From Sphingorhabdus profundilacus (GTDB lineage Bacteria; Pseudomonadota; Alphaproteobacteria; Sphingomonadales; Sphingomonadaceae): 64,000 nucleotides of DNA. A program made the position numbers and the translations under genes. Below the pieces are notes generated by a model, which saw only the letters and a list, made by a program, of their open reading frames with translations, had not been told where the DNA came from and made no database searches. Shown here in pieces: positions 1 to 64,000 of this stretch (positions within the stretch are counted from its first letter, which is position 1; every line of letters starts with the position of its first letter). The stretch spans positions 1,302,001 to 1,366,000 of the forward strand of contig NZ_SDWJ01000001.1 in the NCBI RefSeq assembly GCF_009769755.1, in the 5' to 3' direction.

Positions 1-1988
1 CCGTCCGCATCGCCCATACTCAGCACCCGCACTTCGTCACCATATTTTTCGCCAAATAAAGCGAGCGCGCCGGCTGCGACAGCATCGTCCGGGGTCATCA
101 GCCGCGTCGAAACCAAACGATTGCCGCGGATTTGCGCGTTCACATCGGCTTCAATCTGCGCCATATCATCGGCGCTGACGGCCTGATTATGCGAGAAGTC
201 AAAGCGCAAGCGATCTGGCGCAACAAGGCTGCCCTTTTGGGTCACATGGCCGCCCAACCTGTTCCGCAACGCCGCGTGCAGCAGGTGGGTCGCGCTATGG
301 TTCGCGCGCAGGGCATCGCGGCGTTTAGTGTCTATTTTCAACGTGACGACATCGCCAACCTTGATCTCGCCGCTTTGCAGCGTGACCTGATGCGCGTGCA
401 ATCGTCCGAGAGGCTTGGCAGTGTCGGTCACTTCACCCCGCATGGACGCGCTGGTGATTGCGCCCGCATCGCCCATCTGCCCGCCACTTTCGCCGTAAAA
501 TGGGGTCTGGTTGGTAATCACCGTCACCGTGTCATTCGCGACAGCAGATTGCACCTCGACACCGTCATTGACGAGGGCCAGCACCTGACCTTCACCCTCA
601 CTGGCGGAATAACCGGTAAATTCGGTCGAACCGACGCGTTCGGCAATATCGAACCACACATCATCCGAAGCCTTGGCGCCCGATCCTTTCCACGCCGCCC
701 GCGCGCGTTCTTTTTGCGCCGTCATTGCCGCGTCAAAGCCAGCGGCATCAATGCCAAATCCTTGCGCGCGCAAGGCATCTTCGGTCAAATCATAGGGAAA
801 GCCGAACGTGTCATAAAGCTTGAATGCGGTCTCACCGGCAAGCGTATCGCCCACCTTCATGCCCGCCGTTGCTTCATCCAGAAGCTTCAGTCCCTTGTCC
901 AAGGTGCGACGAAACTGGGTCTCTTCCTGATTGAGGGTCGCCTCGATCAACTGTTGCGCGCGCACCAATTCGGGATAAGCGGCCCCCATTTCCGACACCA
1001 GATTGCCCACAAGGCGGTGCATCAAGGGTTCTTTCGCCCCCAGGATATGGGCATGGCGCATAGCGCGGCGCATGATGCGGCGCAGAACATAGCCGCGCCC
1101 TTCATTGGACGGCATGACCCCGTCGGCCAACAGGAAGCTGGTCGAACGCAAATGATCGGCAATGACCCGGTGGCTGGCCATCTGTTCGCCTTTGGCCTTG
1201 GTTCCCGTCAATTCCTGCGACGCAGCAATCAGGGATTTGAACGTGTCGGTATCGTAATTGTCGTGCACACCCTGCAACACCGCCGCGATGCGTTCCAGAC
1301 CCATGCCGGTGTCGATCGACGGTTTGGGCAAAGCGGTCTGCGAGCCATCATCATGCCGTTCAAACTGCATGAAGACCAAGTTCCAGATTTCAACAAAGCG
1401 GTCGCCATCTTCATCCGGGCTTCCGGGAGGGCCGCCAAAAATATGGTCGCCATGATCGTAGAAAATTTCGCTGCATGGGCCGCATGGGCCGGTGTCACCC
1501 ATGGACCAGAAATTGTCATTGGTCGCAATCCGGATGATCCGTTCTTCAGGAAGTCCGGCGATCTTGCGCCACAGGTCGAACGCTTCGTCATCGGTATGAT
1601 AAACAGTGGTCGTCAGCCGGTGGGGATCAAGCCCCCAGACTTTCGTTAGCAATGTCCATGCATGAACAATCGCCTCTTCCTTGAAATAATCGCCGAACGA
1701 GAAATTGCCCAGCATTTCAAAGAAAGTATGGTGCCGCGCGGTATAGCCGACATTATCAAGGTCATTATGCTTGCCACCGGCGCGCACGCATTTCTGGCTC
1801 GACGTCGCGCGCGGAATCTCCCGGCTTTCAAGGCCCGTGAAGACATTTTTGAACGGCACCATCCCTGCGTTGACGAACATCAACGTCGGGTCATTATAGG
1901 GAACGAGCGGGGCAGACTGCACCACATCATGGCTGGCATTGCCGAAATAGTCGAGAAAACCGCGGCGGATATCATTTGTTGAGGTCAT
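1..1988 (-). CDS. alaS: Alanine--tRNA ligase (C-terminal part beyond window)
   Basis: Charges tRNA-Ala with alanine in the cytoplasm. The frame starts at an ATG at 1988 and stays open to base 1. The N-terminus reads as a class II AlaRS catalytic core: an RRGFLDYF start, then [11 protein letters not shown] and [20 protein letters not shown], with the [17 protein letters not shown] and [13 protein letters not shown] motifs further on. The last visible codons read [11 protein letters not shown], which in this family lies just before the zinc-binding CxGTH motif of the editing domain. About 662 of the roughly 880 residues are therefore present. It lies 76 bases downstream of the glutathione transferase on the same strand and follows recA, a common alphaproteobacterial order. 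Confidence 0.95.
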
Positions 1989-2064
1989 AGCGTGTGCGAC
2001 TTAGATGGATTTCTGCTTAGATGGAACCTGTAACGGACAGCATTTTGCGCCGATCCGTAAAAAT

Positions 2065-2691
2065 TCAGGCATAGGCATAAGGCCCACCTTTTTCGAGCGC
2101 CCGTTGAAAGGCAGGCCGCGCATGAATGGCGGCGACAAAGGCCGTAAGTTTAGGCTTGCCGGATGCATGGCCCATTTTGACAGCGGCTTCTGCTGGAAAA
2201 CTGAGCATGATATCTGCACCGGTCAGATTATCACCGACGAACCAGCCCGATGGCAAAAGCCGGTCTTCCATATATTGGAAATGGCTTTGCAATTGTTGAT
2301 CAATACGGGGACGGAGGGGAGCCGCTGCATCGCCAAGTCGTGCTGTATAGATGTTGAGCAAGATCGGCGTCATCGCCGAACCTTCGGCAAAGTGCAGATA
2401 TTCGAGATAGCGAATATGGTCAGCCGTCCCACGCGCAGGAACAAGATGGTCGCCGCCATGCCGTTCGCAAATATATTCAACGATTGCAGCTGATTCATAA
2501 ATGATATGGCCATCATCTTCAATCACCGGAGATTTACCCAGGGGGTGAATCGCCAGCAATTCGGGCGGGGCCAGGTTGGTGACGGCATCGCGCTGATGGT
2601 GGTGGATGGTATAGGGAATTTCCAATTCCTCCAGCAACCAGAGGATACGTTGGGAACGCGAATTGTTCAAATGATGTACGGTCAATGCCAT
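2065..2691 (-). CDS. Glutathione S-transferase family protein
   Basis: Predicted cytosolic glutathione transferase of 208 residues; the substrate is unknown. The N-terminal thioredoxin-like half contains SRSQRILWLLEELEIPY (residues about 10-26) and the glutathione-binding GKSPVIEDDGHIIYESAAIVEYI stretch (about 50-73, with the cis-Pro of SPVI). The helical C-terminal half follows, with SGWFVGDNLTGADIMLSFP as the N-capping and hydrophobic-staple region. The ATG at 2691 was chosen over a longer reading frame because AAGGA lies 7 bases upstream and the family fold starts here. The longer frame would run back into the recA terminator. Confidence 0.9.
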   Translation of the reverse strand: MALTVHHLNNSRSQRILWLLEELEIPYTIHHHQRDAVTNLAPPELLAIHPLGKSPVIEDDGHIIYESAAIVEYICERHGGDHLVPARGTADHIRYLEYLHFAEGSAMTPILLNIYTARLGDAAAPLRPRIDQQLQSHFQYMEDRLLPSGWFVGDNLTGADIMLSFPAEAAVKMGHASGKPKLTAFVAAIHARPAFQRALEKGGPYAYA

Positions 2692-2780
2692 TTTGCTGTC
2701 CTTGGATGCTGGTTTGTTAACTCGGCTGAACGTTAAAAAGGTTTTTTCGTTAAAGATAGCAAATGCTGACCCGGCCCCAA

Positions 2781-2817
2781 AAAGAATGACCCGCCCCGGG
2801 GTGGACCAGGGCGGGTC
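2781..2817 (-). terminator. Rho-independent terminator after recA
   Basis: A 9-bp perfect stem (GACCCGCCC at 2788-2796 and GGGCGGGTC at 2809-2817) with a 12-base loop. Read on the minus strand it is followed by ATTCTTTTT. It lies 57 bases after the recA stop and before the transferase gene. Confidence 0.8.
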
Positions 2818-2873
2818 GTAAGCATCGGTCTCAGGCAAGACCGCGCTTAATCCTCTTTAGGGGGAGAGGAAAT

Positions 2874-3959
2874 TTATTCGATGATATCATCTTCCGCGTC
2901 GGAACCGGTCATCATCACTTCGGCCACTTCCTCGGTCTTGCCGCGGATCGCGGCCTCAAGTTTTGCGGCCACTTCGGGATTTTCGGTCAGATAGGTTTTG
3001 GAGTTTTCACGCCCCTGCCCGATGCGGATCGAATCATAGCTGAACCAGCTGCCCGATTTTTCGACGATACCGGCCTTCACACCCAGATCGAGCAACTCGC
3101 CGGTCTTGGAAATGCCCTGCCCGTACATGATGTCGAATTCGACCTGCTTGAAGGGCGGTGCCACCTTGTTCTTCACAACCTTCACGCGGGTGGTGTTGCC
3201 GACAATATCCTCACCCTGCTTGATCTGGCCGGTGCGGCGGATGTCGAGACGGACCGATGCGTAGAATTTGAGCGCGTTACCGCCAGTCGTGGTTTCAGGC
3301 GAACCGTACATCACGCCGATTTTCATGCGGATCTGGTTGATGAAGATGACCATGCAGTTCGACCGGCTGATCGAACCTGTAATCTTGCGAAGCGCCTGGC
3401 TCATCAAACGGGCCTGCAGACCGACATGGCTGTCGCCCATTTCGCCCTCGATTTCGGCGCGTGGAACCAGCGCGGCCACCGAGTCGATGACCAAAATGTC
3501 GACGGCGTTGGACCGGACCAGCGTATCGGCAATTTCCAGCGCCTGTTCGCCCGTATCCGGCTGCGACACGATCAGATTATCGATATCGACGCCCAGTTTC
3601 TTGGCATAGGCGGGGTCGAGCGCATGTTCTGCGTCGATAAAGGCCGCCGTGCCCCCTGCCTTTTGCGCCTCCGCAATGGCGTGCAGGGTCAGGGTCGTCT
3701 TGCCCGAGCTTTCCGGACCGTAAATTTCAATCACACGCCCCTTTGGCAAACCGCCAATTCCGAGTGCGATGTCGAGGCCCAGCGAGCCGGTCGAAACCGC
3801 ATCAATGGCAATCGCCTCCCGACTACCCAGCTTCATGGCGGAACCCTTGCCAAAGGCGCGGTCAATCTGCGCCAACGCTGCTTCCAGCGCTTTATCACGA
3901 TCTGAACTGTTCATATTCTTTGCCTGAACTCCATCGATTACTTTAAGACTTGCTGCCAT
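2874..3959 (-). CDS. recA: Recombinase RecA
   Basis: Forms the filament on single-stranded DNA that drives homologous recombination and triggers LexA self-cleavage. It has 361 residues. Walker A is GPESSGKT at about 81-88, the Walker B strand is in [11 protein letters not shown], and [22 protein letters not shown] forms the L2 DNA-binding loop region. The C-terminus ends in an acidic tail (DAEDDIIE). The ATG at 3959 is preceded by TAAGGAG with good spacing. A frame opening at 4013 would add 18 residues without a ribosome site and would run through an SOS box, so it was not used. Two alphaproteobacterial SOS boxes lie upstream, so the gene is very probably DNA-damage inducible. Confidence 0.98.
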
Positions 3960-3991
3960 TTTTCCACTCCTTAGCGTCATGCCTGGGTCCG

Positions 3992-4006
3992 GAACATCAC
4001 CGGAAC
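3992..4006 (-). promoter_or_regulatory. SOS (LexA) box, gene-proximal copy
   Basis: On the minus strand this reads GTTC-CGGTGAT-GTTC, matching the alphaproteobacterial LexA site GTTC-N7-GTTC. It is 33 bases upstream of the recA start codon. It is the second such site in this promoter region and may lie downstream of the transcription start. Confidence 0.6.
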
Positions 4007-4036
4007 GAAGCATGATGTACGATATTTGTTCTAAAA

Positions 4037-4051
4037 GAACAAGAGCGGAAC
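4037..4051 (-). promoter_or_regulatory. SOS (LexA) box, gene-distal copy
   Basis: On the minus strand this reads GTTC-CGCTCTT-GTTC, a canonical alphaproteobacterial LexA operator. It partly overlaps a perfect palindrome GTTCT-AAA-AGAAC at 4028-4040. It lies about 78 bases upstream of the recA start in an AT-rich promoter region. Confidence 0.8.
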
Positions 4052-4111
4052 ATATTTTTTATTAGCGTTATTTTTTAGATAGTTAAACTGTTTTTTCTGA
4101 AAATCCCTGTT

Positions 4112-4130
4112 GTTGGGGACAGTCCCCAAC
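4112..4130 (-). terminator. Possible terminator hairpin after cckA
   Basis: GTTGGGG and CCCCAAC form a 7-bp stem with a 5-base loop, 10 bases after the cckA stop. On the minus strand it is followed by AACAGGGATTTTC, so the T-run is weak. It may be an inefficient terminator. Confidence 0.45.
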
Positions 4131-4139
4131 CCTTACGCC

Positions 4140-6545
4140 TTACTCCATCGCCATGGCATCATGCACAGCTTCTGCAATTTGCTGCACCGAAAAGGGTTTG
4201 GGCAGGAACGATACATTGTCCAGACTGATGGTTTCGCGCAATTGTTCCTCGGCATAGCCGGACATGAAGAGCAACCTTATGTCGCCAAATTGTCCACGCA
4301 AATTGCGGGCCATTGTCGGGCCGTCCATATTGGGCATCACCACATCGGACACGACAAGATCATAGCGTTTGCCATCTGCGAACAGCGCCAGCGCCTCTTC
4401 GCCGTCGCAGGCAGTTTCAACGACATAGCCCTGCCGGACCAGCGCGCGTTCCGCCACCGCGCGGACCATATCTTCATCCTCGACAATCAATATCCGGCCG
4501 CTGCCCCACAAATCCTTGGGCCGGTAAAATTCCTTTTTGCCGGTATCGGCCGCCGGGGCTTCGCCCACATGCACCGGAAGATAGATATCAAACCGTGTTC
4601 CCTGGCCCAATTCGGATTCGGCAAAGATGAACCCGCCAGATTGTTTTACAATACCATAGACCGTCGACAGGCCAAGACCCGTGCCCTTGCCCACTTCCTT
4701 GGTCGTAAAAAACGGTTCGAAGATCTTGCCCAGATTTTCCTTGGATATGCCCGTTCCACTATCTTCCACCGACAGCAAGGCATAGTCGCCAATGGGCAAA
4801 ATATCGCTGCCCATCGCGCGGACATCATCCTGCGACACCGATTTGGTGCTGATATGCACCACGCCGCCCTTGTCCATCGCGTCACGGGCATTCAGGCCCA
4901 GATTAACAATGACCTGTTCAAGCTGGCCCGGGTCAGCGCGCACCGGCCCCAGTGAACGGCCATGATGCACTTCCAACCGGACAGTTTCACCAAGCAGGCG
5001 TTTGAGCAAGCTGGACACATCGGCGACCACATCGGGCAATTGCAATATCTGCGGTCGCAAGGTTTGCTGCCGCGAAAAGGCGAGCAATTGCCGCGTCAGG
5101 CTGGCCGCGCGATTGGAATTATTCTTGATCTGCTGGATATCGTCATAATCGCCATCACCCGGCTGGTGCCGCAACAGCATCAGGTCGCAATAGCCAATGA
5201 TCGCGGTCAGGATATTGTTGAAATCATGCGCCACACCGCCGGCCAGCTGCCCGATGGATTCCATCTTCGTTTGTTGTGCGACCTGCCGTTTTAGCTTCGT
5301 TTCCTCGCTATTATCTTTCAGGCCGAGCAGCACCGCCGCCTCACCCAAGCCACGCACACCGGCAATGGAAAGCGCGATAACCTCGTCCGGACGTTCTTTA
5401 AGGCGGACCGCGATATCGCCCGATGTCATCGCACCACTGCCATAGCGGCGGATGCTGTCGAGCACGGCGGCGGTATCTTCGGCTATGACAAGATCGCCGG
5501 GATAGGGAGGAATCGCCTCTGGCGACAGGTCAAGCACCCGGGCAAAGGCATCATTGGCAAATAGAAACCGGCCGTTGCGGTCGACCAGCGCCAGCCCCAA
5601 AGGCAGCGTCGATAAAAGCTGTTCGACATGCGCCAGGGCAAGGCCGCGTTCAACCTTTGCCCCTTCCTCATCGACGGCGAGCAGCAAGGATGATCCATCC
5701 GCCTTTTCTTCGGCCAATGCGATATTCAACAGGCGGATCGGCAAGCCGCGCCGACCTTCTCGTTCGAAAAACACGCTGCCGCCTTCGTCCATCCGCATAT
5801 AGCTGGCAAACGGCTTTCCAGTAATGACGTCAGTGTCGCTGCCGGTGGCGCGTAATGTGAAGGCGATATTGGCGGCGCGAATATGGCCATCGGCTCCTAT
5901 GGACACAGCCATGATTCCATTTTGCGCCATGGCCCGGCCGATGCGCCCGCTGACCAGTTCCATCGCCCGGCTTTCGATATCCAGCCGCTCGATCACGGCC
6001 AGCCGCCACAGCAGATATTCATCCGCCGTTCCGGCCCGCGCGACCTTTACACTATATTGCCGATCGCCCATCGACAGCACGTCAATCCGTGCGCTGCCGT
6101 CGCGCCATGCGGCGCGACCTGCGGTAACCAGAAATTCGCGGTTGGCATCGTCAACACCCAGATCTGGCGGCGCTTTCAACCCGGGAAAGGCTTTGATAAA
6201 ATGGTCATTGGCGCACACCAGACGACCGGCGCGGTCACTTATTGCAATGGCGGCGGCGCTCAACTGTGCGGCGGCGTGGGTAATCGACCAGTCAGGTGGC
6301 AACATCTGCGCTGTCACCTCGACCGGGCGGGTGCGCCGGACAAAATTGACCAGTCCCCACGCCGCGATCATCGCAGCGGCGCAGCTTCCCAGCAGCACCG
6401 GATTTTCAGTTACAACCCATAAAATGCCGAGCGAGACGAGTGTCGCACCCGCCAGCCACAATATGGGTTGAAACTCGACCTGCGAAGCGTCCTCCCCCTC
6501 CTGCCCGAAAAGTGTCAATTGCGGTGGGGGGACTCGGCTAGTCAA
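4140..6545 (-). CDS. cckA: Hybrid sensor histidine kinase CckA
   Basis: Membrane kinase at the top of the CckA-ChpT-CtrA relay that governs cell cycle, motility and differentiation in alphaproteobacteria. It has 801 residues. Two membrane segments lie at about 27-45 and 50-68, and PAS-like regions at about 90-200 and 310-410. The HisKA domain has the phospho-acceptor H440 in [12 protein letters not shown]. The ATPase motifs are [18 protein letters not shown] and [15 protein letters not shown]-terminal receiver carries D734 in [12 protein letters not shown]. The start is a TTG at 6545 preceded by AAGGAA, and the next in-frame ATG (about residue 60) would remove a membrane segment. The M13 peptidase stop codon lies 9 bases upstream and overlaps this ribosome site, suggesting coupled translation. 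Confidence 0.95.
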
Positions 6546-6554
6546 ATTGGTTCC

Positions 6555-8600
6555 TTACCAGATGCGGACGCGTTCCTCGGGTTTGAGGTATAATTTGCCG
6601 TCCGCTTTCGGCTGGAACGCATCGTACCATTTGTCAAGATTGCGTACCACCCATACCCGCTGGGCCGAAGGGCTGTGCGGGTCGGTTATCAACCGCTGAC
6701 GCAAATTGGCCTCGCGATAATTGCGCCGCCAAACCTGCGCCCAGCCCAGGAAAAAGCGCTGATCGCCGGTCATGCCATCGATAACCGGCGCCTCTTTGCC
6801 GTTCAAAGACGTGCGATAGGCATCATAAGCAATGGTCAATCCGGCCAAATCTCCAATATTCTCGCCCAGCGTAAATTCGCCCTTCACCGATGCGTCGGGG
6901 AAAATCTGATAGGCATCATATTGCGCGATCAGTTGCTTTCCAGCGGCCTCAAACGCCTTGACGTCGCTTTCGGTCCACCAGTCGGCCAGCTTGCCATTCT
7001 GGTCATATTTCGCGCCCTGATCATCGAAATGGTGGCTGACCTCATGCCCGATAACCGCGCCGATGCCGCCATAGTTGACGGCTGGGTCCGCCTTGGGGTC
7101 AAAGAAAGGCGGCTGCAAAATCGCAGCGGGAAAGACGATTTCGTTCATACCGAAATTCGCATAGGCGTTCACCGTTTGCGGCAACATGCCCCATTCCCAG
7201 CGGCGGATGGGACCGCCAAGCTTGGAGATATTATCATCAAAGCCCCATTGGTTGGACCGCATATCATTGCCAAACAGGTCGCCCCGCACGATTTTGAGCT
7301 TGGAATAATCTTTCCATCGGTCGGGATAGCCGATCTTGGTCGTGAAATTGGCCAGCTTTGCCCGGGCCTTGACCTTGGTTTCGGGCTGCATCCACGAAAG
7401 ATTGTCAATTCGGCGACCCAATGCAGCAAGGACATTTTGCACCAGAACATTCATCGATGCCTTGGTTTCGGGCGGGAAATATTTGGCGGCATAGGCTTTG
7501 CCCACTTCGTCACCCAATGTACCCTCGGTCAACGCCACGCCGCGTTTCCAGCGCGGTTCGCGCTGGGGTGTGCCCTGCAAAGTGGTGCCATAAAATGCAA
7601 ATGTGGTGTCCGAAACCGAATCAGGCAACACATTGGAATAGGCCGCCAGACTGTTGACGATCATCTGGTCCTTCAGAACGGCCAAATCGGTCTCGGCAAA
7701 AATCTTTGAAATGCCGGTGATGGCGCTTGGTTGTCCCACGACGACTTCGGTAATGTTCTTGCTGACACCTGTCAGCACCGATGACAGCTTCAGGCCGGGC
7801 GTGATACCGTCCAACTGCGCCAAAGTCATCTTGTTGTAGGTTTTGGTCGCGTCCGAACTATCTTCCCTAGTCCATTGAACTTCTGCAATTTTCTTTTCCA
7901 TTGCAAAAATGGCATCGGCGCGCGCCGCAGGGTTCTTCTCCCCCGCCAAAGTCAGCATCTTGCCCAGATATTCCTTATAGGCCTTGCGAATGGACTCGAA
8001 TTTGTCATTTTCGACCAGATACATGTCGCGGTCGGGCAAACCGGTTCCGCCCTGGAAAATCTGGAAAATATAAGCTTCGGGATTTTTATCGTCCTGCCCC
8101 ACAAAACCGCCGAACAATGCGCCCACGCCGTTGCGCGCTGCGGTCGGCAGCAGCTTTTCAAACGCCGCCTTGCTCTTGATGCCACGCACCTGTTTCAGCC
8201 ATGGCTGGATGGGCTTCAGACCTTTTTTCTCGACTGTCGCGATATCCAGATAGCTCGCATAGACGTCACCTGCCTTGCTGCCCTTCACATCCTTTTCCGC
8301 ATCCAGCACCAGCTTTACCCGATCTTTCGACAAGTCGTCGAGCGCGGTAAACATGCCATAGTTGGACTTGTCGGCCGGAATTTCGGTCTTTGCCGCCCAT
8401 TTGCCATTGGCAAAAAGGTAGAAATCATCGCCCGGCGCAACCGATGCGTCCATGCCGCTATCGTCAAAACCAAAGCTGCCCAATTGTGGGCCGTCCTTGG
8501 CCGGTGCATCTGCGGCCGGCGCTGTCTGCGCCAAGGCCGGCGAGGCCAAAGCCAATGTGGATACAGACGCGGCCAAAGCCATTTGTTTCAAGAATTTCAT
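6555..8600 (-). CDS. M13 family zinc metallopeptidase (neprilysin/PepO-like)
   Basis: Exported peptidase of 681 residues, about the usual M13 length, expected to cleave oligopeptides in the periplasm. A signal peptide (MKFLKQMALAASVSTLALA...ALAQ) is followed by the M13 N-terminal lobe. The catalytic HEVSH zinc motif is at about 519-523, and the third zinc ligand is in GENIGDLAG (E580). A conserved tryptophan ends the protein (VRIW). The ATG at 8600 was preferred to a TTG two codons earlier because GGGGAG sits 7 bases in front of it. The cckA start follows the stop by only 9 bases, so the two are probably one transcript. Confidence 0.92.
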   Translation of the reverse strand: MKFLKQMALAASVSTLALASPALAQTAPAADAPAKDGPQLGSFGFDDSGMDASVAPGDDFYLFANGKWAAKTEIPADKSNYGMFTALDDLSKDRVKLVLDAEKDVKGSKAGDVYASYLDIATVEKKGLKPIQPWLKQVRGIKSKAAFEKLLPTAARNGVGALFGGFVGQDDKNPEAYIFQIFQGGTGLPDRDMYLVENDKFESIRKAYKEYLGKMLTLAGEKNPAARADAIFAMEKKIAEVQWTREDSSDATKTYNKMTLAQLDGITPGLKLSSVLTGVSKNITEVVVGQPSAITGISKIFAETDLAVLKDQMIVNSLAAYSNVLPDSVSDTTFAFYGTTLQGTPQREPRWKRGVALTEGTLGDEVGKAYAAKYFPPETKASMNVLVQNVLAALGRRIDNLSWMQPETKVKARAKLANFTTKIGYPDRWKDYSKLKIVRGDLFGNDMRSNQWGFDDNISKLGGPIRRWEWGMLPQTVNAYANFGMNEIVFPAAILQPPFFDPKADPAVNYGGIGAVIGHEVSHHFDDQGAKYDQNGKLADWWTESDVKAFEAAGKQLIAQYDAYQIFPDASVKGEFTLGENIGDLAGLTIAYDAYRTSLNGKEAPVIDGMTGDQRFFLGWAQVWRRNYREANLRQRLITDPHSPSAQRVWVVRNLDKWYDAFQPKADGKLYLKPEERVRIW

Positions 8601-8662
8601 GTTCAACTCCCCATAGCTAAAGTGGGAGCCGGTCTATAATCCTGCCGAAAAGGCGCGAGTGC

Positions 8663-9229
8663 TTATCTACTAGCGGCAATAGCTTTCGACCGGCGTCGCC
8701 ATTTCGAGCTGATCCACCAACGCCAGAACCATGCCGCGAGCACATATCCGACGGCCGCGGCCACGATTGAAATAATCGCAAGCCCCGCAACGCCCTGAAC
8801 AAGCGCCAATGGAGCCTCAGTCCAGAGGAAATCGAGCCATTGTGACAAAGGCGCACCTGACTCGATCAATTCATAAAAGCGACCCGAACCTCCACTGAGC
8901 CGCAAAACCGATTCGCCGACATAAACCGATGCAATCAGGATGAACGGCGTGGTCGCAGGCATGCTCAAAAAGGTCATGGCCGCGCCGATCGGAATATTGG
9001 CGCGCGCCGGAAGGGCAAGCAATGCCACCCCGGCGATCTGGACACCGGGTATCAAGAGGAAAATCCCGACGAGCAATCCAAGCGCAACCCCGCGCGGGAC
9101 CGAGCGGCGCGTAAAACGCCACAAGGCAGGGTGAAACACCCGCTTGGCAAATGGGCGCAGAAAACGGCTGCGTTCAAAGCTGTCGCGGGTCGGGGCCTGC
9201 CTGTTTATCCAAGCGCCTATTCTGCTCAT
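8663..9229 (-). CDS. DUF2062 domain membrane protein
   Basis: Inner-membrane protein of 188 residues, function unknown. The DUF2062 core is visible: [26 protein letters not shown] (about 43-68), then [22 protein letters not shown], then a last long hydrophobic segment near 145-168 and a basic tail ([12 protein letters not shown]). The start ATG at 9229 overlaps the smpB stop by 4 bases (ATGA). A longer frame starting at 9268 lies inside smpB and was rejected. It is the last gene of dapA-smpB-DUF2062. Confidence 0.85.
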
Positions 9230-9708
9230 CCACGGTCTCGCATGATACGTCCCTGTTCGCGCTTCCAATCGCGTTCTTTTTCCGTTGCCCGTTTGTCGGG
9301 CGCCTTTTTGCCCTTGGCCAGCGCCAGTTCCACCTTTGCCCGTCCTTTACCATTGAAATAGATCGACAGTGGGACAAGCGTCATGCCCTGACGCATCACA
9401 GCACCATGCAGCTTGTATATTTCACGAAGATTAAGGAGCAATTTACGGGGGCGCTTGGGTTCGTGATTGTAGCGATTTCCGTGGCTGAATTCGGGAATAT
9501 TGGCATTGATCAGCCAGATTTGGTCATCCTTGACCTCGGCATAGCTCTCCGCAATCGACCCTTCGCCAAAGCGCAGCGATTTGACTTCGGTCCCGGTCAG
9601 CACGATCCCGGCCTCATATTTATCGTCGATATGGTAGTCATACCGTGCGCGCCGGTTTTCGGCGACGGTTTTGACTTTGTTAAACTCTTCGGTTTTGGGA
9701 CGCGACAT
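9226..9708 (-). CDS. smpB: SsrA-binding protein SmpB
   Basis: Binds tmRNA and brings it to stalled ribosomes for trans-translation. The 160 residues show the SmpB fold: [29 protein letters not shown], then [23 protein letters not shown], then a basic C-terminal tail ([29 protein letters not shown]) that reads the ribosomal channel. The ATG at 9708 shares one base with the dapA stop (TGATG). The partner RNA is encoded about 26 kb away at 35.7-36.1 kb. Confidence 0.97.
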
Positions 9709-10607
9709 CAAATAAGTCCTGCATTCTCCAAAGAAATAAGTCCTGCATTCTCCAAAGCGACGTCAACCTGACGACGGCTAGCCTCGCTCGGCGGGGTCAT
9801 GGGAAGGCGCAATTCGGTGGGGAAGCCCTCGATTACGCGCGACAAGGCATATTTGATCGGCCCCGGCGATGCATCAGAAAATAGCGCCAAATGAAGCGGA
9901 TAGAGCTTATCATTCAGATTACGCGCCAACTCATAGTCCCCCGACGCACAGGCCGCCTGAAACTCCGCGCACAGCTTCGGCGCGACGTTGGCGGTCACTG
10001 AAATGCAGCCCACCCCGCCCGCAGCGTTGAAGGCGAGCGATTGTTCATCGACACCCGACAACAGGCAGAAGTCCGGACCACAGGCGAGACGATGGTCGGT
10101 TACCCGCGGCATATCGCCGCTCGCGTCCTTGATGCCGATAACGGTCGGCAGCTGCGCCAGCCGCGCCACAGTCTCGGGCTTGATGTCCGTCACCGTCCGC
10201 GCCGGGACGTTGTACAGCACGATCGGCAGGTCATTTTTCTTCGTCATGGCCTCAAAATGGGCGTAAATGCCCTCCTGATTGGGCCGGTTGTAATAAGGCG
10301 CAACCACGAGTCCCGCCGCAGCCCCGCTCTTTTTCGAAAAATTGAGGTGCAGGATCGCGTTGTTCGTATCATTCGACCCGCATCCCGCAATCACCGGCAC
10401 GCGCCCGGCGGCCTGTTCAATACACACCTCAATCACGCGATGATGCTCTGCATTGGACAGCGTCGATGCTTCTCCAGTGGTCCCGGCAGGTACCAATGCG
10501 CTTGATCCCTGCTCGATTTGCCAGTCAATCAAGGCCCGAAAATGCTTCTCGCTAAACGCTCCGTCGCAAAAAGGAGTCACTAGAGCGGGTATTGAGCCTG
10601 AAAACAT
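9708..10607 (-). CDS. dapA: 4-hydroxy-tetrahydrodipicolinate synthase
   Basis: Condenses pyruvate with aspartate semialdehyde, the first committed step of lysine and diaminopimelate synthesis. It has 299 residues. The pyruvate-binding motif is GTTGEAS (about 42-48), the proton-relay tyrosine is Y132 in VLYNVPART, and the Schiff-base lysine is K160 in GIKDASGD. The C-terminus is unusual, with [14 protein letters not shown] arising from a perfect 24-base tandem duplication that ends at the smpB start. A good ribosome site (AAGGAG) does not stand directly before this ATG, but the protein begins at the expected residue. It is the first gene of the dapA-smpB-DUF2062 group. Confidence 0.96.
9710..9757. 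repeat. 24-bp perfect tandem duplication at the dapA 3' end
   Basis: Two identical 24-base copies (9710-9733 and 9734-9757). The unit is eight codons long, so it adds eight residues (LENAGLIS) to DapA without a frame shift. The last copy leads into the TGATG overlap with smpB. Confidence 0.95.
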
Positions 10608-10695
10608 GGCAAATATCTTTCAATTTGGACCATAGGGTTAATCTATGGGGAATATAGTCGTTCGTTCAGCACCTGATAAGGATGGGGCACATAAT

Positions 10696-12729
10696 ATGTC
10701 CAGCATGGTAAAGCATCTCATTTCAGCATCGATGCTGATTCTTCCGGCCACAGCGATGGCTGCGGCGCAGCAAGAACCTGAAATTCAGTGGCAACGCGGC
10801 ACCGGGGAACCTGCACAGCCCAGCGCCACCGGCACTCCGACAATCGCGCCAGCCGTCATCCAATATGACCCCAGCGAGGGTAAAATCCCCGCTGCCTTGC
10901 AACAATGGAAGATGTTGAGCGCGTCGACTGTTTACAGTTTTAGCGAATATGCGTCCTTTTTAATAAACTACCCTGATTGGCCCAATGCCGAAGAGATGCG
11001 GAAAAATGCGGAACAGGCCATCAATCCGCTGACCTATTCCCCCAATCAGGCCGTCGCCTATTTTGACCGACTGCCGCCATTGACCAATACCGGTCGCGCA
11101 AAATATGCGATGGCGCTTGATGCCACCGGGGACAAGGCCCGCGCCGCCGCGATGACGCGTGAAGCATGGCGCAGCGGCCCTTTGAGCGATGATGACGAAA
11201 CGCGCCTGTTCAAGATTGCAGGGACCGCGCTAACCTCGGCAGATCATGATGCGCGGGTCGACCGCCTGCTCTGGTCAAGCGCGACACGCGCGGCGCAAAG
11301 GTGGATTGACTATACATCGCCGCAACGCCGGCCTGCCTTTATCGCCGCCCTTGCGACCCGCCTGAACAGCCCCGATGCGGCCCTGAAAGTGCAGGAAGCA
11401 GGCGACAGCGCGAATGGAGAGGCAAGCTTGCTCGCCGCCCGGGCGGATGCCTTGCGCCTGTCTGGCAACAGTTTTGCTGCGCGCGAATTATTGGCCAACC
11501 GGTCACGTCTGGTTGCGCCGGCGCCGGTTTTGAAAGACTGGTACAAGCTGCTTTTGACCCATGCCCAGGCCGCAGCGAATGATGGCCAATATGATATTGC
11601 CTACCGGATCGCATCACGTCTGGACGATGCCCCGCCTGCGGGATTGGTGATGGTCGATCAGGATCTGTCGACACGCGATAATTATACCAGCCTGACATGG
11701 ATGGCAGGCAGCCTTGCGCTTGAACGGCTGGGCCGTCCGGGTGATGCCACCGCAATGTTTGCCCTGTATGCGGCAGCAGCGAAATCACCGCAAACGCGGT
11801 CCAAGGGCTTGCATTGGGCCGGAAAGGCCGCCGCCCAAAATGGCGACCCAGCCCGGGCTGCAAATTATTACGAACAAGCTGCTGTATATTATGACAGTTT
11901 TTTCGGGCAATTATCGCTTGAGCAACTCAGACGTCCTTTGCCGCCTGTTCCGCAAGTGGCGGTCACGCCTGCGCCTTTGACAGACGCCAGCACACCGGCC
12001 GTGTTCCTCGCCGCTGCACTGGCATCAAAATATGGCAGCTGGAAAGACCAGAGCAATTTCCTGCGGGCCATTTCCAAAAATGCTAAAACACCGCAGGATT
12101 TTGTCGCAGCGATCAACTTGTCGAAAAAGATCAACCGCCCCGATCTGGCGGTGATGGCCGGACGCAGCGCGCGGTATTTCGGCTATGCCGATCTGCTGGG
12201 CAATGGCTATCCGACGGTCGATGTCCCTGCGTCACAAAGTCATAACTGGACGCTGGCGCACGCCATCATGCGGCAGGAAAGCCAGTTTGACAAAGCCGCT
12301 GTAAGCCATGCTGGCGCGCGCGGTTTGATGCAATTGATGCCCGGCACGGCGCGCGAAACCTCTGGCAAGATCGCGATGGCCTATCGTCCCGAAGATCTGA
12401 CCATTGATACCGATTATAACATATCGCTCGGATCGACCTATATCCAGCGGATGCTCGATTATTATGACGGCAGCTATCCCTTGGCGATAGCCGCCTATAA
12501 TGGCGGCCCGGGCAATGTGAACAAATGGCTGAAAGCCTTTGGCGATCCGCGCACCGGAAGCATCGGCATGTTAGAATGGATCGAAAAAATTCCGCTCAGC
12601 GAAACCCGCGATTATGTGTACCGCGTCCTCGAAAACGCCGTGATGTATGATCACTTGCATCCCGAAAAAGCGCGGGTGCGTTCGGCAACGCCGCTCAGCA
12701 CCTATCTAGGCAAATCGACACCGGGGTGA
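10696..12729 (+). CDS. Soluble lytic murein transglycosylase (Slt family)
   Basis: Periplasmic enzyme that cleaves peptidoglycan glycan strands to 1,6-anhydro-MurNAc ends. It has 677 residues. A signal peptide (MSSMVKHLISASMLILPATAMAA) is followed by a long alpha-solenoid of TPR-like repeats (about 50-500). The C-terminal SLT domain has catalytic E528 in IMRQESQFD, with GARGLMQLMPGTA and AIAAYNGGPGNV. The ATG at 10696 gives a clean signal peptide and has AAGGATGGGG before it. An in-frame ATG at 10645 would add 17 hydrophilic residues. The gene diverges from dapA and overlaps greB by 4 bases. Confidence 0.9.
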   Translation: MSSMVKHLISASMLILPATAMAAAQQEPEIQWQRGTGEPAQPSATGTPTIAPAVIQYDPSEGKIPAALQQWKMLSASTVYSFSEYASFLINYPDWPNAEEMRKNAEQAINPLTYSPNQAVAYFDRLPPLTNTGRAKYAMALDATGDKARAAAMTREAWRSGPLSDDDETRLFKIAGTALTSADHDARVDRLLWSSATRAAQRWIDYTSPQRRPAFIAALATRLNSPDAALKVQEAGDSANGEASLLAARADALRLSGNSFAARELLANRSRLVAPAPVLKDWYKLLLTHAQAAANDGQYDIAYRIASRLDDAPPAGLVMVDQDLSTRDNYTSLTWMAGSLALERLGRPGDATAMFALYAAAAKSPQTRSKGLHWAGKAAAQNGDPARAANYYEQAAVYYDSFFGQLSLEQLRRPLPPVPQVAVTPAPLTDASTPAVFLAAALASKYGSWKDQSNFLRAISKNAKTPQDFVAAINLSKKINRPDLAVMAGRSARYFGYADLLGNGYPTVDVPASQSHNWTLAHAIMRQESQFDKAAVSHAGARGLMQLMPGTARETSGKIAMAYRPEDLTIDTDYNISLGSTYIQRMLDYYDGSYPLAIAAYNGGPGNVNKWLKAFGDPRTGSIGMLEWIEKIPLSETRDYVYRVLENAVMYDHLHPEKARVRSATPLSTYLGKSTPG

Positions 12730-13232
12730 CCAATCACCGCCCGCTGGAACGCACCAATCCGATAACACCCGCCGGGTTCGCCGCCTTGCGCGAACGCTAT
12801 GAACAGCTTTTCGCCATCGACCGCCCGGCGGTGGTCGAAATCGTGCATTGGGCGGCGGGTAATGGCGACCGCAGCGAAAATGGCGATTATATTTACGGCC
12901 GCCAAAAACTGCGCGCCATTGACCGCGAACTCGGGCAGCTTTCAAAGAAGATGAAGGTTGCCAAAATACTCGATCCGTCCCGCCAGGAAGACCGCAGCCG
13001 CGTATTTTTCGGGGCGTCCGTCACCATCGCCGATACCGATGATGTGCATCGCACGATCACACTGGTCGGCGATGACGAAGCCGATGCTGGCGCAGGCCGG
13101 ATCGGATGGAACTCCCCCCTCGCCCGCGCATTGCGCGGGTCGTCTGTGGGGGATGTGAAGACGGTAATGCTGCCGACAGGTCCGAAAGAATGGGAAGTGA
13201 TCGGGATTATATATCCTGAACAGGCGGGGTAA
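12726..13232 (+). CDS. greB: Transcription elongation factor GreB
   Basis: Enters the RNA polymerase secondary channel and stimulates cleavage of backtracked transcripts. It has 168 residues. An N-terminal coiled coil carries the tip acidic residues in GNGDRSENGDYIYGRQKLRAID, followed by the C-terminal FKBP-like domain (VFFGASVTIAD ... SPLARALRGSSVGD). The YGRQKLRAIDREL stretch favours GreB over GreA. It starts with GTG at 12726, overlapping the transglycosylase stop (GTGA), which suggests translational coupling. Confidence 0.92.
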   Translation: MTNHRPLERTNPITPAGFAALRERYEQLFAIDRPAVVEIVHWAAGNGDRSENGDYIYGRQKLRAIDRELGQLSKKMKVAKILDPSRQEDRSRVFFGASVTIADTDDVHRTITLVGDDEADAGAGRIGWNSPLARALRGSSVGDVKTVMLPTGPKEWEVIGIIYPEQAG

Positions 13233-13796
13233 GGGGCGGCGCAAGCTGGGTAGAAGGCGGCTCGCGCCTAACCCGTCACGCTGAATTTATGACTCAAACC
13301 CGTCACCCTGAACTTGTTTCAGGGTCTTACTACTGCGGCGCTGAAAACTAAGACCCTGAAACAAGTTCAGGGTGACGGGAGAGGAGGAGAAAGTCACGGG
13401 ATGGCAGTTTAAGATCAAAGCTAGCTCCTCCGCGTCCTCCGCGCACTCTGCGTGAACCCTAAATGCACAAGTTATTTGGTTCACGCAGAGAGCGCAAAGT
13501 TCGCGGAGGTTAAAACCGGGCCGTTTTTTCTCTCTCTTCGTCACCCTAAACATTTAGTCCGTCACCAACTCAAACCCGTCACCCTGAACTTGTTTCAGGG
13601 TCTATCATGCAGCGGCAACTTATAGCCCGAAAGAGAGCACACCCGTGCGTCCTAGCTTGATTTTTCTACGCACAACAAAGGAATAAGCTGACAAATGGAC
13701 CCTGAAACAAGTTGTGCTCTGCACGCCTTCGGCTCCAGGGTGACGACGGGTGTGAATTTGCTGTGCGTCACCAAGGAGACCGCAAGCACCTACCCC
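13233..13796. repeat. Gene-free spacer with three palindromic repeat groups
   Basis: No credible gene lies in these 564 bases between greB and ppk2, which converge here. A full inverted pair of the CCCTGAACTTGTTTCAGGG repeat is at 13299-13379. A second, unrelated hairpin with arms built on CTCTGCGTGAACC and GGTTCACGCAGAG lies at 13426-13510. A split copy of the first family has arms at 13576-13603 and 13696-13749, the second arm being interrupted by about 22 extra bases. Short fragments (CCGTCACCCTAAAC) also occur. These can act as bidirectional terminators for the converging genes. Confidence 0.85.
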
Positions 13797-14579
13797 TCAA
13801 TCCGCCTTATACCCCAATGTCGCCGTCGCCAGTGCCATGATCCCTGCATCCACCTCGGGAAATTCCTGCGGTACGCTGGCTTCGAGTTCCTTCACGACAT
13901 GGCTCAGCACCGCCATGCGCGCCGCTTTCTGGTTATTGCCGTCAATGACAGTCCAGGGTGCCCAATGGGTGTCGGTGCGTTTGAACATATCTTTCATCGC
14001 GTCCAGATAGGCGTCGCGCTTGGCGCGATTGCGAAAATCTTCTGCCGTCACCTTCCAGCGTTTAGACGGATCGTTCAAACGCTCAGTTAACACCTTATCT
14101 TGTGTTTCCTGTGTAACATGCAGAAAAAACTTGATGATCTTTGTACCAATTTCACCTTGCCGCGATTCAAATTCGTTGATTTCGTCAAAGCCGCGCCGCC
14201 ATTCGGCTTCGCTACAGAATCCTTCGACCCGTTCGACAAGCACACGGCCATAATGGCTGCGGTCCCAGATGTTGATTTCGCATTTGCCCGGTAATTTGTT
14301 CCAGAACCGCCAGAGGAAATGCTTGTCCTTTTCCTCGGTCGTCGGGGCGGAAACCGGATAGACCTGATAAAAACGCGGGTCGAGTGTGGCCGTCATCCGC
14401 TTGATCGCACCGCCCTTGCCCGCGGCGTCCCAGCCTTCCATGACGATTAATGTACGCGCGCCATGCAGAATATGCAGGGATTGTTGCACGGCCAGCCGGT
14501 CCTGAAGTGATTTCAGGCCTTCATCATAGTCCCGGTCATATTTATTGCCGGACTCAAAATCGGAAAGATCGATTGCCAT
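13797..14579 (-). CDS. Polyphosphate kinase 2 family protein
   Basis: Predicted to transfer phosphate between polyphosphate and nucleotides in the cytoplasm. It has 260 residues, a one-domain PPK2. Walker A is GWDAAGKGG (about 49-57), Walker B is WDRSHYGR (about 105-112), and the lid region RLNDPSKRWKVTAEDFRNRAKRDAY follows. The DTHWAPWTVIDGNNQKAARM segment is typical of the family. The single-domain length fits class I PPK2, but AMP, ADP or GDP preference cannot be read reliably here. It ends next to the repeat-rich spacer. Confidence 0.9.
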   Translation of the reverse strand: MAIDLSDFESGNKYDRDYDEGLKSLQDRLAVQQSLHILHGARTLIVMEGWDAAGKGGAIKRMTATLDPRFYQVYPVSAPTTEEKDKHFLWRFWNKLPGKCEINIWDRSHYGRVLVERVEGFCSEAEWRRGFDEINEFESRQGEIGTKIIKFFLHVTQETQDKVLTERLNDPSKRWKVTAEDFRNRAKRDAYLDAMKDMFKRTDTHWAPWTVIDGNNQKAARMAVLSHVVKELEASVPQEFPEVDAGIMALATATLGYKAD

Positions 14580-14647
14580 CGGCGCGGTTCAGCACCTTAC
14601 GCCGGCCTAGACAAGGGCGTCAAAAAGCCCGTCCGATTTCGGGACAA

Positions 14648-16432
14648 TCAGGCTTTAGAAGGTTGCTCCACCACGCGGATATGCAATTCGCGCAATTGCT
14701 TCGCCATGGCGGGCGACGGTGCGCCCATCAACAGGTCTTCGGCGCGCTGGTTCATTGGGAATAGCGTGATTTCGCGCAGATTTTGTACGCCGCACAGCAG
14801 CATCACCATACGGTCGACACCTGCCGCCATGCCGCCATGCGGGGGGGCGCCATATTGGAAAGCACGGTACATGCCGCCAAAGCGTTCCTCGACATCCGCC
14901 TGCGTCAGGCCGGTCAGTTCGAACGCCTTGACCATCAGGTCGGGATGCTGGTTCCGGATCGAGCCAGAGGCAAGTTCATAGCCGTTGCAAACCATGTCAT
15001 ATTGGAATGCCTTGATGGTCAGCGGGTCCTGCGTTTCCAATGCTTCGAGGCCACCTTGCGGCATCGAGAAGGGGTTGTGCGCGAAATCGACCTTCTTTTC
15101 CTCTTCGCTCCATTCGTAGAAGGGGAAATCGATAATCCAGCAGAAACGGAACGCGTCCTTTTCAATCACGTCGAGCTGCTCGCCGGTGCGGGTGCGTGCG
15201 GCACCGGCCAGCTTCGCCGCCTGATCTTCCTTGCCAGCGGCAAAGAAACAGCCGTCATCGGGGCCAAGGCCAATGGCCTCGTAGAGCGCCTTCATACCCT
15301 CTTCGCCATGGTTCTTCGCGATCGGTCCGCCAAATTCGCCGCCCTTGCGCGTGACATAGCCAAGGCCTGCATGGCCTTCGCTGCGCGCCCAGTCGTTCAT
15401 GTCGTCGAAGAATTTGCGGCTTTTCTCAGCCGTGTTCGGCGCAGGGATAGCGCGCACGACGCCGCCGCCTTCGACGATGCGTTCAAACAGGCCAAAGCCG
15501 CTTTTACGGAAATGCTCGGTCACATCATGGATGATGATCGGGTTACGCAGGTCGGGTTTGTCCGTTCCGTAATCAAGCATCGCCTTGGAATAGGGAATGC
15601 GGGGGAATTCGCCTGCGGGGGTGACCTTACGGCCTTCGGCAAAGCTTTCGAACACACCCGCCATGACGGGTTCCATCGTCTCCCACACTTCTTCCTGCGT
15701 GACGAAGCTCATTTCGAGGTCGAGCTGGTAAAATTCACCCGGCAGACGATCGGCACGCGGGTCTTCGTCGCGAAAGCACGGCGCGATCTGGAAATAGCGG
15801 TCGAAACCGGCGACCATCAGCAATTGCTTATACTGCTGCGGCGCCTGCGGCAGGGCGAAGAATTTGCCCGGATGGATACGGCTGGGCACGAGGAAGTCGC
15901 GCGCGCCTTCCGGGCTGGATGCGGTCAGGATCGGAGTTGAATATTCGGTGAAGCCGATATCTTCCATCCGGCGGCGGGTTTCGCGGATAATCTGCGTACG
16001 CTTGACGATATTGGCGTGCAGCGTTTCGCGGCGCAGGTCGAGAAAACGATATTTCAGGCGCGTTTCTTCGGGATATTCCTGCTCCCCTGCGACCGGCAGC
16101 GGCAATTCTTCGGATTTGCTGAGGATGGTTACGCTGCGCGCAAATACTTCAATATCACCGGTGGGCAAATTGGCGTTTATGGTCGCGGCACTGCGCGCCT
16201 TAACGTCGCCGTCAATGGTGACCACGCTTTCGAGCCGCAACCCTTCGAGAATCGGCAAGGCTGGACTGTCACTGTCCGCGACAATCTGAGTCATGCCATA
16301 ATGGTCACGCAGATCGACGAACAACACCCCGCCATGGTCGCGCTTGCGATGGACCCAGCCCGACAGGCGGACCGTGTCTCCGACATTGGAAGCGCGAAGT
16401 TCCGCGCATTTGTGCGTGCGATAGGCGTGCAT
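14648..16432 (-). CDS. aspS: Aspartate--tRNA ligase
   Basis: Class IIb synthetase of 594 residues, the bacterial long type with an inserted GAD domain. The N-terminal OB fold reads [30 protein letters not shown]. Motif 2 is [24 protein letters not shown], and motif 3 is [16 protein letters not shown] near the C-terminus. Whether it is discriminating or also charges tRNA-Asn cannot be decided without knowing if gatCAB and asnS are present. The ATG at 16432 faces rnd across a 95-base shared promoter region. Confidence 0.97.
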
Positions 16433-16527
16433 TGTTCACTCAATTCAAAAAAGCTGTGGAAAGCGCGCCTAACAACCTTGCAGCAACACTTTGTCAAGTC
16501 GTGAATGCCTGTTATGGCCCATGCCAC

Positions 16528-17712
16528 ATGCAGATTCATCCACTCATCACCGACAGCAAACGCCTCGCCGAATTATGCGCGCGCCTTGCACACTCGCCTT
16601 TTGTTGCGGTTGATACCGAATTTATGCGGGAAAATACCTATTATCCCGACCTTTGCCTGATCCAGTTGGCCGACGCCAATGAAGCGGCGGCGATCGATCC
16701 CAAGGCCGACGGGCTGGATATGACCCCGATGCTCGATCTTTTGTGCAATAACGAAGATGTGCTGAAGGTTTTCCATGCTGGTGGGCAGGATATCGAAATC
16801 TTCTTCAATCTGACCGGCAAGACACCGCACCCTATGTTCGACACGCAGATCGCGGCAATGGCGCTGGGCCAAGGCGAACAGATTGGCTATTCCAATCTGG
16901 TTGATCTGTGGATGGGTATCCAGCTCGACAAGGGCGCGCGTTTTACCGACTGGTCGCGCCGCCCGCTCGACAAAAGGCAGATTGATTACGCGATTGCCGA
17001 TGTGACGCATCTGTCGGTGATTTTTCCGATGATGCTGGAAAAGCTGAAGTCAACCGGGCGCGGCATGTGGCTGAATGACGAGATGGAGCGCATTTCGGAC
17101 GCTGCCAATTATCGCAATGATCCCGAAAATGCGTGGAGCCGGATCAAGGTGCAATCGCGCAAGCCCGATGTGCTCGGCCGCTTGCAGGCGATGGCCGCAT
17201 GGCGCGAGAAAGAGGCGCAGCGCAAGAATATCCCGCGCGGGCGGATCATGAAGGACGAAACCCTCGCCGACATCGCCGCACATCCGCCCAAGTCGCAGGC
17301 CGATCTGCCCAAGGTACGCGGCCTGTCGCCCGCCTGGCGCGATAATGAGATCGGCGCGCGCCTGATTGCCGTGATCGAATCGAGCCAGCCCATGGCACGC
17401 GACGCCTTGCCCGATCGAATTCGAAGCGCGCCCGGTGGTGGCAAGGACGGATCGCTGGTTGCCGACTTGCTCAAGCTTTTGCTGAAAATCCGGTCCCGCG
17501 AAATCAACGTCGCGCCGCGCCTGATTGTCCGCACCGAAGAACTGGAACGGCTCGCGGCGGGTGAGCGGGACGATCTGGAAATGCTGACGGGTTGGCGTTT
17601 CGAACAATTTGGGCGCGATGCGCTGGATTTGGTCGAGGGACGGTTGGCCTTTGCGGTGGTCAATGGTAAGTTGAAGATGACGCGCACCCTTGATGAGGAA
17701 TTGCTTTCATGA
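16528..17712 (+). CDS. rnd: Ribonuclease D
   Basis: 3' to 5' exoribonuclease that trims tRNA precursors. It has 394 residues. The DEDDy exonuclease motifs are visible: FVAVDTEFMRE (motif I), HAGGQDIEIF (motif II) and YAIADVTHL (motif III, with Y and D). HRDC helices follow (LQAMAAWREKEAQRKNIPRGRIMKDETLADIA, near residue 210). The ATG at 16528 was chosen because MQIHPLITDS begins the family fold. An in-frame ATG at 16432 would add 32 residues that look non-coding. The stop overlaps the next gene by 4 bases. Confidence 0.93.
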   Translation: MQIHPLITDSKRLAELCARLAHSPFVAVDTEFMRENTYYPDLCLIQLADANEAAAIDPKADGLDMTPMLDLLCNNEDVLKVFHAGGQDIEIFFNLTGKTPHPMFDTQIAAMALGQGEQIGYSNLVDLWMGIQLDKGARFTDWSRRPLDKRQIDYAIADVTHLSVIFPMMLEKLKSTGRGMWLNDEMERISDAANYRNDPENAWSRIKVQSRKPDVLGRLQAMAAWREKEAQRKNIPRGRIMKDETLADIAAHPPKSQADLPKVRGLSPAWRDNEIGARLIAVIESSQPMARDALPDRIRSAPGGGKDGSLVADLLKLLLKIRSREINVAPRLIVRTEELERLAAGERDDLEMLTGWRFEQFGRDALDLVEGRLAFAVVNGKLKMTRTLDEELLS

Positions 17713-18020
17713 ACAGGTTTGCCCCCATTGCGATTCTGGCATTATCCGCTTGCACCAACCCCGTCCGCGAAGCGCCCTATACAACCGAGGTGGTTCCGAT
17801 CGAAAAGGCCGGTGGCTTTGCCTGTGCTGCCGAATCGGTGCAATATGCCATAGGTCAGAAAACCAGCGCCGAATTGGGCAGCAAATTGGTCGCCCAAAGC
17901 GGATCGGCGTCGCTGCGCTGGTTGCCACCGCATTCGATGGCAACCATGGATTATCGTGCCGACCGGCTGAATGTGCATTATAATGACGACATGATCATCA
18001 CCCGCGTCAATTGCGGCTAG
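17709..18020 (+). CDS. I78-family peptidase-inhibitor-like lipoprotein
   Basis: Small protein of 103 residues. The N-terminus is a lipoprotein signal with lipobox LSAC (Cys15). The rest matches the I78 inhibitor fold: CAAESVQYAIGQKTSAELGSKL, then LRWLPPHSMATMDYRADRLNVHYNDDMIITRVNCG, with the usual R, P, D and RLN positions and a C-terminal CG. It would sit in the periplasm or outer membrane, perhaps inhibiting a serine peptidase, but this is not shown. The start overlaps the rnd stop (ATGA). Confidence 0.85.
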   Translation: MNRFAPIAILALSACTNPVREAPYTTEVVPIEKAGGFACAAESVQYAIGQKTSAELGSKLVAQSGSASLRWLPPHSMATMDYRADRLNVHYNDDMIITRVNCG

Positions 18021-18044
18021 GTTTTTGGTAGACTTCTTAATTTG

Positions 18045-18196
18045 CCGTCACCCTGAATAAATCCAACACCGTCACCCGGAACAAATCCAACACCGTCACC
18101 CTGAATAAATCCAACACCGTCACCCTGAACTTGTTTCAGGGTCTTATTTCTTCAGCGTCTAAAACTAAGACCCTGAAACAAGTTCAGGGTGACGGT
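18045..18196. repeat. 24-bp tandem repeats leading into a palindromic repeat pair
   Basis: Three 24-base direct units (18045-18068, 18069-18092, 18093-18116), each starting CCGTCACCC and ending AATCCAACA, run straight into a complete inverted pair of the CCCTGAACTTGTTTCAGGG family (18117-18196). The middle unit differs at three bases. The block separates two convergent genes and contains no gene. Confidence 0.85.
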
Positions 18197-18221
18197 GAAG
18201 ATATCGGAAATTTGTTTGCCG

Positions 18222-18806
18222 TTAAACTTCCAGTATCTTCTTCACCAAAGCCAGGTTGACCGGCGCATTGTCTGCCAGCGCCTTTGCGTTGGCGTTGCGC
18301 GCAAAGCTTTCGATTGCCGCATAGCTGCGTTCGATGCGGCGCGTGACATAGCGGAGCGCGTCGATGCTGATAACGGCACCGCGATCCGCCAGTTGTTTTT
18401 GCAGCAATTGTTCGATCATTTCATCATCCGGGGCGCCGATCTCAAGCAACAGCGCAGCCCCGATCCGCGATTGCAGGTCGGGCAACACAATGTTCCAATC
18501 CACCGGGTGCCATCGCGATAACAGAAGCAACGGGACGGCACTTTCCTGCGACCGGTTCCATGCATTAAACAAAGCTTCAGCCGCGCTCGCTTCTGCATCG
18601 TCAATCACCGTGCCACCCTGCCCTGAAAAATAGCGCGCCATGAGGCTTTTGCCCGAGCGCGCCGGGCCGGTCAAAATGGCGCAGCCCTTGGGCCAGTTCG
18701 CACTACTGCTTATGCCTGCAAAAGCGTTTGCGTTGGATGGCGTGATGATCAGACTGGATGACGCGCCACCGCGCAATTCGTCCAAAGGCAAAGCTATCTG
18801 GCGCAT
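18222..18806 (-). CDS. hdaA: HdaA-like DnaA-related ATPase
   Basis: Protein of 194 residues resembling the AAA+ half of DnaA without its DNA-binding domain, as in Hda/HdaA, which promotes hydrolysis of DnaA-ATP at the replication clamp. The N-terminal QIALPLDELR resembles the clamp-binding QL-LPL motif of Hda proteins. Walker A is GPARSGKS (about 48-55), the Walker B region is TVIDDAEAS, and the lid helices lie near LRYVTRRIERSYAAIESFARNANAKAL. Its place between a sphingomonad-specific gene and repeats, close to purM, fits the known hdaA-purM neighbourhood in alphaproteobacteria. Confidence 0.8.
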   Translation of the reverse strand: MRQIALPLDELRGGASSSLIITPSNANAFAGISSSANWPKGCAILTGPARSGKSLMARYFSGQGGTVIDDAEASAAEALFNAWNRSQESAVPLLLLSRWHPVDWNIVLPDLQSRIGAALLLEIGAPDDEMIEQLLQKQLADRGAVISIDALRYVTRRIERSYAAIESFARNANAKALADNAPVNLALVKKILEV

Positions 18807-18818
18807 GGTGCGATAAGC

Positions 18819-19880
18819 TTAAGGCCGGGGCTGAGCAGGAGCAGCGGGTGTAGGCGGTGTTTCAGGAACAATGGAGCGCACAACATCGTCGAGCGACTGG
18901 ACAATAGGCGCCTCGATATTCGGGTCAATTTCACCGGACGGCATCGCCTCTTCTTCGGCATCCAGCTCCTCGTCTTCGACAACCTCTTTTTCAAGAACAA
19001 GCGAAGCATCAGCGCGCAGACGGCCATCGGCGAGCGCCGATTGGAAAAGCTGGTCCATCCGCACCACGGCCTGGTCCATCATGGCCGGAATGCCTGCGCT
19101 GCTGCCGGTGCGAAGTATAAATGACCCCAGAAATTTGTTATCAGGCCCATAGCGTGCCGAAAATTTTCCGACCACGGGTCCGCCGGGCCATTGTCGTTCG
19201 ATCCTCGCGATCGGTATGATGACATCGGCTGCACCAAATTGATCCAAAATCGTCCGCCACCAGATACGGCTGCGCCGATCCATCTGTCCGGCGTTGAGCA
19301 GCAATGATTCGCCCCCTGCCCCGCTTGGGCGGACATAATCCACCCGGCTGTCGGCGGTACGAAACTTTGCCCAGCTTCTTTGCCATGATGTGCGTTGTTC
19401 AAACACTGTCGGCGCACCTGCCGAATAGGTCACGGGCAACAGCAACAGCGGCGCGGATCGCTGGGTGACGCCGCTGAATCCCAGCAGCTGTCCCGCGCGT
19501 GCGCGATCAAACAGCACGCTGAGTTTTGCGATATAGCGGCGGGGACCTGTTTGTTCATTTTCCACGACAATCGCCGCAACAATGCCGTCGAGGGTCGAAT
19601 CCGATAGTGTTGAACCGGCGGCCCCATGTGTCTTGCGCCAAAGCGCTGACCATGCCAGCCGCTGCGCCTCTTCCCAGCCTTTTTGCCGGGCTTCAAAGGC
19701 GTTTTTACCTGTGACATTGACCGAAACACCCGTCACTTCAAAATCACCGGTGCTGGCAATCGGCGCTATGCCGCGCTTGGGGCCTTCGATCTGAGCCACA
19801 ACAATCCCGCCGCCGATCAGCGCCAGAGGCAGGCCGATCGCCGCAATGCCAAACCATTTCCTGCCCATTTTTAACATCAT
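18819..19880 (-). CDS. Conserved membrane-anchored protein of unknown function
   Basis: About 353 residues, not recognised with a known activity. One N-terminal membrane segment or signal anchor (WFGIAAIGLPLALIGGGIVVAQ) is followed by a periplasmic part. That part has FEVTGVSVNVTGKNAFEARQKGWEEAQRLAWSALWR, a pattern resembling DUF2066-type proteins, and an acidic, proline-rich C-terminus. The start is uncertain: two ATGs at 19880 and 19877 follow AAAGGCAGG, while an ATG at 19898 has no ribosome site. It lies 13 bases upstream of the hdaA-like gene on the same strand and diverges from purM. Confidence 0.75.
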   Translation of the reverse strand: MMLKMGRKWFGIAAIGLPLALIGGGIVVAQIEGPKRGIAPIASTGDFEVTGVSVNVTGKNAFEARQKGWEEAQRLAWSALWRKTHGAAGSTLSDSTLDGIVAAIVVENEQTGPRRYIAKLSVLFDRARAGQLLGFSGVTQRSAPLLLLPVTYSAGAPTVFEQRTSWQRSWAKFRTADSRVDYVRPSGAGGESLLLNAGQMDRRSRIWWRTILDQFGAADVIIPIARIERQWPGGPVVGKFSARYGPDNKFLGSFILRTGSSAGIPAMMDQAVVRMDQLFQSALADGRLRADASLVLEKEVVEDEELDAEEEAMPSGEIDPNIEAPIVQSLDDVVRSIVPETPPTPAAPAQPRP

Positions 19881-19938
19881 CCTGCCTTTAGGCGACATAG
19901 ACGTGGAATTCCAACCCTGATCTCGCTAACGGCGACAA

Positions 19939-21045
19939 ATGGACGCAAAAGATCAGCAATCCGAATCCTATACCTATGCCAAGGCGGGTGTATCCATCGA
20001 AACCGGCAACGCACTGGTGCGCGCTATCGCACCACTGGCCAAGGCGACACGCCGCGCGGGGGCAGACGCCGATCTTGGCGGATTTGGCGGCTTTTTCGAC
20101 CTGAAAGCAGCAGGATTTAACGATCCCCTTTTGGTGGCCGCCAATGATGGTGTCGGTACAAAGTTGAAGCTCGCCATCGAATCGGGCCGTCATGAAGGCG
20201 TCGGCATCGACCTCGTCGCCATGTGCGTCAACGATCTGATCGTACAGGGCGCAGAGCCACTCTTCTTCCTCGATTATTACGCCACCGGCAAACTCGACAA
20301 TGACGTGGCGACCGCCGTCGTCGCCAGCATCGCCGAAGGCTGCAAACAGGCGGGCTGCGCGCTGATCGGCGGGGAAACGGCCGAAATGCCGGGCATGTAT
20401 AGCGAAGGCGATTATGACCTCGCCGGATTCTGCGTCGGCGCGGTCGAGCGTGATCGGGTGCTGACCTCCGACAAGGTCGCCGACGGCGATGTCATCCTTG
20501 GCCTCGCATCATCGGGTGTGCACAGCAACGGCTTCTCGCTTGTCCGCCGCCTTGCCGCCGACAAGGGCTGGAAACTCGACCGCCCTGCCCTTTTTGACCA
20601 GAATGTCCTGCTGATCGATGCGCTGATGGCGCCGACACGTATCTATGTGAAATCGCTGTTGCCGCTCGTCCGCACGGGCAAGGTGCATGCGATGGCGCAC
20701 ATCACCGGCGGCGGTCTGCTGGAAAATATCCCCCGCGTCCTGCCCGCCGGTCTGCACGCACATATCGATGCGGACGCATGGGAACAGCCCCGCCTGATGG
20801 CATTCCTGCAGGCGCAGGGACATATCGAACCTGAGGAAATGGCGCGCACATTCAACTGCGGCATCGGCATGGCAGTTGTCGTCGCGGCTGCCGATATGGC
20901 CGATGTGCTGGCGGCGATGGAAGCCGCCGGGGAAACCGCACATCGCATCGGCCATATCGCGGCCGGTGAAAAAGGCTGCACGGTGACAGGCAGTACCGAG
21001 ACGTGGAGCGCAAAAAGCGATTGGACCGCAACGCATGCGGGATAA
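19939..21045 (+). CDS. purM: Phosphoribosylformylglycinamidine cyclo-ligase
   Basis: Makes aminoimidazole ribonucleotide (AIR) in purine synthesis. The 368 residues follow the PurM layout: [21 protein letters not shown], the glycine-rich [21 protein letters not shown], the [26 protein letters not shown] signature, and [11 protein letters not shown], then [14 protein letters not shown] in the C-terminal domain. It is followed by purN after a 114-base gap that holds a palindromic repeat, so the two may be partly uncoupled. Confidence 0.97.
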
Positions 21046-21064
21046 CAATCCTGTGCCCAAAACT

Positions 21065-21143
21065 CCCGTCACCCTGAACTTGTTTCAGGGTCTTGGTCTT
21101 CCGATGTTGAAAACTAAGATGCTGAAACAAGTTCAGCATGACG
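21065..21143. repeat. Palindromic repeat pair with a co-varied arm
   Basis: The left arm is the standard CCCTGAACTTGTTTCAGGG type. The right arm reads GATGCTGAAACAAGTTCAGCATG, where both sides of its short hairpin differ from the standard GACCC/GGGTG in a matched way. It lies between purM and purN. Confidence 0.85.
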
Positions 21144-21159
21144 ATCTAAAGGCGGCACA

Positions 21160-22110
21160 ATGACCAGAGCCAAAGTCGCCGTCCTGATCTCGGGCAGTGG
21201 CACCAACATGGCCGCTTTGCTCTACGCCGCCAAGCACCCCGATTGCCCCTATGAAATCGTTCTGGTGGCCAGCAACAATCCCGATGCCGAGGGGCTGACC
21301 TTGGCGCAAGGCGAAGGCATTGCGACCTTTGCCCATGCACATAAGGGAATGGACAGGACAGCGCACGACGCGATCATGCATGCCAAGATTTTGGAATCGG
21401 GCGCGACCCATGTCGCGTTGGCCGGATATATGCGGATAGTAAGCGAGACTTTTGTGGAGCAATGGGAAGGCCGGATGCTCAACATCCACCCGTCGCTCCT
21501 CCCCAAATATCAGGGGCTGCACACGCATCAAAGGGCGCTGGATGCGGGCGACAAAGTGGCCGGATGCAGCGTGCACCTTGTGACGGCGGAGCTGGACGCC
21601 GGTCCTATTTTGGGCCAGACCGAAGTGGCCATATTGCCGGACGACACCGCCGAAACACTTGCGGCCCGCGTCCTGTTTGCGGAGCATCAGCTTTATAGCC
21701 GCACACTCGCCGCTTTTGTATCGCGCGACACCGACCCCGAATGGCTGGTGGCGCAAGTGCGCGAACGCGCGATGGCGCAACCCGAAGCCGACGAGGTGTC
21801 GTCCCACGGCATGCCCTGTTTCGGCATCATCGGCGGCAAGAAATTCGCTTATGTGTCGGTCGACCATCATGGCGACGGCAAAACCGCGCTTTTGGTGAAA
21901 ATCAGTGGCGCGGAAGAACAGGCGATGCTGATCGACAGCGACGAAGACCGCTATTACCGCCCCGCCTATTTCGGCGACGGCTGGATCGGCATCCGGCTGG
22001 ATCTGGGCGACACAGACTGGGACCATATCGCCGACTGGCTCGCCAAAAGCTGGCGCGCGGTGGCACCCAAGAAGCTGACCAAGCTGATGGATGTGGCTGG
22101 GGAGTTTTGA
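21160..22110 (+). CDS. purN: Glycinamide ribonucleotide transformylase fused to a YjbR-like domain
   Basis: Transfers a formyl group from 10-formyl-THF to GAR in purine synthesis. Residues 1 to about 200 are a full PurN: SGSGTNM at the phosphate site (about 11-17), N108 and H110 in LNIHPSLLP, and D146 in ELDAGPI. About 110 further residues (from about 206) form an MmcQ/YjbR-like domain, with GGKKFAYVSVDHHGDGKTALLVKIS, then YYRPAYFGDGWIGIRLD, then DWDHIADWLAKSWRAVAPKKL. The two parts are joined in one frame with no internal start needed. The role of the added domain is unknown. Confidence 0.93.
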   Translation: MTRAKVAVLISGSGTNMAALLYAAKHPDCPYEIVLVASNNPDAEGLTLAQGEGIATFAHAHKGMDRTAHDAIMHAKILESGATHVALAGYMRIVSETFVEQWEGRMLNIHPSLLPKYQGLHTHQRALDAGDKVAGCSVHLVTAELDAGPILGQTEVAILPDDTAETLAARVLFAEHQLYSRTLAAFVSRDTDPEWLVAQVRERAMAQPEADEVSSHGMPCFGIIGGKKFAYVSVDHHGDGKTALLVKISGAEEQAMLIDSDEDRYYRPAYFGDGWIGIRLDLGDTDWDHIADWLAKSWRAVAPKKLTKLMDVAGEF

Positions 22111-22626
22111 TCTGACCTGCCACTCTCCGACACCGTCACCCTGAACTTGTTTCAGGGTCCATCGGTCAGCGAAGCCCTGCATTTCAGGGGGCAGCGCCAT
22201 AGTGCGTCGCGGTGGCGCATCCATCAAGGTTCGGGGGTAACTTCGAAATGGACCCTGAAACAAGTTCAGGGTGACGGGTCGGAGATGATTGCAACCTTCT
22301 CCGCGTCCTCGGCGAACTCTGCGTGAATCATGTACGCGTCCGTTCTTAGTTCACGCAGAGAGCGCAAAGTTCGCAGAGGCTGGAAATGTCTTGGGCCCAC
22401 CTAGACAGGGTATGTTCGAGCCATATTCTCGCACCCGTTACCCTGATGCCGAAGATGTGCAGAGCACACCCTGTCTCTACCCGTCACCCTGAACTTGTTT
22501 CAGGGTCTTAGTCAGCAACGTTGCAGTAATAAGACCCTGAAACAAGTTCAGGGTGACGGGCGGTTGGGTTTGGGTTTGCTGACCAACCGACAAATTCCGC
22601 CTCACTGCGTGACCTCAGCAGCCATG
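22111..22626. repeat. Gene-free spacer filled with palindromic repeats
   Basis: No gene is visible here between purN and ndk, which converge. It holds an inverted pair of the CCCTGAACTTGTTTCAGGG family with a 90-base centre (22132-22278), a copy of the CTCTGCGTGAA hairpin (22299-22379), and a compact inverted pair (22480-22560). A short segment near 22448-22468 (GCCGAAGATGTGCAGAGCAC) resembles, inverted, the bases that interrupt a repeat arm at 13.7 kb. Confidence 0.85.
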
Positions 22627-22656
22627 AAAAAAGGCCGCCGAATTGCTCCGGCGACC
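22627..22656 (-). terminator. Rho-independent terminator after ndk
   Basis: On the minus strand GGTCGCCG and CGGCGGCC form an 8-bp stem (one G-T pair) with an 8-base loop, followed by TTTTTT. It lies 23 bases after the ndk stop. Confidence 0.85.
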
Positions 22657-22679
22657 TTGAATTCTTCGTGTAAGTACCC

Positions 22680-23102
22680 TTACCCAACAATTTCTTCCGG
22701 CTTGAAGAAGTAAGCGATTTCGATCGCGGCGTTCTCGTCGCTGTCCGAACCGTGGACGGTGTTGGCTTCGATGCTTTCGGCCAGTTCCTTGCGGATCGTG
22801 CCGGGTTCAGCATTGGCAGGGTTGGTTGCGCCCATGATGTCGCGGTTGCGCTGCATGGCGTTTTCGCCTTCCAGAACCTGCACGACGACGGGGCCGCTGA
22901 TCATGAAATCAACCAGTTCGCCGAAGAAGGGGCGCTCTTTGTGCACGGCGTAGAAGCCTTCGGCCTGTTCGCGGCTCATGTGGATGCGCTTGGACGCAAC
23001 GACGCGCAGGCCGGCTTCTTCCAGCATCTTGGTGACCGCACCGGTCAGGTTACGGCGGGTTGCGTCGGGTTTGATGATCGAAAAGGTGCGGGTGGTCGCC
23101 AT
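22680..23102 (-). CDS. ndk: Nucleoside diphosphate kinase
   Basis: Exchanges gamma-phosphates between nucleoside tri- and diphosphates through a phosphohistidine. It has 140 residues, the usual length. K11 is in [13 protein letters not shown], and the catalytic H117 is in NTVHGSDS. The [20 protein letters not shown] loop is present. The ATG at 23102 has AGGAG 8 bases upstream; a longer frame to 23171 has no support. Confidence 0.97.
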
Positions 23103-23237
23103 GGGAGATGCTCCTGATAAGTATGCGTGAAAAACTGGCGCGCCTCTAGCCGCTGCGGTGCAGCATGGCAAGGGTTGTGATATCCGGGTGGCTTCAGTTC
23201 TTCGCGCCGCCTGTGATGACGGCGCACTATAACAAGT

Positions 23238-23675
23238 TTAAGGCCCCTGCACCCATTTGCCGCCATCCTGTTTCCAATAGCGGCGCTCGACATCCTCGCG
23301 ATTGGCAAGTGTGCGCCAGGCGGTGCGGGCATTGTCCGTGTGGCTGGGCGGAAACAGGTAGAAAATGCGGTCGAAACCCAGGGCCTCATCGCGCCATTCG
23401 CCATCGGCCAGCGCCACGAAGCGTGCGCCGTTGGCCGCGTCCGGCGCGGTGGAGAGCAGGATGGGCTGCAACGCATCGTCCCCCTCGCCCGCCTTGGCAT
23501 GGGCGAGGAAGCTGTCGGGCTTGGCATTCCACAGCGCGGTCGACAGCCGGTTCAGTTGATCCCCTTCCCCGCTAACCACCAGCATCCGCCCGCCCCCGTC
23601 CAGCACGCGCTGGGCGAGAACGGGTATCACCTTTTCGGCAGGGTCACGGGTCAGCTGGTAAAAATCGACTTGCAC
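23238..23675 (-). CDS. holC: DNA polymerase III subunit chi
   Basis: Clamp-loader accessory subunit that links polymerase III to SSB. It has 145 residues and the HolC fold: VDFYQLTRDPAEKVIPVLAQRVLDGGGRMLV at the start, LNRLSTALWNAKPDSFLAHA, and ALGFDRIFYLFPP near the C-terminus. The start is GTG at 23675, with a purine-rich GGAGGGG before it, and that ribosome site is part of the adjacent inverted repeat. It lies downstream of pepA on the same strand, as in many Proteobacteria. Confidence 0.88.
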   Translation of the reverse strand: MQVDFYQLTRDPAEKVIPVLAQRVLDGGGRMLVVSGEGDQLNRLSTALWNAKPDSFLAHAKAGEGDDALQPILLSTAPDAANGARFVALADGEWRDEALGFDRIFYLFPPSHTDNARTAWRTLANREDVERRYWKQDGGKWVQGP

Positions 23676-23678
23676 TTG

Positions 23679-23772
23679 CTCCCCTCCCGCTTGCGGGAGG
23701 GGCTGGGGGAGGGTCAGTCTTGCCTTCCGCCACAGTCACCCTCCCCTAGCCCCTCCCGCAAGCGGGAGGGGA
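23679..23772. repeat. Inverted pair of C-rich palindromes between pepA and holC
   Basis: Two copies of a 22-base palindrome are present, CCCCTCCCGC-TT-GCGGGAGGGG at 23681-23702 and its counterpart at 23750-23771. Each is followed by a related CTRGGGGAGGG tail, the pair being in opposite orientation. It fills the 100-base gap and supplies the holC ribosome-binding site. Confidence 0.85.
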
Positions 23773-23775
23773 ACT

Positions 23776-25233
23776 TTAGCCTTCGAAATTATCGGCCACA
23801 AAGCGGTCGAGCAGGCGCACGCCGAAACCGGTCGCGCCCTTGTCCCAGACGGCGCCGGGCTTGTCGGCCCAGACCGTACCGGCGATGTCGAGATGCGCCC
23901 ATTTCACGCCATCCTTGATGAAGCGCTGCAGGAACTGGGCCGCGGTGATCGAGCCTGCGCCCTTACCGCCGATATTCTTCATATCGGCAATGGGGCTGTC
24001 GATCATCTTGTCATAGGCCTTGGACAGCGGGAAGCGCCAGAGCGGGTCGCCCGAGGCCTTACCTGCGGCGGTCAGCTTGTCGGCAAGCCCATCATCGTTG
24101 GTGAACATACCGGCATATTCGCTGCCCAGCGAAACGATGATCGCACCCGTCAGGGTCGCGAGATCGACGATATATTCAGGGTTATAGGTTTCCTGCGTCC
24201 AGTGCAGCGCATCGCAGAGGACCAGACGGCCTTCGGCATCGGTGTTCAGCACTTCGATGGTCTGCCCCGACATGGAGGTGACGATGTCGCCCGGACGCTG
24301 TGCATTGCCGTCGGGCATATTTTCGACAAGGCCGCAAATGCCGACGACATGGGCCTTGGCCTTGCGTCCGGCGAGCGCCTTCATCACGCCTGCAACGGCA
24401 CCTGCGCCGCCCATATCCCACTTCATATCTTCCATACCTGCGGCAGGCTTGATGGAAATGCCGCCGGTATCAAAGGTCACGCCCTTGCCGACGAAGGCTA
24501 CGGGACGTGCCTGCGCGCCGCCGGTTCCGTCCCATTTCATCGCCAACAGACGTGCCGGACGACGAGAGCCTTGCGCCACGCCCAACAGCGCGCCCATACC
24601 GAGTTCGGCCATTTGCTTGTCGTCGAGGATGGTGATTTCAATGCCCAGATCCGCCAGATGCTTGCACCGTTCAACGAAGCTTTCGGGGTAGATGATATTG
24701 GCAGGTTCCGTGACCAGTTCCCTGGTCAGTGCGACACCGTCCGCGATGGCGGCATAACGCGACCAGAGCGTTGCGGCCTCTGCCGGTGCGCCAGCGACGC
24801 TCAGCGCCTCGACCGAGGGTTTCGACGTATCGGCAAGCTTGGTGCGGTATTTGTCCATCCGCCAGTTGCGTAAAGTTGCGCCATAGGCGGCCTCGGCAGC
24901 GGCCTGCGCCGACAGGTTTTCGGCGTGGATCGCGATATGCTTGGCGCCCGAGGTCTGCACCTTGGCGATGATTTCGCCGCCTGCTTTTTGATAATCGCCT
25001 GCATCCCCCTCCGCAACGCCCAGCAAAACAATCCGCACCAGCTTTCCACCTTCACTTGCGATCAGCAAAAAGCTTTGCCCTGCATCCCCCTTGAAACGGG
25101 CGAGTTTCGCGGTGTCGTGCACCATTTGTGCGTTATCGAGCGGGAATGCGAATCCTTCAAAACTGCTTTTTGTAACAATGAATGCAAGCACATCGGCTGC
25201 TTCGGGTCGTGTTGTGGCAAATTCAATCTTCAT
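23776..25233 (-). CDS. pepA: Leucyl aminopeptidase (M17)
   Basis: Cytoplasmic hexameric exopeptidase with two metal ions. It has 485 residues. The metal and active-site motifs are VGKGVTFDTGGISIKP (metal and catalytic Lys region), DMGGAGAVAGVMKALA, and the NTDAEGRLVL signature with its two acidic ligands and catalytic Arg. The N-terminal macro-like domain is divergent, as usual. The gene diverges from lptD and is followed by holC. Confidence 0.95.
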   Translation of the reverse strand: MKIEFATTRPEAADVLAFIVTKSSFEGFAFPLDNAQMVHDTAKLARFKGDAGQSFLLIASEGGKLVRIVLLGVAEGDAGDYQKAGGEIIAKVQTSGAKHIAIHAENLSAQAAAEAAYGATLRNWRMDKYRTKLADTSKPSVEALSVAGAPAEAATLWSRYAAIADGVALTRELVTEPANIIYPESFVERCKHLADLGIEITILDDKQMAELGMGALLGVAQGSRRPARLLAMKWDGTGGAQARPVAFVGKGVTFDTGGISIKPAAGMEDMKWDMGGAGAVAGVMKALAGRKAKAHVVGICGLVENMPDGNAQRPGDIVTSMSGQTIEVLNTDAEGRLVLCDALHWTQETYNPEYIVDLATLTGAIIVSLGSEYAGMFTNDDGLADKLTAAGKASGDPLWRFPLSKAYDKMIDSPIADMKNIGGKGAGSITAAQFLQRFIKDGVKWAHLDIAGTVWADKPGAVWDKGATGFGVRLLDRFVADNFEG

Positions 25234-25412
25234 GAAAATGGTCAGCCTTTCCGCTGGGCGTTATGTATTGACGCTTTCTATAGGCTCAATTGTGTGCGCT
25301 ATTAAAGCAAAAGATAGGCTTGGTTGCCGCCCCGTTAACCGCATATACAGTGATCGGGCGCAAGATGGGTGGACCTGAGCTTAGAGCGGCTATAAAGGAC
25401 GTGCCGGTTTAT

Positions 25413-27644
25413 ATGATGATCCCCGCCCTTCGGCCCTCCTATATACAGCTTTTGCTGGCACTCTTGCTGATTGGCGGCATCACTGTGCCATCGACCGCTA
25501 TGGCGCAGGATGTACCAGCGCCTGCCAAAGATCCCGCCTCCGAAGACAAGATCGGATTTGCAGCAGCGACGGTCGAATATGATTCGAACAGCGATATTGT
25601 GACAGCAAAAGGCGATGTTTTCGTGGATCGCGATGGTTACACGCTGCGTGCCGATATGGTTGTATGGAACCGCAAAAGTGGCGAAGTCACCGCTGAGGGC
25701 AATATCCGGTCAGTCGGCCCCGAAGGCGATGTGGCCTATGGCGACAAAATTTCTGTAAATGACAGCCTGAAAGATGGCATTGTCGACAATTTGCTGGTCG
25801 TTCTGGCCGACGAAAGTCGTCTGGCGGCGCATCGGGGGTCGCGCAAGGACGGTATCTATAAACTCGACTATGCAGCCTATACCGCATGCAAAGTCGAGGG
25901 ACCCGACGGATGCCCCAAAAATCCTAGTTGGGAAGTGAAGGCCGTCAAAGTCATATATGATCCGGCCACAAAACGTGTCAAATATGAAGGCGCGCGGATC
26001 GAATTGTTCGGATTACCCATCGTTCCCCTGCCCTTTTTGTCGCACCCGGTCGATGCAAAGGCGGGCAGTGGTTTCCTTGTCCCCAGCGTCGGCTTTTCGC
26101 GCAATAACGGCCTTGAAGTCGAACAGTCCTATTTCTGGCGTATTTCCCAGAACCGCGATCTCACCGGTGCGATTACCGCATTTTCCGACGCCGCTCCGCT
26201 GGGGCAGGTCAAATTTCGGTCGCTTGAAAAAACAGGTGCGTTCCAAATCGCCGCCTATGGAACGTACAGCAACCGAATCGACACCAGCGGTGCCGTCGTT
26301 CCGGCCGGGAACAATGTTTTCCGCGGCTATATAGAGGGTTCCGGCAAGTTCCAGCTTAACCCCAACTGGTCGATTTCAGCATCGGGTCGAAGGGCGTCGG
26401 ACCGGACATTTCTGCGCCGCTATGATATCAGCCGCGATGACCGGTTGCGATCCACCTTCGCGGCTGAACGCATCGACAGCGACAGCTATTTTTCATTGTC
26501 CGGCTGGGCAGTGCAAACTCTGCGTACCGGCGACCGTCAGGGCCTCGCCCCGATTGCCTTGCCTGAGATCGACTATCGTCGCCGGATCAATGACCCGCTT
26601 TTTGGCGGAAAATTCAATATTCAGGCGAACAGCCTGGCCATTGGCCGCACCGCCGGGCAGGATACCCAGCGGGCTTTCGGGTCGGTCAAATGGGACTTGC
26701 GGAAATTAACCGGGCTGGGACAGGAAGTCACTTTTACAGCGCTGGCCCGGGGCGATGTTTATCACAGCGACGAAAATGCGAGCACCGCAACGGTTATTTA
26801 TCGCGGCCAAAGCGGATGGCAAGCAAGGGCGATATTTGCCGGTGCGGCCGACATAAAATGGCCCTTTGTTGGCAAGGCGCTTGGCGGGTCGCAGATATTT
26901 ACACCGCGCGTGCAACTGGTCGCCGCGCCGTCGGTAAAAAATCTCAAAATCCCCAACGAAGATTCGCGCGCAGTCGAGTTGGAAGACAGCAACCTGTTCG
27001 CGCTGAATCGTTTCCCGGGCTATGACCGGTTTGAAGATGACTATCGCATCACCTATGGTTTTGATTGGGCGCTGCGAAAAACGAGCTTTACCGCAGATGT
27101 GAACATCGGCCAAAGCTATCGTTTATCGAACCGTGCCTCGATTTTCCCGGATGGAACCGGGCTATCCGATAAGGCATCCGATTTTGTCGGCCGCAGTGAA
27201 TTTCGTTTCAAGGACATAATAAAGCTGACCCACCGTTTCCGGCTCGACAAGGACAATCTGGCGATCCGGCGCAACGAAGTGGACGCGACAATCGGGTCGC
27301 GGGGCACTTATGTGCAAGCAGGTTATCTCAAACTGAACCGCAACATCGGGCCAACGGTCGAAGATCTTTCGGACCGCGAGGAAATCCGGTTGGCCGGGCG
27401 CGTGCGTGTTGCGCGCTATTGGTCGGTTTTCGGATCGACGATTATCGACCTTACCGACACGACCGAGGATTCAACCACATTGGCAGACGGGTTCGACCCC
27501 ATTCGGCACCGCTTAGGCGTGGCTTATGACGATGACTGCCTGTCACTCAGCCTGACCTGGCGCCGGGATTATCAACCGACGGGCGATGCGCGGCGCGGCA
27601 ACAGCTTCCTGTTCCGGCTGGCATTTCGCAATCTGGGTGTGTAA
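25413..27644 (+). CDS. lptD: LPS-assembly protein LptD
   Basis: Outer-membrane beta-barrel that inserts lipopolysaccharide or equivalent glycolipid into the outer leaflet. It has 743 residues. A signal peptide (IQLLLALLLIGGITVPSTAMAQ) is followed by an OstA/LptA-like jellyroll (about 45-150, VEYDSNSDIVTAKGDVFVDRDGYTLRADMVVWNRKSGEVTAEGN) and then the barrel, ending in FRLAFRNLGV. Cysteine pairs that could be disulphide bonded are few (CKVEGPDGC and a late DDDCLS). The start at 25413 is set by the signal peptide; the ribosome site is weak and an upstream in-frame start at 25290 is possible. It heads lptD-surA-pdxA-rsmA. Confidence 0.92.
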   Translation: MMIPALRPSYIQLLLALLLIGGITVPSTAMAQDVPAPAKDPASEDKIGFAAATVEYDSNSDIVTAKGDVFVDRDGYTLRADMVVWNRKSGEVTAEGNIRSVGPEGDVAYGDKISVNDSLKDGIVDNLLVVLADESRLAAHRGSRKDGIYKLDYAAYTACKVEGPDGCPKNPSWEVKAVKVIYDPATKRVKYEGARIELFGLPIVPLPFLSHPVDAKAGSGFLVPSVGFSRNNGLEVEQSYFWRISQNRDLTGAITAFSDAAPLGQVKFRSLEKTGAFQIAAYGTYSNRIDTSGAVVPAGNNVFRGYIEGSGKFQLNPNWSISASGRRASDRTFLRRYDISRDDRLRSTFAAERIDSDSYFSLSGWAVQTLRTGDRQGLAPIALPEIDYRRRINDPLFGGKFNIQANSLAIGRTAGQDTQRAFGSVKWDLRKLTGLGQEVTFTALARGDVYHSDENASTATVIYRGQSGWQARAIFAGAADIKWPFVGKALGGSQIFTPRVQLVAAPSVKNLKIPNEDSRAVELEDSNLFALNRFPGYDRFEDDYRITYGFDWALRKTSFTADVNIGQSYRLSNRASIFPDGTGLSDKASDFVGRSEFRFKDIIKLTHRFRLDKDNLAIRRNEVDATIGSRGTYVQAGYLKLNRNIGPTVEDLSDREEIRLAGRVRVARYWSVFGSTIIDLTDTTEDSTTLADGFDPIRHRLGVAYDDDCLSLSLTWRRDYQPTGDARRGNSFLFRLAFRNLGV

Positions 27645-27747
27645 GGCCCTGTGACTTGGGGGATAAGGTCCGGTATTGCTCATCTGCTGTTCAGCAGGTT
27701 CTGGCTATTTCCCAATCTTGTTTTGATTTAGTACTGGATTGACATCG

Positions 27748-29088
27748 ATGAAGTTTTCCAAGCGCCTTTCCATTGCTGCCATGCTTGCAACCGCAACAGC
27801 ATTGACGCCATTGATCGCGCAGACCGTGTCCGATGATGCGCCACCCAAAGCGCAGCTTGATATACCCGAGGGCCAGACGCTTTTCGGCAAAAATGACCCC
27901 AATGTCCGCCGCGCCACAGCGCAGGTGAATGGGGAAATCATTACCGGCACCGACATCGATCACCGGCTTGCGTTGATTGTCGCGGCCAATAACAACCAGT
28001 TACCCCCAGAAGAAGTCGCCCGTTTCCGCGCGCAAATTCTGGCCAATCTGATCGACGAAACCCTTCAGATTCAAGAGGCGGCTGCCAATGAAATTGACGT
28101 GACCGAGGGCGAAGTTAACCAGTATTTCTTCCGAGTCGCCCAACAGAATTTCAACCGGCCTGCGAATGAAGTTGAGAAATATCTGTTGTCCATCGGGTCA
28201 TCGGTGGCAACGTTGAAACGCCAGATAAAGGGCGAATTATCGTGGAGCCGGCTTCTTTCGCGCAATGTACGCCCTTCGGCCAATGTCAGTGACGACGAAG
28301 TGAACGCCATCATCGAACGCATAAAGGCAACCAAGGGAACCACCGAATTCAGGCTTGGCGAAATCTATCTTTCCGCGACCCCCGAAACGATCGAAGCAGT
28401 GAGTGAAAACGCCAAGAAAATTATCGAACAACTTCGGCAGGGCGGCAATTTTGTTGCCTATGCCCGGCAGTTTTCCGAAGCATCGACCGCGTCGGTCGGC
28501 GGTGATCTGGGCTGGTTGTCGCTGGCGCAATTGCCGCAATCGCTCGCAACGGCGGCAACAGAAATGGGACCAAATGAAATTCGCGTGGTGGAATCGCCGG
28601 GCGGCCTATCGATCCTGCTGCTGATCGACAAACGTCAGGTTGCAACTTCTGACCCGCGCGATTCGGTATTGAGCCTCAAGCAGATCGCAATCAACTTCCC
28701 GGCAGGGACCAAAGAAGCGGACGTGGCACCGTTGGTGAAGCAGTTCAGCGAAGAAACGCGGAATATTACCGGCTGTGGCGCAGCAGATGAGATGGCAAAA
28801 AAATTGGGGGCCGATGTCGTGAACCGCGATGGCATAAAAGTCCGTGACCTCCCCGCCCCGTTACAACAGGTCATGCTTGATCTTCAAGTCGGCCAGTCAA
28901 CACCGCCTTATGGTTCGTTAGACGACGGCGTCCGTGTCTTCGTCATGTGTGGACGCGATGCCCCGCAGGAAGCTGCTTCGGAATCGTTCGACGAAATCAT
29001 GTCGCGGCTTGAGGAAGAACGGGTCAACAAAAGGGCGCGTATCTATCTGCGCGACCTTCGCCGTGACGCAGTCATCGAATATAACTGA
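27748..29088 (+). CDS. surA: Periplasmic chaperone / peptidyl-prolyl isomerase, SurA type
   Basis: Escorts unfolded outer-membrane proteins, including LptD, across the periplasm. It has 446 residues. A signal peptide (MKFSKRLSIAAMLATATALTPLIAQ) is followed by a SurA N-terminal helical domain (VNGEIITGTDIDHRLALIVAANN...) and one clear parvulin domain near 195-295 (EFRLGEIYLS ... FSEASTASVGGDLGWLSLAQLPQSL). A second, degenerate parvulin region follows. No clear ribosome site precedes this ATG; a TTG three codons earlier is in frame. It overlaps pdxA by one base (TGATG). Confidence 0.9.
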   Translation: MKFSKRLSIAAMLATATALTPLIAQTVSDDAPPKAQLDIPEGQTLFGKNDPNVRRATAQVNGEIITGTDIDHRLALIVAANNNQLPPEEVARFRAQILANLIDETLQIQEAAANEIDVTEGEVNQYFFRVAQQNFNRPANEVEKYLLSIGSSVATLKRQIKGELSWSRLLSRNVRPSANVSDDEVNAIIERIKATKGTTEFRLGEIYLSATPETIEAVSENAKKIIEQLRQGGNFVAYARQFSEASTASVGGDLGWLSLAQLPQSLATAATEMGPNEIRVVESPGGLSILLLIDKRQVATSDPRDSVLSLKQIAINFPAGTKEADVAPLVKQFSEETRNITGCGAADEMAKKLGADVVNRDGIKVRDLPAPLQQVMLDLQVGQSTPPYGSLDDGVRVFVMCGRDAPQEAASESFDEIMSRLEEERVNKRARIYLRDLRRDAVIEYN

Positions 29089-30101
29089 TGCCGTCAAGGC
29101 GACTTGATCTGCCGTTGGCGATTTCGGTCGGCGATCCGGCAGGTATTGGACCTGAAATCATAGGCAAGGCATGGGAAGCGCGTAAAGCCGCGAATCTGCC
29201 GCCCTTTTTTGCCATTGGTGACATGGGCAGCTTTACCCCACATTGGGATGGGCCCGTCGTCAAGATCGACGATCCCGCCGATAGCTTCGCGCATTTTAAT
29301 TCCGCCCTACCGGTTATCGAGGTGCACAATTGCATCTCGGTCATCCCCGGCGAACCCGATCTGGACGGCGCGCATTGCGCCTATCAGGCGCTGGAAATGG
29401 CCATCGGCTTCGCCCGTGCAGGCAGCGCGGCAGCATTGGTCACAGGGCCTGTTTCAAAAACCCAGCTATATGCCGTTGGCTTCACCCATCCCGGACAGAC
29501 TGAATTCATCGCCGAACGCTGCGGCGTGTCCAAGAATAATGCGGTCATGATGCTCGCGGGTCCAGACCTTCGCGTCGTACCGATGACGACCCATATCCCG
29601 CTCGCGTCGGTGGCGTCCAAACTGGACGGGCGTTTGATCCGGCAACGGCTGCGCGCCACGGCCAAGGGGTTACAGCGCAATTTCGGGATCGAAAACCCGC
29701 GTCTGGCAGTCGCCGGTTTCAACCCCCATGCGGGCGAATCGGGCAATATGGGCCGCGAGGAAATCGACATTTTCGAACCCGCCATCGCGCAAATACGCAG
29801 CGAGGGCTTTGACGTTGTCGGCCCCCTGTCCGCCGACACCATGTTCCATGCCGAGGCGCGTTCGCATTATGATGCAGCTTTGTGCGCCTATCATGATCAG
29901 GCGCTGATCCCCTTAAAAACACTCTACTTCCATGATGCCGTCAACATCACGCTTGGTCTGCCCGTGGTCCGGACATCGCCAGACCACGGCACCGCCTTTG
30001 GCATTGCGGGCCAGAATATCGCGATGCCCAATTCAATGATCGCGGCCATTAAAATGGCGGAAATGGCGGCGCTGAACCGCCAAGCCGCAGACGCGGCATG
30101 A
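29088..30101 (+). CDS. pdxA: 4-hydroxythreonine-4-phosphate dehydrogenase
   Basis: NAD-dependent step of DXP-dependent vitamin B6 synthesis. The 337 residues fit PdxA. Near the N-terminus is [12 protein letters not shown]. The metal ligand histidines are in [23 protein letters not shown] and [10 protein letters not shown]. The [21 protein letters not shown] substrate loop is present. It is translationally linked to surA and rsmA by short overlaps, the same order as in Escherichia coli. Confidence 0.96.
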
Positions 30102-30922
30102 CCCTGCCCACATTGCCCCCGCTTCGGGATGTTATCGCCCGCCATGGCCTGTCGGCCAGCAAAGCATTGGGCCAGAATTTCCTGTTTGACGAACAATTGC
30201 TCGACCGCATTGCCGCCATCCCGGGATCACTCAAGGGACAGAATGTCTATGAAGTCGGCCCCGGCCCCGGTGGCCTGACCCGCGCATTACTTCGCGCCGG
30301 GGCAAATGTTCTTGCAGTGGAACGCGACCATCGCTGCCTGCCCGCGCTCGCCGAATTGGCGGAGGCGTTTCCCGGACAGTTGCGGGTGATCGAGGGCGAC
30401 GCCCTGAAAATAGATCCGGCAAAGGAAATCGGCGGACCGTTCCACATCCTGTCCAACCTGCCTTATAATGTCGGCACGGCGCTCGCTGTCGGCTGGCTTG
30501 GCGGCGACACATGGCCGCCCGAATGGCTATCGCTGACACTGATGTTCCAGCGCGAAGTCGCTGACCGCATCGTCGCGCCTGCGGCCAGCGATGCTTATGG
30601 ACGGCTGGCCATATTGGCGCAGTGGCGCTCGCACGCAAAGATCGCGATGCCCGTCCACCGCTCCGCTTTCACGCCCCCGCCAAAAGTCATGTCGGCCGTC
30701 GTGCACATCACCCCCGGCGAAGCGCCCGAAGGCGTGAAGATGGCGGTTCTCGAAAAACTGACCGGCGCCGCGTTCGGGCAACGACGGAAAATGCTGCGGC
30801 AAAGCCTGAAGGCTGTTCCCGGCGCGCTGGATGCCTTGGAAAAGGCCGGGATTGCAGCGGATCGCAGGCCGGAAACGGTGACAATCCCCGAATGGTGTGA
30901 CTTGGCGCGGCAGTTGGGGTAA
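30098..30922 (+). CDS. rsmA: 16S rRNA (adenine1518/1519-N6)-dimethyltransferase
   Basis: Dimethylates two adenines in helix 45 of 16S rRNA late in small-subunit assembly. It has 274 residues. [18 protein letters not shown] is followed by SAM motif [16 protein letters not shown] (about 49-63), and the catalytic motif IV is SNLPYNV. The C-terminal helices include [15 protein letters not shown]. It overlaps pdxA by 4 bases and ends the lptD group before a long repeat region. Confidence 0.96.
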
Positions 30923-31894
30923 GCGCCTTCAATATATTTGAAACCGCCGTCACCGACCTCTCCGCACCGTCACCCTGCCGCCCTGCACCATACTCCGTCA
31001 CCCTGAACTCGTTTCAGGGTCTTAGTCCTTCGACGGTGAAAACTAAGACCCTGAAACAAGTTCAGGGTGACGGCGGTTTTGGTTGGAAAAGGTGCGTACA
31101 GGTTTAATTGGGTTAGCTTTTCGAACGTCGACTTGCAGCACTTCCACATTAATTCACCGTCACCCTGAACTTGTTTCAGGGTCCATTTGTCAGTTCTTCC
31201 CCGCCTTGTCGTGACACGCCAAACGGTGACGCACGGATGGGTTTTAACTCGGACAATAGGTGCCGCTGCACTATGGACCCTGGAACGAAGTCACCGAAGG
31301 TGAAACGAGTTCAGGGTGACGGGGGTTTTGGTTGGAAAAGGTGCGTATAAGTTCAACTGGGGTAGCTCTAAGGGGATCATCCTACCGGACTTCCACATTA
31401 ATTCACCGTCACCCTGAACTTGTTTCAGGGTCCATTTATCAGCCCTTCCCCGCCTTGTCGTGACACGCCAAACGGTGACGCACGGGTGGGTTTTAACTCG
31501 ACCAAAGGGTGCCGCTGCACGATGGACCCTGAAACGAGTTCAGGGTGACGGGTGTTTTTGATTGGAGATGGTGCGTACAGGTTTAATTGGGTTAGCTTTA
31601 AGGGGATCATCCTACCGGACTTCCACATTAATTCACCGTCACCCTGAACTCGTTTCAGGGTCCATTTATCAGCCCTTCCCTGCCCCGTCGTGGCACGCCA
31701 AACAGTGACGCACGGGTGGGTTTTAACTCGACCAAAGGGTGCCGCTGCACGATGGACCCTGAAACGAGTTCAGGGTGACGGTTGTATTTACAAAACAACA
31801 GTTCAATCATCGAGAAGCCGCATTTTCAGCTCAAGACCCATGTTCCATTCCGCTAGGGGTGGCGCTTCGCTTTGTGCGCGGCTAAAGGCGGTGG
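30923..31894. repeat. Long gene-free repeat region between rsmA and the ast genes
   Basis: No gene is visible in 972 bases. It begins with fragments of the CCGTCACCCTG motif, then a complete inverted pair at 30995-31074. A tandem array of a larger composite unit follows (31141-31783). The final 110 bases before the M20 gene are unique and probably hold its promoter. Confidence 0.85.
31141..31783. repeat. Tandem array of an about 230-250 bp composite repeat
   Basis: Three copies start with CTTCCACATTAATTCACCG at 31141, 31390 and 31620; the third is truncated after its palindrome. Each carries a palindrome arm, a unique middle (CAAACGGTGACGCACG ... GTGCCGCTGCAC), the second arm, and then GGTGCGTA...TTCAA or TTTAA...GGGTTAGC. 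The first unit is 19 bases longer because of extra bases in its right arm. A partial copy (31078-31140) precedes the array. Confidence 0.9.
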
Positions 31895-33103
31895 ATGCAA
31901 AACCTGCCTTCATCCGAACGCGCTGCGCTTGAAAGGATCACCCATGATCCGATGCTGGCACAGGTGCAGCAATGGGCCGCGATAAATAGCGGATCGGGTA
32001 ATCTTGCAGGATTGAAAGCAACCGCCGAACTGTTGGCCGATGCCTTTGCCGTTCTTCCCGGAATCATCGACTTGCGCGAACCCGCACCTGTCGAAAAAGT
32101 GCGCGCCGACGGGGTAGTCGAAATCGTCGAACATGGCCGCCATCTGGTCGTGACCGTCCGGCCTGAAGCGCCGGTGCAACTGCTTTTTACCGGCCATATG
32201 GACACCGTCTTCCCCGCCGACCACAGCTTTCAGCAGCAGCGTTGGCTGGAGGACGGCGTGTTGAACGGCCCCGGCGTCGCCGATATGAAGGGCGGCATTG
32301 CCGTCATGCTGGCCGCCCTCACCGCTGCCGAAACGGCGGCTGAATTTGCGAATGTCGGCTATCAGGTGATGATCAACAGCGATGAGGAAGTCGGTTCGCC
32401 CTCGTCCGCGCCGCTGATTACTGCCCTCGCCAAGGGGAAGACCGCGGCGCTGACCTATGAACCAGCCCTGCCCGATGGAACCTTGGCCGGTGAACGCGGG
32501 GGCAGCGGGAATTTCTCGATCATCTTTACCGGTAAAAGCGCGCATGCCGGACGCAACCCGCAAGATGGCCGCAATGCCTTGCTCGCCGCCGCCGACCTCG
32601 CCTTGCGGTTGAAGGCGCTCACCCGCCCCGGTCTTAACGTCAATCCGGCGCGGATCGAGGGGGGCAGCCCCAATAATGTCGTGCCCGACCACGCCATTTT
32701 GCGCGTCAATTTCCGGCCCATGACACCACAAATTGTCGAGGAAACCGATCTTGCGCTTCGCATGTTGATTGCCGACATTGAGCGGGAGCATGACGTCAGC
32801 GCCCATGTGCACGGCAGCTTCGGCCGCCCGCCCAAGCCCATTGATGCAGGGGCTGCCAAGCTGTTCGATCTGGTCAAGCAATGCGGGGCCGACCTTGGCC
32901 TGTCGATTGCGTGGAGAGCCAGTGGCGGCGTGTGCGACGGCAATAATATAGCCGCCTGCGGCATCCCCGTGGTCGACACCATGGGCGTGCGCGGCGGTGC
33001 GATCCACAGTGCCGATGAATTTCTGATTACCGAAAGCCTGGTCGAGCGCGCGCGCCTGTCCGCCTTGACCATATTGCGTATCGCCAAAAAGGGAGCCTTA
33101 TGA
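31895..33103 (+). CDS. M20 family metallopeptidase next to astA/astB
   Basis: Zinc-dependent amidohydrolase of 402 residues, closest in pattern to carboxypeptidase G2 and acetylornithine deacetylase-like proteins. The metal and catalytic motifs are TGHMDTVFP (about 106), GPGVADMKGGIAV, and INSDEEVGS with the catalytic EE pair. The dimerisation domain has GKSAHAGRNPQDGRNAL, and the last metal ligand is in RGGAIHSADEF. AAAGG precedes the ATG by 6 bases. The stop overlaps astA (ATGA), so it likely works with the arginine pathway, perhaps cleaving an N-acyl amino acid; this is inferred from position only. Confidence 0.85.
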   Translation: MQNLPSSERAALERITHDPMLAQVQQWAAINSGSGNLAGLKATAELLADAFAVLPGIIDLREPAPVEKVRADGVVEIVEHGRHLVVTVRPEAPVQLLFTGHMDTVFPADHSFQQQRWLEDGVLNGPGVADMKGGIAVMLAALTAAETAAEFANVGYQVMINSDEEVGSPSSAPLITALAKGKTAALTYEPALPDGTLAGERGGSGNFSIIFTGKSAHAGRNPQDGRNALLAAADLALRLKALTRPGLNVNPARIEGGSPNNVVPDHAILRVNFRPMTPQIVEETDLALRMLIADIEREHDVSAHVHGSFGRPPKPIDAGAAKLFDLVKQCGADLGLSIAWRASGGVCDGNNIAACGIPVVDTMGVRGGAIHSADEFLITESLVERARLSALTILRIAKKGAL

Positions 33104-34131
33104 CTTTCATCATCCGTCCGGCAAATATGGACGATTTGCAACCCATCTACGAAATGGCCAAGCGGACCGGTGGCGGGTTCACTAACCTGCCGCCTGACCG
33201 CACGGCGTTGACGGCAAAGCTGGAGCGGTCGGTTGCAGGGTTCAGCCGCGTTGAAGATGGCGTCAGCGATGATCTTTATGTCTTCGTTTTGCAGAACACC
33301 GAGACGGGCGAAGTCCGCGGCACCTGCCAGATTTTCGGCACGGTCGGCCAAAAATGGCCGTTCTACAGCTATCGCATCGGGGCGTTGACGCAGCATAGCG
33401 AAGAGCTTGGCCGGACCTTTCGCGCCGATATTTTGAACCTGTCGACCGATCTGGAAGGCACCACCGAAGTCGGTGGCCTGTTCCTGCATCCCGGCGAACG
33501 CGCCGGCGGCCTTGGCATGTTGATTGCGCGCAGCCGCTATCTGTTCATCCGCAACCATCGGACGCGCTTTGCCGACCGGACCATTGCCGAGCTGCGCGGT
33601 GTCATTGACGAAGCGGGTGGTTCGCCCTTCTGGGACGGCGTTGCAGGCCGCTTTTTCGGGATGAGCTTTCAGGAAGCGGACGAATTCAACGCCAAGTTCG
33701 GCAACCAGTTCATCGCCGACCTGATGCCCAAGCACCCCGTCTATATCGCGATGCTGCCCGAAAATGCGAAATCCGTGATTGGCGTTCCGCACCCCTCTGG
33801 CCGGGCAGCTATGCGGATGCTGGAAAATGAAGGTTTCGCCTGGGAAAATTATGTCGACATATTTGACGGTGGTCCCACAATGACCGCACGCACCGACCAA
33901 ATCCGCAGTGTTCGCGAAGCCAAAGACACCATTGTTTCGAAAATCAGCGACATGCTGGGTGAGCATAAGGAAGGCGACAAAATGCTGATGAGTAGCGGAC
34001 GGCTTAATGATTTCATCGCCGCCTATGGCTGGGTAACCGACCAAGATGGCGGCGTTGCCATCGACCCGGTCAGCGCCAAGACATTGAAGCTTTCGGTGGG
34101 CGACGCAATCACTTGTGTCCCGAGGTGGTAA
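33100..34131 (+). CDS. astA: Arginine N-succinyltransferase
   Basis: First step of the ammonia-producing AST route, moving succinyl from succinyl-CoA to arginine. The 343 residues match AstA: FIIRPANMDDLQPIYEMAKRTGGGFTNLPPDR at the start, FYSYRIGALTQHSEELGR, and TEVGGLFLHPGERAGGLGMLIARSRYLF as the acyl-CoA region. The C-terminal DNFIAAYGW-like segment is present. Its start overlaps the M20 gene, and astB starts 3 bases after its stop. AstC, AstD and AstE genes are not nearby. Confidence 0.95.
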   Translation: MTFIIRPANMDDLQPIYEMAKRTGGGFTNLPPDRTALTAKLERSVAGFSRVEDGVSDDLYVFVLQNTETGEVRGTCQIFGTVGQKWPFYSYRIGALTQHSEELGRTFRADILNLSTDLEGTTEVGGLFLHPGERAGGLGMLIARSRYLFIRNHRTRFADRTIAELRGVIDEAGGSPFWDGVAGRFFGMSFQEADEFNAKFGNQFIADLMPKHPVYIAMLPENAKSVIGVPHPSGRAAMRMLENEGFAWENYVDIFDGGPTMTARTDQIRSVREAKDTIVSKISDMLGEHKEGDKMLMSSGRLNDFIAAYGWVTDQDGGVAIDPVSAKTLKLSVGDAITCVPRW

Positions 34132-34134
34132 GGT

Positions 34135-35388
34135 ATGACAATTGCAGAAATCAACTTTGACGGCATCATTGGCCCAAGCCATAATTATGCGGGCCTGAGC
34201 CTCGGCAACATTGCGTCGGCCAATAATGCAGGGGCAGTATCGGAACCGCGTGCTGCCGCGTTGCAGGGTGTCGAAAAAATGCGCGCCAATCTGCGCCTTG
34301 GCCTGTCGCAGGGTTTCTTCATGCCGCTCGACCGGCCGAACACCGCATGGCTGGCGGGACTTGCGACCGACATGGAAAGCGCCGAGCCGCACATTCGCGC
34401 CGCCGCTTTTTCCGCATCGGCCATGTGGGCAGCAAACGCCGCGACGGTGTCGCCTGCGCCCGATACGCTGGACGGCAAATGCCATCTGTCGGCGGCGAAC
34501 CTGCTGACCATGGCGCACCGCAGTCATGAATGGACAGGAACGCTCGCGCAACTGCGTTTGGCCTTTGCCGATGAACGGTACTTCACCGTCCACGGCCCCG
34601 TCCCGCCGCCCTATGGCGACGAAGGGGCCGCCAATTTCATGCGGCTATGCCCTTCGCATGGCGAGGCGGGCATCGAGATTTTTGTCTATGGCAAGGCGGG
34701 CGGCCCCTTCCCTGCGCGGCAGCATGTCGAATCGTCCAAAGCCATCGCCCGCGCCCACCGGCTGGACCCGGCAAAGACGCTGTTCGTGCAGCAATCGGAA
34801 ACGGCCATTGCCGCCGGGGCCTTCCACAATGACGTCGTTGCCGTCGCCAATGAGCGCGTGCTGTTCACCCATGAACAGGCTTTTGAATATCCGGACGAAA
34901 CCTATGCCGACATCAAAAGGCTGATGCCCGAGGCGGAGATTGTGATTGTCCCTGCCGACCGCGTGTCACTCGCCGATGCGATCCAGAGCTATTTGTTCAA
35001 CGCGCAGCTTGTGACCCTGCCCGATGGCGGCATGGCGCTGATCCTGCCCAGCGAGGCGCAGGAAAACACGCGGGTCTGGGGCTGGCTGAGCGAGATGGTC
35101 GCAGGCAATGGCCCGATCCGCACGCTCATCCCGGTCGACGTGCGCCAGTCCATGGCCAATGGCGGCGGACCCGCCTGCCTGCGGCTGCGCGTCGCCTGCG
35201 GTCCCGCCACGGTCGATCCGCGCTTCATGGCGGACGAGGGGAAACTGGACCGGATTTCGGACGTTATCGCGGCGCATTGGCCCGAAACAATCGCGCCCGA
35301 TCAACTCGGCGATTCCGCGCTGGTTTCCACCGTCCTCAAGGCCCGCGAAGCGTTGCTGGATGTGTGCGGTCTGGCGGAGCTGTCCTAA
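34135..35388 (+). CDS. astB: N-succinylarginine dihydrolase
   Basis: Second AST step, converting succinylarginine to succinylornithine, ammonia and CO2. The 417 residues fit AstB of the amidinotransferase fold. FDGIIGPSHNYAGLSLGNIASANN is the N-terminal signature. The active-site histidine lies in AFHNDVVAVANERVLFTHEQAF, and the cysteine lies near the C-terminus in SMANGGGPACLRLRV. AAGG stands just before the ATG. Co-translation with astA is likely. Confidence 0.95.
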   Translation: MTIAEINFDGIIGPSHNYAGLSLGNIASANNAGAVSEPRAAALQGVEKMRANLRLGLSQGFFMPLDRPNTAWLAGLATDMESAEPHIRAAAFSASAMWAANAATVSPAPDTLDGKCHLSAANLLTMAHRSHEWTGTLAQLRLAFADERYFTVHGPVPPPYGDEGAANFMRLCPSHGEAGIEIFVYGKAGGPFPARQHVESSKAIARAHRLDPAKTLFVQQSETAIAAGAFHNDVVAVANERVLFTHEQAFEYPDETYADIKRLMPEAEIVIVPADRVSLADAIQSYLFNAQLVTLPDGGMALILPSEAQENTRVWGWLSEMVAGNGPIRTLIPVDVRQSMANGGGPACLRLRVACGPATVDPRFMADEGKLDRISDVIAAHWPETIAPDQLGDSALVSTVLKAREALLDVCGLAELS

Positions 35389-35482
35389 CCGTCGAAATCC
35401 TTTACAAAAGCCGTCGGCGTTAACCATTGTGACGCCTGCAAATGCTCAACTGGCACAGGCATTGCTGTTTAGTTTCTTAACT

Positions 35483-35707
35483 ATGAAAAAAATCGCGCGC
35501 CTGTTCTCGATCAAGACCAAATTGGAGGTCTTCCTCATCACCTACGCGCTCGGTCTGGGCGCGGCTGAACGGGGTAAGGACTATATGGTCCAATATCCGG
35601 GCAATGTGGGCAAGATGTTCTTTGTGCTGTGCACCGTCGCGGTGTTCATCGCGGCGTCCAAGATGCTGGAGGCGATCGAGCTGCACAAGGCGTTCGGGGT
35701 GGATTGA
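35483..35707 (+). CDS. Small conserved inner-membrane protein
   Basis: 74 residues, function unknown. A short basic N-terminus (MKKIARLFSIKTKLE) is followed by a hydrophobic stretch (VFLITYALGLGAAERG) and a clear membrane span (MFFVLCTVAVFIAASKML). The frame extends upstream into astB, but the ATG at 35483 is the sensible start because the upstream part is antiparallel noise over astB. The ribosome site is weak. Similar short proteins are, to my knowledge, found in other sphingomonads. Confidence 0.7.
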   Translation: MKKIARLFSIKTKLEVFLITYALGLGAAERGKDYMVQYPGNVGKMFFVLCTVAVFIAASKMLEAIELHKAFGVD

Positions 35708-35710
35708 AGG

Positions 35711-35745
35711 CAAAAGTCCCCGGATTCTGTTGCCCGGCTCCGGGG
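35711..35745 (-). terminator. Terminator of the tmRNA gene
   Basis: On the minus strand CCCCGGA (35739-35745) pairs with TCCGGGG (35718-35724) across a 14-base loop, followed by ACTTTT. It lies directly downstream of the tmRNA coding piece. Confidence 0.65.
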
Positions 35746-36066
35746 GGCCGCTGTAACCTTTCTGTTGCCCGGCCGGTTCGGCCGCGTTCTTTTAGGATAA
35801 TTTCAGACCGTGAGGCCCAAAATTACGCTGCGAGAGCAAGTGCTTCGTTATCGTTTGCACTTATGAGTTTTGAACCATTTAACGGCTTATCCATGCCGGG
35901 CAAAAACAATGCTTTTCAACGCACGTCGATCCTAGTTCAGCCCCTTCAAAACGCCCGGAAATCCGGGAGATATGGTGGAGCTGCCGGGTACCGCCCCCGG
36001 GTCCGCTGCATCTATTGCACATCGCAATTTATCGCCATAGCCGGGCGAACCCGGCAAGGACCCATA
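35720..36066 (-). ncRNA. ssrA: Permuted two-piece tmRNA
   Basis: Rescues stalled ribosomes together with SmpB. On the minus strand the acceptor piece comes first. Its T-arm (GGACCCGGGGGCGGTACCC) runs into CAGCTCC-ACCA, ending at 35973. After a 28-base spacer (35945-35972) comes the coding piece, which starts GGGGCTGAACTAGGATCGAC at 35944. GGGGCUG pairs with CAGCUCC to form the seven-base acceptor stem. The tag frame at 35858-35823 encodes ANDNEALALAA and ends in TAA. This order, 3' half before 5' half, is the circular permutation known from alphaproteobacteria. The outer ends are approximate. Confidence 0.93.
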
Positions 36067-36160
36067 TAGGCGATCTTTCGTGAATGGGAAGTGAAGAGCG
36101 TTAAATTAAACATTGTAACAGCATGATTAGCCATTAAAGTTTGCCCAAAGGGGCGTTGAA

Positions 36161-36424
36161 ATGGATATTGATTACTCTAGGATCCTAGCAATTGCAGTGG
36201 CAACTGGACTTCTCGGAGTTTGGCGAGGTTGGAAAGAATATCGAAACAATCTGCCGGATGACATGCGCAGTGAAATATTTTGGAACGATCGCAGATACGA
36301 AGCCCTCAAAAAGGCGATGGCTGCAGCTTGGAAAGTATATTTTTGGGCGCTCGTTGTAGTTAGTGCGATTGTGGCTCTTTTTATATTTGAAATCGTTCCA
36401 CCTGAGTGGGTCTTTGGCCCTTAA
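36161..36424 (+). CDS. Small membrane protein of unknown function
   Basis: 87 residues, not recognised. There is a possible N-terminal membrane helix (ILAIAVATGLLGVW), a charged middle (RNNLPDDMRSEIFWNDRRYEALKKAM) and a strong C-terminal membrane span (VYFWALVVVSAIVALFIFEIV). AAAGGGG lies 7 bases before the ATG. The base composition is more AT-rich and the codon choice less GC-biased than its neighbours. It sits just upstream of the tmRNA gene, a common site for inserted DNA, so it may be a recent arrival. Confidence 0.6.
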   Translation: MDIDYSRILAIAVATGLLGVWRGWKEYRNNLPDDMRSEIFWNDRRYEALKKAMAAAWKVYFWALVVVSAIVALFIFEIVPPEWVFGP

Positions 36425-36443
36425 TTACTTCGTGGTTTAGAAT

Positions 36444-36776
36444 TCAAACGCCCTGCATATTCCGGCTCTCCGCCGGAATACGGACGATGAGGCCGTCGAG
36501 TTCGTCGGTCAACAGTATCTGGCAGGACAAGCGGCTTGTGCGCCGTGCGCCGCTGGCGAGGTCGAGCATGTCTTCTTCATCTTCGACGGCGGGCGGCAAT
36601 TTGTCGAACCATGCCTTGTCGACAATCACATGGCAGGTGGAGCAGGCCATCTGCCCTTCGCACGTCCCTTCGAGCGGCATTCCGGCACCCTGTGCGACTT
36701 CCAGCAACCCCAGGCCCGTTTCAGCCTCCACCTCTTGGGCGTCGCCTTCGGCGTTGATGAAGGTTATTTTGATCAT
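36444..36776 (-). CDS. 2Fe-2S ferredoxin, adrenodoxin type
   Basis: Small electron carrier of 110 residues. The cluster cysteines are C39, C45, C48 and C85, giving the C-X5-C-X2-C-X36-C spacing of Isc-type and adrenodoxin-like ferredoxins (GTCEGQMACSTCHV ... LSCQI). An acidic stretch VEDEEDMLDLA, typical for partner binding, lies between them. The start overlaps the stop of the cysteine desulfurase by 4 bases, so a role in iron-sulphur cluster assembly is likely. Confidence 0.93.
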   Translation of the reverse strand: MIKITFINAEGDAQEVEAETGLGLLEVAQGAGMPLEGTCEGQMACSTCHVIVDKAWFDKLPPAVEDEEDMLDLASGARRTSRLSCQILLTDELDGLIVRIPAESRNMQGV

Positions 36777-37819
36777 ATCATCGCCCCTGCTGCATGGTTG
36801 ATTGCATCGGCGGCAATATCAATTTCCGCAAGCGTCGTATAGCGCCCAAAACCAAGCCTTATCGAAGATTTTGCCTGTGTTTGGGACAGTCCGAGCGCCG
36901 ACAGGACATGGCTGGGACGGCCCGACCCGCTGGCGCAGGCGGAACCTGCGGAAAAGGCAATGTCGCGGCATTCGGACATCAGGCGGCCCACATCCACCCC
37001 GTCGCGGCGGATGTTGAGATTGCCTTTGTAGCGGTGGGTTATCGAACCGTTCACGGTCCAGTCCGAAAATGCCGCAATGGCGTGGTCCCATAAGGATGCA
37101 ACATGCGCGGCATCCTGCTCCATCCGCCGGGCAGCCAGCTGCGCGGCTGCACCGAACCCCGCGCACAAGGCAGGTGACAAGGTTCCCGAACGCAACCCCT
37201 GTTCCTGCCCGCCGCCATGCATCAAGGGTGTAAGTTCAATCCCGTCACGCACCCACAAAGCACCGATGCCCTTGGGTCCATGAATCTTGTGCGCGGACAC
37301 GGCAATCATATCCGGCCCGTCGGGGATTGGCATCCGGCCAAAGGCCTGCACCGCATCGCACAGCAACAGGCCGCCCTGCATATGGCATTGCTCCGCCAGC
37401 TCGGCGACCGGCTGGATCGTTCCGATTTCATTATTCACGAGCATGGCCGCAAACAGGTCCTGCCCCGCACCATCAAACCCCGCGCGTCCGTCGGTCCCGA
37501 CCGGCACAACCGCCCCGCCCAGATGGGCCACGCAATCCAGCACGGCCGCATGTTCGGTGGAAAGCGCCGCAACCGGCAAGCCGCAGCCTTTGATGGCAAG
37601 GTTGAGCGCCTCGGTAGCACCGCTGGTGAAAATTACCCTGCCCCCTTTGGGCAGCAAGGCGGCAATCTGGTCCCGCGCCACTTCCACAGCCGCCGCCGCT
37701 TTCCGGCCCCCGGCATGGGTACTGTGCGGGTTCCAGAAACCGTCTTTCAACCAGGGCTCCATCGCCGCAAAGGCTTCGGGGGCCATGGGCGTTGTGGCCT
37801 GATAATCGAGGTAGATCAT
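36773..37819 (-). CDS. Cysteine desulfurase, second copy
   Basis: PLP enzyme of 348 residues that takes sulphur from cysteine for cluster or tRNA thiolation. The PLP lysine K178 is in AVSAHKIHGPKGIG, the catalytic cysteine C295 is in FSAGSACASGSG, and MIYLDYQATTPM opens the fold. The ATG at 37819 overlaps the stop of the upstream desulfurase (ATGA). A longer frame from 37852 lies inside that gene. The stop overlaps the ferredoxin start, so three genes form one coupled unit. Whether it is IscS-like or specialised is not clear. Confidence 0.9.
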   Translation of the reverse strand: MIYLDYQATTPMAPEAFAAMEPWLKDGFWNPHSTHAGGRKAAAAVEVARDQIAALLPKGGRVIFTSGATEALNLAIKGCGLPVAALSTEHAAVLDCVAHLGGAVVPVGTDGRAGFDGAGQDLFAAMLVNNEIGTIQPVAELAEQCHMQGGLLLCDAVQAFGRMPIPDGPDMIAVSAHKIHGPKGIGALWVRDGIELTPLMHGGGQEQGLRSGTLSPALCAGFGAAAQLAARRMEQDAAHVASLWDHAIAAFSDWTVNGSITHRYKGNLNIRRDGVDVGRLMSECRDIAFSAGSACASGSGRPSHVLSALGLSQTQAKSSIRLGFGRYTTLAEIDIAADAINHAAGAMI

Positions 37820-38865
37820 GCCGCCTTTGTCCGCGCAGATATGCCGCGCCACACATCGACAAAGCGGTCGATATGGGCTGCGTTGGTTTCGGGGCCGAAG
37901 CTGACCCGGATGACTTGCGATGCCGCCTTTTCATCCCAGCCCATTGCGCCCAGCACATGGCTGGTTTTCAGCGTACCCGACGAACAGGCGCTGCCCGCGG
38001 ATACCGCAATCCCTGCCATATCGAAGTTGATCAACTGGCTCGATGCCGCCGCGCCCGGCATCTGGTAACTGGCGATGGTCGCAAGCCTGTTGCTCGCATC
38101 GGCAACCACAATGCCGCCCGCCTCACGCACCGCCGCATCGAGGACGGCCCGCAGGCGTGCGGCTTCGGCAAGCCATGCAAATCCGGCTTCCAACGCAACG
38201 GCCAAGCCAATCGCAGCGGGCAGGTTTTCGGTGCCCCGGCGATAGCCCTGCTCTTGCCCGCCGGTCGGTTGCAACAACCCCAGATTGCGGGTCAGCAACG
38301 CGCCGACACCCGGCGGTCCGCCCAATTTGTGCGCGGATATGGCAATCAGGTCCGTGTCGGGTAGCGGCAGCTTTCCCGCGCTTTGCGAACAATCGGCGAA
38401 TAAAGTCCCGCCCACGGCCCGAACCGCTGCCGCTATATCCGACAACGGCTGGATCACGCCGGTTTCGTTATTGACCGACTGCACGGCATAGCGGGCGGCC
38501 GCCTGAATCGCGCCTAGCTCGACATAACCGTCTGCCTTGACCGGCAGGTGGGCTTTTCCAGCAACCGCCAGCACTGCGTCATGCTCGACCGCGCTGGCGA
38601 TGGCATCCTGCCCACGTAAGCCAAGTGCAATGGCTTCGCTGGCACCGCTTGTCAGGATCAGTTCGCCATCCCAGCCCAAGGCCGCGTTGATCCGCGCCCG
38701 CGCATCTTCCAGCGCGGCACGCGCTGCACGACCCTCGCTATGCGGGGAGGACGGGTTCGCCCAGCGCGCCATCGCGTCGGCCATGGCTTCGCGCACCGCT
38801 GGCAGCAGCGGCGTCGTGGCGGCGTGGTCGAGATATATGCGCGGATCTGGGGCCATTTGTTCCAT
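37816..38865 (-). CDS. Cysteine desulfurase, first copy
   Basis: PLP-dependent desulfurase of 349 residues, only moderately like its downstream neighbour. RIYLDHAATTPL opens the fold. The PLP lysine is K180 in AISAHKLGGPPGVG, and the catalytic cysteine is C294 in VSAGSACSSGTLKTSHVL. The start is uncertain: ATG at 38865 or 38856, neither with a strong ribosome site. The gene diverges from an alpha/beta hydrolase and is the first of three overlapping genes ending with the ferredoxin. Confidence 0.9.
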   Translation of the reverse strand: MEQMAPDPRIYLDHAATTPLLPAVREAMADAMARWANPSSPHSEGRAARAALEDARARINAALGWDGELILTSGASEAIALGLRGQDAIASAVEHDAVLAVAGKAHLPVKADGYVELGAIQAAARYAVQSVNNETGVIQPLSDIAAAVRAVGGTLFADCSQSAGKLPLPDTDLIAISAHKLGGPPGVGALLTRNLGLLQPTGGQEQGYRRGTENLPAAIGLAVALEAGFAWLAEAARLRAVLDAAVREAGGIVVADASNRLATIASYQMPGAAASSQLINFDMAGIAVSAGSACSSGTLKTSHVLGAMGWDEKAASQVIRVSFGPETNAAHIDRFVDVWRGISARTKAA

Positions 38866-38970
38866 GACAGTTGCGAAAATCGTGACTGCTTCTATATAGC
38901 GCTTCGACTTCCTGCAAAGCCCGAACAATCGGTTGCTGCGCGGCACTTAAATATAGAATCGAAAAAATAA

Positions 38971-39627
38971 ATGCCTGCCATTGCTATTCCAGGTCCCGAA
39001 GGCCGTCTCGAAGCCCGTTTTTCGCCCCCGCCACGCCCGCGTGCACCGGTTGCGATGATCCTGCATCCGCATCCGCAGGCAGGCGGCACGATGAACGACC
39101 GCATCACGCAGGCCTTGTACAAAACCTTCGTGGCGCGCGGCTTTGCCGTATTGCGCTTCAACTTCCGCGGCGTCGGCCGCAGCGAAGGCGAATTTGACAA
39201 TGGTATCGGTGAATTGTCGGACGCCGCATCGGCGCTCGATTGGGTGCAAAGCTTCCATCCAGAAGCATCCACGACATGGATAGCCGGTTTCAGCTTTGGC
39301 GCTTGGATCGGTATGCAGTTGCTGATGCGTCGCCCCGAAATCCGTGGCTTCATCTCTGTCTCGCCGCCGTCGAACATGTATGATTTCAGCTTCCTCGCCC
39401 CTTGCCCGTCCTCGGGTATCATCATTCAGGGTGCCCAGGACGAAGTGGTGAACCCCAGTGCAGTGCAGAAGCTGGTCGATAAATTGCGGACCCAGCGCCA
39501 CATCACGATCCACCATGACGAAATTCCCCGCGCCAACCATTTTTATGAAAATGAAATGGATATGCTGATGGCGTCGGTGAACAATTATCTGGATTTCCGT
39601 CTGGACCCCAATTCCCCCATCAAGTGA
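38971..39627 (+). CDS. Alpha/beta hydrolase
   Basis: 218-residue hydrolase of unknown substrate, probably cytoplasmic. The nucleophile elbow is GFSFGAW (about residues 108-114). The early motif is ILHPHPQAGGTMNDRI, followed by LRFNFRGVGRSEG. The acid region is IIIQGAQDEVVNP, and the histidine is in IPRANHFY. It starts 105 bases from the divergent cysteine desulfurase; this pairing also occurs beside suf or isc genes in other alphaproteobacteria, but a functional link is not proven. Confidence 0.88.
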   Translation: MPAIAIPGPEGRLEARFSPPPRPRAPVAMILHPHPQAGGTMNDRITQALYKTFVARGFAVLRFNFRGVGRSEGEFDNGIGELSDAASALDWVQSFHPEASTTWIAGFSFGAWIGMQLLMRRPEIRGFISVSPPSNMYDFSFLAPCPSSGIIIQGAQDEVVNPSAVQKLVDKLRTQRHITIHHDEIPRANHFYENEMDMLMASVNNYLDFRLDPNSPIK

Positions 39628-39658
39628 GATTGGCCGAATAAGGTCGACAGGCGAAGTG

Positions 39659-39859
39659 CTATTTCACTTCGCCGGTCACCAGACTGTTGCCCTTATCATC
39701 GGGCACGACCCAGATTGCGATATTGGCAAATATCACCAGCGCAGCCGCGATCATAAGCCACATTTGCTGGCTTAATCCTTCCCGCCGCCAACGCTTCCAC
39801 GCGCCGAAAAGAAGCAAAAAGGCGGCAATCATGGCGAGCGAGAGAATGGCGTTGAGCAT
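39659..39859 (-). CDS. Small inner-membrane protein of unknown function
   Basis: 66 residues with two membrane spans (LNAILSLAMIAAFLLLFGAW and QMWLMIAAALVIFANIAIWVV) joined by a basic loop (KRWRREGLSQ). It was not recognised by function. GGGGGGA precedes the ATG at 39859 at short spacing. An in-frame ATG at 39910 would add 17 residues with a hydrophilic start and no ribosome site. Confidence 0.65.
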   Translation of the reverse strand: MLNAILSLAMIAAFLLLFGAWKRWRREGLSQQMWLMIAAALVIFANIAIWVVPDDKGNSLVTGEVK

Positions 39860-39979
39860 ATCCCCCCATAAAGCCCGTGGAAAAGCTGCACAATCGGGCA
39901 AATTCGCCATAGCGTTTTAACTGTCGCTCGCTTAGAGGGACGCCATTGACGAGTCCCCACGCCCGCGAAGGATATGCCC

Positions 39980-40432
39980 ATGCGTATCGCCATTGCCTCC
40001 GACCATGCCGCCCTTGCGCTGAAATCCGCGCTGGTCGACTATGTGCGCCAACTGGGCCATGACATCACCGACCTTGGTCCGCACGACGAAAGCTCGGTCG
40101 ATTATCCCGACTATGGCTATAAACTCGCCGCCGCAATTGCCGATGGCGATGCCGAGCGTGGCATTGCCTTATGCGGGTCGGGCATTGGCATTTCGATTGC
40201 GGTCAACCGCAACCCCGCCGCGCGCGCCGCGCTCGTATCCGAACCGCTGTCGGCGCAATTGGCCCGCGAACATAATGACGCAAATGTGATTGCCATGGGC
40301 GCACGCCTGATCGGCATCGAAATGGCAAAAGCCTGCGTCGACCGCTTTCTTACAACGGAATTTGGTGGTGACCGCCACCAGCGCCGCGTCGATAAATTGT
40401 CCAACCCGCAAAATGCGAAGGAATCAGCATGA
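39980..40432 (+). CDS. rpiB: Ribose-5-phosphate isomerase B
   Basis: Interconverts ribose-5-phosphate and ribulose-5-phosphate. The 150 residues fit Rpi[16 protein letters not shown] opens it, the catalytic cysteine is C65 in [15 protein letters not shown], and the [15 protein letters not shown] segment is typical. The ATG at 39980 has AAGGA 7 bases before it; the ATG at 39974 is too close to that site. It overlaps glyA by 4 bases. Confidence 0.95.
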
Positions 40433-41733
40433 GCAGCCATCCCGCAAATGACATCCAGAACAACGGATTTTTCACGCAACCCCTCGTCGAGCGTGATCCT
40501 GAAATTGCAGGCTGGATTGCCAAGGAATTGGGCCGCCAGCAGGACAAGATCGAACTGATTGCGTCGGAAAACATTACGTCACGGGCGGTGCTTGAAGCCA
40601 CGGGTTCGATCCTGACCAACAAATATGCGGAAGGCTATCCCGGCAAGCGCTATTATGGCGGCTGTGAATATGTCGACGAGATCGAGACCATCGCTATCGA
40701 ACGCGCCAAAAAGCTGTTCGGTTGCGAATTTGCCAACGTACAGCCCAATTCAGGCAGCCAGATGAATCAGGCGGTGTTTCTCGCGTTGCTTCAGCCGGGC
40801 GATACGTTTCTGGGGCTGGATCTGAATTCCGGCGGTCACCTAACGCATGGCTCGCCTGTCAACATGTCTGGTAAATGGTTCAATCCGGTCGCTTATGGTG
40901 TGCGGCAGGACAATCATTTGATCGATATGGACGAAGTTGAGCGGATCGCAAAAGAGACAAAACCAAAGCTGATCATCTGCGGCGGCACGGCTTATTCGCG
41001 CGGCTGGGATTGGGCACGCTTCCGCGAGATTGCGGACGAAGTCGGCGCTTATCTGATGGCTGACATGTCGCACATCTCGGGCCTAGTTGCAGGCGGAGCG
41101 CACAGTTCCCCTGTTCCGCACGCACATGTTACAACGTCCACAACCCACAAGTCGCTGCGTGGGCCGCGTTCAGGTATCATCCTGACAAATGACGAGGCGC
41201 TGGCCAAAAAGTTTAACTCGGCGATTTTCCCGGGACTTCAAGGCGGTCCATTGGTGCACGTAATCGCAGCGAAAGCCGTATGTTTTGCCGACGCGATGAA
41301 GCCGGAATTCAAAAGCTATGCCGCGAGTGTCGTCGAGAATGCCAAGGCATTGGCGTCGTCTTTGCAGGAACAGGGGCTCGATATCGTGTCGGGTGGCACT
41401 GACAACCATTCGATGCTCGTCGACCTTCGCCCAAAGCAGGCAAAGGGCAAACATGCCGAGCATGCGCTCGACCGCGCCTCAATCACCTGCAACAAGAATT
41501 CGATTCCGTTCGATCCAGAAAAGCCGTTTATAACGTCTGGCCTGCGATTGGGTACACCTGCGGGCACAACGCGTGGATTTGGTCCAGCCGAATTTCGACA
41601 AGTCGGCCGTATGATCGCCGACGTTGTGGAAGGCCTGCGCCACAATGGAGAGGCCGGCGACGGCCAGATCGAAGCGCGGATCAGAGAAGAAGCCGAAGCA
41701 ATGTGCGCGCGCTTCCCAATCTATCCCTCTTGA
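40429..41733 (+). CDS. glyA: Serine hydroxymethyltransferase
   Basis: Converts serine and tetrahydrofolate to glycine and methylene-tetrahydrofolate, the main one-carbon source. It has 434 residues. [20 protein letters not shown] and the [22 protein letters not shown] block are present. The PLP lysine K241 is in [16 protein letters not shown]. The start overlaps the rpiB stop. In many alphaproteobacteria nrdR follows directly, but here an inverted-repeat element and a small gene lie between. Confidence 0.97.
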
Positions 41734-41758
41734 ACTATATAGGTGACTTACCCATCTA

Positions 41759-42021
41759 GGGTCAGGGTTGCTTCAATGCACGTTCGAGGTTTGAGGCCAT
41801 TTTGCTCAGGGCAAGGAAGGAAGCCGCAGGGATATAGATATATCTCAAGGCTTTCTGACGCGGCCATGGGCAAAATGGGTCAAATCCTTCGGACGCCAAA
41901 ATGGCTTTGATCTCGGACCAAAATACGCTTGCAGGCAGAATGACTGCCTGACGGCGCGCATTTTGCTCCGATATCTTCGCCATTTTGACGCCTCGAACGT
42001 GCATTGAAGCAACCCTGACCC
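41759..42021. mobile_element. 263-bp element with 31-bp perfect terminal inverted repeats
   Basis: The ends 41759-41789 and 41991-42021 are exact inverted copies, starting GGGTCAGGGTTGCTTCAATG. TA flanks both ends (41757-41758 and 42022-42023), as expected for a TA target duplication of the IS630/mariner kind. There is no transposase, so it would be non-autonomous (MITE-like). It contains several AAAATGG or CCATTTT motifs and one small minus-strand frame. Confidence 0.75.
41762..41983 (-). CDS. Small frame inside the inverted-repeat element
   Basis: 73 codons from an ATG at 41983, stopping inside the left terminal repeat. GAGG, lying in the right terminal repeat, sits 7 bases before the ATG. 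The product is MAKISEQNARRQAVILPAS..., with a mix of hydrophobic and basic residues and no recognised domain. It may be a real protein carried by the element or an accidental frame; the sequence alone does not decide. Confidence 0.35.
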   Translation of the reverse strand: MAKISEQNARRQAVILPASVFWSEIKAILASEGFDPFCPWPRQKALRYIYIPAASFLALSKMASNLERALKQP

Positions 42022-42044
42022 TATACACAGAAGGGATTTTGATC

Positions 42045-42395
42045 ATGGGATATTGTAACGATTGCGACGGCGAGTATCAGGACGGAGCCAAATTCTGCCC
42101 TCAATGCGGCGCGAAGACACCCGAGCAGCGGGCGGCGGAGAGCATTCCGAACCAGGCCAAGCATTATGTTGGTGAGGCCGCCGACGAATTATGGGGTGCG
42201 ACCAAGGACGCATTCCACACCGGCAAGCATCTCGCCGATCAGGATACGGTCAAGAAAGTCGCAGGCGGTGCTGCCATCGGCGCAGCCGCAGCGGTCATCG
42301 CGCCTATCGGCCTTGCCACCGGTGCGTTGATCGGCGCCGGGATTGTCGCTTACCGCCATGTGAATAAAAAGAAAAATCAGGAAAACCAGAAATAG
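42045..42395 (+). CDS. Zinc-ribbon protein with glycine-zipper membrane region
   Basis: 116 residues, function unknown. The N-terminal zinc ribbon has C4, C7, C18 and C21 (YCNDCDGEYQDGAKFCPQCG). A polar linker follows, then a long glycine- and alanine-rich hydrophobic stretch (AGGAAIGAAAAVIAPIGLATGALIGAGIVAY) resembling glycine zippers. The tail is basic (KKKNQENQK). AGAAGGG precedes the ATG by 9 bases. A longer frame would begin inside the inverted-repeat element and was rejected. nrdR starts directly after its stop codon. Confidence 0.8.
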   Translation: MGYCNDCDGEYQDGAKFCPQCGAKTPEQRAAESIPNQAKHYVGEAADELWGATKDAFHTGKHLADQDTVKKVAGGAAIGAAAAVIAPIGLATGALIGAGIVAYRHVNKKKNQENQK

Positions 42396-42857
42396 ATGCG
42401 TTGCCCATTTTGCGGACATGATGACAGCCAGGTCAAGGACAGCCGTCCGACCGAGGACAATAGCGCCATCCGCCGCCGTCGCCAATGTGAAGGCTGTGGC
42501 GGGCGTTTTACGACCTTTGAACGAATCCAGCTTCGCGAATTGACGGTTATCAAAACCGAGGGGAATCGCGAACCGTTCGAACGGGAAAAGCTTGAAAGAT
42601 CGTTATCGGTCGCTTGCCGCAAGCGCCCCGTTGACAGCGCGCAGATCGAAAAACTTGCGTCAGGCATCCAACGCCAATTGGAAACTTTAGGTGAAAGCGA
42701 AATTGAATCGAAGCGGATCGGCGAATTTGTCATGGATGGCCTGAAGGCGCTCGACAGCGTTGCTTATATCCGTTTCGCCTCGGTATATAAGGATTTCAAC
42801 GAGGCAAAGGATTTCGAAGATTTCGCCGGGAGCGTCGTCGAAGCGGCAAAGAAATGA
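42396..42857 (+). CDS. nrdR: Transcriptional repressor NrdR
   Basis: Represses ribonucleotide reductase genes in response to ATP and dATP. The 153 residues have the zinc finger C3, C6, C31, C34 (CPFCGHDD ... CEGCGGRF) and an ATP-cone from about 48 ([30 protein letters not shown]). [19 protein letters not shown] is the conserved C-terminal segment. The start follows the previous stop with no gap (TAGATG), and the stop overlaps the next gene (ATGA). Confidence 0.97.
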
Positions 42858-43582
42858 GCTTGCCGCCCATTATCATCCTCGTCCGCCCGCAATTGGGCGA
42901 AAATATCGGCAAGGCTGCGCGTGCCATGCTCAATTTCGGACTGACCGAGATGCGGCTGGTCGCGCCACGCGATGGCTGGCCCAATCCCTCTGCCGGCCCC
43001 GCCGCATCGGGCGCGGACATTGTGCTGGCCAATGCGCGGGTTTATGATACGCTTGCCGACGCAACTGCCGATATTAGCCACATTTACGCGACCACAGTTC
43101 GAAAACGTGGCGTAACCAAGCCGGTCATTACGCCCGAAGACGCCGCGCTGGAGGTCCTGGGGAATGCGGGACGCAGCGCGATCCTGTTCGGTGCGGAAAG
43201 ATCAGGGCTTGAAAGCGATGAGGTTAACGTGGCCCGCGCCATCATCACAGTCCCCATCAATCCCGATTTCGGGTCCCTGAACCTGGCGCAGGCGGTCATC
43301 TTGTGCGCCTATGAATGGTCAAAGACACAAAATCTCGCAAGCCCGCCCAAAACCGACCTTGATCCACCCGCAAGTCAATTTGAGCTGGACGGCCTGATCG
43401 AGCAACTGGACGATATGCTTGATCCACTCGGATATTTCAGACCCGCCGACCGCGCCCCCGTCACGCGCCGGACATTGCGGAACCTTCTGACCAAAGCGGG
43501 CTGGAATGCCCTCGAAGTCCGCACATTACGCGGTGTGCTGACGACTTTGGCAAAGCGACGAGTGGAGCAGGTTAAGGACTAG
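42854..43582 (+). CDS. trmJ: TrmJ-like tRNA (cytidine/uridine-2'-O-)-methyltransferase
   Basis: SPOUT-fold methyltransferase of 242 residues, expected to modify position 32 of some tRNAs. Motifs are [23 protein letters not shown] at the N-terminus, [15 protein letters not shown] (motif 2), and [23 protein letters not shown] (motif 3, the knot). A helical C-terminal extension is present, as in TrmJ. It is coupled to nrdR by a 4-base overlap. Confidence 0.9.
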
Positions 43583-43643
43583 CGTGAAGCAGTCACCCAA
43601 TATAGTATGTCGCCCGACCCTCACTTAACCAAAGCGACGATAT

Positions 43644-43871
43644 ATGCATTTCTTCACTATTTTATTGCTGCTGGTTGCTTCACCAGAAGTCGCGACCTTG
43701 GAACAGCCATCGGAAATTCCTGATGCAAAGCCGGTTAAGCCTAAAAAAATCTGTCGCGCCGGGGCCGAAACCGGAAGCCGGTTGACAGCCAAAATATGCA
43801 AAACGCAGGCCGAATGGGATGCCCAGGTCGGGGCGGATCAATCATCGCTGAACCGCGCAAAAAGCAGATAA
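43644..43871 (+). CDS. Small exported protein of unknown function
   Basis: 75 residues. A signal peptide (MHFFTILLLLVASPEVA) is followed by a short proline- and lysine-rich linker and KKICRAGAETGSRLTAKICKTQAEWDAQ. Two cysteines separated by a TGSRL motif and the CKTxxEWD ending form a pattern seen in small secreted sphingomonad proteins. Its function is unknown. There is no strong ribosome site. It converges with chorismate mutase, 26 bases away. Confidence 0.65.
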   Translation: MHFFTILLLLVASPEVATLEQPSEIPDAKPVKPKKICRAGAETGSRLTAKICKTQAEWDAQVGADQSSLNRAKSR

Positions 43872-43897
43872 GCTGCACCGGTGGAACAAAATCCAAG

Positions 43898-44218
43898 CTA
43901 GTTCGACCTGCTGTCGTCCCATTTCTGCAATTCATAGGCGATGGACTGCTCCACCAGTTCATCCCATATCCTACAAATTCTCGCCGGATCCAATCCCATG
44001 GCCATTGCGTGGCGCTCAACATTTGCAAGCACCTCAAGCTTTCTGGCCTCGTCACGGACGGCATTTCGATCTATCTTGATTCGCGCCGCAGCATCCATAT
44101 AGCCGAAGCGCTTGGCCAATAGAGCAACGAGCTGGACATCAATCGCATCAACACCTGCCCGTACATCGGCCATGGACGTGCAATTCTGGGGGTCAATCGG
44201 GTCGGCATTTTTTGACAT
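43898..44218 (-). CDS. Chorismate mutase, AroQ type
   Basis: Converts chorismate to prephenate for phenylalanine and tyrosine synthesis. The 106-residue all-helical protein has the AroQ pattern: MADVRAGVDAIDVQLVALLAKRFGYMDAAARIK, then RDEARKLEVLANVERHAMAMGLDPARICRIWDELVEQSIAYE, with the substrate-binding arginine and lysine positions in place. It is monofunctional with no fused dehydratase. It diverges from rpsD. Confidence 0.9.
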   Translation of the reverse strand: MSKNADPIDPQNCTSMADVRAGVDAIDVQLVALLAKRFGYMDAAARIKIDRNAVRDEARKLEVLANVERHAMAMGLDPARICRIWDELVEQSIAYELQKWDDSRSN

Positions 44219-44261
44219 GGCCGCGCCTTAGAAAGCTGCACCGATAAAGTCGAGCGCCATA

Positions 44262-44290
44262 TTGACAATCCGCCTCGCAACGCCCATAGG
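44262..44290 (+). promoter_or_regulatory. Possible sigma-70-type promoter for rpsD
   Basis: TTGACA (44262-44267), a 17-base spacer, then CATAGG (44285-44290), about 105 bases before the rpsD start. The -35 box is perfect and the -10 box is weak. This is prediction from sequence only. Confidence 0.35.
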
Positions 44291-44397
44291 CCCGCCTTCG
44301 CAATTGACCCTGCATCCCGGTGAAGCAGGCGTCCGGCCCATCTAGCATGTGTCGCGCGGTACCGGGAACATCGTTGTTAGCAAATTGGAGACTGTAA

Positions 44398-45012
44398 ATG
44401 TCGAAGCGTACAAGCTCGAAATATAAACTTGACCGCCGGATGGGTGAAAATATCTGGGGCCGCCCCAAATCACCTGTCAACAAGCGTGAATATGGCCCCG
44501 GCCAGCACGGTCAGCGCCGCAAGGGCAAGCTGTCCGACTATGGTATACAGCTGCGCGCCAAGCAGAAGCTGAAGGGCTATTATGGCGACATCACTGAAAA
44601 GCAGTTCAAGCGCGCTTATCAGGAAGCCAACCGCATGAAGGGCGATACCTCGCAGAACCTGATTGGTCTGCTGGAGCGTCGCCTGGACATGATCGTATAC
44701 CGCGCCAAGTTCGCACCGACGATTTTCGCCGCGCGCCAGCTCGTGAGCCACGGCCATGTTCGCGTCAATGGCGTGAAGTGCAATATCGCCAGCCGCCAGG
44801 TTGACGTAGGCAATGTCGTCAGCCTTGGTAACAAGGCGAAGGAAATGGCACTCGTGATCGAAGCCCAGGGCCTCGCCGAACGTGACATTCCCGAATATGT
44901 TGCCGTTGACGGAAATGACAAGGTAACCTTTGCGCGCGTTCCTTCGCTTGACGAGGTGCCTTATCCTGTAAAGATGGAACCCAATCTGGTGGTCGAATTC
45001 TATTCGCGCTGA
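44398..45012 (+). CDS. rpsD: 30S ribosomal protein S4
   Basis: Primary 16S rRNA-binding protein that nucleates small-subunit assembly. The 204 residues fit S4: [38 protein letters not shown] at the start and an S4 RNA-binding domain near residues 94-155 ([32 protein letters not shown]). GGAG lies 9 bases before the ATG. It stands alone rather than in the alpha operon and is followed by a strong terminator. Confidence 0.98.
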
Positions 45013-45036
45013 TTTCGGTATCCAGCCAATCAAAGG

Positions 45037-45062
45037 GGCGGTCCTTCGGGGCCGCCTTTTTT
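45037..45062 (+). terminator. Rho-independent terminator after rpsD
   Basis: GGCGGTCC and GGGCCGCC form an 8-bp stem (one G-T pair) closed by a TTCG tetraloop and followed by TTTTTT. It is a textbook terminator 25 bases after the rpsD stop. Confidence 0.92.
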
Positions 45063-45124
45063 GTTTGGGGATATTGCCGCTGTCTGGCAAAAGAACCGGT
45101 ACGATGGAAATTTAGGAGTTTTCG

Positions 45125-46804
45125 ATGCGAATTCTGACGCTTGCTTTGGCTTCGGCCTTGATGTTGACCACTGCCTGTAAACAAATGGACGATAAGTCCG
45201 TCGATCGTTCGGTACTGCCTGAAGTCACGGTTCCGGAACTGTCCGAACAGACCATGAAGGACGTCGTCAAGGAATTGTCGCTGGACAGCTACGAAGGTCG
45301 CGCGCCGGGTTCGGTGGGTGAGGAAAAGACGGTTGCTTTTCTGATCGACCGCTTCAAGAAAGCTGGGCTGGAACCCGGGAACAACGGCAGTTGGACGCAG
45401 GATGTCCCTCTGGTCGAGATCACCGCGAAAAATGTGTCCGCCCTCAGCATTGCGGACAAGAGCGGCAAGGCCATGTCCTTTGCCTATGGGAGCGAATTTG
45501 TTGTCGGCAGCTATCGCGAAACGCCCAAGACGAAGATTGACCAGAGCGAAATGATATTCGTCGGCCATGGCATCGTCGCCCCGGAAAAGGGCTGGAACGA
45601 TTATGAAGGCCTGGACGTCAAGGGCAAAACCGTGGTGATCATGGTCAACGACCCCGATTTCGATGCCGCCGGTCTCACAGGCGACTTTGGCGGAAAGGCG
45701 ATGACCTATTATGGCCGCTGGACCTATAAATATGAGGAAGCCGCGCGGCAGGGTGCTGCTGCTGCGCTGATCATTCACGATGACGCCCCCGCCGCTTATG
45801 GCTGGAATGTCGTCAATTCGAGCTGGACCGGAACGCAGTTTCTGGCCCAGTCCAAAGACGCAGGCGCGAGCCAGACAGCCGCCAATGGTTGGATCCAGAA
45901 AGATGTCGCGAAGGAAATCTTCGCCGCCGCCGGACAGGATTTGGGCAAGCAGATGGCGGCCGCAAAAAAGAAAGGCTTCAAGGCTGTGCCTTTGGGCCTG
46001 ACGGCCTCGTTGAGCTTTGACAATGACATTGCGCGTAAGGCGAGCAAGAATGTCGTCGGCGTCCTGAAAGGCGCAAAACGGCCTGAAGAATATGTCCTCT
46101 ACACCGCCCATTGGGACCATCTGGGCCGCTGCACAGCGGCAGCCGATGGCGACGATATATGCAACGGCGCCGTCGACAACGCGACCGGCACTGCTGCTCT
46201 CGTTGCCTTGGCCGAAGGCTTCAAAAAAGCTGGCGCGCCGGACCGCAGCGTCGTGTTCCTTGCGGTAACCGCAGAGGAATCGGGTCTGCTTGGTTCCAAA
46301 TTTTACGCCGAAAACCCGGTCTTTCCGCTGAGCCAGACCGTCGGCGGCGTCAACATGGACGCCTTCTCCATGGCAGGCCCTGCGAAGAACCTGACCGTCA
46401 TTGGCAAAGGCAAATCGCAGCTTGACGATTATCTGAACGCCGCCGCCAAGGCCGAGGGACGCACCCCCGAAATGGAGCCGACGCCTGAAAAAGGTTTCTA
46501 CTACCGCTCGGACCATTTCAGCTTTGCCAAATTGGGCGTGCCGATGGTCTATTTTGAAGGCGGAGATGATCTTGTCACCGGCGGTAAGGAAGCGGCCAAG
46601 GCGGCTGCCGAGGATTATGAGAAGAACCGTTACCACGCACCCGGCGACGAATATGACGAGGCATGGGACTGGTCCGGTGTGATGGCCGACCTTCGCCTTT
46701 ATTATCGCGTAGGCCGGATGCTGGCGATGACCGATGCTTGGCCCAATTGGAATGACGGCGACGAATTCCGCGCCATCCGTGACAAAAGCCGCGACGGGAA
46801 ATAA
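45125..46804 (+). CDS. M28 family zinc peptidase, lipoprotein
   Basis: Exported aminopeptidase-like enzyme of 559 residues. The N-terminus has a lipobox LTTAC (Cys18). A PA-domain-like insert spans about 130-260. The M28 metal and catalytic residues are in YTAHWDHLG, GAVDNATGTAALVALAEGF, VTAEESGLLGSKFY (EE pair), GVNMDAF and YRSDHFSFAK. AGGAG precedes the ATG at good spacing. The agmatine deiminase gene starts 6 bases after its stop, so the two may be co-transcribed. Confidence 0.92.
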   Translation: MRILTLALASALMLTTACKQMDDKSVDRSVLPEVTVPELSEQTMKDVVKELSLDSYEGRAPGSVGEEKTVAFLIDRFKKAGLEPGNNGSWTQDVPLVEITAKNVSALSIADKSGKAMSFAYGSEFVVGSYRETPKTKIDQSEMIFVGHGIVAPEKGWNDYEGLDVKGKTVVIMVNDPDFDAAGLTGDFGGKAMTYYGRWTYKYEEAARQGAAAALIIHDDAPAAYGWNVVNSSWTGTQFLAQSKDAGASQTAANGWIQKDVAKEIFAAAGQDLGKQMAAAKKKGFKAVPLGLTASLSFDNDIARKASKNVVGVLKGAKRPEEYVLYTAHWDHLGRCTAAADGDDICNGAVDNATGTAALVALAEGFKKAGAPDRSVVFLAVTAEESGLLGSKFYAENPVFPLSQTVGGVNMDAFSMAGPAKNLTVIGKGKSQLDDYLNAAAKAEGRTPEMEPTPEKGFYYRSDHFSFAKLGVPMVYFEGGDDLVTGGKEAAKAAAEDYEKNRYHAPGDEYDEAWDWSGVMADLRLYYRVGRMLAMTDAWPNWNDGDEFRAIRDKSRDGK

Positions 46805-46810
46805 AGTCCC

Positions 46811-47791
46811 ATGACGTTTAGAATGCCCGCCGAATGGGCACCGCATGAGCGTGTCTGGATAGGCTTCCCGAGCTTTTGGGGTCATTGGGAAGAACCCTTT
46901 GCTGCCGCCCAGAAGCAGATCGCGGCCTTTGCCAATGCTGTCTACGACGATGGCAAGGGTGAGACGGTGTATCTGATCGCGGGCAATGCCGATGCGGCAA
47001 AAGTCGCGCGCGACCTCGCCGCGCCGGGTGTGATTGTTGAGGAACGCCATATCGGCGATGTGTGGCTACGCGACACAGGCTGCATCATTGTCGGTGAAGG
47101 CAATGGCCGGATCGCACGCGATTTCGGCTTTAACGGCTGGGGCAACCGGTTCAACTTTGACGGCGATCAGGATATCGGCAAGACGCTGGCGCAGGCGGCG
47201 GGCCTGACTGTCACGCCGTGCGATTGGGTATTGGAAGGCGGCTCCATCGATGTCGATGGCGAAGGCCGCGCCGTGACTACGGTCGACTGCCTGCTGAGCC
47301 CCAACCGCAACCCGGAGCTGGGCAAGGCGCAAATCGAAGCACGGTTACGCAGCGACCTCGGGATCGAGCAACTTCTCTGGCTCGGCGATGGCCTTGCCAA
47401 CGATCATACCGACGGCCATGTCGACAATCTCGCGCGTTTTGTGGGGCCGAACCATCTGGTCATTCCCGAAGCACGCGATGCGGACGACCCCAACAGCGCC
47501 GTCTATATTGATGCGCGCAAAGCGGCGGAGGCCTTCGGCTGCCGGGTGACGCCCCTGCCCTCGGCCGGGCGGTTCGAACAATATGGCGAAGCCGTTCCGG
47601 CCAGTTATATGAACTTCTATATCGGCAACAGCGCAGTTATCGTTCCCACCTATGGCAGCCGCCATGATGAGACTGCCCTCGCGGAGCTGCAAAGCCTGTT
47701 CCCTACCCATAAAGTCGTGGGCCTACCCGCCGATGCCGTCCTGACAGGCGGTGGCAGCTTCCATTGCTCCAGCCAACAAGTTCCACTTTAG
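46811..47791 (+). CDS. aguA: Agmatine deiminase
   Basis: Hydrolyses agmatine to N-carbamoylputrescine and ammonia. The 326 residues fit the AguA/peptidyl-arginine deiminase fold. MPAEWAPHERVWIGFPS opens it. DVWLRDTGCIIV and GGSIDVDGEG are conserved blocks, the catalytic histidine is in NDHTDGHVDNLARF, and the catalytic cysteine is C319 in GGGSFHCSSQQVPL. No clear ribosome site precedes it, which fits coupling to the M28 gene. aguB lies about 1.3 kb downstream. Confidence 0.93.
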   Translation: MTFRMPAEWAPHERVWIGFPSFWGHWEEPFAAAQKQIAAFANAVYDDGKGETVYLIAGNADAAKVARDLAAPGVIVEERHIGDVWLRDTGCIIVGEGNGRIARDFGFNGWGNRFNFDGDQDIGKTLAQAAGLTVTPCDWVLEGGSIDVDGEGRAVTTVDCLLSPNRNPELGKAQIEARLRSDLGIEQLLWLGDGLANDHTDGHVDNLARFVGPNHLVIPEARDADDPNSAVYIDARKAAEAFGCRVTPLPSAGRFEQYGEAVPASYMNFYIGNSAVIVPTYGSRHDETALAELQSLFPTHKVVGLPADAVLTGGGSFHCSSQQVPL

Positions 47792-47856
47792 CTATATTGG
47801 CTTTTTACCACTTCGGACCCATATAGGCCTGCAGTTCAACAGAGAGGAATCCCCCC

Positions 47857-48723
47857 ATGAAAAAGTCCCTTCTTTTCGCCCTCGCCGCAACCATGCTGAC
47901 CGTTCCGTCCTATGCCGATGACCATCAGGGCATGAGCAAAGCCGAACATGACAAGATGCACAAGGCGCATCAGGATCGTTTGGCCAAGATATTGGCTGAC
48001 CCATCGCGTGCCGAAGATTCCAAGCGCGACAAATATCGCCATCCTGCCGAAACTTTCGAATTTTTCCGCCTGCACCCCGATCATATCATCGGCGAATATG
48101 CCCCCGGGGGTGAGTGGATTTCGCGCATTCTCGGTAAATATGTCGATGAAAAAGGCAAGTTTAACGGCCTGTATTTCAGCACCGACGCCGGGTTTGGAAC
48201 ACCCGAATCGCATGCCCGGATCAAGGCCAGCGCGGCAAAGTTTGGCGAAGATGTCTCCAAGGTTACCGGGCGCCCGGCAACCGATTATAATGGCTTTACA
48301 CTCGACGCGATTCCTGAAGGCGCCAAAGGTACATATGACCGCATACTCGTGATGCGGATGCTGCATAATTTGATCCGTTTCAATATTGTCGATACTGAAC
48401 TCAAGCGTATGCGCGAACTTCTTAAGGATGACGGCTTGATTGGAATCGAGCAACATCGTGCAAAGGCCGATGCGCCGTACAGCTATTCGGACGGCAACAA
48501 AGGCTATTTGCGCGAAGCCGATGTCATCAGGTTGATGGAAGTAAACGGTTTTGAACTGGCCGGGAAAAGCGAGATAAATGCCAATCCAAAAGACACGGCC
48601 AATTGGCCCGACGGCGTCTGGACTTTACCGCCGCAGTTGACACTCAAAGATCAGGACAAGGCAAAATATGAAGCCATCGGCGAATCCGACCGCATGACGC
48701 TCTTGTTCAAAAAGCGGCCTTGA
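47857..48723 (+). CDS. Exported class I methyltransferase-like protein
   Basis: 288 residues. A signal peptide (MKKSLLFALAATMLTVPSYA) is followed by a predicted methyltransferase fold of the COG4798 kind. Recognisable parts are YRHPAETFEFFRLHPDHIIGEYAPGGEWISRIL (in place of motif I), YDRILVMRMLHNLI and LKDDGLIGIEQHRAK. The glycine-rich SAM loop is not a strict GxGxG. GAGAGGA precedes the ATG. An exported methyltransferase is puzzling because SAM is not known to be available in the periplasm. It lies between aguA and aguB. Confidence 0.8.
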   Translation: MKKSLLFALAATMLTVPSYADDHQGMSKAEHDKMHKAHQDRLAKILADPSRAEDSKRDKYRHPAETFEFFRLHPDHIIGEYAPGGEWISRILGKYVDEKGKFNGLYFSTDAGFGTPESHARIKASAAKFGEDVSKVTGRPATDYNGFTLDAIPEGAKGTYDRILVMRMLHNLIRFNIVDTELKRMRELLKDDGLIGIEQHRAKADAPYSYSDGNKGYLREADVIRLMEVNGFELAGKSEINANPKDTANWPDGVWTLPPQLTLKDQDKAKYEAIGESDRMTLLFKKRP

Positions 48724-48730
48724 TCTCGAT

Positions 48731-49081
48731 ATGCTGGCCTTTGCGATCAAAGCGATACTCTCCGGAGTCATTATCGCGCTGATCGCATTGGTTGGTAAAA
48801 AAGCACCGGCGGCAGGGGCGCTTATCGCGTCGCTGCCGCTTATATCAATTTTGGGCATGATCTGGTTGTGGCGCGACACCGCCGACCCGAAGTTGCTGGC
48901 CAACCATGCCGAGGCAACATTCTGGTACGTATTGCCCAGTTTACCGATGTTCCTGATCATCCCTTGGATGTTACGCACCGGGATCGGCTTTTGGCTGACG
49001 CTGACCGCGTCCGGTCTGGTGACAATCCTGCTCTATCTCGCAACAATCGGCATTGCCGCACGTTTCGGTGTGCGGCTATAG
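48731..49081 (+). CDS. DUF3147 family membrane protein
   Basis: 116 residues with four predicted membrane spans (AFAIKAILSGVIIALIALVG, AGALIASLPLISILGMIWLW, YVLPSLPMFLIIPWML, FWLTLTASGLVTILLYLATIGIA). The function of the family is unknown. It starts 7 bases after the methyltransferase-like gene and ends 7 bases before aguB, so it belongs to the same transcription unit. Confidence 0.85.
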   Translation: MLAFAIKAILSGVIIALIALVGKKAPAAGALIASLPLISILGMIWLWRDTADPKLLANHAEATFWYVLPSLPMFLIIPWMLRTGIGFWLTLTASGLVTILLYLATIGIAARFGVRL

Positions 49082-49088
49082 CGCGTTC

Positions 49089-49955
49089 ATGAACCGCTCA
49101 ATCTCCGTCGCCGCACTTCAGCTGCCTTTGGCAGGCTCCGAAGCCGCAAATATTGATGCTGTGTCCGACCTCGTTAGTCAGGCCGCGGGACATGGCGCGC
49201 AGATCATACTTCCTCCGGAGCTCTTTTCCGGCCCCTATTTCTGCAAAACGCAGGAAGAGGCGCACTTCGCCCTTGCCCGCCCGACCCTGGAACACCCCTC
49301 GGTCCAGGCGATGGCAAAACTCGCCAAGCAATTGGGTGTCGCTATACCCACCAGTTTTTTTGAACGCGATGGCGCGCATTTTTACAACACTGTGGCGATG
49401 ATCGATGCCGAGGGCGAAATTCTCGGCACCTATCGCAAAAGCCACATTCCCGATGGACCCGGCTATCAGGAAAAATATTATTTCCGGCCCGGCAATAGCG
49501 GATTCAAGGTCTGGGACGTGTTCGGCACCCGCATCGGCGTCGGCATCTGTTGGGACCAATGGTATCCCGAATGCGCGCGGGCAATGGCTTTGATGGGCGC
49601 GGAGATGCTGTTTTACCCCACCGCCATCGGGGCGGAGCCGCAGGACGATACGCTCGACACGCGGCATATGTGGCGGCGCGCCATGGTCGGCCATGCGGTC
49701 AGCAATTGCATGCCGGTGATCGCCGCCAACCGTGTCGGCAGTGAAGATGATCATGGCCTTGGGCCGCAGAAATTCTATGGCACCAGCTTTATCGTCAACG
49801 AATGGGGCGATGTCGTTTCGGATTTGGACGACGCCGAAACCGGACTTTTGGTTGCAACTTTTGATCTTGATCAGGCCCGCGCCCATCGCGCCAGCATGGG
49901 TTTCTTCCGGGATCGACGGCCCCAGCTTTACGGTCGTTTGGTCGAGGACATTTAA
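49089..49955 (+). CDS. aguB: N-carbamoylputrescine amidase
   Basis: Nitrilase-fold enzyme of 288 residues that hydrolyses N-carbamoylputrescine to putrescine. The catalytic triad is E44 in PPELFSG, K117 in TYRKSHIPDG, and C154 in GVGICWDQWYPE. The IPDGPGYQEKYYFRPGNSGFKV segment is typical of AguB. The ATG at 49089 starts the fold (MNRSISVAALQLP); a frame from 49053 overlaps the DUF3147 gene and was rejected. With aguA it completes agmatine to putrescine. Confidence 0.93.
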   Translation: MNRSISVAALQLPLAGSEAANIDAVSDLVSQAAGHGAQIILPPELFSGPYFCKTQEEAHFALARPTLEHPSVQAMAKLAKQLGVAIPTSFFERDGAHFYNTVAMIDAEGEILGTYRKSHIPDGPGYQEKYYFRPGNSGFKVWDVFGTRIGVGICWDQWYPECARAMALMGAEMLFYPTAIGAEPQDDTLDTRHMWRRAMVGHAVSNCMPVIAANRVGSEDDHGLGPQKFYGTSFIVNEWGDVVSDLDDAETGLLVATFDLDQARAHRASMGFFRDRRPQLYGRLVEDI

Positions 49956-49956
49956 G

Positions 49957-50463
49957 CTGTCCCACCTATATCTTGTCGGCCTTGGTTCTAACCAGCCCCA
50001 CCCCTTGATCGGCAAACCCGCGCAGATCATTCATCAGGCTATAGCTGCGCTTGAAATGGATGATATCGACGTATTTGCCCAGTCTGCGGTCATCACCAGC
50101 GCAGCAATGGGGCCTTCACGCAGATGCTACGCCAATGCCGCGACTATTCTGTCCACTGAACTGCTTCCTTCCGAACTTTTGACGCGGCTTCAAGAAATTG
50201 AATCACATTTCGGGCGCATCCGTCGTGGTCAACCCTGGGGCGCACGGACGCTGGATTTAGACATCATCTTATGGTCCGGCGGCTTTTGGGCGGATCGCAA
50301 CCCGGACCTCAACATACCCCATCCCGAAATGCGAAACCGCAATTTCGTGCTTACCCCGGCGGCGATGATCGCACCAGATTGGCGCGACCCCATAACCGGC
50401 CTGTCGATACGGCAGTTACAAACGCGATTTAACCGTCCAAAGCGGCTTGACCACGCACCCTAG
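49957..50463 (+). CDS. folK: 2-amino-4-hydroxy-6-hydroxymethyldihydropteridine pyrophosphokinase
   Basis: Transfers pyrophosphate to hydroxymethyl-dihydropterin in folate synthesis. About 168 residues: HLYLVGLGSNQPHP opens the fold, and the signature PWGARTLDLDIILW and IPHPEMRNRNFVLTP are both present. No ATG, GTG or TTG lies near the expected start. The CTG at 49957 has GAGGA 8 bases upstream and begins one base after the aguB stop, so it is the best start. An upstream frame exists but would run through aguB in another phase. Confidence 0.85.
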   Translation: MSHLYLVGLGSNQPHPLIGKPAQIIHQAIAALEMDDIDVFAQSAVITSAAMGPSRRCYANAATILSTELLPSELLTRLQEIESHFGRIRRGQPWGARTLDLDIILWSGGFWADRNPDLNIPHPEMRNRNFVLTPAAMIAPDWRDPITGLSIRQLQTRFNRPKRLDHAP

Positions 50464-50513
50464 CGCCATTAGGGGGAGCGCTCTCTATCAAACCACATAA
50501 GCGGTTTCGATAA

Positions 50514-50589
50514 GGGCCCTTAGCTCAGTAGGTAGAGCAACTGACTTTTAATCAGTAGGTCGCTGGTTCGAACCCAGCAGGGCTCACCA
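50514..50589 (+). tRNA. tRNA-Lys (anticodon TTT)
   Basis: 76 bases including an encoded CCA. The acceptor stem is GGGCCCT/AGGGCTC. The D-loop region reads AGCTCAGTAGGTAGAGC, the anticodon arm is ACTGA-CTTTTAA-TCAGT, and the T arm is GCTGGTTCGAACCCAGC. All stems pair. Confidence 0.97.
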
Positions 50590-50710
50590 TATTATGGTTA
50601 CGATTTTCTCCGGCTTTTTAACTCTGAAAAAAGTGGACATATGCCGGATCGGTCAATAGCTTTGACGGTGCCATCTCAATATGGATGGCGCAGGCGGAAG
50701 ATCTGTGAAC

Positions 50711-52141
50711 ATGAAAATGGGCCCATTGAAAAACATCGTCGTCATTCTTGCCGCCGGACTGACGGCGTGCGGTGGCTCAGGTGGAGGGTCCGTTACGGCG
50801 CCTCCGACTAGCATAACACCCGGCACGCCGCCGACTGCGACAAGCTGTGGCCTTGTTGACCGGCAAAATTTCGCATTTTCCGTGCTGAACGAATGGTATC
50901 TTTTTCCCGACACATTGCCATCTGCGCTAAGTCCGGCGGGCTTTAACTCTGTACAATCCTATATCGATGCATTGACCGCGACCGCACGCGGACAGGGGCG
51001 CGACCGGTTTTTCACCTTTATAACTTCGATTCAGGAGGAGAATGCATTCTTTTCCTCAGGTTCGACCGCAGGTTTCGGATTGCGGTTTGCCTATCAGGGT
51101 AATCGCCTCTTCACGATCGAGGCATTTGAAGGCGCGCCTGCGCTTAATGCCGGCATAGATCGCGGGACCGAGATTCTAGCTATCGGCACGAACAGCTCGA
51201 ATCTGGTTGCGGTTGCCGATATATTGACGGCGCAAGGGCCCAATGGCGTCAATGATGCACTTGGGCCAAGCACCGCCGGAACCAGCCGCGTGTTGCGGAT
51301 CACCGATACCGCAGGCACGCGCGACGTGACTGTGACCAAGGCCAATTTCAATATCGATCCGCTGTCTCCGCGCTATGGATCGAAAATAATCGACGATGGT
51401 GGCCAGCGGGTTGGCTATATCAATATGCGGACATTCATTACGACCGCCGACAATCAATTGCGGACCGCATTCGCCGATTTTCGGGCGCAGGGCATTACGA
51501 ACTTTGTGATCGATTTTCGCTATAATGGCGGCGGGCTCGTCTCAACCGCCGAATTGATGGGCGATTTGATGGGCGGCAACCGGTTTAGCAGCGATGTTTT
51601 TTCAGTAACTCGTTTTCGCGCATCAAAATCTTCGAACAACGAAACACGGCGGTTTTCGCCGCAACCGCAATCCGTCTCCCCGGTGAAAATTGCCTTCATT
51701 TCAACCAATGCCACGGCCTCCGCCAGCGAATTGGTGATGAACAGCTTCACACCCTTCCTTGGCGTTAACGCGGCGTTGATTGGCAGCAACAGTTTCGGCA
51801 AACCTGTGGGGCAAATTGCCGTCGATCAGGCATCATGTGACGACCGGATACGCGTCGTTGCCTTTGCCAAGGACAATGCCGCCGGTCAGGGTGACTATTT
51901 CTCCGGCCTCGCTGGAACCATGGGCACAACGTGCGCCGCCGCCGATGACATTACCCGTCCGCTGGGCGATCCGCAGGAAGCATCTTTGCGGACGGCGCTT
52001 GATTTTGTCGCAGGACGCAGCTGCACGCCCGTAGTTGCAAGTCAAAGCGCACAGCGGACATCGTCGCGCAGCCAGCGCGAGATTTTGCCGCTTCCGACAA
52101 ATCCCAGCCTTGCACAACGCGAAGTTCCAGGATCGTTTTAA
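50711..52141 (+). CDS. S41 family serine peptidase, lipoprotein
   Basis: C-terminal-processing-type peptidase of 476 residues. The signal ends in a lipobox LTAC followed by GGSGGG, so it is probably a lipoprotein. A PDZ-like region (TAGFGLRFAYQGNRLFTIEAFEGAPALNAGIDRGTEILAIG) is followed by the S41 core: VGYINMRTF, VIDFRYNGGGLVSTAEL, the catalytic serine in ATASASELVMNSF and the lysine in GSNSFGKPVGQ. The exact start is uncertain (a GTG one codon before the ATG is in frame). Its stop overlaps the converging MFS gene by 3 bases. Confidence 0.88.
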   Translation: MKMGPLKNIVVILAAGLTACGGSGGGSVTAPPTSITPGTPPTATSCGLVDRQNFAFSVLNEWYLFPDTLPSALSPAGFNSVQSYIDALTATARGQGRDRFFTFITSIQEENAFFSSGSTAGFGLRFAYQGNRLFTIEAFEGAPALNAGIDRGTEILAIGTNSSNLVAVADILTAQGPNGVNDALGPSTAGTSRVLRITDTAGTRDVTVTKANFNIDPLSPRYGSKIIDDGGQRVGYINMRTFITTADNQLRTAFADFRAQGITNFVIDFRYNGGGLVSTAELMGDLMGGNRFSSDVFSVTRFRASKSSNNETRRFSPQPQSVSPVKIAFISTNATASASELVMNSFTPFLGVNAALIGSNSFGKPVGQIAVDQASCDDRIRVVAFAKDNAAGQGDYFSGLAGTMGTTCAAADDITRPLGDPQEASLRTALDFVAGRSCTPVVASQSAQRTSSRSQREILPLPTNPSLAQREVPGSF

Positions 52142-53631
52142 GCCGAAGCCCCGGCTTCTTTCACCCGCAACATGGCAAGCGCAGCGCAGAGCATAACGAT
52201 CGCGGCGAATGCCATTGTCCAGATCGGTTCGGTCGGAAAAAAGGCCTTCAGGATACTGCCCATGACCGTTGCGACCAGCAATTGGGGGATGACGATAAAT
52301 ACGTTAAACAACCCCATGTAAATGCCCATTTTATTAGCAGGCAGGCTTGACGCCAAAATGGCATAGGGCATCGCCAATATCGACGCCCACGCAATGCCTA
52401 CGCCGATTTCCGAAAAGATCAGCAAGTTCGGATCGCGTATGAAAAGAAAGCTGGCATAGCCCGCAGCCCCGGTGAGAAGGCAGGCCATATGCGTATGCAC
52501 CTTGCCGAATTTCTCGGCCATTTTCGGCAAGATGACCAACGCCGCCAATGCGGCAACACCGTTGTAGATTGCGAACAATGTGCCAACCCAATTGCCGCCG
52601 TCACCATAGGCTTTGCTGGCAGGGTCGGCCGAACCGAACATATATTGGGCAACCACTGGTGTCGTGTAAATCCACATGATGAACAATGCGGACCAGCTGA
52701 AAAACTGCGCGACGGCCAGTTTTTTCATGATGTCGGGCATCCCCGAAAAGTCGCCGACGATATGCGCCAAAACATTATTGCTGCGGCCCGATTGCGCCAG
52801 CGCGATGGCCAAAAGGCTGGCAACCCCATAAGCGACAAGCAAAGCGCCCAACAAATATACTTCCTTTTCCAGACCGGTGATTTCGACCAGAGCAACAACC
52901 AAAGCGCCGCCGATGATCCAAACAACCGCGCCGGACATGGACCGTGCGGCAAGCGCCCGAATCGTAGCGCCATTGTCTGCCGGCGGACCGTCGAACATCT
53001 CCATTTCTGCCGGACTATATTCCTGTGTCGTCAGAACCGTCCACAAAACGGCGGCGAACAGGGCGATACCGCCAAACCAGAAGCTATATCGTACCGTATC
53101 CGGAATCTGTCCGACCGGCGCGAGGTTGGATACGCCCCATGCATCCAGAAAATATGGAAAAGCCGAACCGACGACTGCGCCAGCGCCGATAAATGCGGTC
53201 TGGATCGCATAGCCCGCTGTATGCTGATCCTTACGAAGCATATCGCCGACAAAGGCGCGGAATGGCTCCATCGAAATATTCAGCGACGCATCAAGCACCC
53301 AAAGCATGATCGCCGCAAACAGCAATATTTCTGCCAAAGGCATCAGGATAAGCGACAGGGCCGACAATATCGCACCCGCCAGAAAATACGGACGACGTCG
53401 GCCGAATTTGCCAAACCATGTCCGGTCGCTAAAATGACCGATCAGCGGCTGGACCAGCAAACCGGTTAGCGGCGCAGCAATCCATAGTGCAGGCAAATCA
53501 TCCAGACTGGTGCCGAGCGCCTGAAATATGCGGGACATATTCCCGTTTTGTAGGGCGAACCCGATCTGGATACCAAAAAAACCAAAGCTGATGTTCCACA
53601 GCCCCCAAAATCCCTGACGCGGCTTTTCCAC
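52138..53631 (-). CDS. MFS sugar transporter, SLC45/maltose-permease type
   Basis: Inner-membrane carrier of 497 residues with 12 predicted spans. Family features are FGIQIGFALQNGNMSRIFQALG in the first helix, PLIGHFSDRTWFGKFGRRRPYFLAGA (cytoplasmic loop 2-3 with the RRRP motif) and SMEPFRAFVGDML. The start is GTG at 53631 with AGGAG 5 bases upstream. With a LacI regulator and glucosidases beside it, uptake of maltose or short maltodextrins is the likely role. Confidence 0.88.
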   Translation of the reverse strand: MEKPRQGFWGLWNISFGFFGIQIGFALQNGNMSRIFQALGTSLDDLPALWIAAPLTGLLVQPLIGHFSDRTWFGKFGRRRPYFLAGAILSALSLILMPLAEILLFAAIMLWVLDASLNISMEPFRAFVGDMLRKDQHTAGYAIQTAFIGAGAVVGSAFPYFLDAWGVSNLAPVGQIPDTVRYSFWFGGIALFAAVLWTVLTTQEYSPAEMEMFDGPPADNGATIRALAARSMSGAVVWIIGGALVVALVEITGLEKEVYLLGALLVAYGVASLLAIALAQSGRSNNVLAHIVGDFSGMPDIMKKLAVAQFFSWSALFIMWIYTTPVVAQYMFGSADPASKAYGDGGNWVGTLFAIYNGVAALAALVILPKMAEKFGKVHTHMACLLTGAAGYASFLFIRDPNLLIFSEIGVGIAWASILAMPYAILASSLPANKMGIYMGLFNVFIVIPQLLVATVMGSILKAFFPTEPIWTMAFAAIVMLCAALAMLRVKEAGASA

Positions 53632-53715
53632 GAGCGCTCCTCTCCCAAATTTATATTATTAAACGTCAGGCTGACAGAAAGAAACGCGGGTCGCAATGGG
53701 CGCAACAGGTTACGC

Positions 53716-53723
53716 ATACGTAT
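53716..53723. promoter_or_regulatory. Candidate LacI-family operator before the MFS gene
   Basis: The palindrome ATACGTAT, in context TTACGCATACGTATAAGG, lies between the LacI gene and the MFS gene, 85 bases before the MFS start. The same eight bases occur before the TonB receptor. Support is weak because the core is short. Confidence 0.35.
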
Positions 53724-53736
53724 AAGGAAGCAGAAT

Positions 53737-54762
53737 TCAATGCGCCCCGCAGGATTTCCGCACGATCAGTTTTGCCGGCAAAACTTCGGTTGGAACCTGT
53801 TCATTGCGGATTTGCTTCAATACACCATCGACCAGAACTTCACCGGCGAGCCGGTAATTCTGCTGGATGGTGGTCAGCGGCGGGTGGGTCAGGCTTGCCG
53901 CCGGAATATCGTCAAACCCGATAATCGCAACGTCTGTGGGTATATCGAGGCCATGTTCGCGCAGCGCCCGCATCGCGCCAATTGCGATTGTGTCGCTCGC
54001 GGCAAAAATGGCGTCAAATTCTGCGCCGCTGGAAATCAGCATTTGCGCCGCATCATAGCCTGCATCCTGCGAATTCAGGGCATCAACCTGCAATTTTGGA
54101 TCAGCGATAATGCCTTCGCCGCCCTGCGCTTCGCATGACCCGCGATAGCGATCCTGAAATTCGGGATAATGGCTGCTTGCATCACCCAGAAATGCGATTT
54201 TGCGACGGCCATGCTGCATCAAATGCCGCGCCGCATCCATCCCGCCCCTGAAATTGTCGCAACCAATGGTCGTTCCCGGCTGCCCTTCCTGGGCAAAGCC
54301 CCAGCGGACGAAATGCGTCCCCTGCTCCACCAATTGTTCAAGTTTCGCGCGATATAGTTCATAGTCGCCATAGCCCAACAAGATGATGCCATCAGCCTTG
54401 CGGCTATCTTCATAATCGACATGCCAGTTGGACGAAAGCTGCTGGAATGAAATGAGCAGATCATAACCGCGATGCGCGCAGGTGCGGGTGAGCGAGCCGA
54501 GCATCGACAGGAAAAAGGGGTTGATACCGGTTTCGTCAGGCGTCGGCTCTTCAAAAAACAGCAATGCTAAAGTCCGCGTTTCCTGCAATCGCAGGTTCGA
54601 CGCATTTTTGTCGACCTTGTAGTTCAGTTGTTGTGCAATCGCCTCGATACGCAGGCGGGTTTGTTCCGAGACGGTGGGGCTACCTCGCAACGCCCGTGAA
54701 ACCGTCGGCTGCGACACCCCAGCAAGCTGTGCGATATCAAATGATGTGGCTTTGCCTGCCAT
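53737..54762 (-). CDS. LacI-family transcriptional regulator
   Basis: DNA-binding repressor or activator of 341 residues. The N-terminal helix-turn-helix is SFDIAQLAGVSQPTVSRALRG (about 7-27) with the hinge helix YKVDKNASNLRLQETRT. A sugar-binding core follows (ALLFFEEPTPDETGINPFF ... DAIFAASDTIAIGAMRALREHGLDIPTDVAIIGFDDI). It lies between the transporter and the divergent TonB receptor and most likely controls both. The MFS gene follows it by 105 bases on the same strand. Confidence 0.93.
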   Translation of the reverse strand: MAGKATSFDIAQLAGVSQPTVSRALRGSPTVSEQTRLRIEAIAQQLNYKVDKNASNLRLQETRTLALLFFEEPTPDETGINPFFLSMLGSLTRTCAHRGYDLLISFQQLSSNWHVDYEDSRKADGIILLGYGDYELYRAKLEQLVEQGTHFVRWGFAQEGQPGTTIGCDNFRGGMDAARHLMQHGRRKIAFLGDASSHYPEFQDRYRGSCEAQGGEGIIADPKLQVDALNSQDAGYDAAQMLISSGAEFDAIFAASDTIAIGAMRALREHGLDIPTDVAIIGFDDIPAASLTHPPLTTIQQNYRLAGEVLVDGVLKQIRNEQVPTEVLPAKLIVRKSCGAH

Positions 54763-54859
54763 TACCGGTCAGCGCCTTTCCAACTCCTGACGCCAGCTTA
54801 GGAAGACAAACCGAGTGAAGCAATGATGGCGGGGCAACGTCAAAGAATGCGTTACGAAT

Positions 54860-54875
54860 GTTGCAAAATTGCAAC
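54860..54875. promoter_or_regulatory. Inverted repeat in the LacI-receptor intergenic region
   Basis: GTTGCAA-AA-TTGCAAC, a 7-2-7 inverted repeat, about 170 bases before the receptor and 98 bases before the LacI start. It could bind a regulator. It was not found elsewhere in the locus. Confidence 0.35.
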
Positions 54876-54896
54876 AGTCCAAAATGCATATTCTGA

Positions 54897-54904
54897 ATAC
54901 GTAT
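54897..54904. promoter_or_regulatory. Candidate LacI-family operator before the TonB receptor
   Basis: A second ATACGTAT palindrome, in context TTCTGAATACGTATGTGG, 140 bases before the receptor start and 135 bases before the divergent LacI start. It shares its core with the site at 53716-53723. Confidence 0.4.
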
Positions 54905-55043
54905 GTGGATTTCTGGTCAATACGCAGCGTCAGGCGCACTTTGTCATGGTCATATTTGCATCGATGCGAGCCTGCGTGTCGATGTGTCAACGTAGCCGGT
55001 TACTGTCCGATAAATTGGACGGGGCCTTTTAGGGGAGTTTATC

Positions 55044-57926
55044 ATGGCCAAGTTCCAGTACAATTCTGCGCGCCAATTCGCGCACAGTGCAAGTCGCTTT
55101 GCCCTTGGCACCGCAATGGTCGCCGCGCTCATCTCACCCGCCGCCGCACAAGATGCGGCCCCGGCGGACGGCGACGAAGACGCGATTGTTGTTACGGGTT
55201 TTCGTGCCTCTATTGAAAATGCAATATCCGTAAAACGCGAATCCGACTTCATTGTCGATATCGTATCTTCCGATGATATTGCGGGTTTGCCTGACGTTTC
55301 CATCGCGGAATCTCTGGCGCGCCTGCCGGGCGTGTCTGCCCAGCGCACGGGCGGCCAAGCAAGCGCCATCAATATTCGCGGGCTTAGCCAGGATTTGGTT
55401 TCGGCAAGTTTGAATGGCCGCGAACAGGTGGCAACTTCGGGCAACCGGACGATTGAATTTGACCAATATCCATCGGAACTGATCAATCAGGCCGCCGTCT
55501 ACAAGTCGCCGCTTGCGCGCCATATTGAAGGTGGCATTGGCGGAAAAATCGATTTGCAGACTGTTCGTCCGTTGAGCAATAAAGAGAATTTCAAAGGTCA
55601 GGTAAACATCCGCGGTCTTTACAATGATCGCGCCAGCGAAAGCCCCGATGTCGGTTCGACCGGATATCGCGCATCAGGCTCGATTCAGTTGAAACTGGCG
55701 GATGATACAATCGGCTTCGCCCTTGGTTATGCCCGCCTGTTCCAGCCCAATGTTGCCACGCGCTTTGTTCAATTTGATTTTCCAACACCCGGCAATAACG
55801 GCTCTCCAACAAGAGATTTGGACGGAAATGGCAAGCCGGACGCATTCAACTTTGGATTCGAAGGGATCCAATTTGGCGGGCGTGAAACGCGCGATGCTGT
55901 GATTTCGGTTTTGCAATGGGAACCGTCGGACAGCGTCAGGTTGCTCGTTGACGGCTATTATTCGAGATTCAAATCTGATGTCGCCAGGCGCGGATTTCGC
56001 GTTGTATCGACCCAGAGCGGCGACAACCAAATTACCAATCCAGTCGTTATAAACGATGCCTTGGTTGGTGGTCGCTTCACCAACCAGATTGGCAGCAACG
56101 GATTTGGCTTTGGCTTAGGTACCGAACTGGTTAATCAGGACGAAAGTCGTCGCGACGAACTCTATACATTTGGCGGCAACCTCGCTTATGATTTTAGCGA
56201 CAACATAACGGCTTCGGTTGATGTATCTTATTCAAGCGGCACCAGCTTCTTTAACAATTCCGGTATAAACCTTAGGCCATATGTAACCGGTGTAGCACCC
56301 GTATCGGCGCAAAACCCGCTGGGTGTTGTTCGGGCTGATCAGGTGCCGGGCAATATCATTGTCGACTATCGCCTCAATGGTATAAACCTGCCGACAATAA
56401 ACTTCATTTCTACCAACTTTACGGACACCGATATCGCTGGTGGAAGTGCATTTTTGCTTGATGGCCAGTTCCTCGTTCCGCAGCGTGATGAAGATGAATT
56501 ATTTGCGGTGGCCGGTGACGTGAACATCGCAATGGATGACAATTTCTTCAAATCGATCGATTTTGGCTTCCGTTATGCCGACCGTAATGCCCAGCGCGTT
56601 GTAACCTCATTCAATACATTTGGTATTCTCGGCGGTCCATTGCAGGTTCCAGCGGACATTGTAAAAATCGGTGGATTTTCAGGTGGATTTGCCGGTGCTG
56701 GTTTACCCAATTTCGCGGTAGTGGACATCGACAAGGCGTTTAACCTCGCATTCGGCAATAATTTTGGTTCGCGCCAGCCGACCGATCAGATCGCTTTTGA
56801 TTTTACAATCGACCAAAGCTTTAGAATTAAAGAAGAAACCATAGCCGGATATGGTCAGGTCAATTTTGACTCAACGCTGGGCGGTCTTGGATTCCGGGGT
56901 AATTTTGGTCTTCGTGTAGTCAAGACCGATCAAAGCTCGACCGTTCTGTTCGCAGATCCTAATCTACAAGATAATCCAGCCACTCCGCCACCTGCCCGTG
57001 AAAACCGACGCTTGGTGACGCGTGGTGACAAGTTTACCGATTTCCTTCCGTCGGTGAACATGATCTTGGACCTGAGCGAAAGCGATCTTTTGCGCCTTAG
57101 CTATAGCCGCCAAATTTCACGCCCCCGCTTTTTTGAACTGCGTGGATCGATCAGCGTTAATACTGGTTCAGACGGCAATACAAGTGGTAGTGGCGGTAAC
57201 CCGTCGTTGCAGCCTTTCCGCGCCAATCAGTTTGACTTCAGCTATGAACATTATCTTGGACGCAGCGGAATTATCGCCATCGGTGCCTTTTATAAGGATT
57301 TACGTTCGTTCATCATCAACGACACGATCGCCCAGTTCAATTTCGTTGAAAATGGCGTAACTCCCCCGCCTATTCCGGGTACGAATATTCCGGGGAACGC
57401 CACGGGTAGCTTTGGCGCACCGATTAATGGCGATGGTGGTTATGTCTGGGGCATCGAGTTCCAGCTTTCGAAAACATTCACCGAACTCCCGGCTCCATTT
57501 GATGGATTGGGCGTCCAGTTGAACTATGCCTACAGCGAAAGTGACTTGAACTTCCCTAGCTCGACAAGCGGCGCCAACATCAATTTGCCATTGCCGGGTC
57601 TTTCACGTCACGTTTTCAATCCGGTCGTATTTTATGAAAAATCCGGCTTTGGTGCGCGTGTCAGCGCCCGTCATCGCTCAAGCTTCGTAAGCCCGCAAAT
57701 CGGCATCAGCGAATTGATCCTGACAAGCGCGCCTGAAACTGTGGTGGATGCCCAGCTATCCTATGAATTCCCAGTATCAAGCGCATTGGCTGGCCTGAAA
57801 TTGTTGGCGCAAGCCAACAACCTTACCGATGAACCAACGCGGACCTTCTTTGGACGGGAAGATCAAACAGGTACGCTGCAGAATTTTGGACGAACTTTCT
57901 TCCTCGGAGCAACATTCAACTTCTAA
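55044..57926 (+). CDS. TonB-dependent receptor, probably for maltodextrin
   Basis: Outer-membrane active transporter of 960 residues. The signal peptide ends near SPAAAQ. A TonB-box-like DAIVVTGFRAS is followed by the plug (SIAESLARLPGVSAQRTGGQASAINIRGLS, about 85-115) and a 22-strand barrel ending in FGRTFFLGATFNF with the terminal aromatic. AGGGGAG lies just before the ATG. Its size and motif set fit the large sugar receptors of sphingomonads and Caulobacter. Specificity is inferred from the downstream glucan hydrolases. Confidence 0.93.
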   Translation: MAKFQYNSARQFAHSASRFALGTAMVAALISPAAAQDAAPADGDEDAIVVTGFRASIENAISVKRESDFIVDIVSSDDIAGLPDVSIAESLARLPGVSAQRTGGQASAINIRGLSQDLVSASLNGREQVATSGNRTIEFDQYPSELINQAAVYKSPLARHIEGGIGGKIDLQTVRPLSNKENFKGQVNIRGLYNDRASESPDVGSTGYRASGSIQLKLADDTIGFALGYARLFQPNVATRFVQFDFPTPGNNGSPTRDLDGNGKPDAFNFGFEGIQFGGRETRDAVISVLQWEPSDSVRLLVDGYYSRFKSDVARRGFRVVSTQSGDNQITNPVVINDALVGGRFTNQIGSNGFGFGLGTELVNQDESRRDELYTFGGNLAYDFSDNITASVDVSYSSGTSFFNNSGINLRPYVTGVAPVSAQNPLGVVRADQVPGNIIVDYRLNGINLPTINFISTNFTDTDIAGGSAFLLDGQFLVPQRDEDELFAVAGDVNIAMDDNFFKSIDFGFRYADRNAQRVVTSFNTFGILGGPLQVPADIVKIGGFSGGFAGAGLPNFAVVDIDKAFNLAFGNNFGSRQPTDQIAFDFTIDQSFRIKEETIAGYGQVNFDSTLGGLGFRGNFGLRVVKTDQSSTVLFADPNLQDNPATPPPARENRRLVTRGDKFTDFLPSVNMILDLSESDLLRLSYSRQISRPRFFELRGSISVNTGSDGNTSGSGGNPSLQPFRANQFDFSYEHYLGRSGIIAIGAFYKDLRSFIINDTIAQFNFVENGVTPPPIPGTNIPGNATGSFGAPINGDGGYVWGIEFQLSKTFTELPAPFDGLGVQLNYAYSESDLNFPSSTSGANINLPLPGLSRHVFNPVVFYEKSGFGARVSARHRSSFVSPQIGISELILTSAPETVVDAQLSYEFPVSSALAGLKLLAQANNLTDEPTRTFFGREDQTGTLQNFGRTFFLGATFNF

Positions 57927-57946
57927 TGCATCGGAATTGAATGATA

Positions 57947-57992
57947 AAACGCCTGGCAATGAAGTTTCTCATTGTCGGGCGTTTGCTTTTTA
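57947..57992 (+). terminator. Hairpin after the TonB receptor
   Basis: An interrupted stem (AAAACGCC...CAATGA with TCATTG...GGGCGTTT) is followed by GCTTTTTAT. It probably lowers transcription between the receptor and the amylase gene, giving the receptor a higher level. Confidence 0.7.
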
Positions 57993-58044
57993 TCCCGACT
58001 TTGCTGGGAATGTAGTAAGTTGAATTGCTGAGTTGGAGGCCCCT

Positions 58045-59763
58045 ATGACACGCAAGATTGGTCGCTTGGATTCCCTTTTAAAGTTCACGTTGCTTGCAAC
58101 ATTCGCTACTACACCTATCCTAGCCCAAACCCTTCGCGACCGTTTACCCGAGGACGAGGTCATTTATTTCGTCCTTCCTGACCGCTTTGAAAATGGGGAC
58201 CGAACAAACGACAAGGGCGGGCTTTCCGGTGACAGGATGGTCACCGGTTTCGACCCGTCGCATAAGGGCTTTTATCATGGCGGGGATTTGGCGGGGCTGG
58301 TGCAGCGGCTGGACTATATCCAGGGCATGGGCGCCACCGCAATCTGGTTTGCGCCGATTTTCAGGAACAAGCCGGTGCAAGGCGGGCCGGGTGAGGAATC
58401 AGCGGGATATCATGGTTATTGGGTGACGGATTTCACATCTGTTGACCCACATTTCGGCAGCGATGCGGAATTCAAGGCCTTTGTGGACGCCGCCCATGCA
58501 CGCGGGATGAAGGTCTATATGGACATCATCACCAACCATAGCGCCGACGTCATCCAATATGCCGAATGCCCGAATAGCGCATGTAGTTATCGCAGCCGGG
58601 CCGATTATCCCGACAAAGCCTATACCCCCATCGTCCCCAAGGGTGAGGAAAAGGTCAAGGTGCCTGCGTGGATGAACGATGTTCAATATTACCACAATCG
58701 GGGCAACACGACATTTCGGGGTGAAAATTCCATCATGGGCGATTTTGTCGGCCTGGATGACTTTGCCACTGAAAACCCGCGCGTTGTCGAAGGCTTTATC
58801 GATGTCTACAAAGGCTGGATCGACCGGTTCGGCATTGACGGCTATCGCATCGACACGGCGCGCCATGTGAACCCGGAATTCTGGGCAGTCTTTGCCCCGG
58901 CCATCATGGCCCATGCAAAAAGCCGCGGGATTCCCAATTTCCACATCTTTGGCGAAGTCGCATCGGACGGCATCGATGTGCAAGCGCAGGCCTTGCATAC
59001 GCGGGTTGCCAAATTGCCAACCGTGCTCGACTTCGTCTTTCGCCGTGCGGCTATTGAAACAGTTACCGGCCGCGCCGGAACCGATTTGCTGGCAACGCTG
59101 TTTGAAGGCGACGACCTGTATGAAGGCGGAAAGCAGACCGCCAAACAATTGCCCTCCTTCCTGGGCAACCATGACTTCGGGCGCTTTGCCCGCGAAATGC
59201 GTGTTGCACATCCCGAAGCCGACGATGCCGAGATATTGCAGCGCGTCTTGCTGGGGCATGCCATGATGATGACATTACGCGGCGTTCCCACCATATATTC
59301 GGGCGACGAACAGGGCTTTGCCGGTGACGGAAACGATCAGGATGCGCGCGAAGATATGTTTCCCTCCAAGGTCGCTGTATATAACGACAATGATCTGGTC
59401 GGAACGGACGCAACCACGGCGGACAGCAATTTCGATACGCGCCATCCGATTTACACCGCAATTGCCGATCTTGCAAAATTGCGCCACGAACAGGTGGCAT
59501 TGCGTCGGGGTGACCAGATTGTCCGTAACTATAGCGAAAAACCGGGCCTCTTTGCCGCGTCACGGATCGACCCTGCGTCGGGCGAACATGTCCTGATCGC
59601 GTTCAACACGTCAAAAGAGGCATTGAATGCAAATGTTGAGGTTGAAAAATCGGTCAAAAAATTGGAAGTGTTGCGCGGAAACTGTCCCAGCGCCCCGCGC
59701 TTGGCAGGATCGGTTGCCGTTTCGCTTCCCGCATTCGGATATATGGTGTGCAAGGTAAAATGA
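58045..59763 (+). CDS. Exported GH13 alpha-amylase family enzyme
   Basis: Retaining alpha-glucan hydrolase of 572 residues. A signal peptide (LLKFTLLATFATTPILAQ) points to the periplasm or outside. The four GH13 regions are DIITNHSAD (about 160), GYRIDTARH with nucleophile D270, IFGEVAS with acid/base E304, and LGNHDFGR with D377. The ATG at 58045 has GGAGG 5 bases upstream; the frame opens four codons earlier at a TTG. It may be a cyclomaltodextrinase-like or maltogenic amylase. The stop overlaps the next gene by 4 bases. Confidence 0.92.
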   Translation: MTRKIGRLDSLLKFTLLATFATTPILAQTLRDRLPEDEVIYFVLPDRFENGDRTNDKGGLSGDRMVTGFDPSHKGFYHGGDLAGLVQRLDYIQGMGATAIWFAPIFRNKPVQGGPGEESAGYHGYWVTDFTSVDPHFGSDAEFKAFVDAAHARGMKVYMDIITNHSADVIQYAECPNSACSYRSRADYPDKAYTPIVPKGEEKVKVPAWMNDVQYYHNRGNTTFRGENSIMGDFVGLDDFATENPRVVEGFIDVYKGWIDRFGIDGYRIDTARHVNPEFWAVFAPAIMAHAKSRGIPNFHIFGEVASDGIDVQAQALHTRVAKLPTVLDFVFRRAAIETVTGRAGTDLLATLFEGDDLYEGGKQTAKQLPSFLGNHDFGRFAREMRVAHPEADDAEILQRVLLGHAMMMTLRGVPTIYSGDEQGFAGDGNDQDAREDMFPSKVAVYNDNDLVGTDATTADSNFDTRHPIYTAIADLAKLRHEQVALRRGDQIVRNYSEKPGLFAASRIDPASGEHVLIAFNTSKEALNANVEVEKSVKKLEVLRGNCPSAPRLAGSVAVSLPAFGYMVCKVK

Positions 59764-61385
59764 GCAAACCCCTTCCATCCTCCGCTGTGCAAGGCGAACG
59801 CGCTTGGTGGCGCGGAGCGGTCATCTATCAGGTCTATCCCCGCAGTTTTGCCGACTCCAACGGCGATGGCATTGGCGATTTGCAGGGGATAACCGCCAAG
59901 CTGGATTATATCGCATCGCTTAACGTCGATGCCGTCTGGTTGTCGCCATTTTTCACATCGCCGATGAAAGATTTCGGATATGATGTGGCCGATTATTGCG
60001 GCGTCGATTCCCTATTCGGAAGCCTTGCCGATTTCGATGCTTTGGTCGCAAGAGCCCATGATCTGGGCCTAAAAATCCTGATTGATCAGGTCTATTCGCA
60101 TACGTCTGATCTGCATGGTTGGTTTGCCGAAAGCCGGTCGAGCAGGGATAATGGCAAGGCCGACTGGTATGTCTGGGCCGATGCAAAGATCGACGGCTCG
60201 CCGCCCAACAATTGGCAGTCGGTATTTGGCGGTCCGGCATGGACCTGGGACGCGCGGCGCGGTCAATATTATATGCACAATTTCCTCAGCAGCCAGCCGC
60301 AAATGAATGTGCACAATCCCGACGTGCAAGAGGCATTGCTGGCTGTGGCCAAATTCTGGATGGATCGCGGCGTCGATGGCTTTCGCGTCGACGCCATCAA
60401 TTTTGCGATGCACGATCCGGAATTGAAGGATAATCCCCCTGCCCCTGCGGATAATGGGGTCAGGACGCGGCCTTTTGACTTCCAGTTAAAAATCAACAAT
60501 CAATCGCACCCCGATATTCCTGGCTTCATCGGCCGTATCCGGTCGCTTCTGGACCAATATCCTGACCGGTTTACCGTTGCGGAGGTCGGCGGACCCGATC
60601 CTGACGGGGAAATGAAAGCCTTCACCGCCGGTGAAAAGCATTTCAACAGCGCCTATGGCTTCAACTTTCTCTATGCCGAAAAACTGACCCCGGCACTGGT
60701 GCGCGAAGCGTTGGAGGCGTGGCCGGATGAGGATGGTATCGGCTGGCCAAGCTGGGCCTTTTCCAACCATGACGCCCCGCGCTGGATAAGCCGTTGGGCA
60801 CCAGCCCATGCCCAGAAACCATATGCGGCGATGGTCATGATGCTATTTGTGTCGCTGCGCGGCAATGTCATACTCTGGCAAGGTGAGGAACTGGGCCTTA
60901 CCCAGGTCGACATTCCCTTTGAAAAGCTTCAGGACCCAGAAGCCATAGCCAATTGGCCCCTTACCCTCAGCCGCGACGGCACGCGTACCCCGATGCCCTG
61001 GGTTGCCAATGCGCCGCAATGCGGTTTTAGCAGCGTCGAACCCTGGCTGCCCTTTGGGGCCGACCACAAATTGCTGGCGGTCAACCTTGCGGAGTCTGAC
61101 CCCCATTCGATGCTAAATTTAACCCGTGACCTTATCGCATTTCGCAACGACAATGACGCGATGCGAAGCGGAAACCTTCGGATAATCCAGGCGCAGTCAA
61201 ATCTTCTGGTATTTGAACGGGAACATGACGGTCAGCACCTCATATGCGCTTTCAATATGGGAGAAGATGCAATTGACTGGCAACCGGCACAACCCGACCG
61301 GTGGCGCATGGTAAAATCGGTCAATGGGGCCCAAGCCGGATCTTTGCGGGCATATGGCGCTTATATCTTGGAAAAAATTGCATAA
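59760..61385 (+). CDS. GH13 alpha-glucosidase
   Basis: 541 residues, no signal peptide, so probably cytoplasmic. RGAVIYQVYPRSFADSNGDGIGDLQGI is the classic oligo-1,6-glucosidase/alpha-glucosidase opening. The nucleophile is D211 in GFRVDAINF, the acid/base is E275 in TVAEVGG, and D338 is in FSNHDAPR. The QVYSHTSD and RTPMPW motifs support an exo-acting alpha-glucosidase. The start overlaps the amylase stop (ATGA). It would split small maltodextrins brought in by the MFS carrier. Confidence 0.93.
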   Translation: MSKPLPSSAVQGERAWWRGAVIYQVYPRSFADSNGDGIGDLQGITAKLDYIASLNVDAVWLSPFFTSPMKDFGYDVADYCGVDSLFGSLADFDALVARAHDLGLKILIDQVYSHTSDLHGWFAESRSSRDNGKADWYVWADAKIDGSPPNNWQSVFGGPAWTWDARRGQYYMHNFLSSQPQMNVHNPDVQEALLAVAKFWMDRGVDGFRVDAINFAMHDPELKDNPPAPADNGVRTRPFDFQLKINNQSHPDIPGFIGRIRSLLDQYPDRFTVAEVGGPDPDGEMKAFTAGEKHFNSAYGFNFLYAEKLTPALVREALEAWPDEDGIGWPSWAFSNHDAPRWISRWAPAHAQKPYAAMVMMLFVSLRGNVILWQGEELGLTQVDIPFEKLQDPEAIANWPLTLSRDGTRTPMPWVANAPQCGFSSVEPWLPFGADHKLLAVNLAESDPHSMLNLTRDLIAFRNDNDAMRSGNLRIIQAQSNLLVFEREHDGQHLICAFNMGEDAIDWQPAQPDRWRMVKSVNGAQAGSLRAYGAYILEKIA

Positions 61386-61407
61386 TCGCCAGAGCGGGAG
61401 TCGCAGC

Positions 61408-63468
61408 ATGGGTAGGAATGAAGTACAACAGGCAATTGTCAGAAGCATGGTCACTATGGGCGCAGCTTTGCTTGCTGCGACATCGGCGCTGGCGCAAAAT
61501 AGCGCGACCGCAACTTCCCCTGATGGCGACGTGCAGGTCAGCGTGTCGATCGACGGCGACGGCCGTGCCGCTTATGCTGTAAACCGCAAGGGCAAGGCAA
61601 TTCTCGCGCCATCCAAGCTTGGGTTTTTGCTAACCGATGCGGTCAAAATTGACCGCCGCCTGTCCATCACCGGACAGGAAACTCGCGATTTCGACGAAAA
61701 CTGGACACAGCCGTGGGGCGAATGGAAGACGATCCGCAACCGCTATCGTGAACTGAAAGTCCATTTCAAGGAAACGACCGCCCTCGCCCGCGTGTTCAGC
61801 GTGACGTTCCGCCTTTACGACGATGGCGTCGGCTTCCGCTATGAATTTCCGGAACAGCCCAATCTTGCCCATGCCAATATCGCTGACGAGTTGACCGAAT
61901 TTGCCTTTGCCAGTGACGGCATAGCGTGGTGGAAACCTGCGTTTCTCTGGAATCGCGAGGAGTATTTGTACAACAAGACTCCGCTGTCAGCGGTCAGCAA
62001 CGCCGACACCCCCATCACGATCAAATTGGCAGACGGCACCCATGTTGCCTTGCACGAAGCGGCGCTGGTCGACTATTCGGGCATGGCGGTTTCCAGAACC
62101 GAAGGCACAACCTTGCGTGCCGCCCTTCATCCGGGTGCCGGCGAACCCAAAGTCCAGAAAAAGGGCGCTTGGACAACGCCGTGGCGCAGCCTTATCATCG
62201 CCGATGATGCCGCGGGCGTGTACCACAGCCATTTGATGCTCAACCTGAATGAACCCAATAAGCTGGGCGATGTCAGCTGGATCAAGCCGGGGAAATTTGC
62301 CGGTGTCTGGTGGAACATGATCAAGGGGGAATGGAGCTGGGCGCGCGGCCCCAAGCATGGCGCCACCAATGAAAATGTGAAACGCTACATCGATTTCGCT
62401 AGTGCCAACAAGATCCCCCATTTGCTGGTCGAAGGCTGGAATATAGGCTGGGATGGCGACTGGTTTGGCAATGGCTATGATATGGACTTTGCCAAGCCAA
62501 CCGAAGATTTCGACGTCGATATGCTGGTCGCTTATGGCAAGAAAAAGGGTGTGCGCCTGATTGGGCATCATGAAACCGGCGGCGCGGCAACCCATTATGA
62601 AAAGCAGTTCGACACCGCATTCAAATTCGCCGCCGATCATGACTATATGGTCGTTAAAACCGGCTATGTCACCGATGCGGGCCAGATGGAACGTGAAGAC
62701 GCCGACGGCAAAAAATATCGCGAATGGCATCAGGGGCAATGGATGGTCAACCATCAGCTTCGCGTGGTGGAAACCGCCGCCAGATATAAAATCGGGATCG
62801 ATAGCCATGAACCGGTCAAAGGCACCGGTTTGCACCGTACCTATCCCAATTGGGTTGCACGTGAAGGTATGCGGGGCATGGAATATAATGCCTGGCCGGG
62901 CAAAAACCCACCCGAACATGAGGCCAATGTGGTGTTCACCCGCATGCTGGAAGGACCCATGGATTTCACCCCCGGAATCCTGAGCCTAAAGGGCAGCGAC
63001 GATAGCGATTTGCTCTCGACCATCGCAAAGCAACTCGCGCTTTATGTCGTCATCTATTCGCCGGTTCAGATGGTTGCAGACACGCCTGAAAATTATGCCA
63101 AATATCCCGGGCCGTTGAAGTTCATCCGCGATGTCCCCACCGATTGGCAGGAAACGCGCGTTCTGAATGCGGAAATCGGCGATTTTGTGACCATCGCCCG
63201 CAAGGAACGCGGCGGTGAAAACTGGTATATTGGCGCGGTCGGCGATGAAGAAGCGCGCACCCTGTCGTTCAAACTGGACTTTCTGAACCCCGGCACATCT
63301 TATGTTGCGGAAATTTACCGGGATGGGGATGAAGCGGATTATCGCACGGAAAAACGTCATTCGATTGTCATTGAAAGCAAGACGCTCCGCAATACAGACA
63401 GCCTGACATTGCAAGTCGCCCCCGGCGGCGGCTTTGCCATCCGGTTGGTACCTGCCAAGGGCAAATGA
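61408..63468 (+). CDS. Exported GH97 alpha-glucosidase (SusB-like)
   Basis: 686 residues. The signal peptide ends near SALAQ. The GH97 N-terminal beta-sandwich (about 30-280) is followed by the TIM barrel, with LVEGWNIGWDGDWFGNG, LIGHHETGGA, GIDSHEPVKGTGLHRTYPNWVAREGMRGMEYNAW, and a C-terminal sandwich. Glutamates in HHETGG, SHEPVKG and RGMEYN resemble those of inverting SusB, which suggests alpha-glucosidase rather than galactosidase. GGGAG lies 7 bases before the ATG; earlier in-frame ATGs lie inside the upstream gene. It overlaps the esterase by 4 bases. Confidence 0.92.
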   Translation: MGRNEVQQAIVRSMVTMGAALLAATSALAQNSATATSPDGDVQVSVSIDGDGRAAYAVNRKGKAILAPSKLGFLLTDAVKIDRRLSITGQETRDFDENWTQPWGEWKTIRNRYRELKVHFKETTALARVFSVTFRLYDDGVGFRYEFPEQPNLAHANIADELTEFAFASDGIAWWKPAFLWNREEYLYNKTPLSAVSNADTPITIKLADGTHVALHEAALVDYSGMAVSRTEGTTLRAALHPGAGEPKVQKKGAWTTPWRSLIIADDAAGVYHSHLMLNLNEPNKLGDVSWIKPGKFAGVWWNMIKGEWSWARGPKHGATNENVKRYIDFASANKIPHLLVEGWNIGWDGDWFGNGYDMDFAKPTEDFDVDMLVAYGKKKGVRLIGHHETGGAATHYEKQFDTAFKFAADHDYMVVKTGYVTDAGQMEREDADGKKYREWHQGQWMVNHQLRVVETAARYKIGIDSHEPVKGTGLHRTYPNWVAREGMRGMEYNAWPGKNPPEHEANVVFTRMLEGPMDFTPGILSLKGSDDSDLLSTIAKQLALYVVIYSPVQMVADTPENYAKYPGPLKFIRDVPTDWQETRVLNAEIGDFVTIARKERGGENWYIGAVGDEEARTLSFKLDFLNPGTSYVAEIYRDGDEADYRTEKRHSIVIESKTLRNTDSLTLQVAPGGGFAIRLVPAKGK

Positions 63469-64000
63469 TTAACCGGCGCAACATGATCGCGATGGGCGGC
63501 GCAGCGGCTTTGTTCGGGGCGTTACCGCAAATTGCCGCCGCACAGGATATGGGCCGTTTTGTCGACTTGGGATTTATCGCATCTGATGCAATTGTCCCTG
63601 CCGGGGTGGTGGTCTGGCTTCCCCCAGGATATGATCATTCCGGGCAACGCTATGGCGTCGTCTATATGCATGATGGCCAAAATCTATTCGATCCGAAAAG
63701 ATCCAATTTCAATAAGGTCTGGGCCGCCGACAAATCTGCATTGCGCTTGATCGCCGCAAAAAAGACCCAGCCATTCATCATTGTCGGAATCGATCAACCC
63801 GGCACCGACCGGTACCGCCAATATTTTCCTAAGCCGATGATGAACCTCGTGTCCCCGGGGGTAAAACAAAAAATTGAAGAGCAAAGCGGCGGTAAAGCAA
63901 TAACAGCGGACGCATATCTGAAATTCATCGTCACACAGTTAAAGCCCCGCATCGATCGGGAATTTCGCACCAAAGCGGATCGCCGGCATACCACTATTGC
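63465..64000 (+). CDS. Esterase D-like alpha/beta hydrolase (cut by window edge)
   Basis: The first about 178 residues are visible. An export signal with paired arginines (MINRRNMIAMGGAAALFGALPQIAAAQ) may be Tat- or Sec-dependent. The mature part has VVVWLPPGYDHSGQRYGVVYMHDGQNLFDP and FIIVGIDQPGTDRYRQYFP, the N-terminal half of the putative-esterase fold. The catalytic serine lies beyond the edge. The start overlaps the GH97 stop. It could remove acyl groups from oligosaccharides, but that is a guess from position. Confidence 0.85.
   Translation, partial: MINRRNMIAMGGAAALFGALPQIAAAQDMGRFVDLGFIASDAIVPAGVVVWLPPGYDHSGQRYGVVYMHDGQNLFDPKRSNFNKVWAADKSALRLIAAKKTQPFIIVGIDQPGTDRYRQYFPKPMMNLVSPGVKQKIEEQSGGKAITADAYLKFIVTQLKPRIDREFRTKADRRHTTI

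Follow-up and report, generated by a model that had tools for sequence, protein, structure and literature searches.

The gap between glyA (positions 40429..41733, + strand, named from a reading of its translation) and the gene for a zinc-ribbon protein (42045..42395, + strand, with its start at the ATG common to the relatives), which is followed by nrdR (42396-42857, also named from its translation), holds a sequence bounded by a perfect inverted repeat. The question that this locus of Sphingorhabdus profundilacus raises is whether the sequence is a mobile element and, if so, what kind of transposase moves it. The window is the whole stretch of DNA that was analysed, 64,000 nucleotides in length, and positions are counted from its first letter. 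We conclude, with a probability of about 0.88, that this sequence is a single member of a Sphingomonadales MITE family that IS5-family (IS427-group-like) transposases mobilise in trans.

The whole copy, as delimited by the repeat arms, the other copies and the empty site in relatives, occupies 41757..42023 and comes to 267 bp with both TA dinucleotides, that is, 263 bp plus a TA on each side. The two arms (41757-41789 and 41991-42023) are 33 nt long, 100% complementary and separated by 201 nt, and each consists of 31 bp plus the TA; the perfect 31-bp inverted ends, flanking TAs and 263-bp length described in the first-pass annotation are accordingly borne out. The left terminal inverted repeat proper (41759..41789, + strand) is of a diverged A type (see below), with its outer ~20 bases presumably recognised by the transposase, and the right one (41991..42021, - strand) is its exact complement. 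Given that element-free relatives read CATCTAATACACAG at the site, the left TA (41757..41758) and, from the sequence and the same empty site, the right TA (42022..42023) are the putative target duplication.

Evidence of mobility comes from the host genome and from its relatives. A search of the host genome (2.9 Mb, completeness 99.97%) for the element gave 34 match rows, including 14 near-full copies in which both ends start with TAGG and the flanks are unrelated to each other. The glyA-nrdR stretch, used as a query, has matches in 39 of 41 genus genomes (own included); among the 30 glyA/zinc-ribbon loci that were taken, 25 (own included) were readable at the site by flank patterns. The element-free site CTAATACACAG is present in 23 of these 25 loci, the remaining two being the window copy and a copy in genome G223, and two of the five loci that were unreadable by patterns (L141 and L143) align across the element-free junction. 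The four nearest relatives at the locus (G215, G228, G218 and G206; 84-89% identity) are all empty, and the window copy is therefore recent in its own lineage. The first-pass annotation, which had proposed to look for further copies and for empty TA sites, named as the contrary outcome a repeat conserved at this exact place across genera and lacking other copies; the 14 near-full host copies, the further copies across Sphingomonadales and the 23 empty loci are the opposite of that pattern. Its call of a MITE, i.e., a short multi-copy element with perfect inverted ends and no transposase gene, inserted at TA and missing from the corresponding sites in relatives, thus stands. The empty sites in relatives carry one extra A (TAATAC, vs TATAC to the right of the window element), so that the target duplication is TA only if this A was lost or absent before the insertion. 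The copy in G223 (L121, on G223:C20) is a member of the family that occupies the TA used by the window copy but points the other way; it most simply reflects a second, separate insertion and makes this TA a recurrent target.

Beyond the genus, the window copy as a query has matches in 20 of 199 family genomes (own included) and in 14 of 96 genera, and a search of named genomes with a pattern of the core returned at least 113 loci, 80 of which, assessed by taxon, are nearly all from Sphingomonadales. The matches listed include Sphingopyxis, Novosphingobium, Erythrobacter, Altererythrobacter, Sphingobium, Stakelama, Tsuneonella and other genera, together with three MAGs named only as Alphaproteobacteria or Pseudomonadota and one Acidobacteria MAG (L269) from which no complete element was recovered. 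Altogether 89 complete elements were extracted from the at least 113 loci, 24 of the 113 listed giving none (9 cut at the end of the locus, 15 with poor arms). Among these matches, the length is 266-269 bp in 83 of the 89 elements and exactly 268 bp in 61; a second set of 46 elements, which overlaps the first in genomes and is not independent of it, contains 44 of 266-269 bp, with pairwise identities of 54-98.5% (median 67%). A TA is found on both sides in 55 of the 89 elements from the matches listed, and in 54 of these 55 a Y precedes the left TA and an R follows the right one. The ends fall into two main classes, A, which begins TAGGGTCAGGACC, and B, which begins TAGGCCGTRAACTCATAA: among the matches listed, both ends are A in 44 of the 89 elements, B in 33 and other in 10, the remaining 2 are mixed with 'other', and no copy has A facing B (0/89). 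Six plasmid records (from Sphingopyxis, Sphingobium and Novosphingobium) also contain matches, and no annotated feature lies under any of the six, in a gene table that covers protein-coding genes only and gives just one entry in total for one of these records. No paper on this MITE family was found in the open-access literature that was searched, and the exact string GGGTCAGGACC occurs there only in one unrelated paper.

The host genome contains 31 exact occurrences of TAGGGTCAGGACC and none of the reversed pattern, even with one mismatch allowed. Eleven of the 31 sit in near-full copies; inspection of 18 of the other 20 gave 10 bare 13-14-bp ends with TA or CTA immediately after them, 6 truncated elements and 2 other cases. 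The bare A-type ends (L031, L032, L035, L040, L042-L046 and L048, of which L032 may be a truncated element) are probably scars of lost copies that would have been removed by deletion between short repeats within the hairpin. An intergenic preference of the host copies is only suggestive: 4 of the 14 lie in a joined ORF of at least 100 aa, vs 54% of 195 Y-TA-R sites in the window (Fisher p 0.10), and at a threshold of 150 aa the figures are 3 of 14 and 49% (p 0.06). One host copy (L010, G000:C2:1064506-1064771) may interrupt a gene, a 428-aa ORF spanning the junction once the element is removed.

The full length of the element is palindromic. In the predicted fold, the ends pair as an outer stem, followed by two long hairpin arms and a tiny junction hairpin; the fold energy of the 267-base element is -162.3 kcal/mol on the + strand (z -17.1) and -155.8 kcal/mol on the - strand (z -15.5), with none of 200 shuffles as low in either case. 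In window positions, which were converted by hand from alignment columns, arm I of the conserved core (helices 2-4) lies at 41790..41884, the small junction hairpin (helix 5) at 41885..41893 and arm II (helices 6-8) at 41894..41990, all three being delimited by fold and covariation. Covariation was analysed on 45 aligned elements, one of 283 bp (L098) having been left out of the alignment (A2). The resulting three-way junction comprises 91 pairs, with 96.4% of cells paired and 65 of the 91 pairs changed on both sides, and such double-sided changes occur in each of the 8 helices, the inner arms included. The covariation score is 0.508, vs 0.156 in shuffles (0 of 500 as high) and at most 0.105 when the alignment is slid, with the qualification that these controls leave kinship in and that the structure was derived from the same alignment. 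The strength and spread of the covariation are hard to explain without a conserved structure. In two host copies (L013 and L014), arm II is flipped relative to the other copies, and inversion within the element therefore occurs.

Complete ISs that carry the same ends were identified when end queries were run against plasmids: A ends are found on an 838-bp element of Novosphingobium sp. P6W and B ends on an 851-bp element of Ensifer sp. PDNC004. The Ensifer element has two overlapping ORFs and the Novosphingobium element two non-overlapping ORFs, the first with a broken frame. With NF033580 ('IS5 family transposase'), whose cut-off is 110 bits, scores of 137-153 bits were obtained for the two Ensifer ORFs and for the second of the Novosphingobium ORFs, and an A-ended Sulfitobacter ORF reached 100 bits; another locus (L187) has in-frame stops. 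Of 26 IS loci that were tried, 12 were left unused (a second or a convincing end was wanting, or they were near-repeats), and for the remaining 14, which measure 838-886 bp, both ends could be defined: they are of class A in 7 ISs, of class B in 4 and of another type in 3. Each of the 14 shows a Y preceding its left TA and an R following its right TA; since the script accepted only ends with a TA, the adjacent Y and R alone count as evidence. For 8 of the 9 congeneric ISs with A or B ends, the query of the matching end class gives the transposase its higher score; the exception is L189, which combines A-like ends with a transposase a little closer to the B query (99 vs 109 bits). The full-length element with a transposase sharing the ends, for which the first-pass annotation had suggested a search, has been found for the A and B end classes, as 838-886-bp ISs of the IS5 family.

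When 92 MITE ends were compared with these ISs, 81 proved closer to a left end of an IS than to any right end, 6 were closer to a right end and 5 were tied. Both ends of the window copy are among the 6 and match poorly either way, at best 14/20 to a left end and 15/20 to a right end. The exact window end has no match in the genome contig collection and none outside its own element in 44 genus genomes; two of the genomes (G216 and G223) hold TAGGGTCAGGGTCACTTAAA, at three mismatches from it, and by its sequence the window end looks like a diverged A type. The core gave only 20-23-bp matches to the 14 ISs, in 7 of 130 core rows. An internal-deletion derivative of these ISs, with one left and one right end, was considered and is not the pattern observed: with most ends left-like on both sides and core matches that span only 20-23 bp, the family did not arise from the tested ISs by simple deletion. 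Searches of the host genome with PF01609, NF033580 and two of the IS proteins returned no match, and protein searches detected IS5-type transposase genes in 13 of 43 genus genomes; the host genome has no detectable IS5 transposase, and its MITE copies therefore look orphaned. By eye, no pair of exact A ends at IS spacing was noticed among the matches from the 149 genomes searched, 14 of which had any. At one locus (L206, 1481-2591), a B-type IS5 element lies directly against a MITE of A type and shares its terminal TA, an apparent insertion at the TA of the MITE.

Two other interpretations of the locus have to be weighed against the IS5 assignment. The first-pass annotation had taken the feature for a non-autonomous IS630/Tc1-mariner element on the strength of its TA target and perfect inverted ends. 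TA duplication and the Y-TA-R preference fit IS630 as well, a family that prefers CTAG targets, and IS630-like DDE_3 genes are present in 5 of 42 genus genomes (own included), at 13 loci. However, only one of the 13 loci (L157) is bracketed by the ends (at most 2 mismatches, within the flanks fetched), and there an IS of ~1.17 kb is nested inside a MITE copy; the IS5-family elements carry matching ends themselves, and no IS630-type DDE_3 gene was found in the host genome. The IS630 assignment therefore has to be replaced by the IS5 one, and we consider it very unlikely. The IS630-like element at L157 (~1388-2559) lies within a hairpin arm of the MITE, and the same element is found, unbracketed, at four other places fetched from G223 (L154, L155, L156 and L158).

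The very stable fold and its covarying helices could instead indicate an immobile host locus that encodes a regulatory or structured RNA (a terminator, an mRNA stabiliser or an sRNA), and the wobble pairs of arm I are indeed biased by strand (G-T 102 vs A-C 9), much of this bias coming from three pairs. Yet the outer stem is unbiased (G-T 15, A-C 18) and arm II is biased in the opposite direction (G-T 12 vs A-C 32), so that a single transcript does not fit. The + strand folds better for arm I in 46 of 46 elements and for arm II in only 2 of 46. Selection at the RNA level, as a reading of the wobble bias, was rejected given the opposite directions of the two arms. Furthermore, 23 of the 25 readable loci are empty, the copies have unrelated flanks, the three Rfam matches are all far below the gathering scores, and no T-run terminator was found in a scan. 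An immobile RNA locus thus appears very unlikely, and the IS5-mobilised MITE is the interpretation retained below.

An A copy and a B copy from the host genome are 97.2% identical in the core and 38% in the outer ends; for the window copy and a B copy, the values are 96.2% and 28%. The identity breaks between core and ends at about base 29. The same combination is found across species, in two Novosphingobium elements (L226 and L266) whose cores are 98.6% identical and whose end classes differ. In a tree of 126 cores (64 A, 45 B; elements outside 262-274 bp excluded), we counted 12 changes of end class, or 8 on well-supported branches only, compared to a mean of 34.9 in shuffles, in a tree for which the bootstrap had not fully converged. 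One reading of these observations, somewhat less likely than not, is a modular parasite of transposases in which a DNA core of ~210 bp, nearly fixed in length and folded as a three-way junction, would have had both ends exchanged at once, repeatedly, between two IS5-family lineages that differ in their end codes; the palindromic design may let one new end be copied to the opposite side. An alternative, to which we give not quite an even chance, is that the A and B lineages are old, that the ends were not swapped onto the cores and that gene conversion acting on the ~210 bp in common has kept the cores of one genome alike. Conversion over this shared stretch would leave the non-homologous ends untouched, and 17 of the 25 closest A/B pairs listed fall inside one genome (16 in the host genome, 1 in Novosphingobium sp. 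MD-1); the flipped arm II of L013 and L014 is in line with rearrangement within the element. Close A/B pairs also occur between species, however, as in the two Novosphingobium elements, and conversion still requires at least one change of ends at the origin. Conversion competes with end exchange and not with the assignment of the family to IS5-mobilised MITEs, and we lean slightly toward a combination of within-genome conversion and a few true exchanges of ends.

Under the IS5 reading, an IS5-type transposase supplied in trans would bind each end over its outer ~20 bp and move the element into a Y-TA-R site, with duplication of the TA. The element would have entered the gap between glyA and the zinc-ribbon gene after its own lineage split from the sequenced relatives, and it is now probably stranded unless an incoming IS supplies the transposase. 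An exchange of ends, where it took place, could have proceeded by replacement of one end that was then copied through the hairpin.

The ribosome site of the zinc-ribbon gene, GAAGGG (42030-42035, + strand), is outside the element and is present in the relatives with empty sites; the suggestion of the first-pass annotation that the element could supply signals for this gene finds no support, given a native ribosome site and promoter and terminator scans near chance (1 promoter-like site vs 0.5 expected; 0 terminators). The gap to the gene, given there as 24 bases, is actually 21, with the ATG at 42045. If glyA and the zinc-ribbon gene are co-transcribed, so stable a structure between them could cause polarity. 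The element itself has long open frames, some of which continue through the ends: the best frame per element has a median of 86 codons vs 71 in base-shuffled sequences and reaches at least 70 codons in 121 of 126 elements vs 68 of 126. These longer frames perhaps result from composition or palindromy. A coding reading was not adopted because no one frame is kept across the elements; in the best frame, 92 of the 126 have 70 codons free of stops.

Both MITEs and IS5-driven mobility are already known kinds of thing; what is unusual here is the near-fixed length and covarying three-armed fold maintained across an order, the mostly left-like character of both ends, and the pairing of one core with two end classes. 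The usual view of a bacterial MITE is that of a decayed copy of a single IS. The present family departs from that view in that its core has no extended similarity to the 14 ISs and its two main end classes match two IS5 end types, and it offers a natural setting in which to ask how an element without its own transposase comes to depend on a different one and why a structure that is palindromic over its full length persists. It is also a repeat family that is unmarked in the plasmid gene tables examined (6/6 matches).

The enterobacterial ERIC (RU-1) elements are TA-flanked palindromes of 127 bp for which, to our knowledge, there is no IS partner. They are likewise intergenic, MITE-like and gene-free, a resemblance by description (PMC2759123, PMC2229807). 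The ISs identified here that match NF033580 have terminal classes A and B and the Y-TA-R target in common with the MITE; the ISs are 838-886 bp long and have a transposase and two unlike ends, whereas the MITE of 267 bp has no transposase and mostly left-like ends. As described in the sections consulted of one report, elements of the IS427 group are 832-865 bp long, nearly all with 2-bp duplications, and members carry two overlapping, frameshifted ORFs (PMC3281130). The ISs defined here resemble this group, exemplified in the same sections by IS1248 and ISPpa2 in Paracoccus, in length, 2-bp duplication and ORF layout, a placement made by description and not by end sequences (PMC3281130). MITEPye1 of Paracoccus yeei is also alphaproteobacterial, with inverted ends and a long predicted stem-loop, and is thought to be moved in trans; it differs in its IS1182-family ends, as assigned by its authors, and in its 1-3 copies per chromosome, and the portion of that paper used here describes no exchange of end classes (PMC11578231). 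TIMEs, derived from Tn3, are likewise non-autonomous miniature elements with mosaic forms, and differ in having Tn3-family ends, according to the part of the publication that was available (PMC4133298).

Additional elements with related ends were encountered on plasmids of Phaeobacter, Nitratireductor and Pseudosulfitobacter, where A-type end pairs lie 203, 271 and 311 bp apart (L162:2501-2703, L163:2501-2771 and L165:2501-2811, respectively); these are probably further MITE families with the same ends. Three more end types, TAGGCCGTGTTGACAAAAG, TAGGCGGCGTGGACAAATT and TAGGTRGTGTTTACATTC, are found on IS5-type elements of 852-867 bp (L183, L190 and L192).
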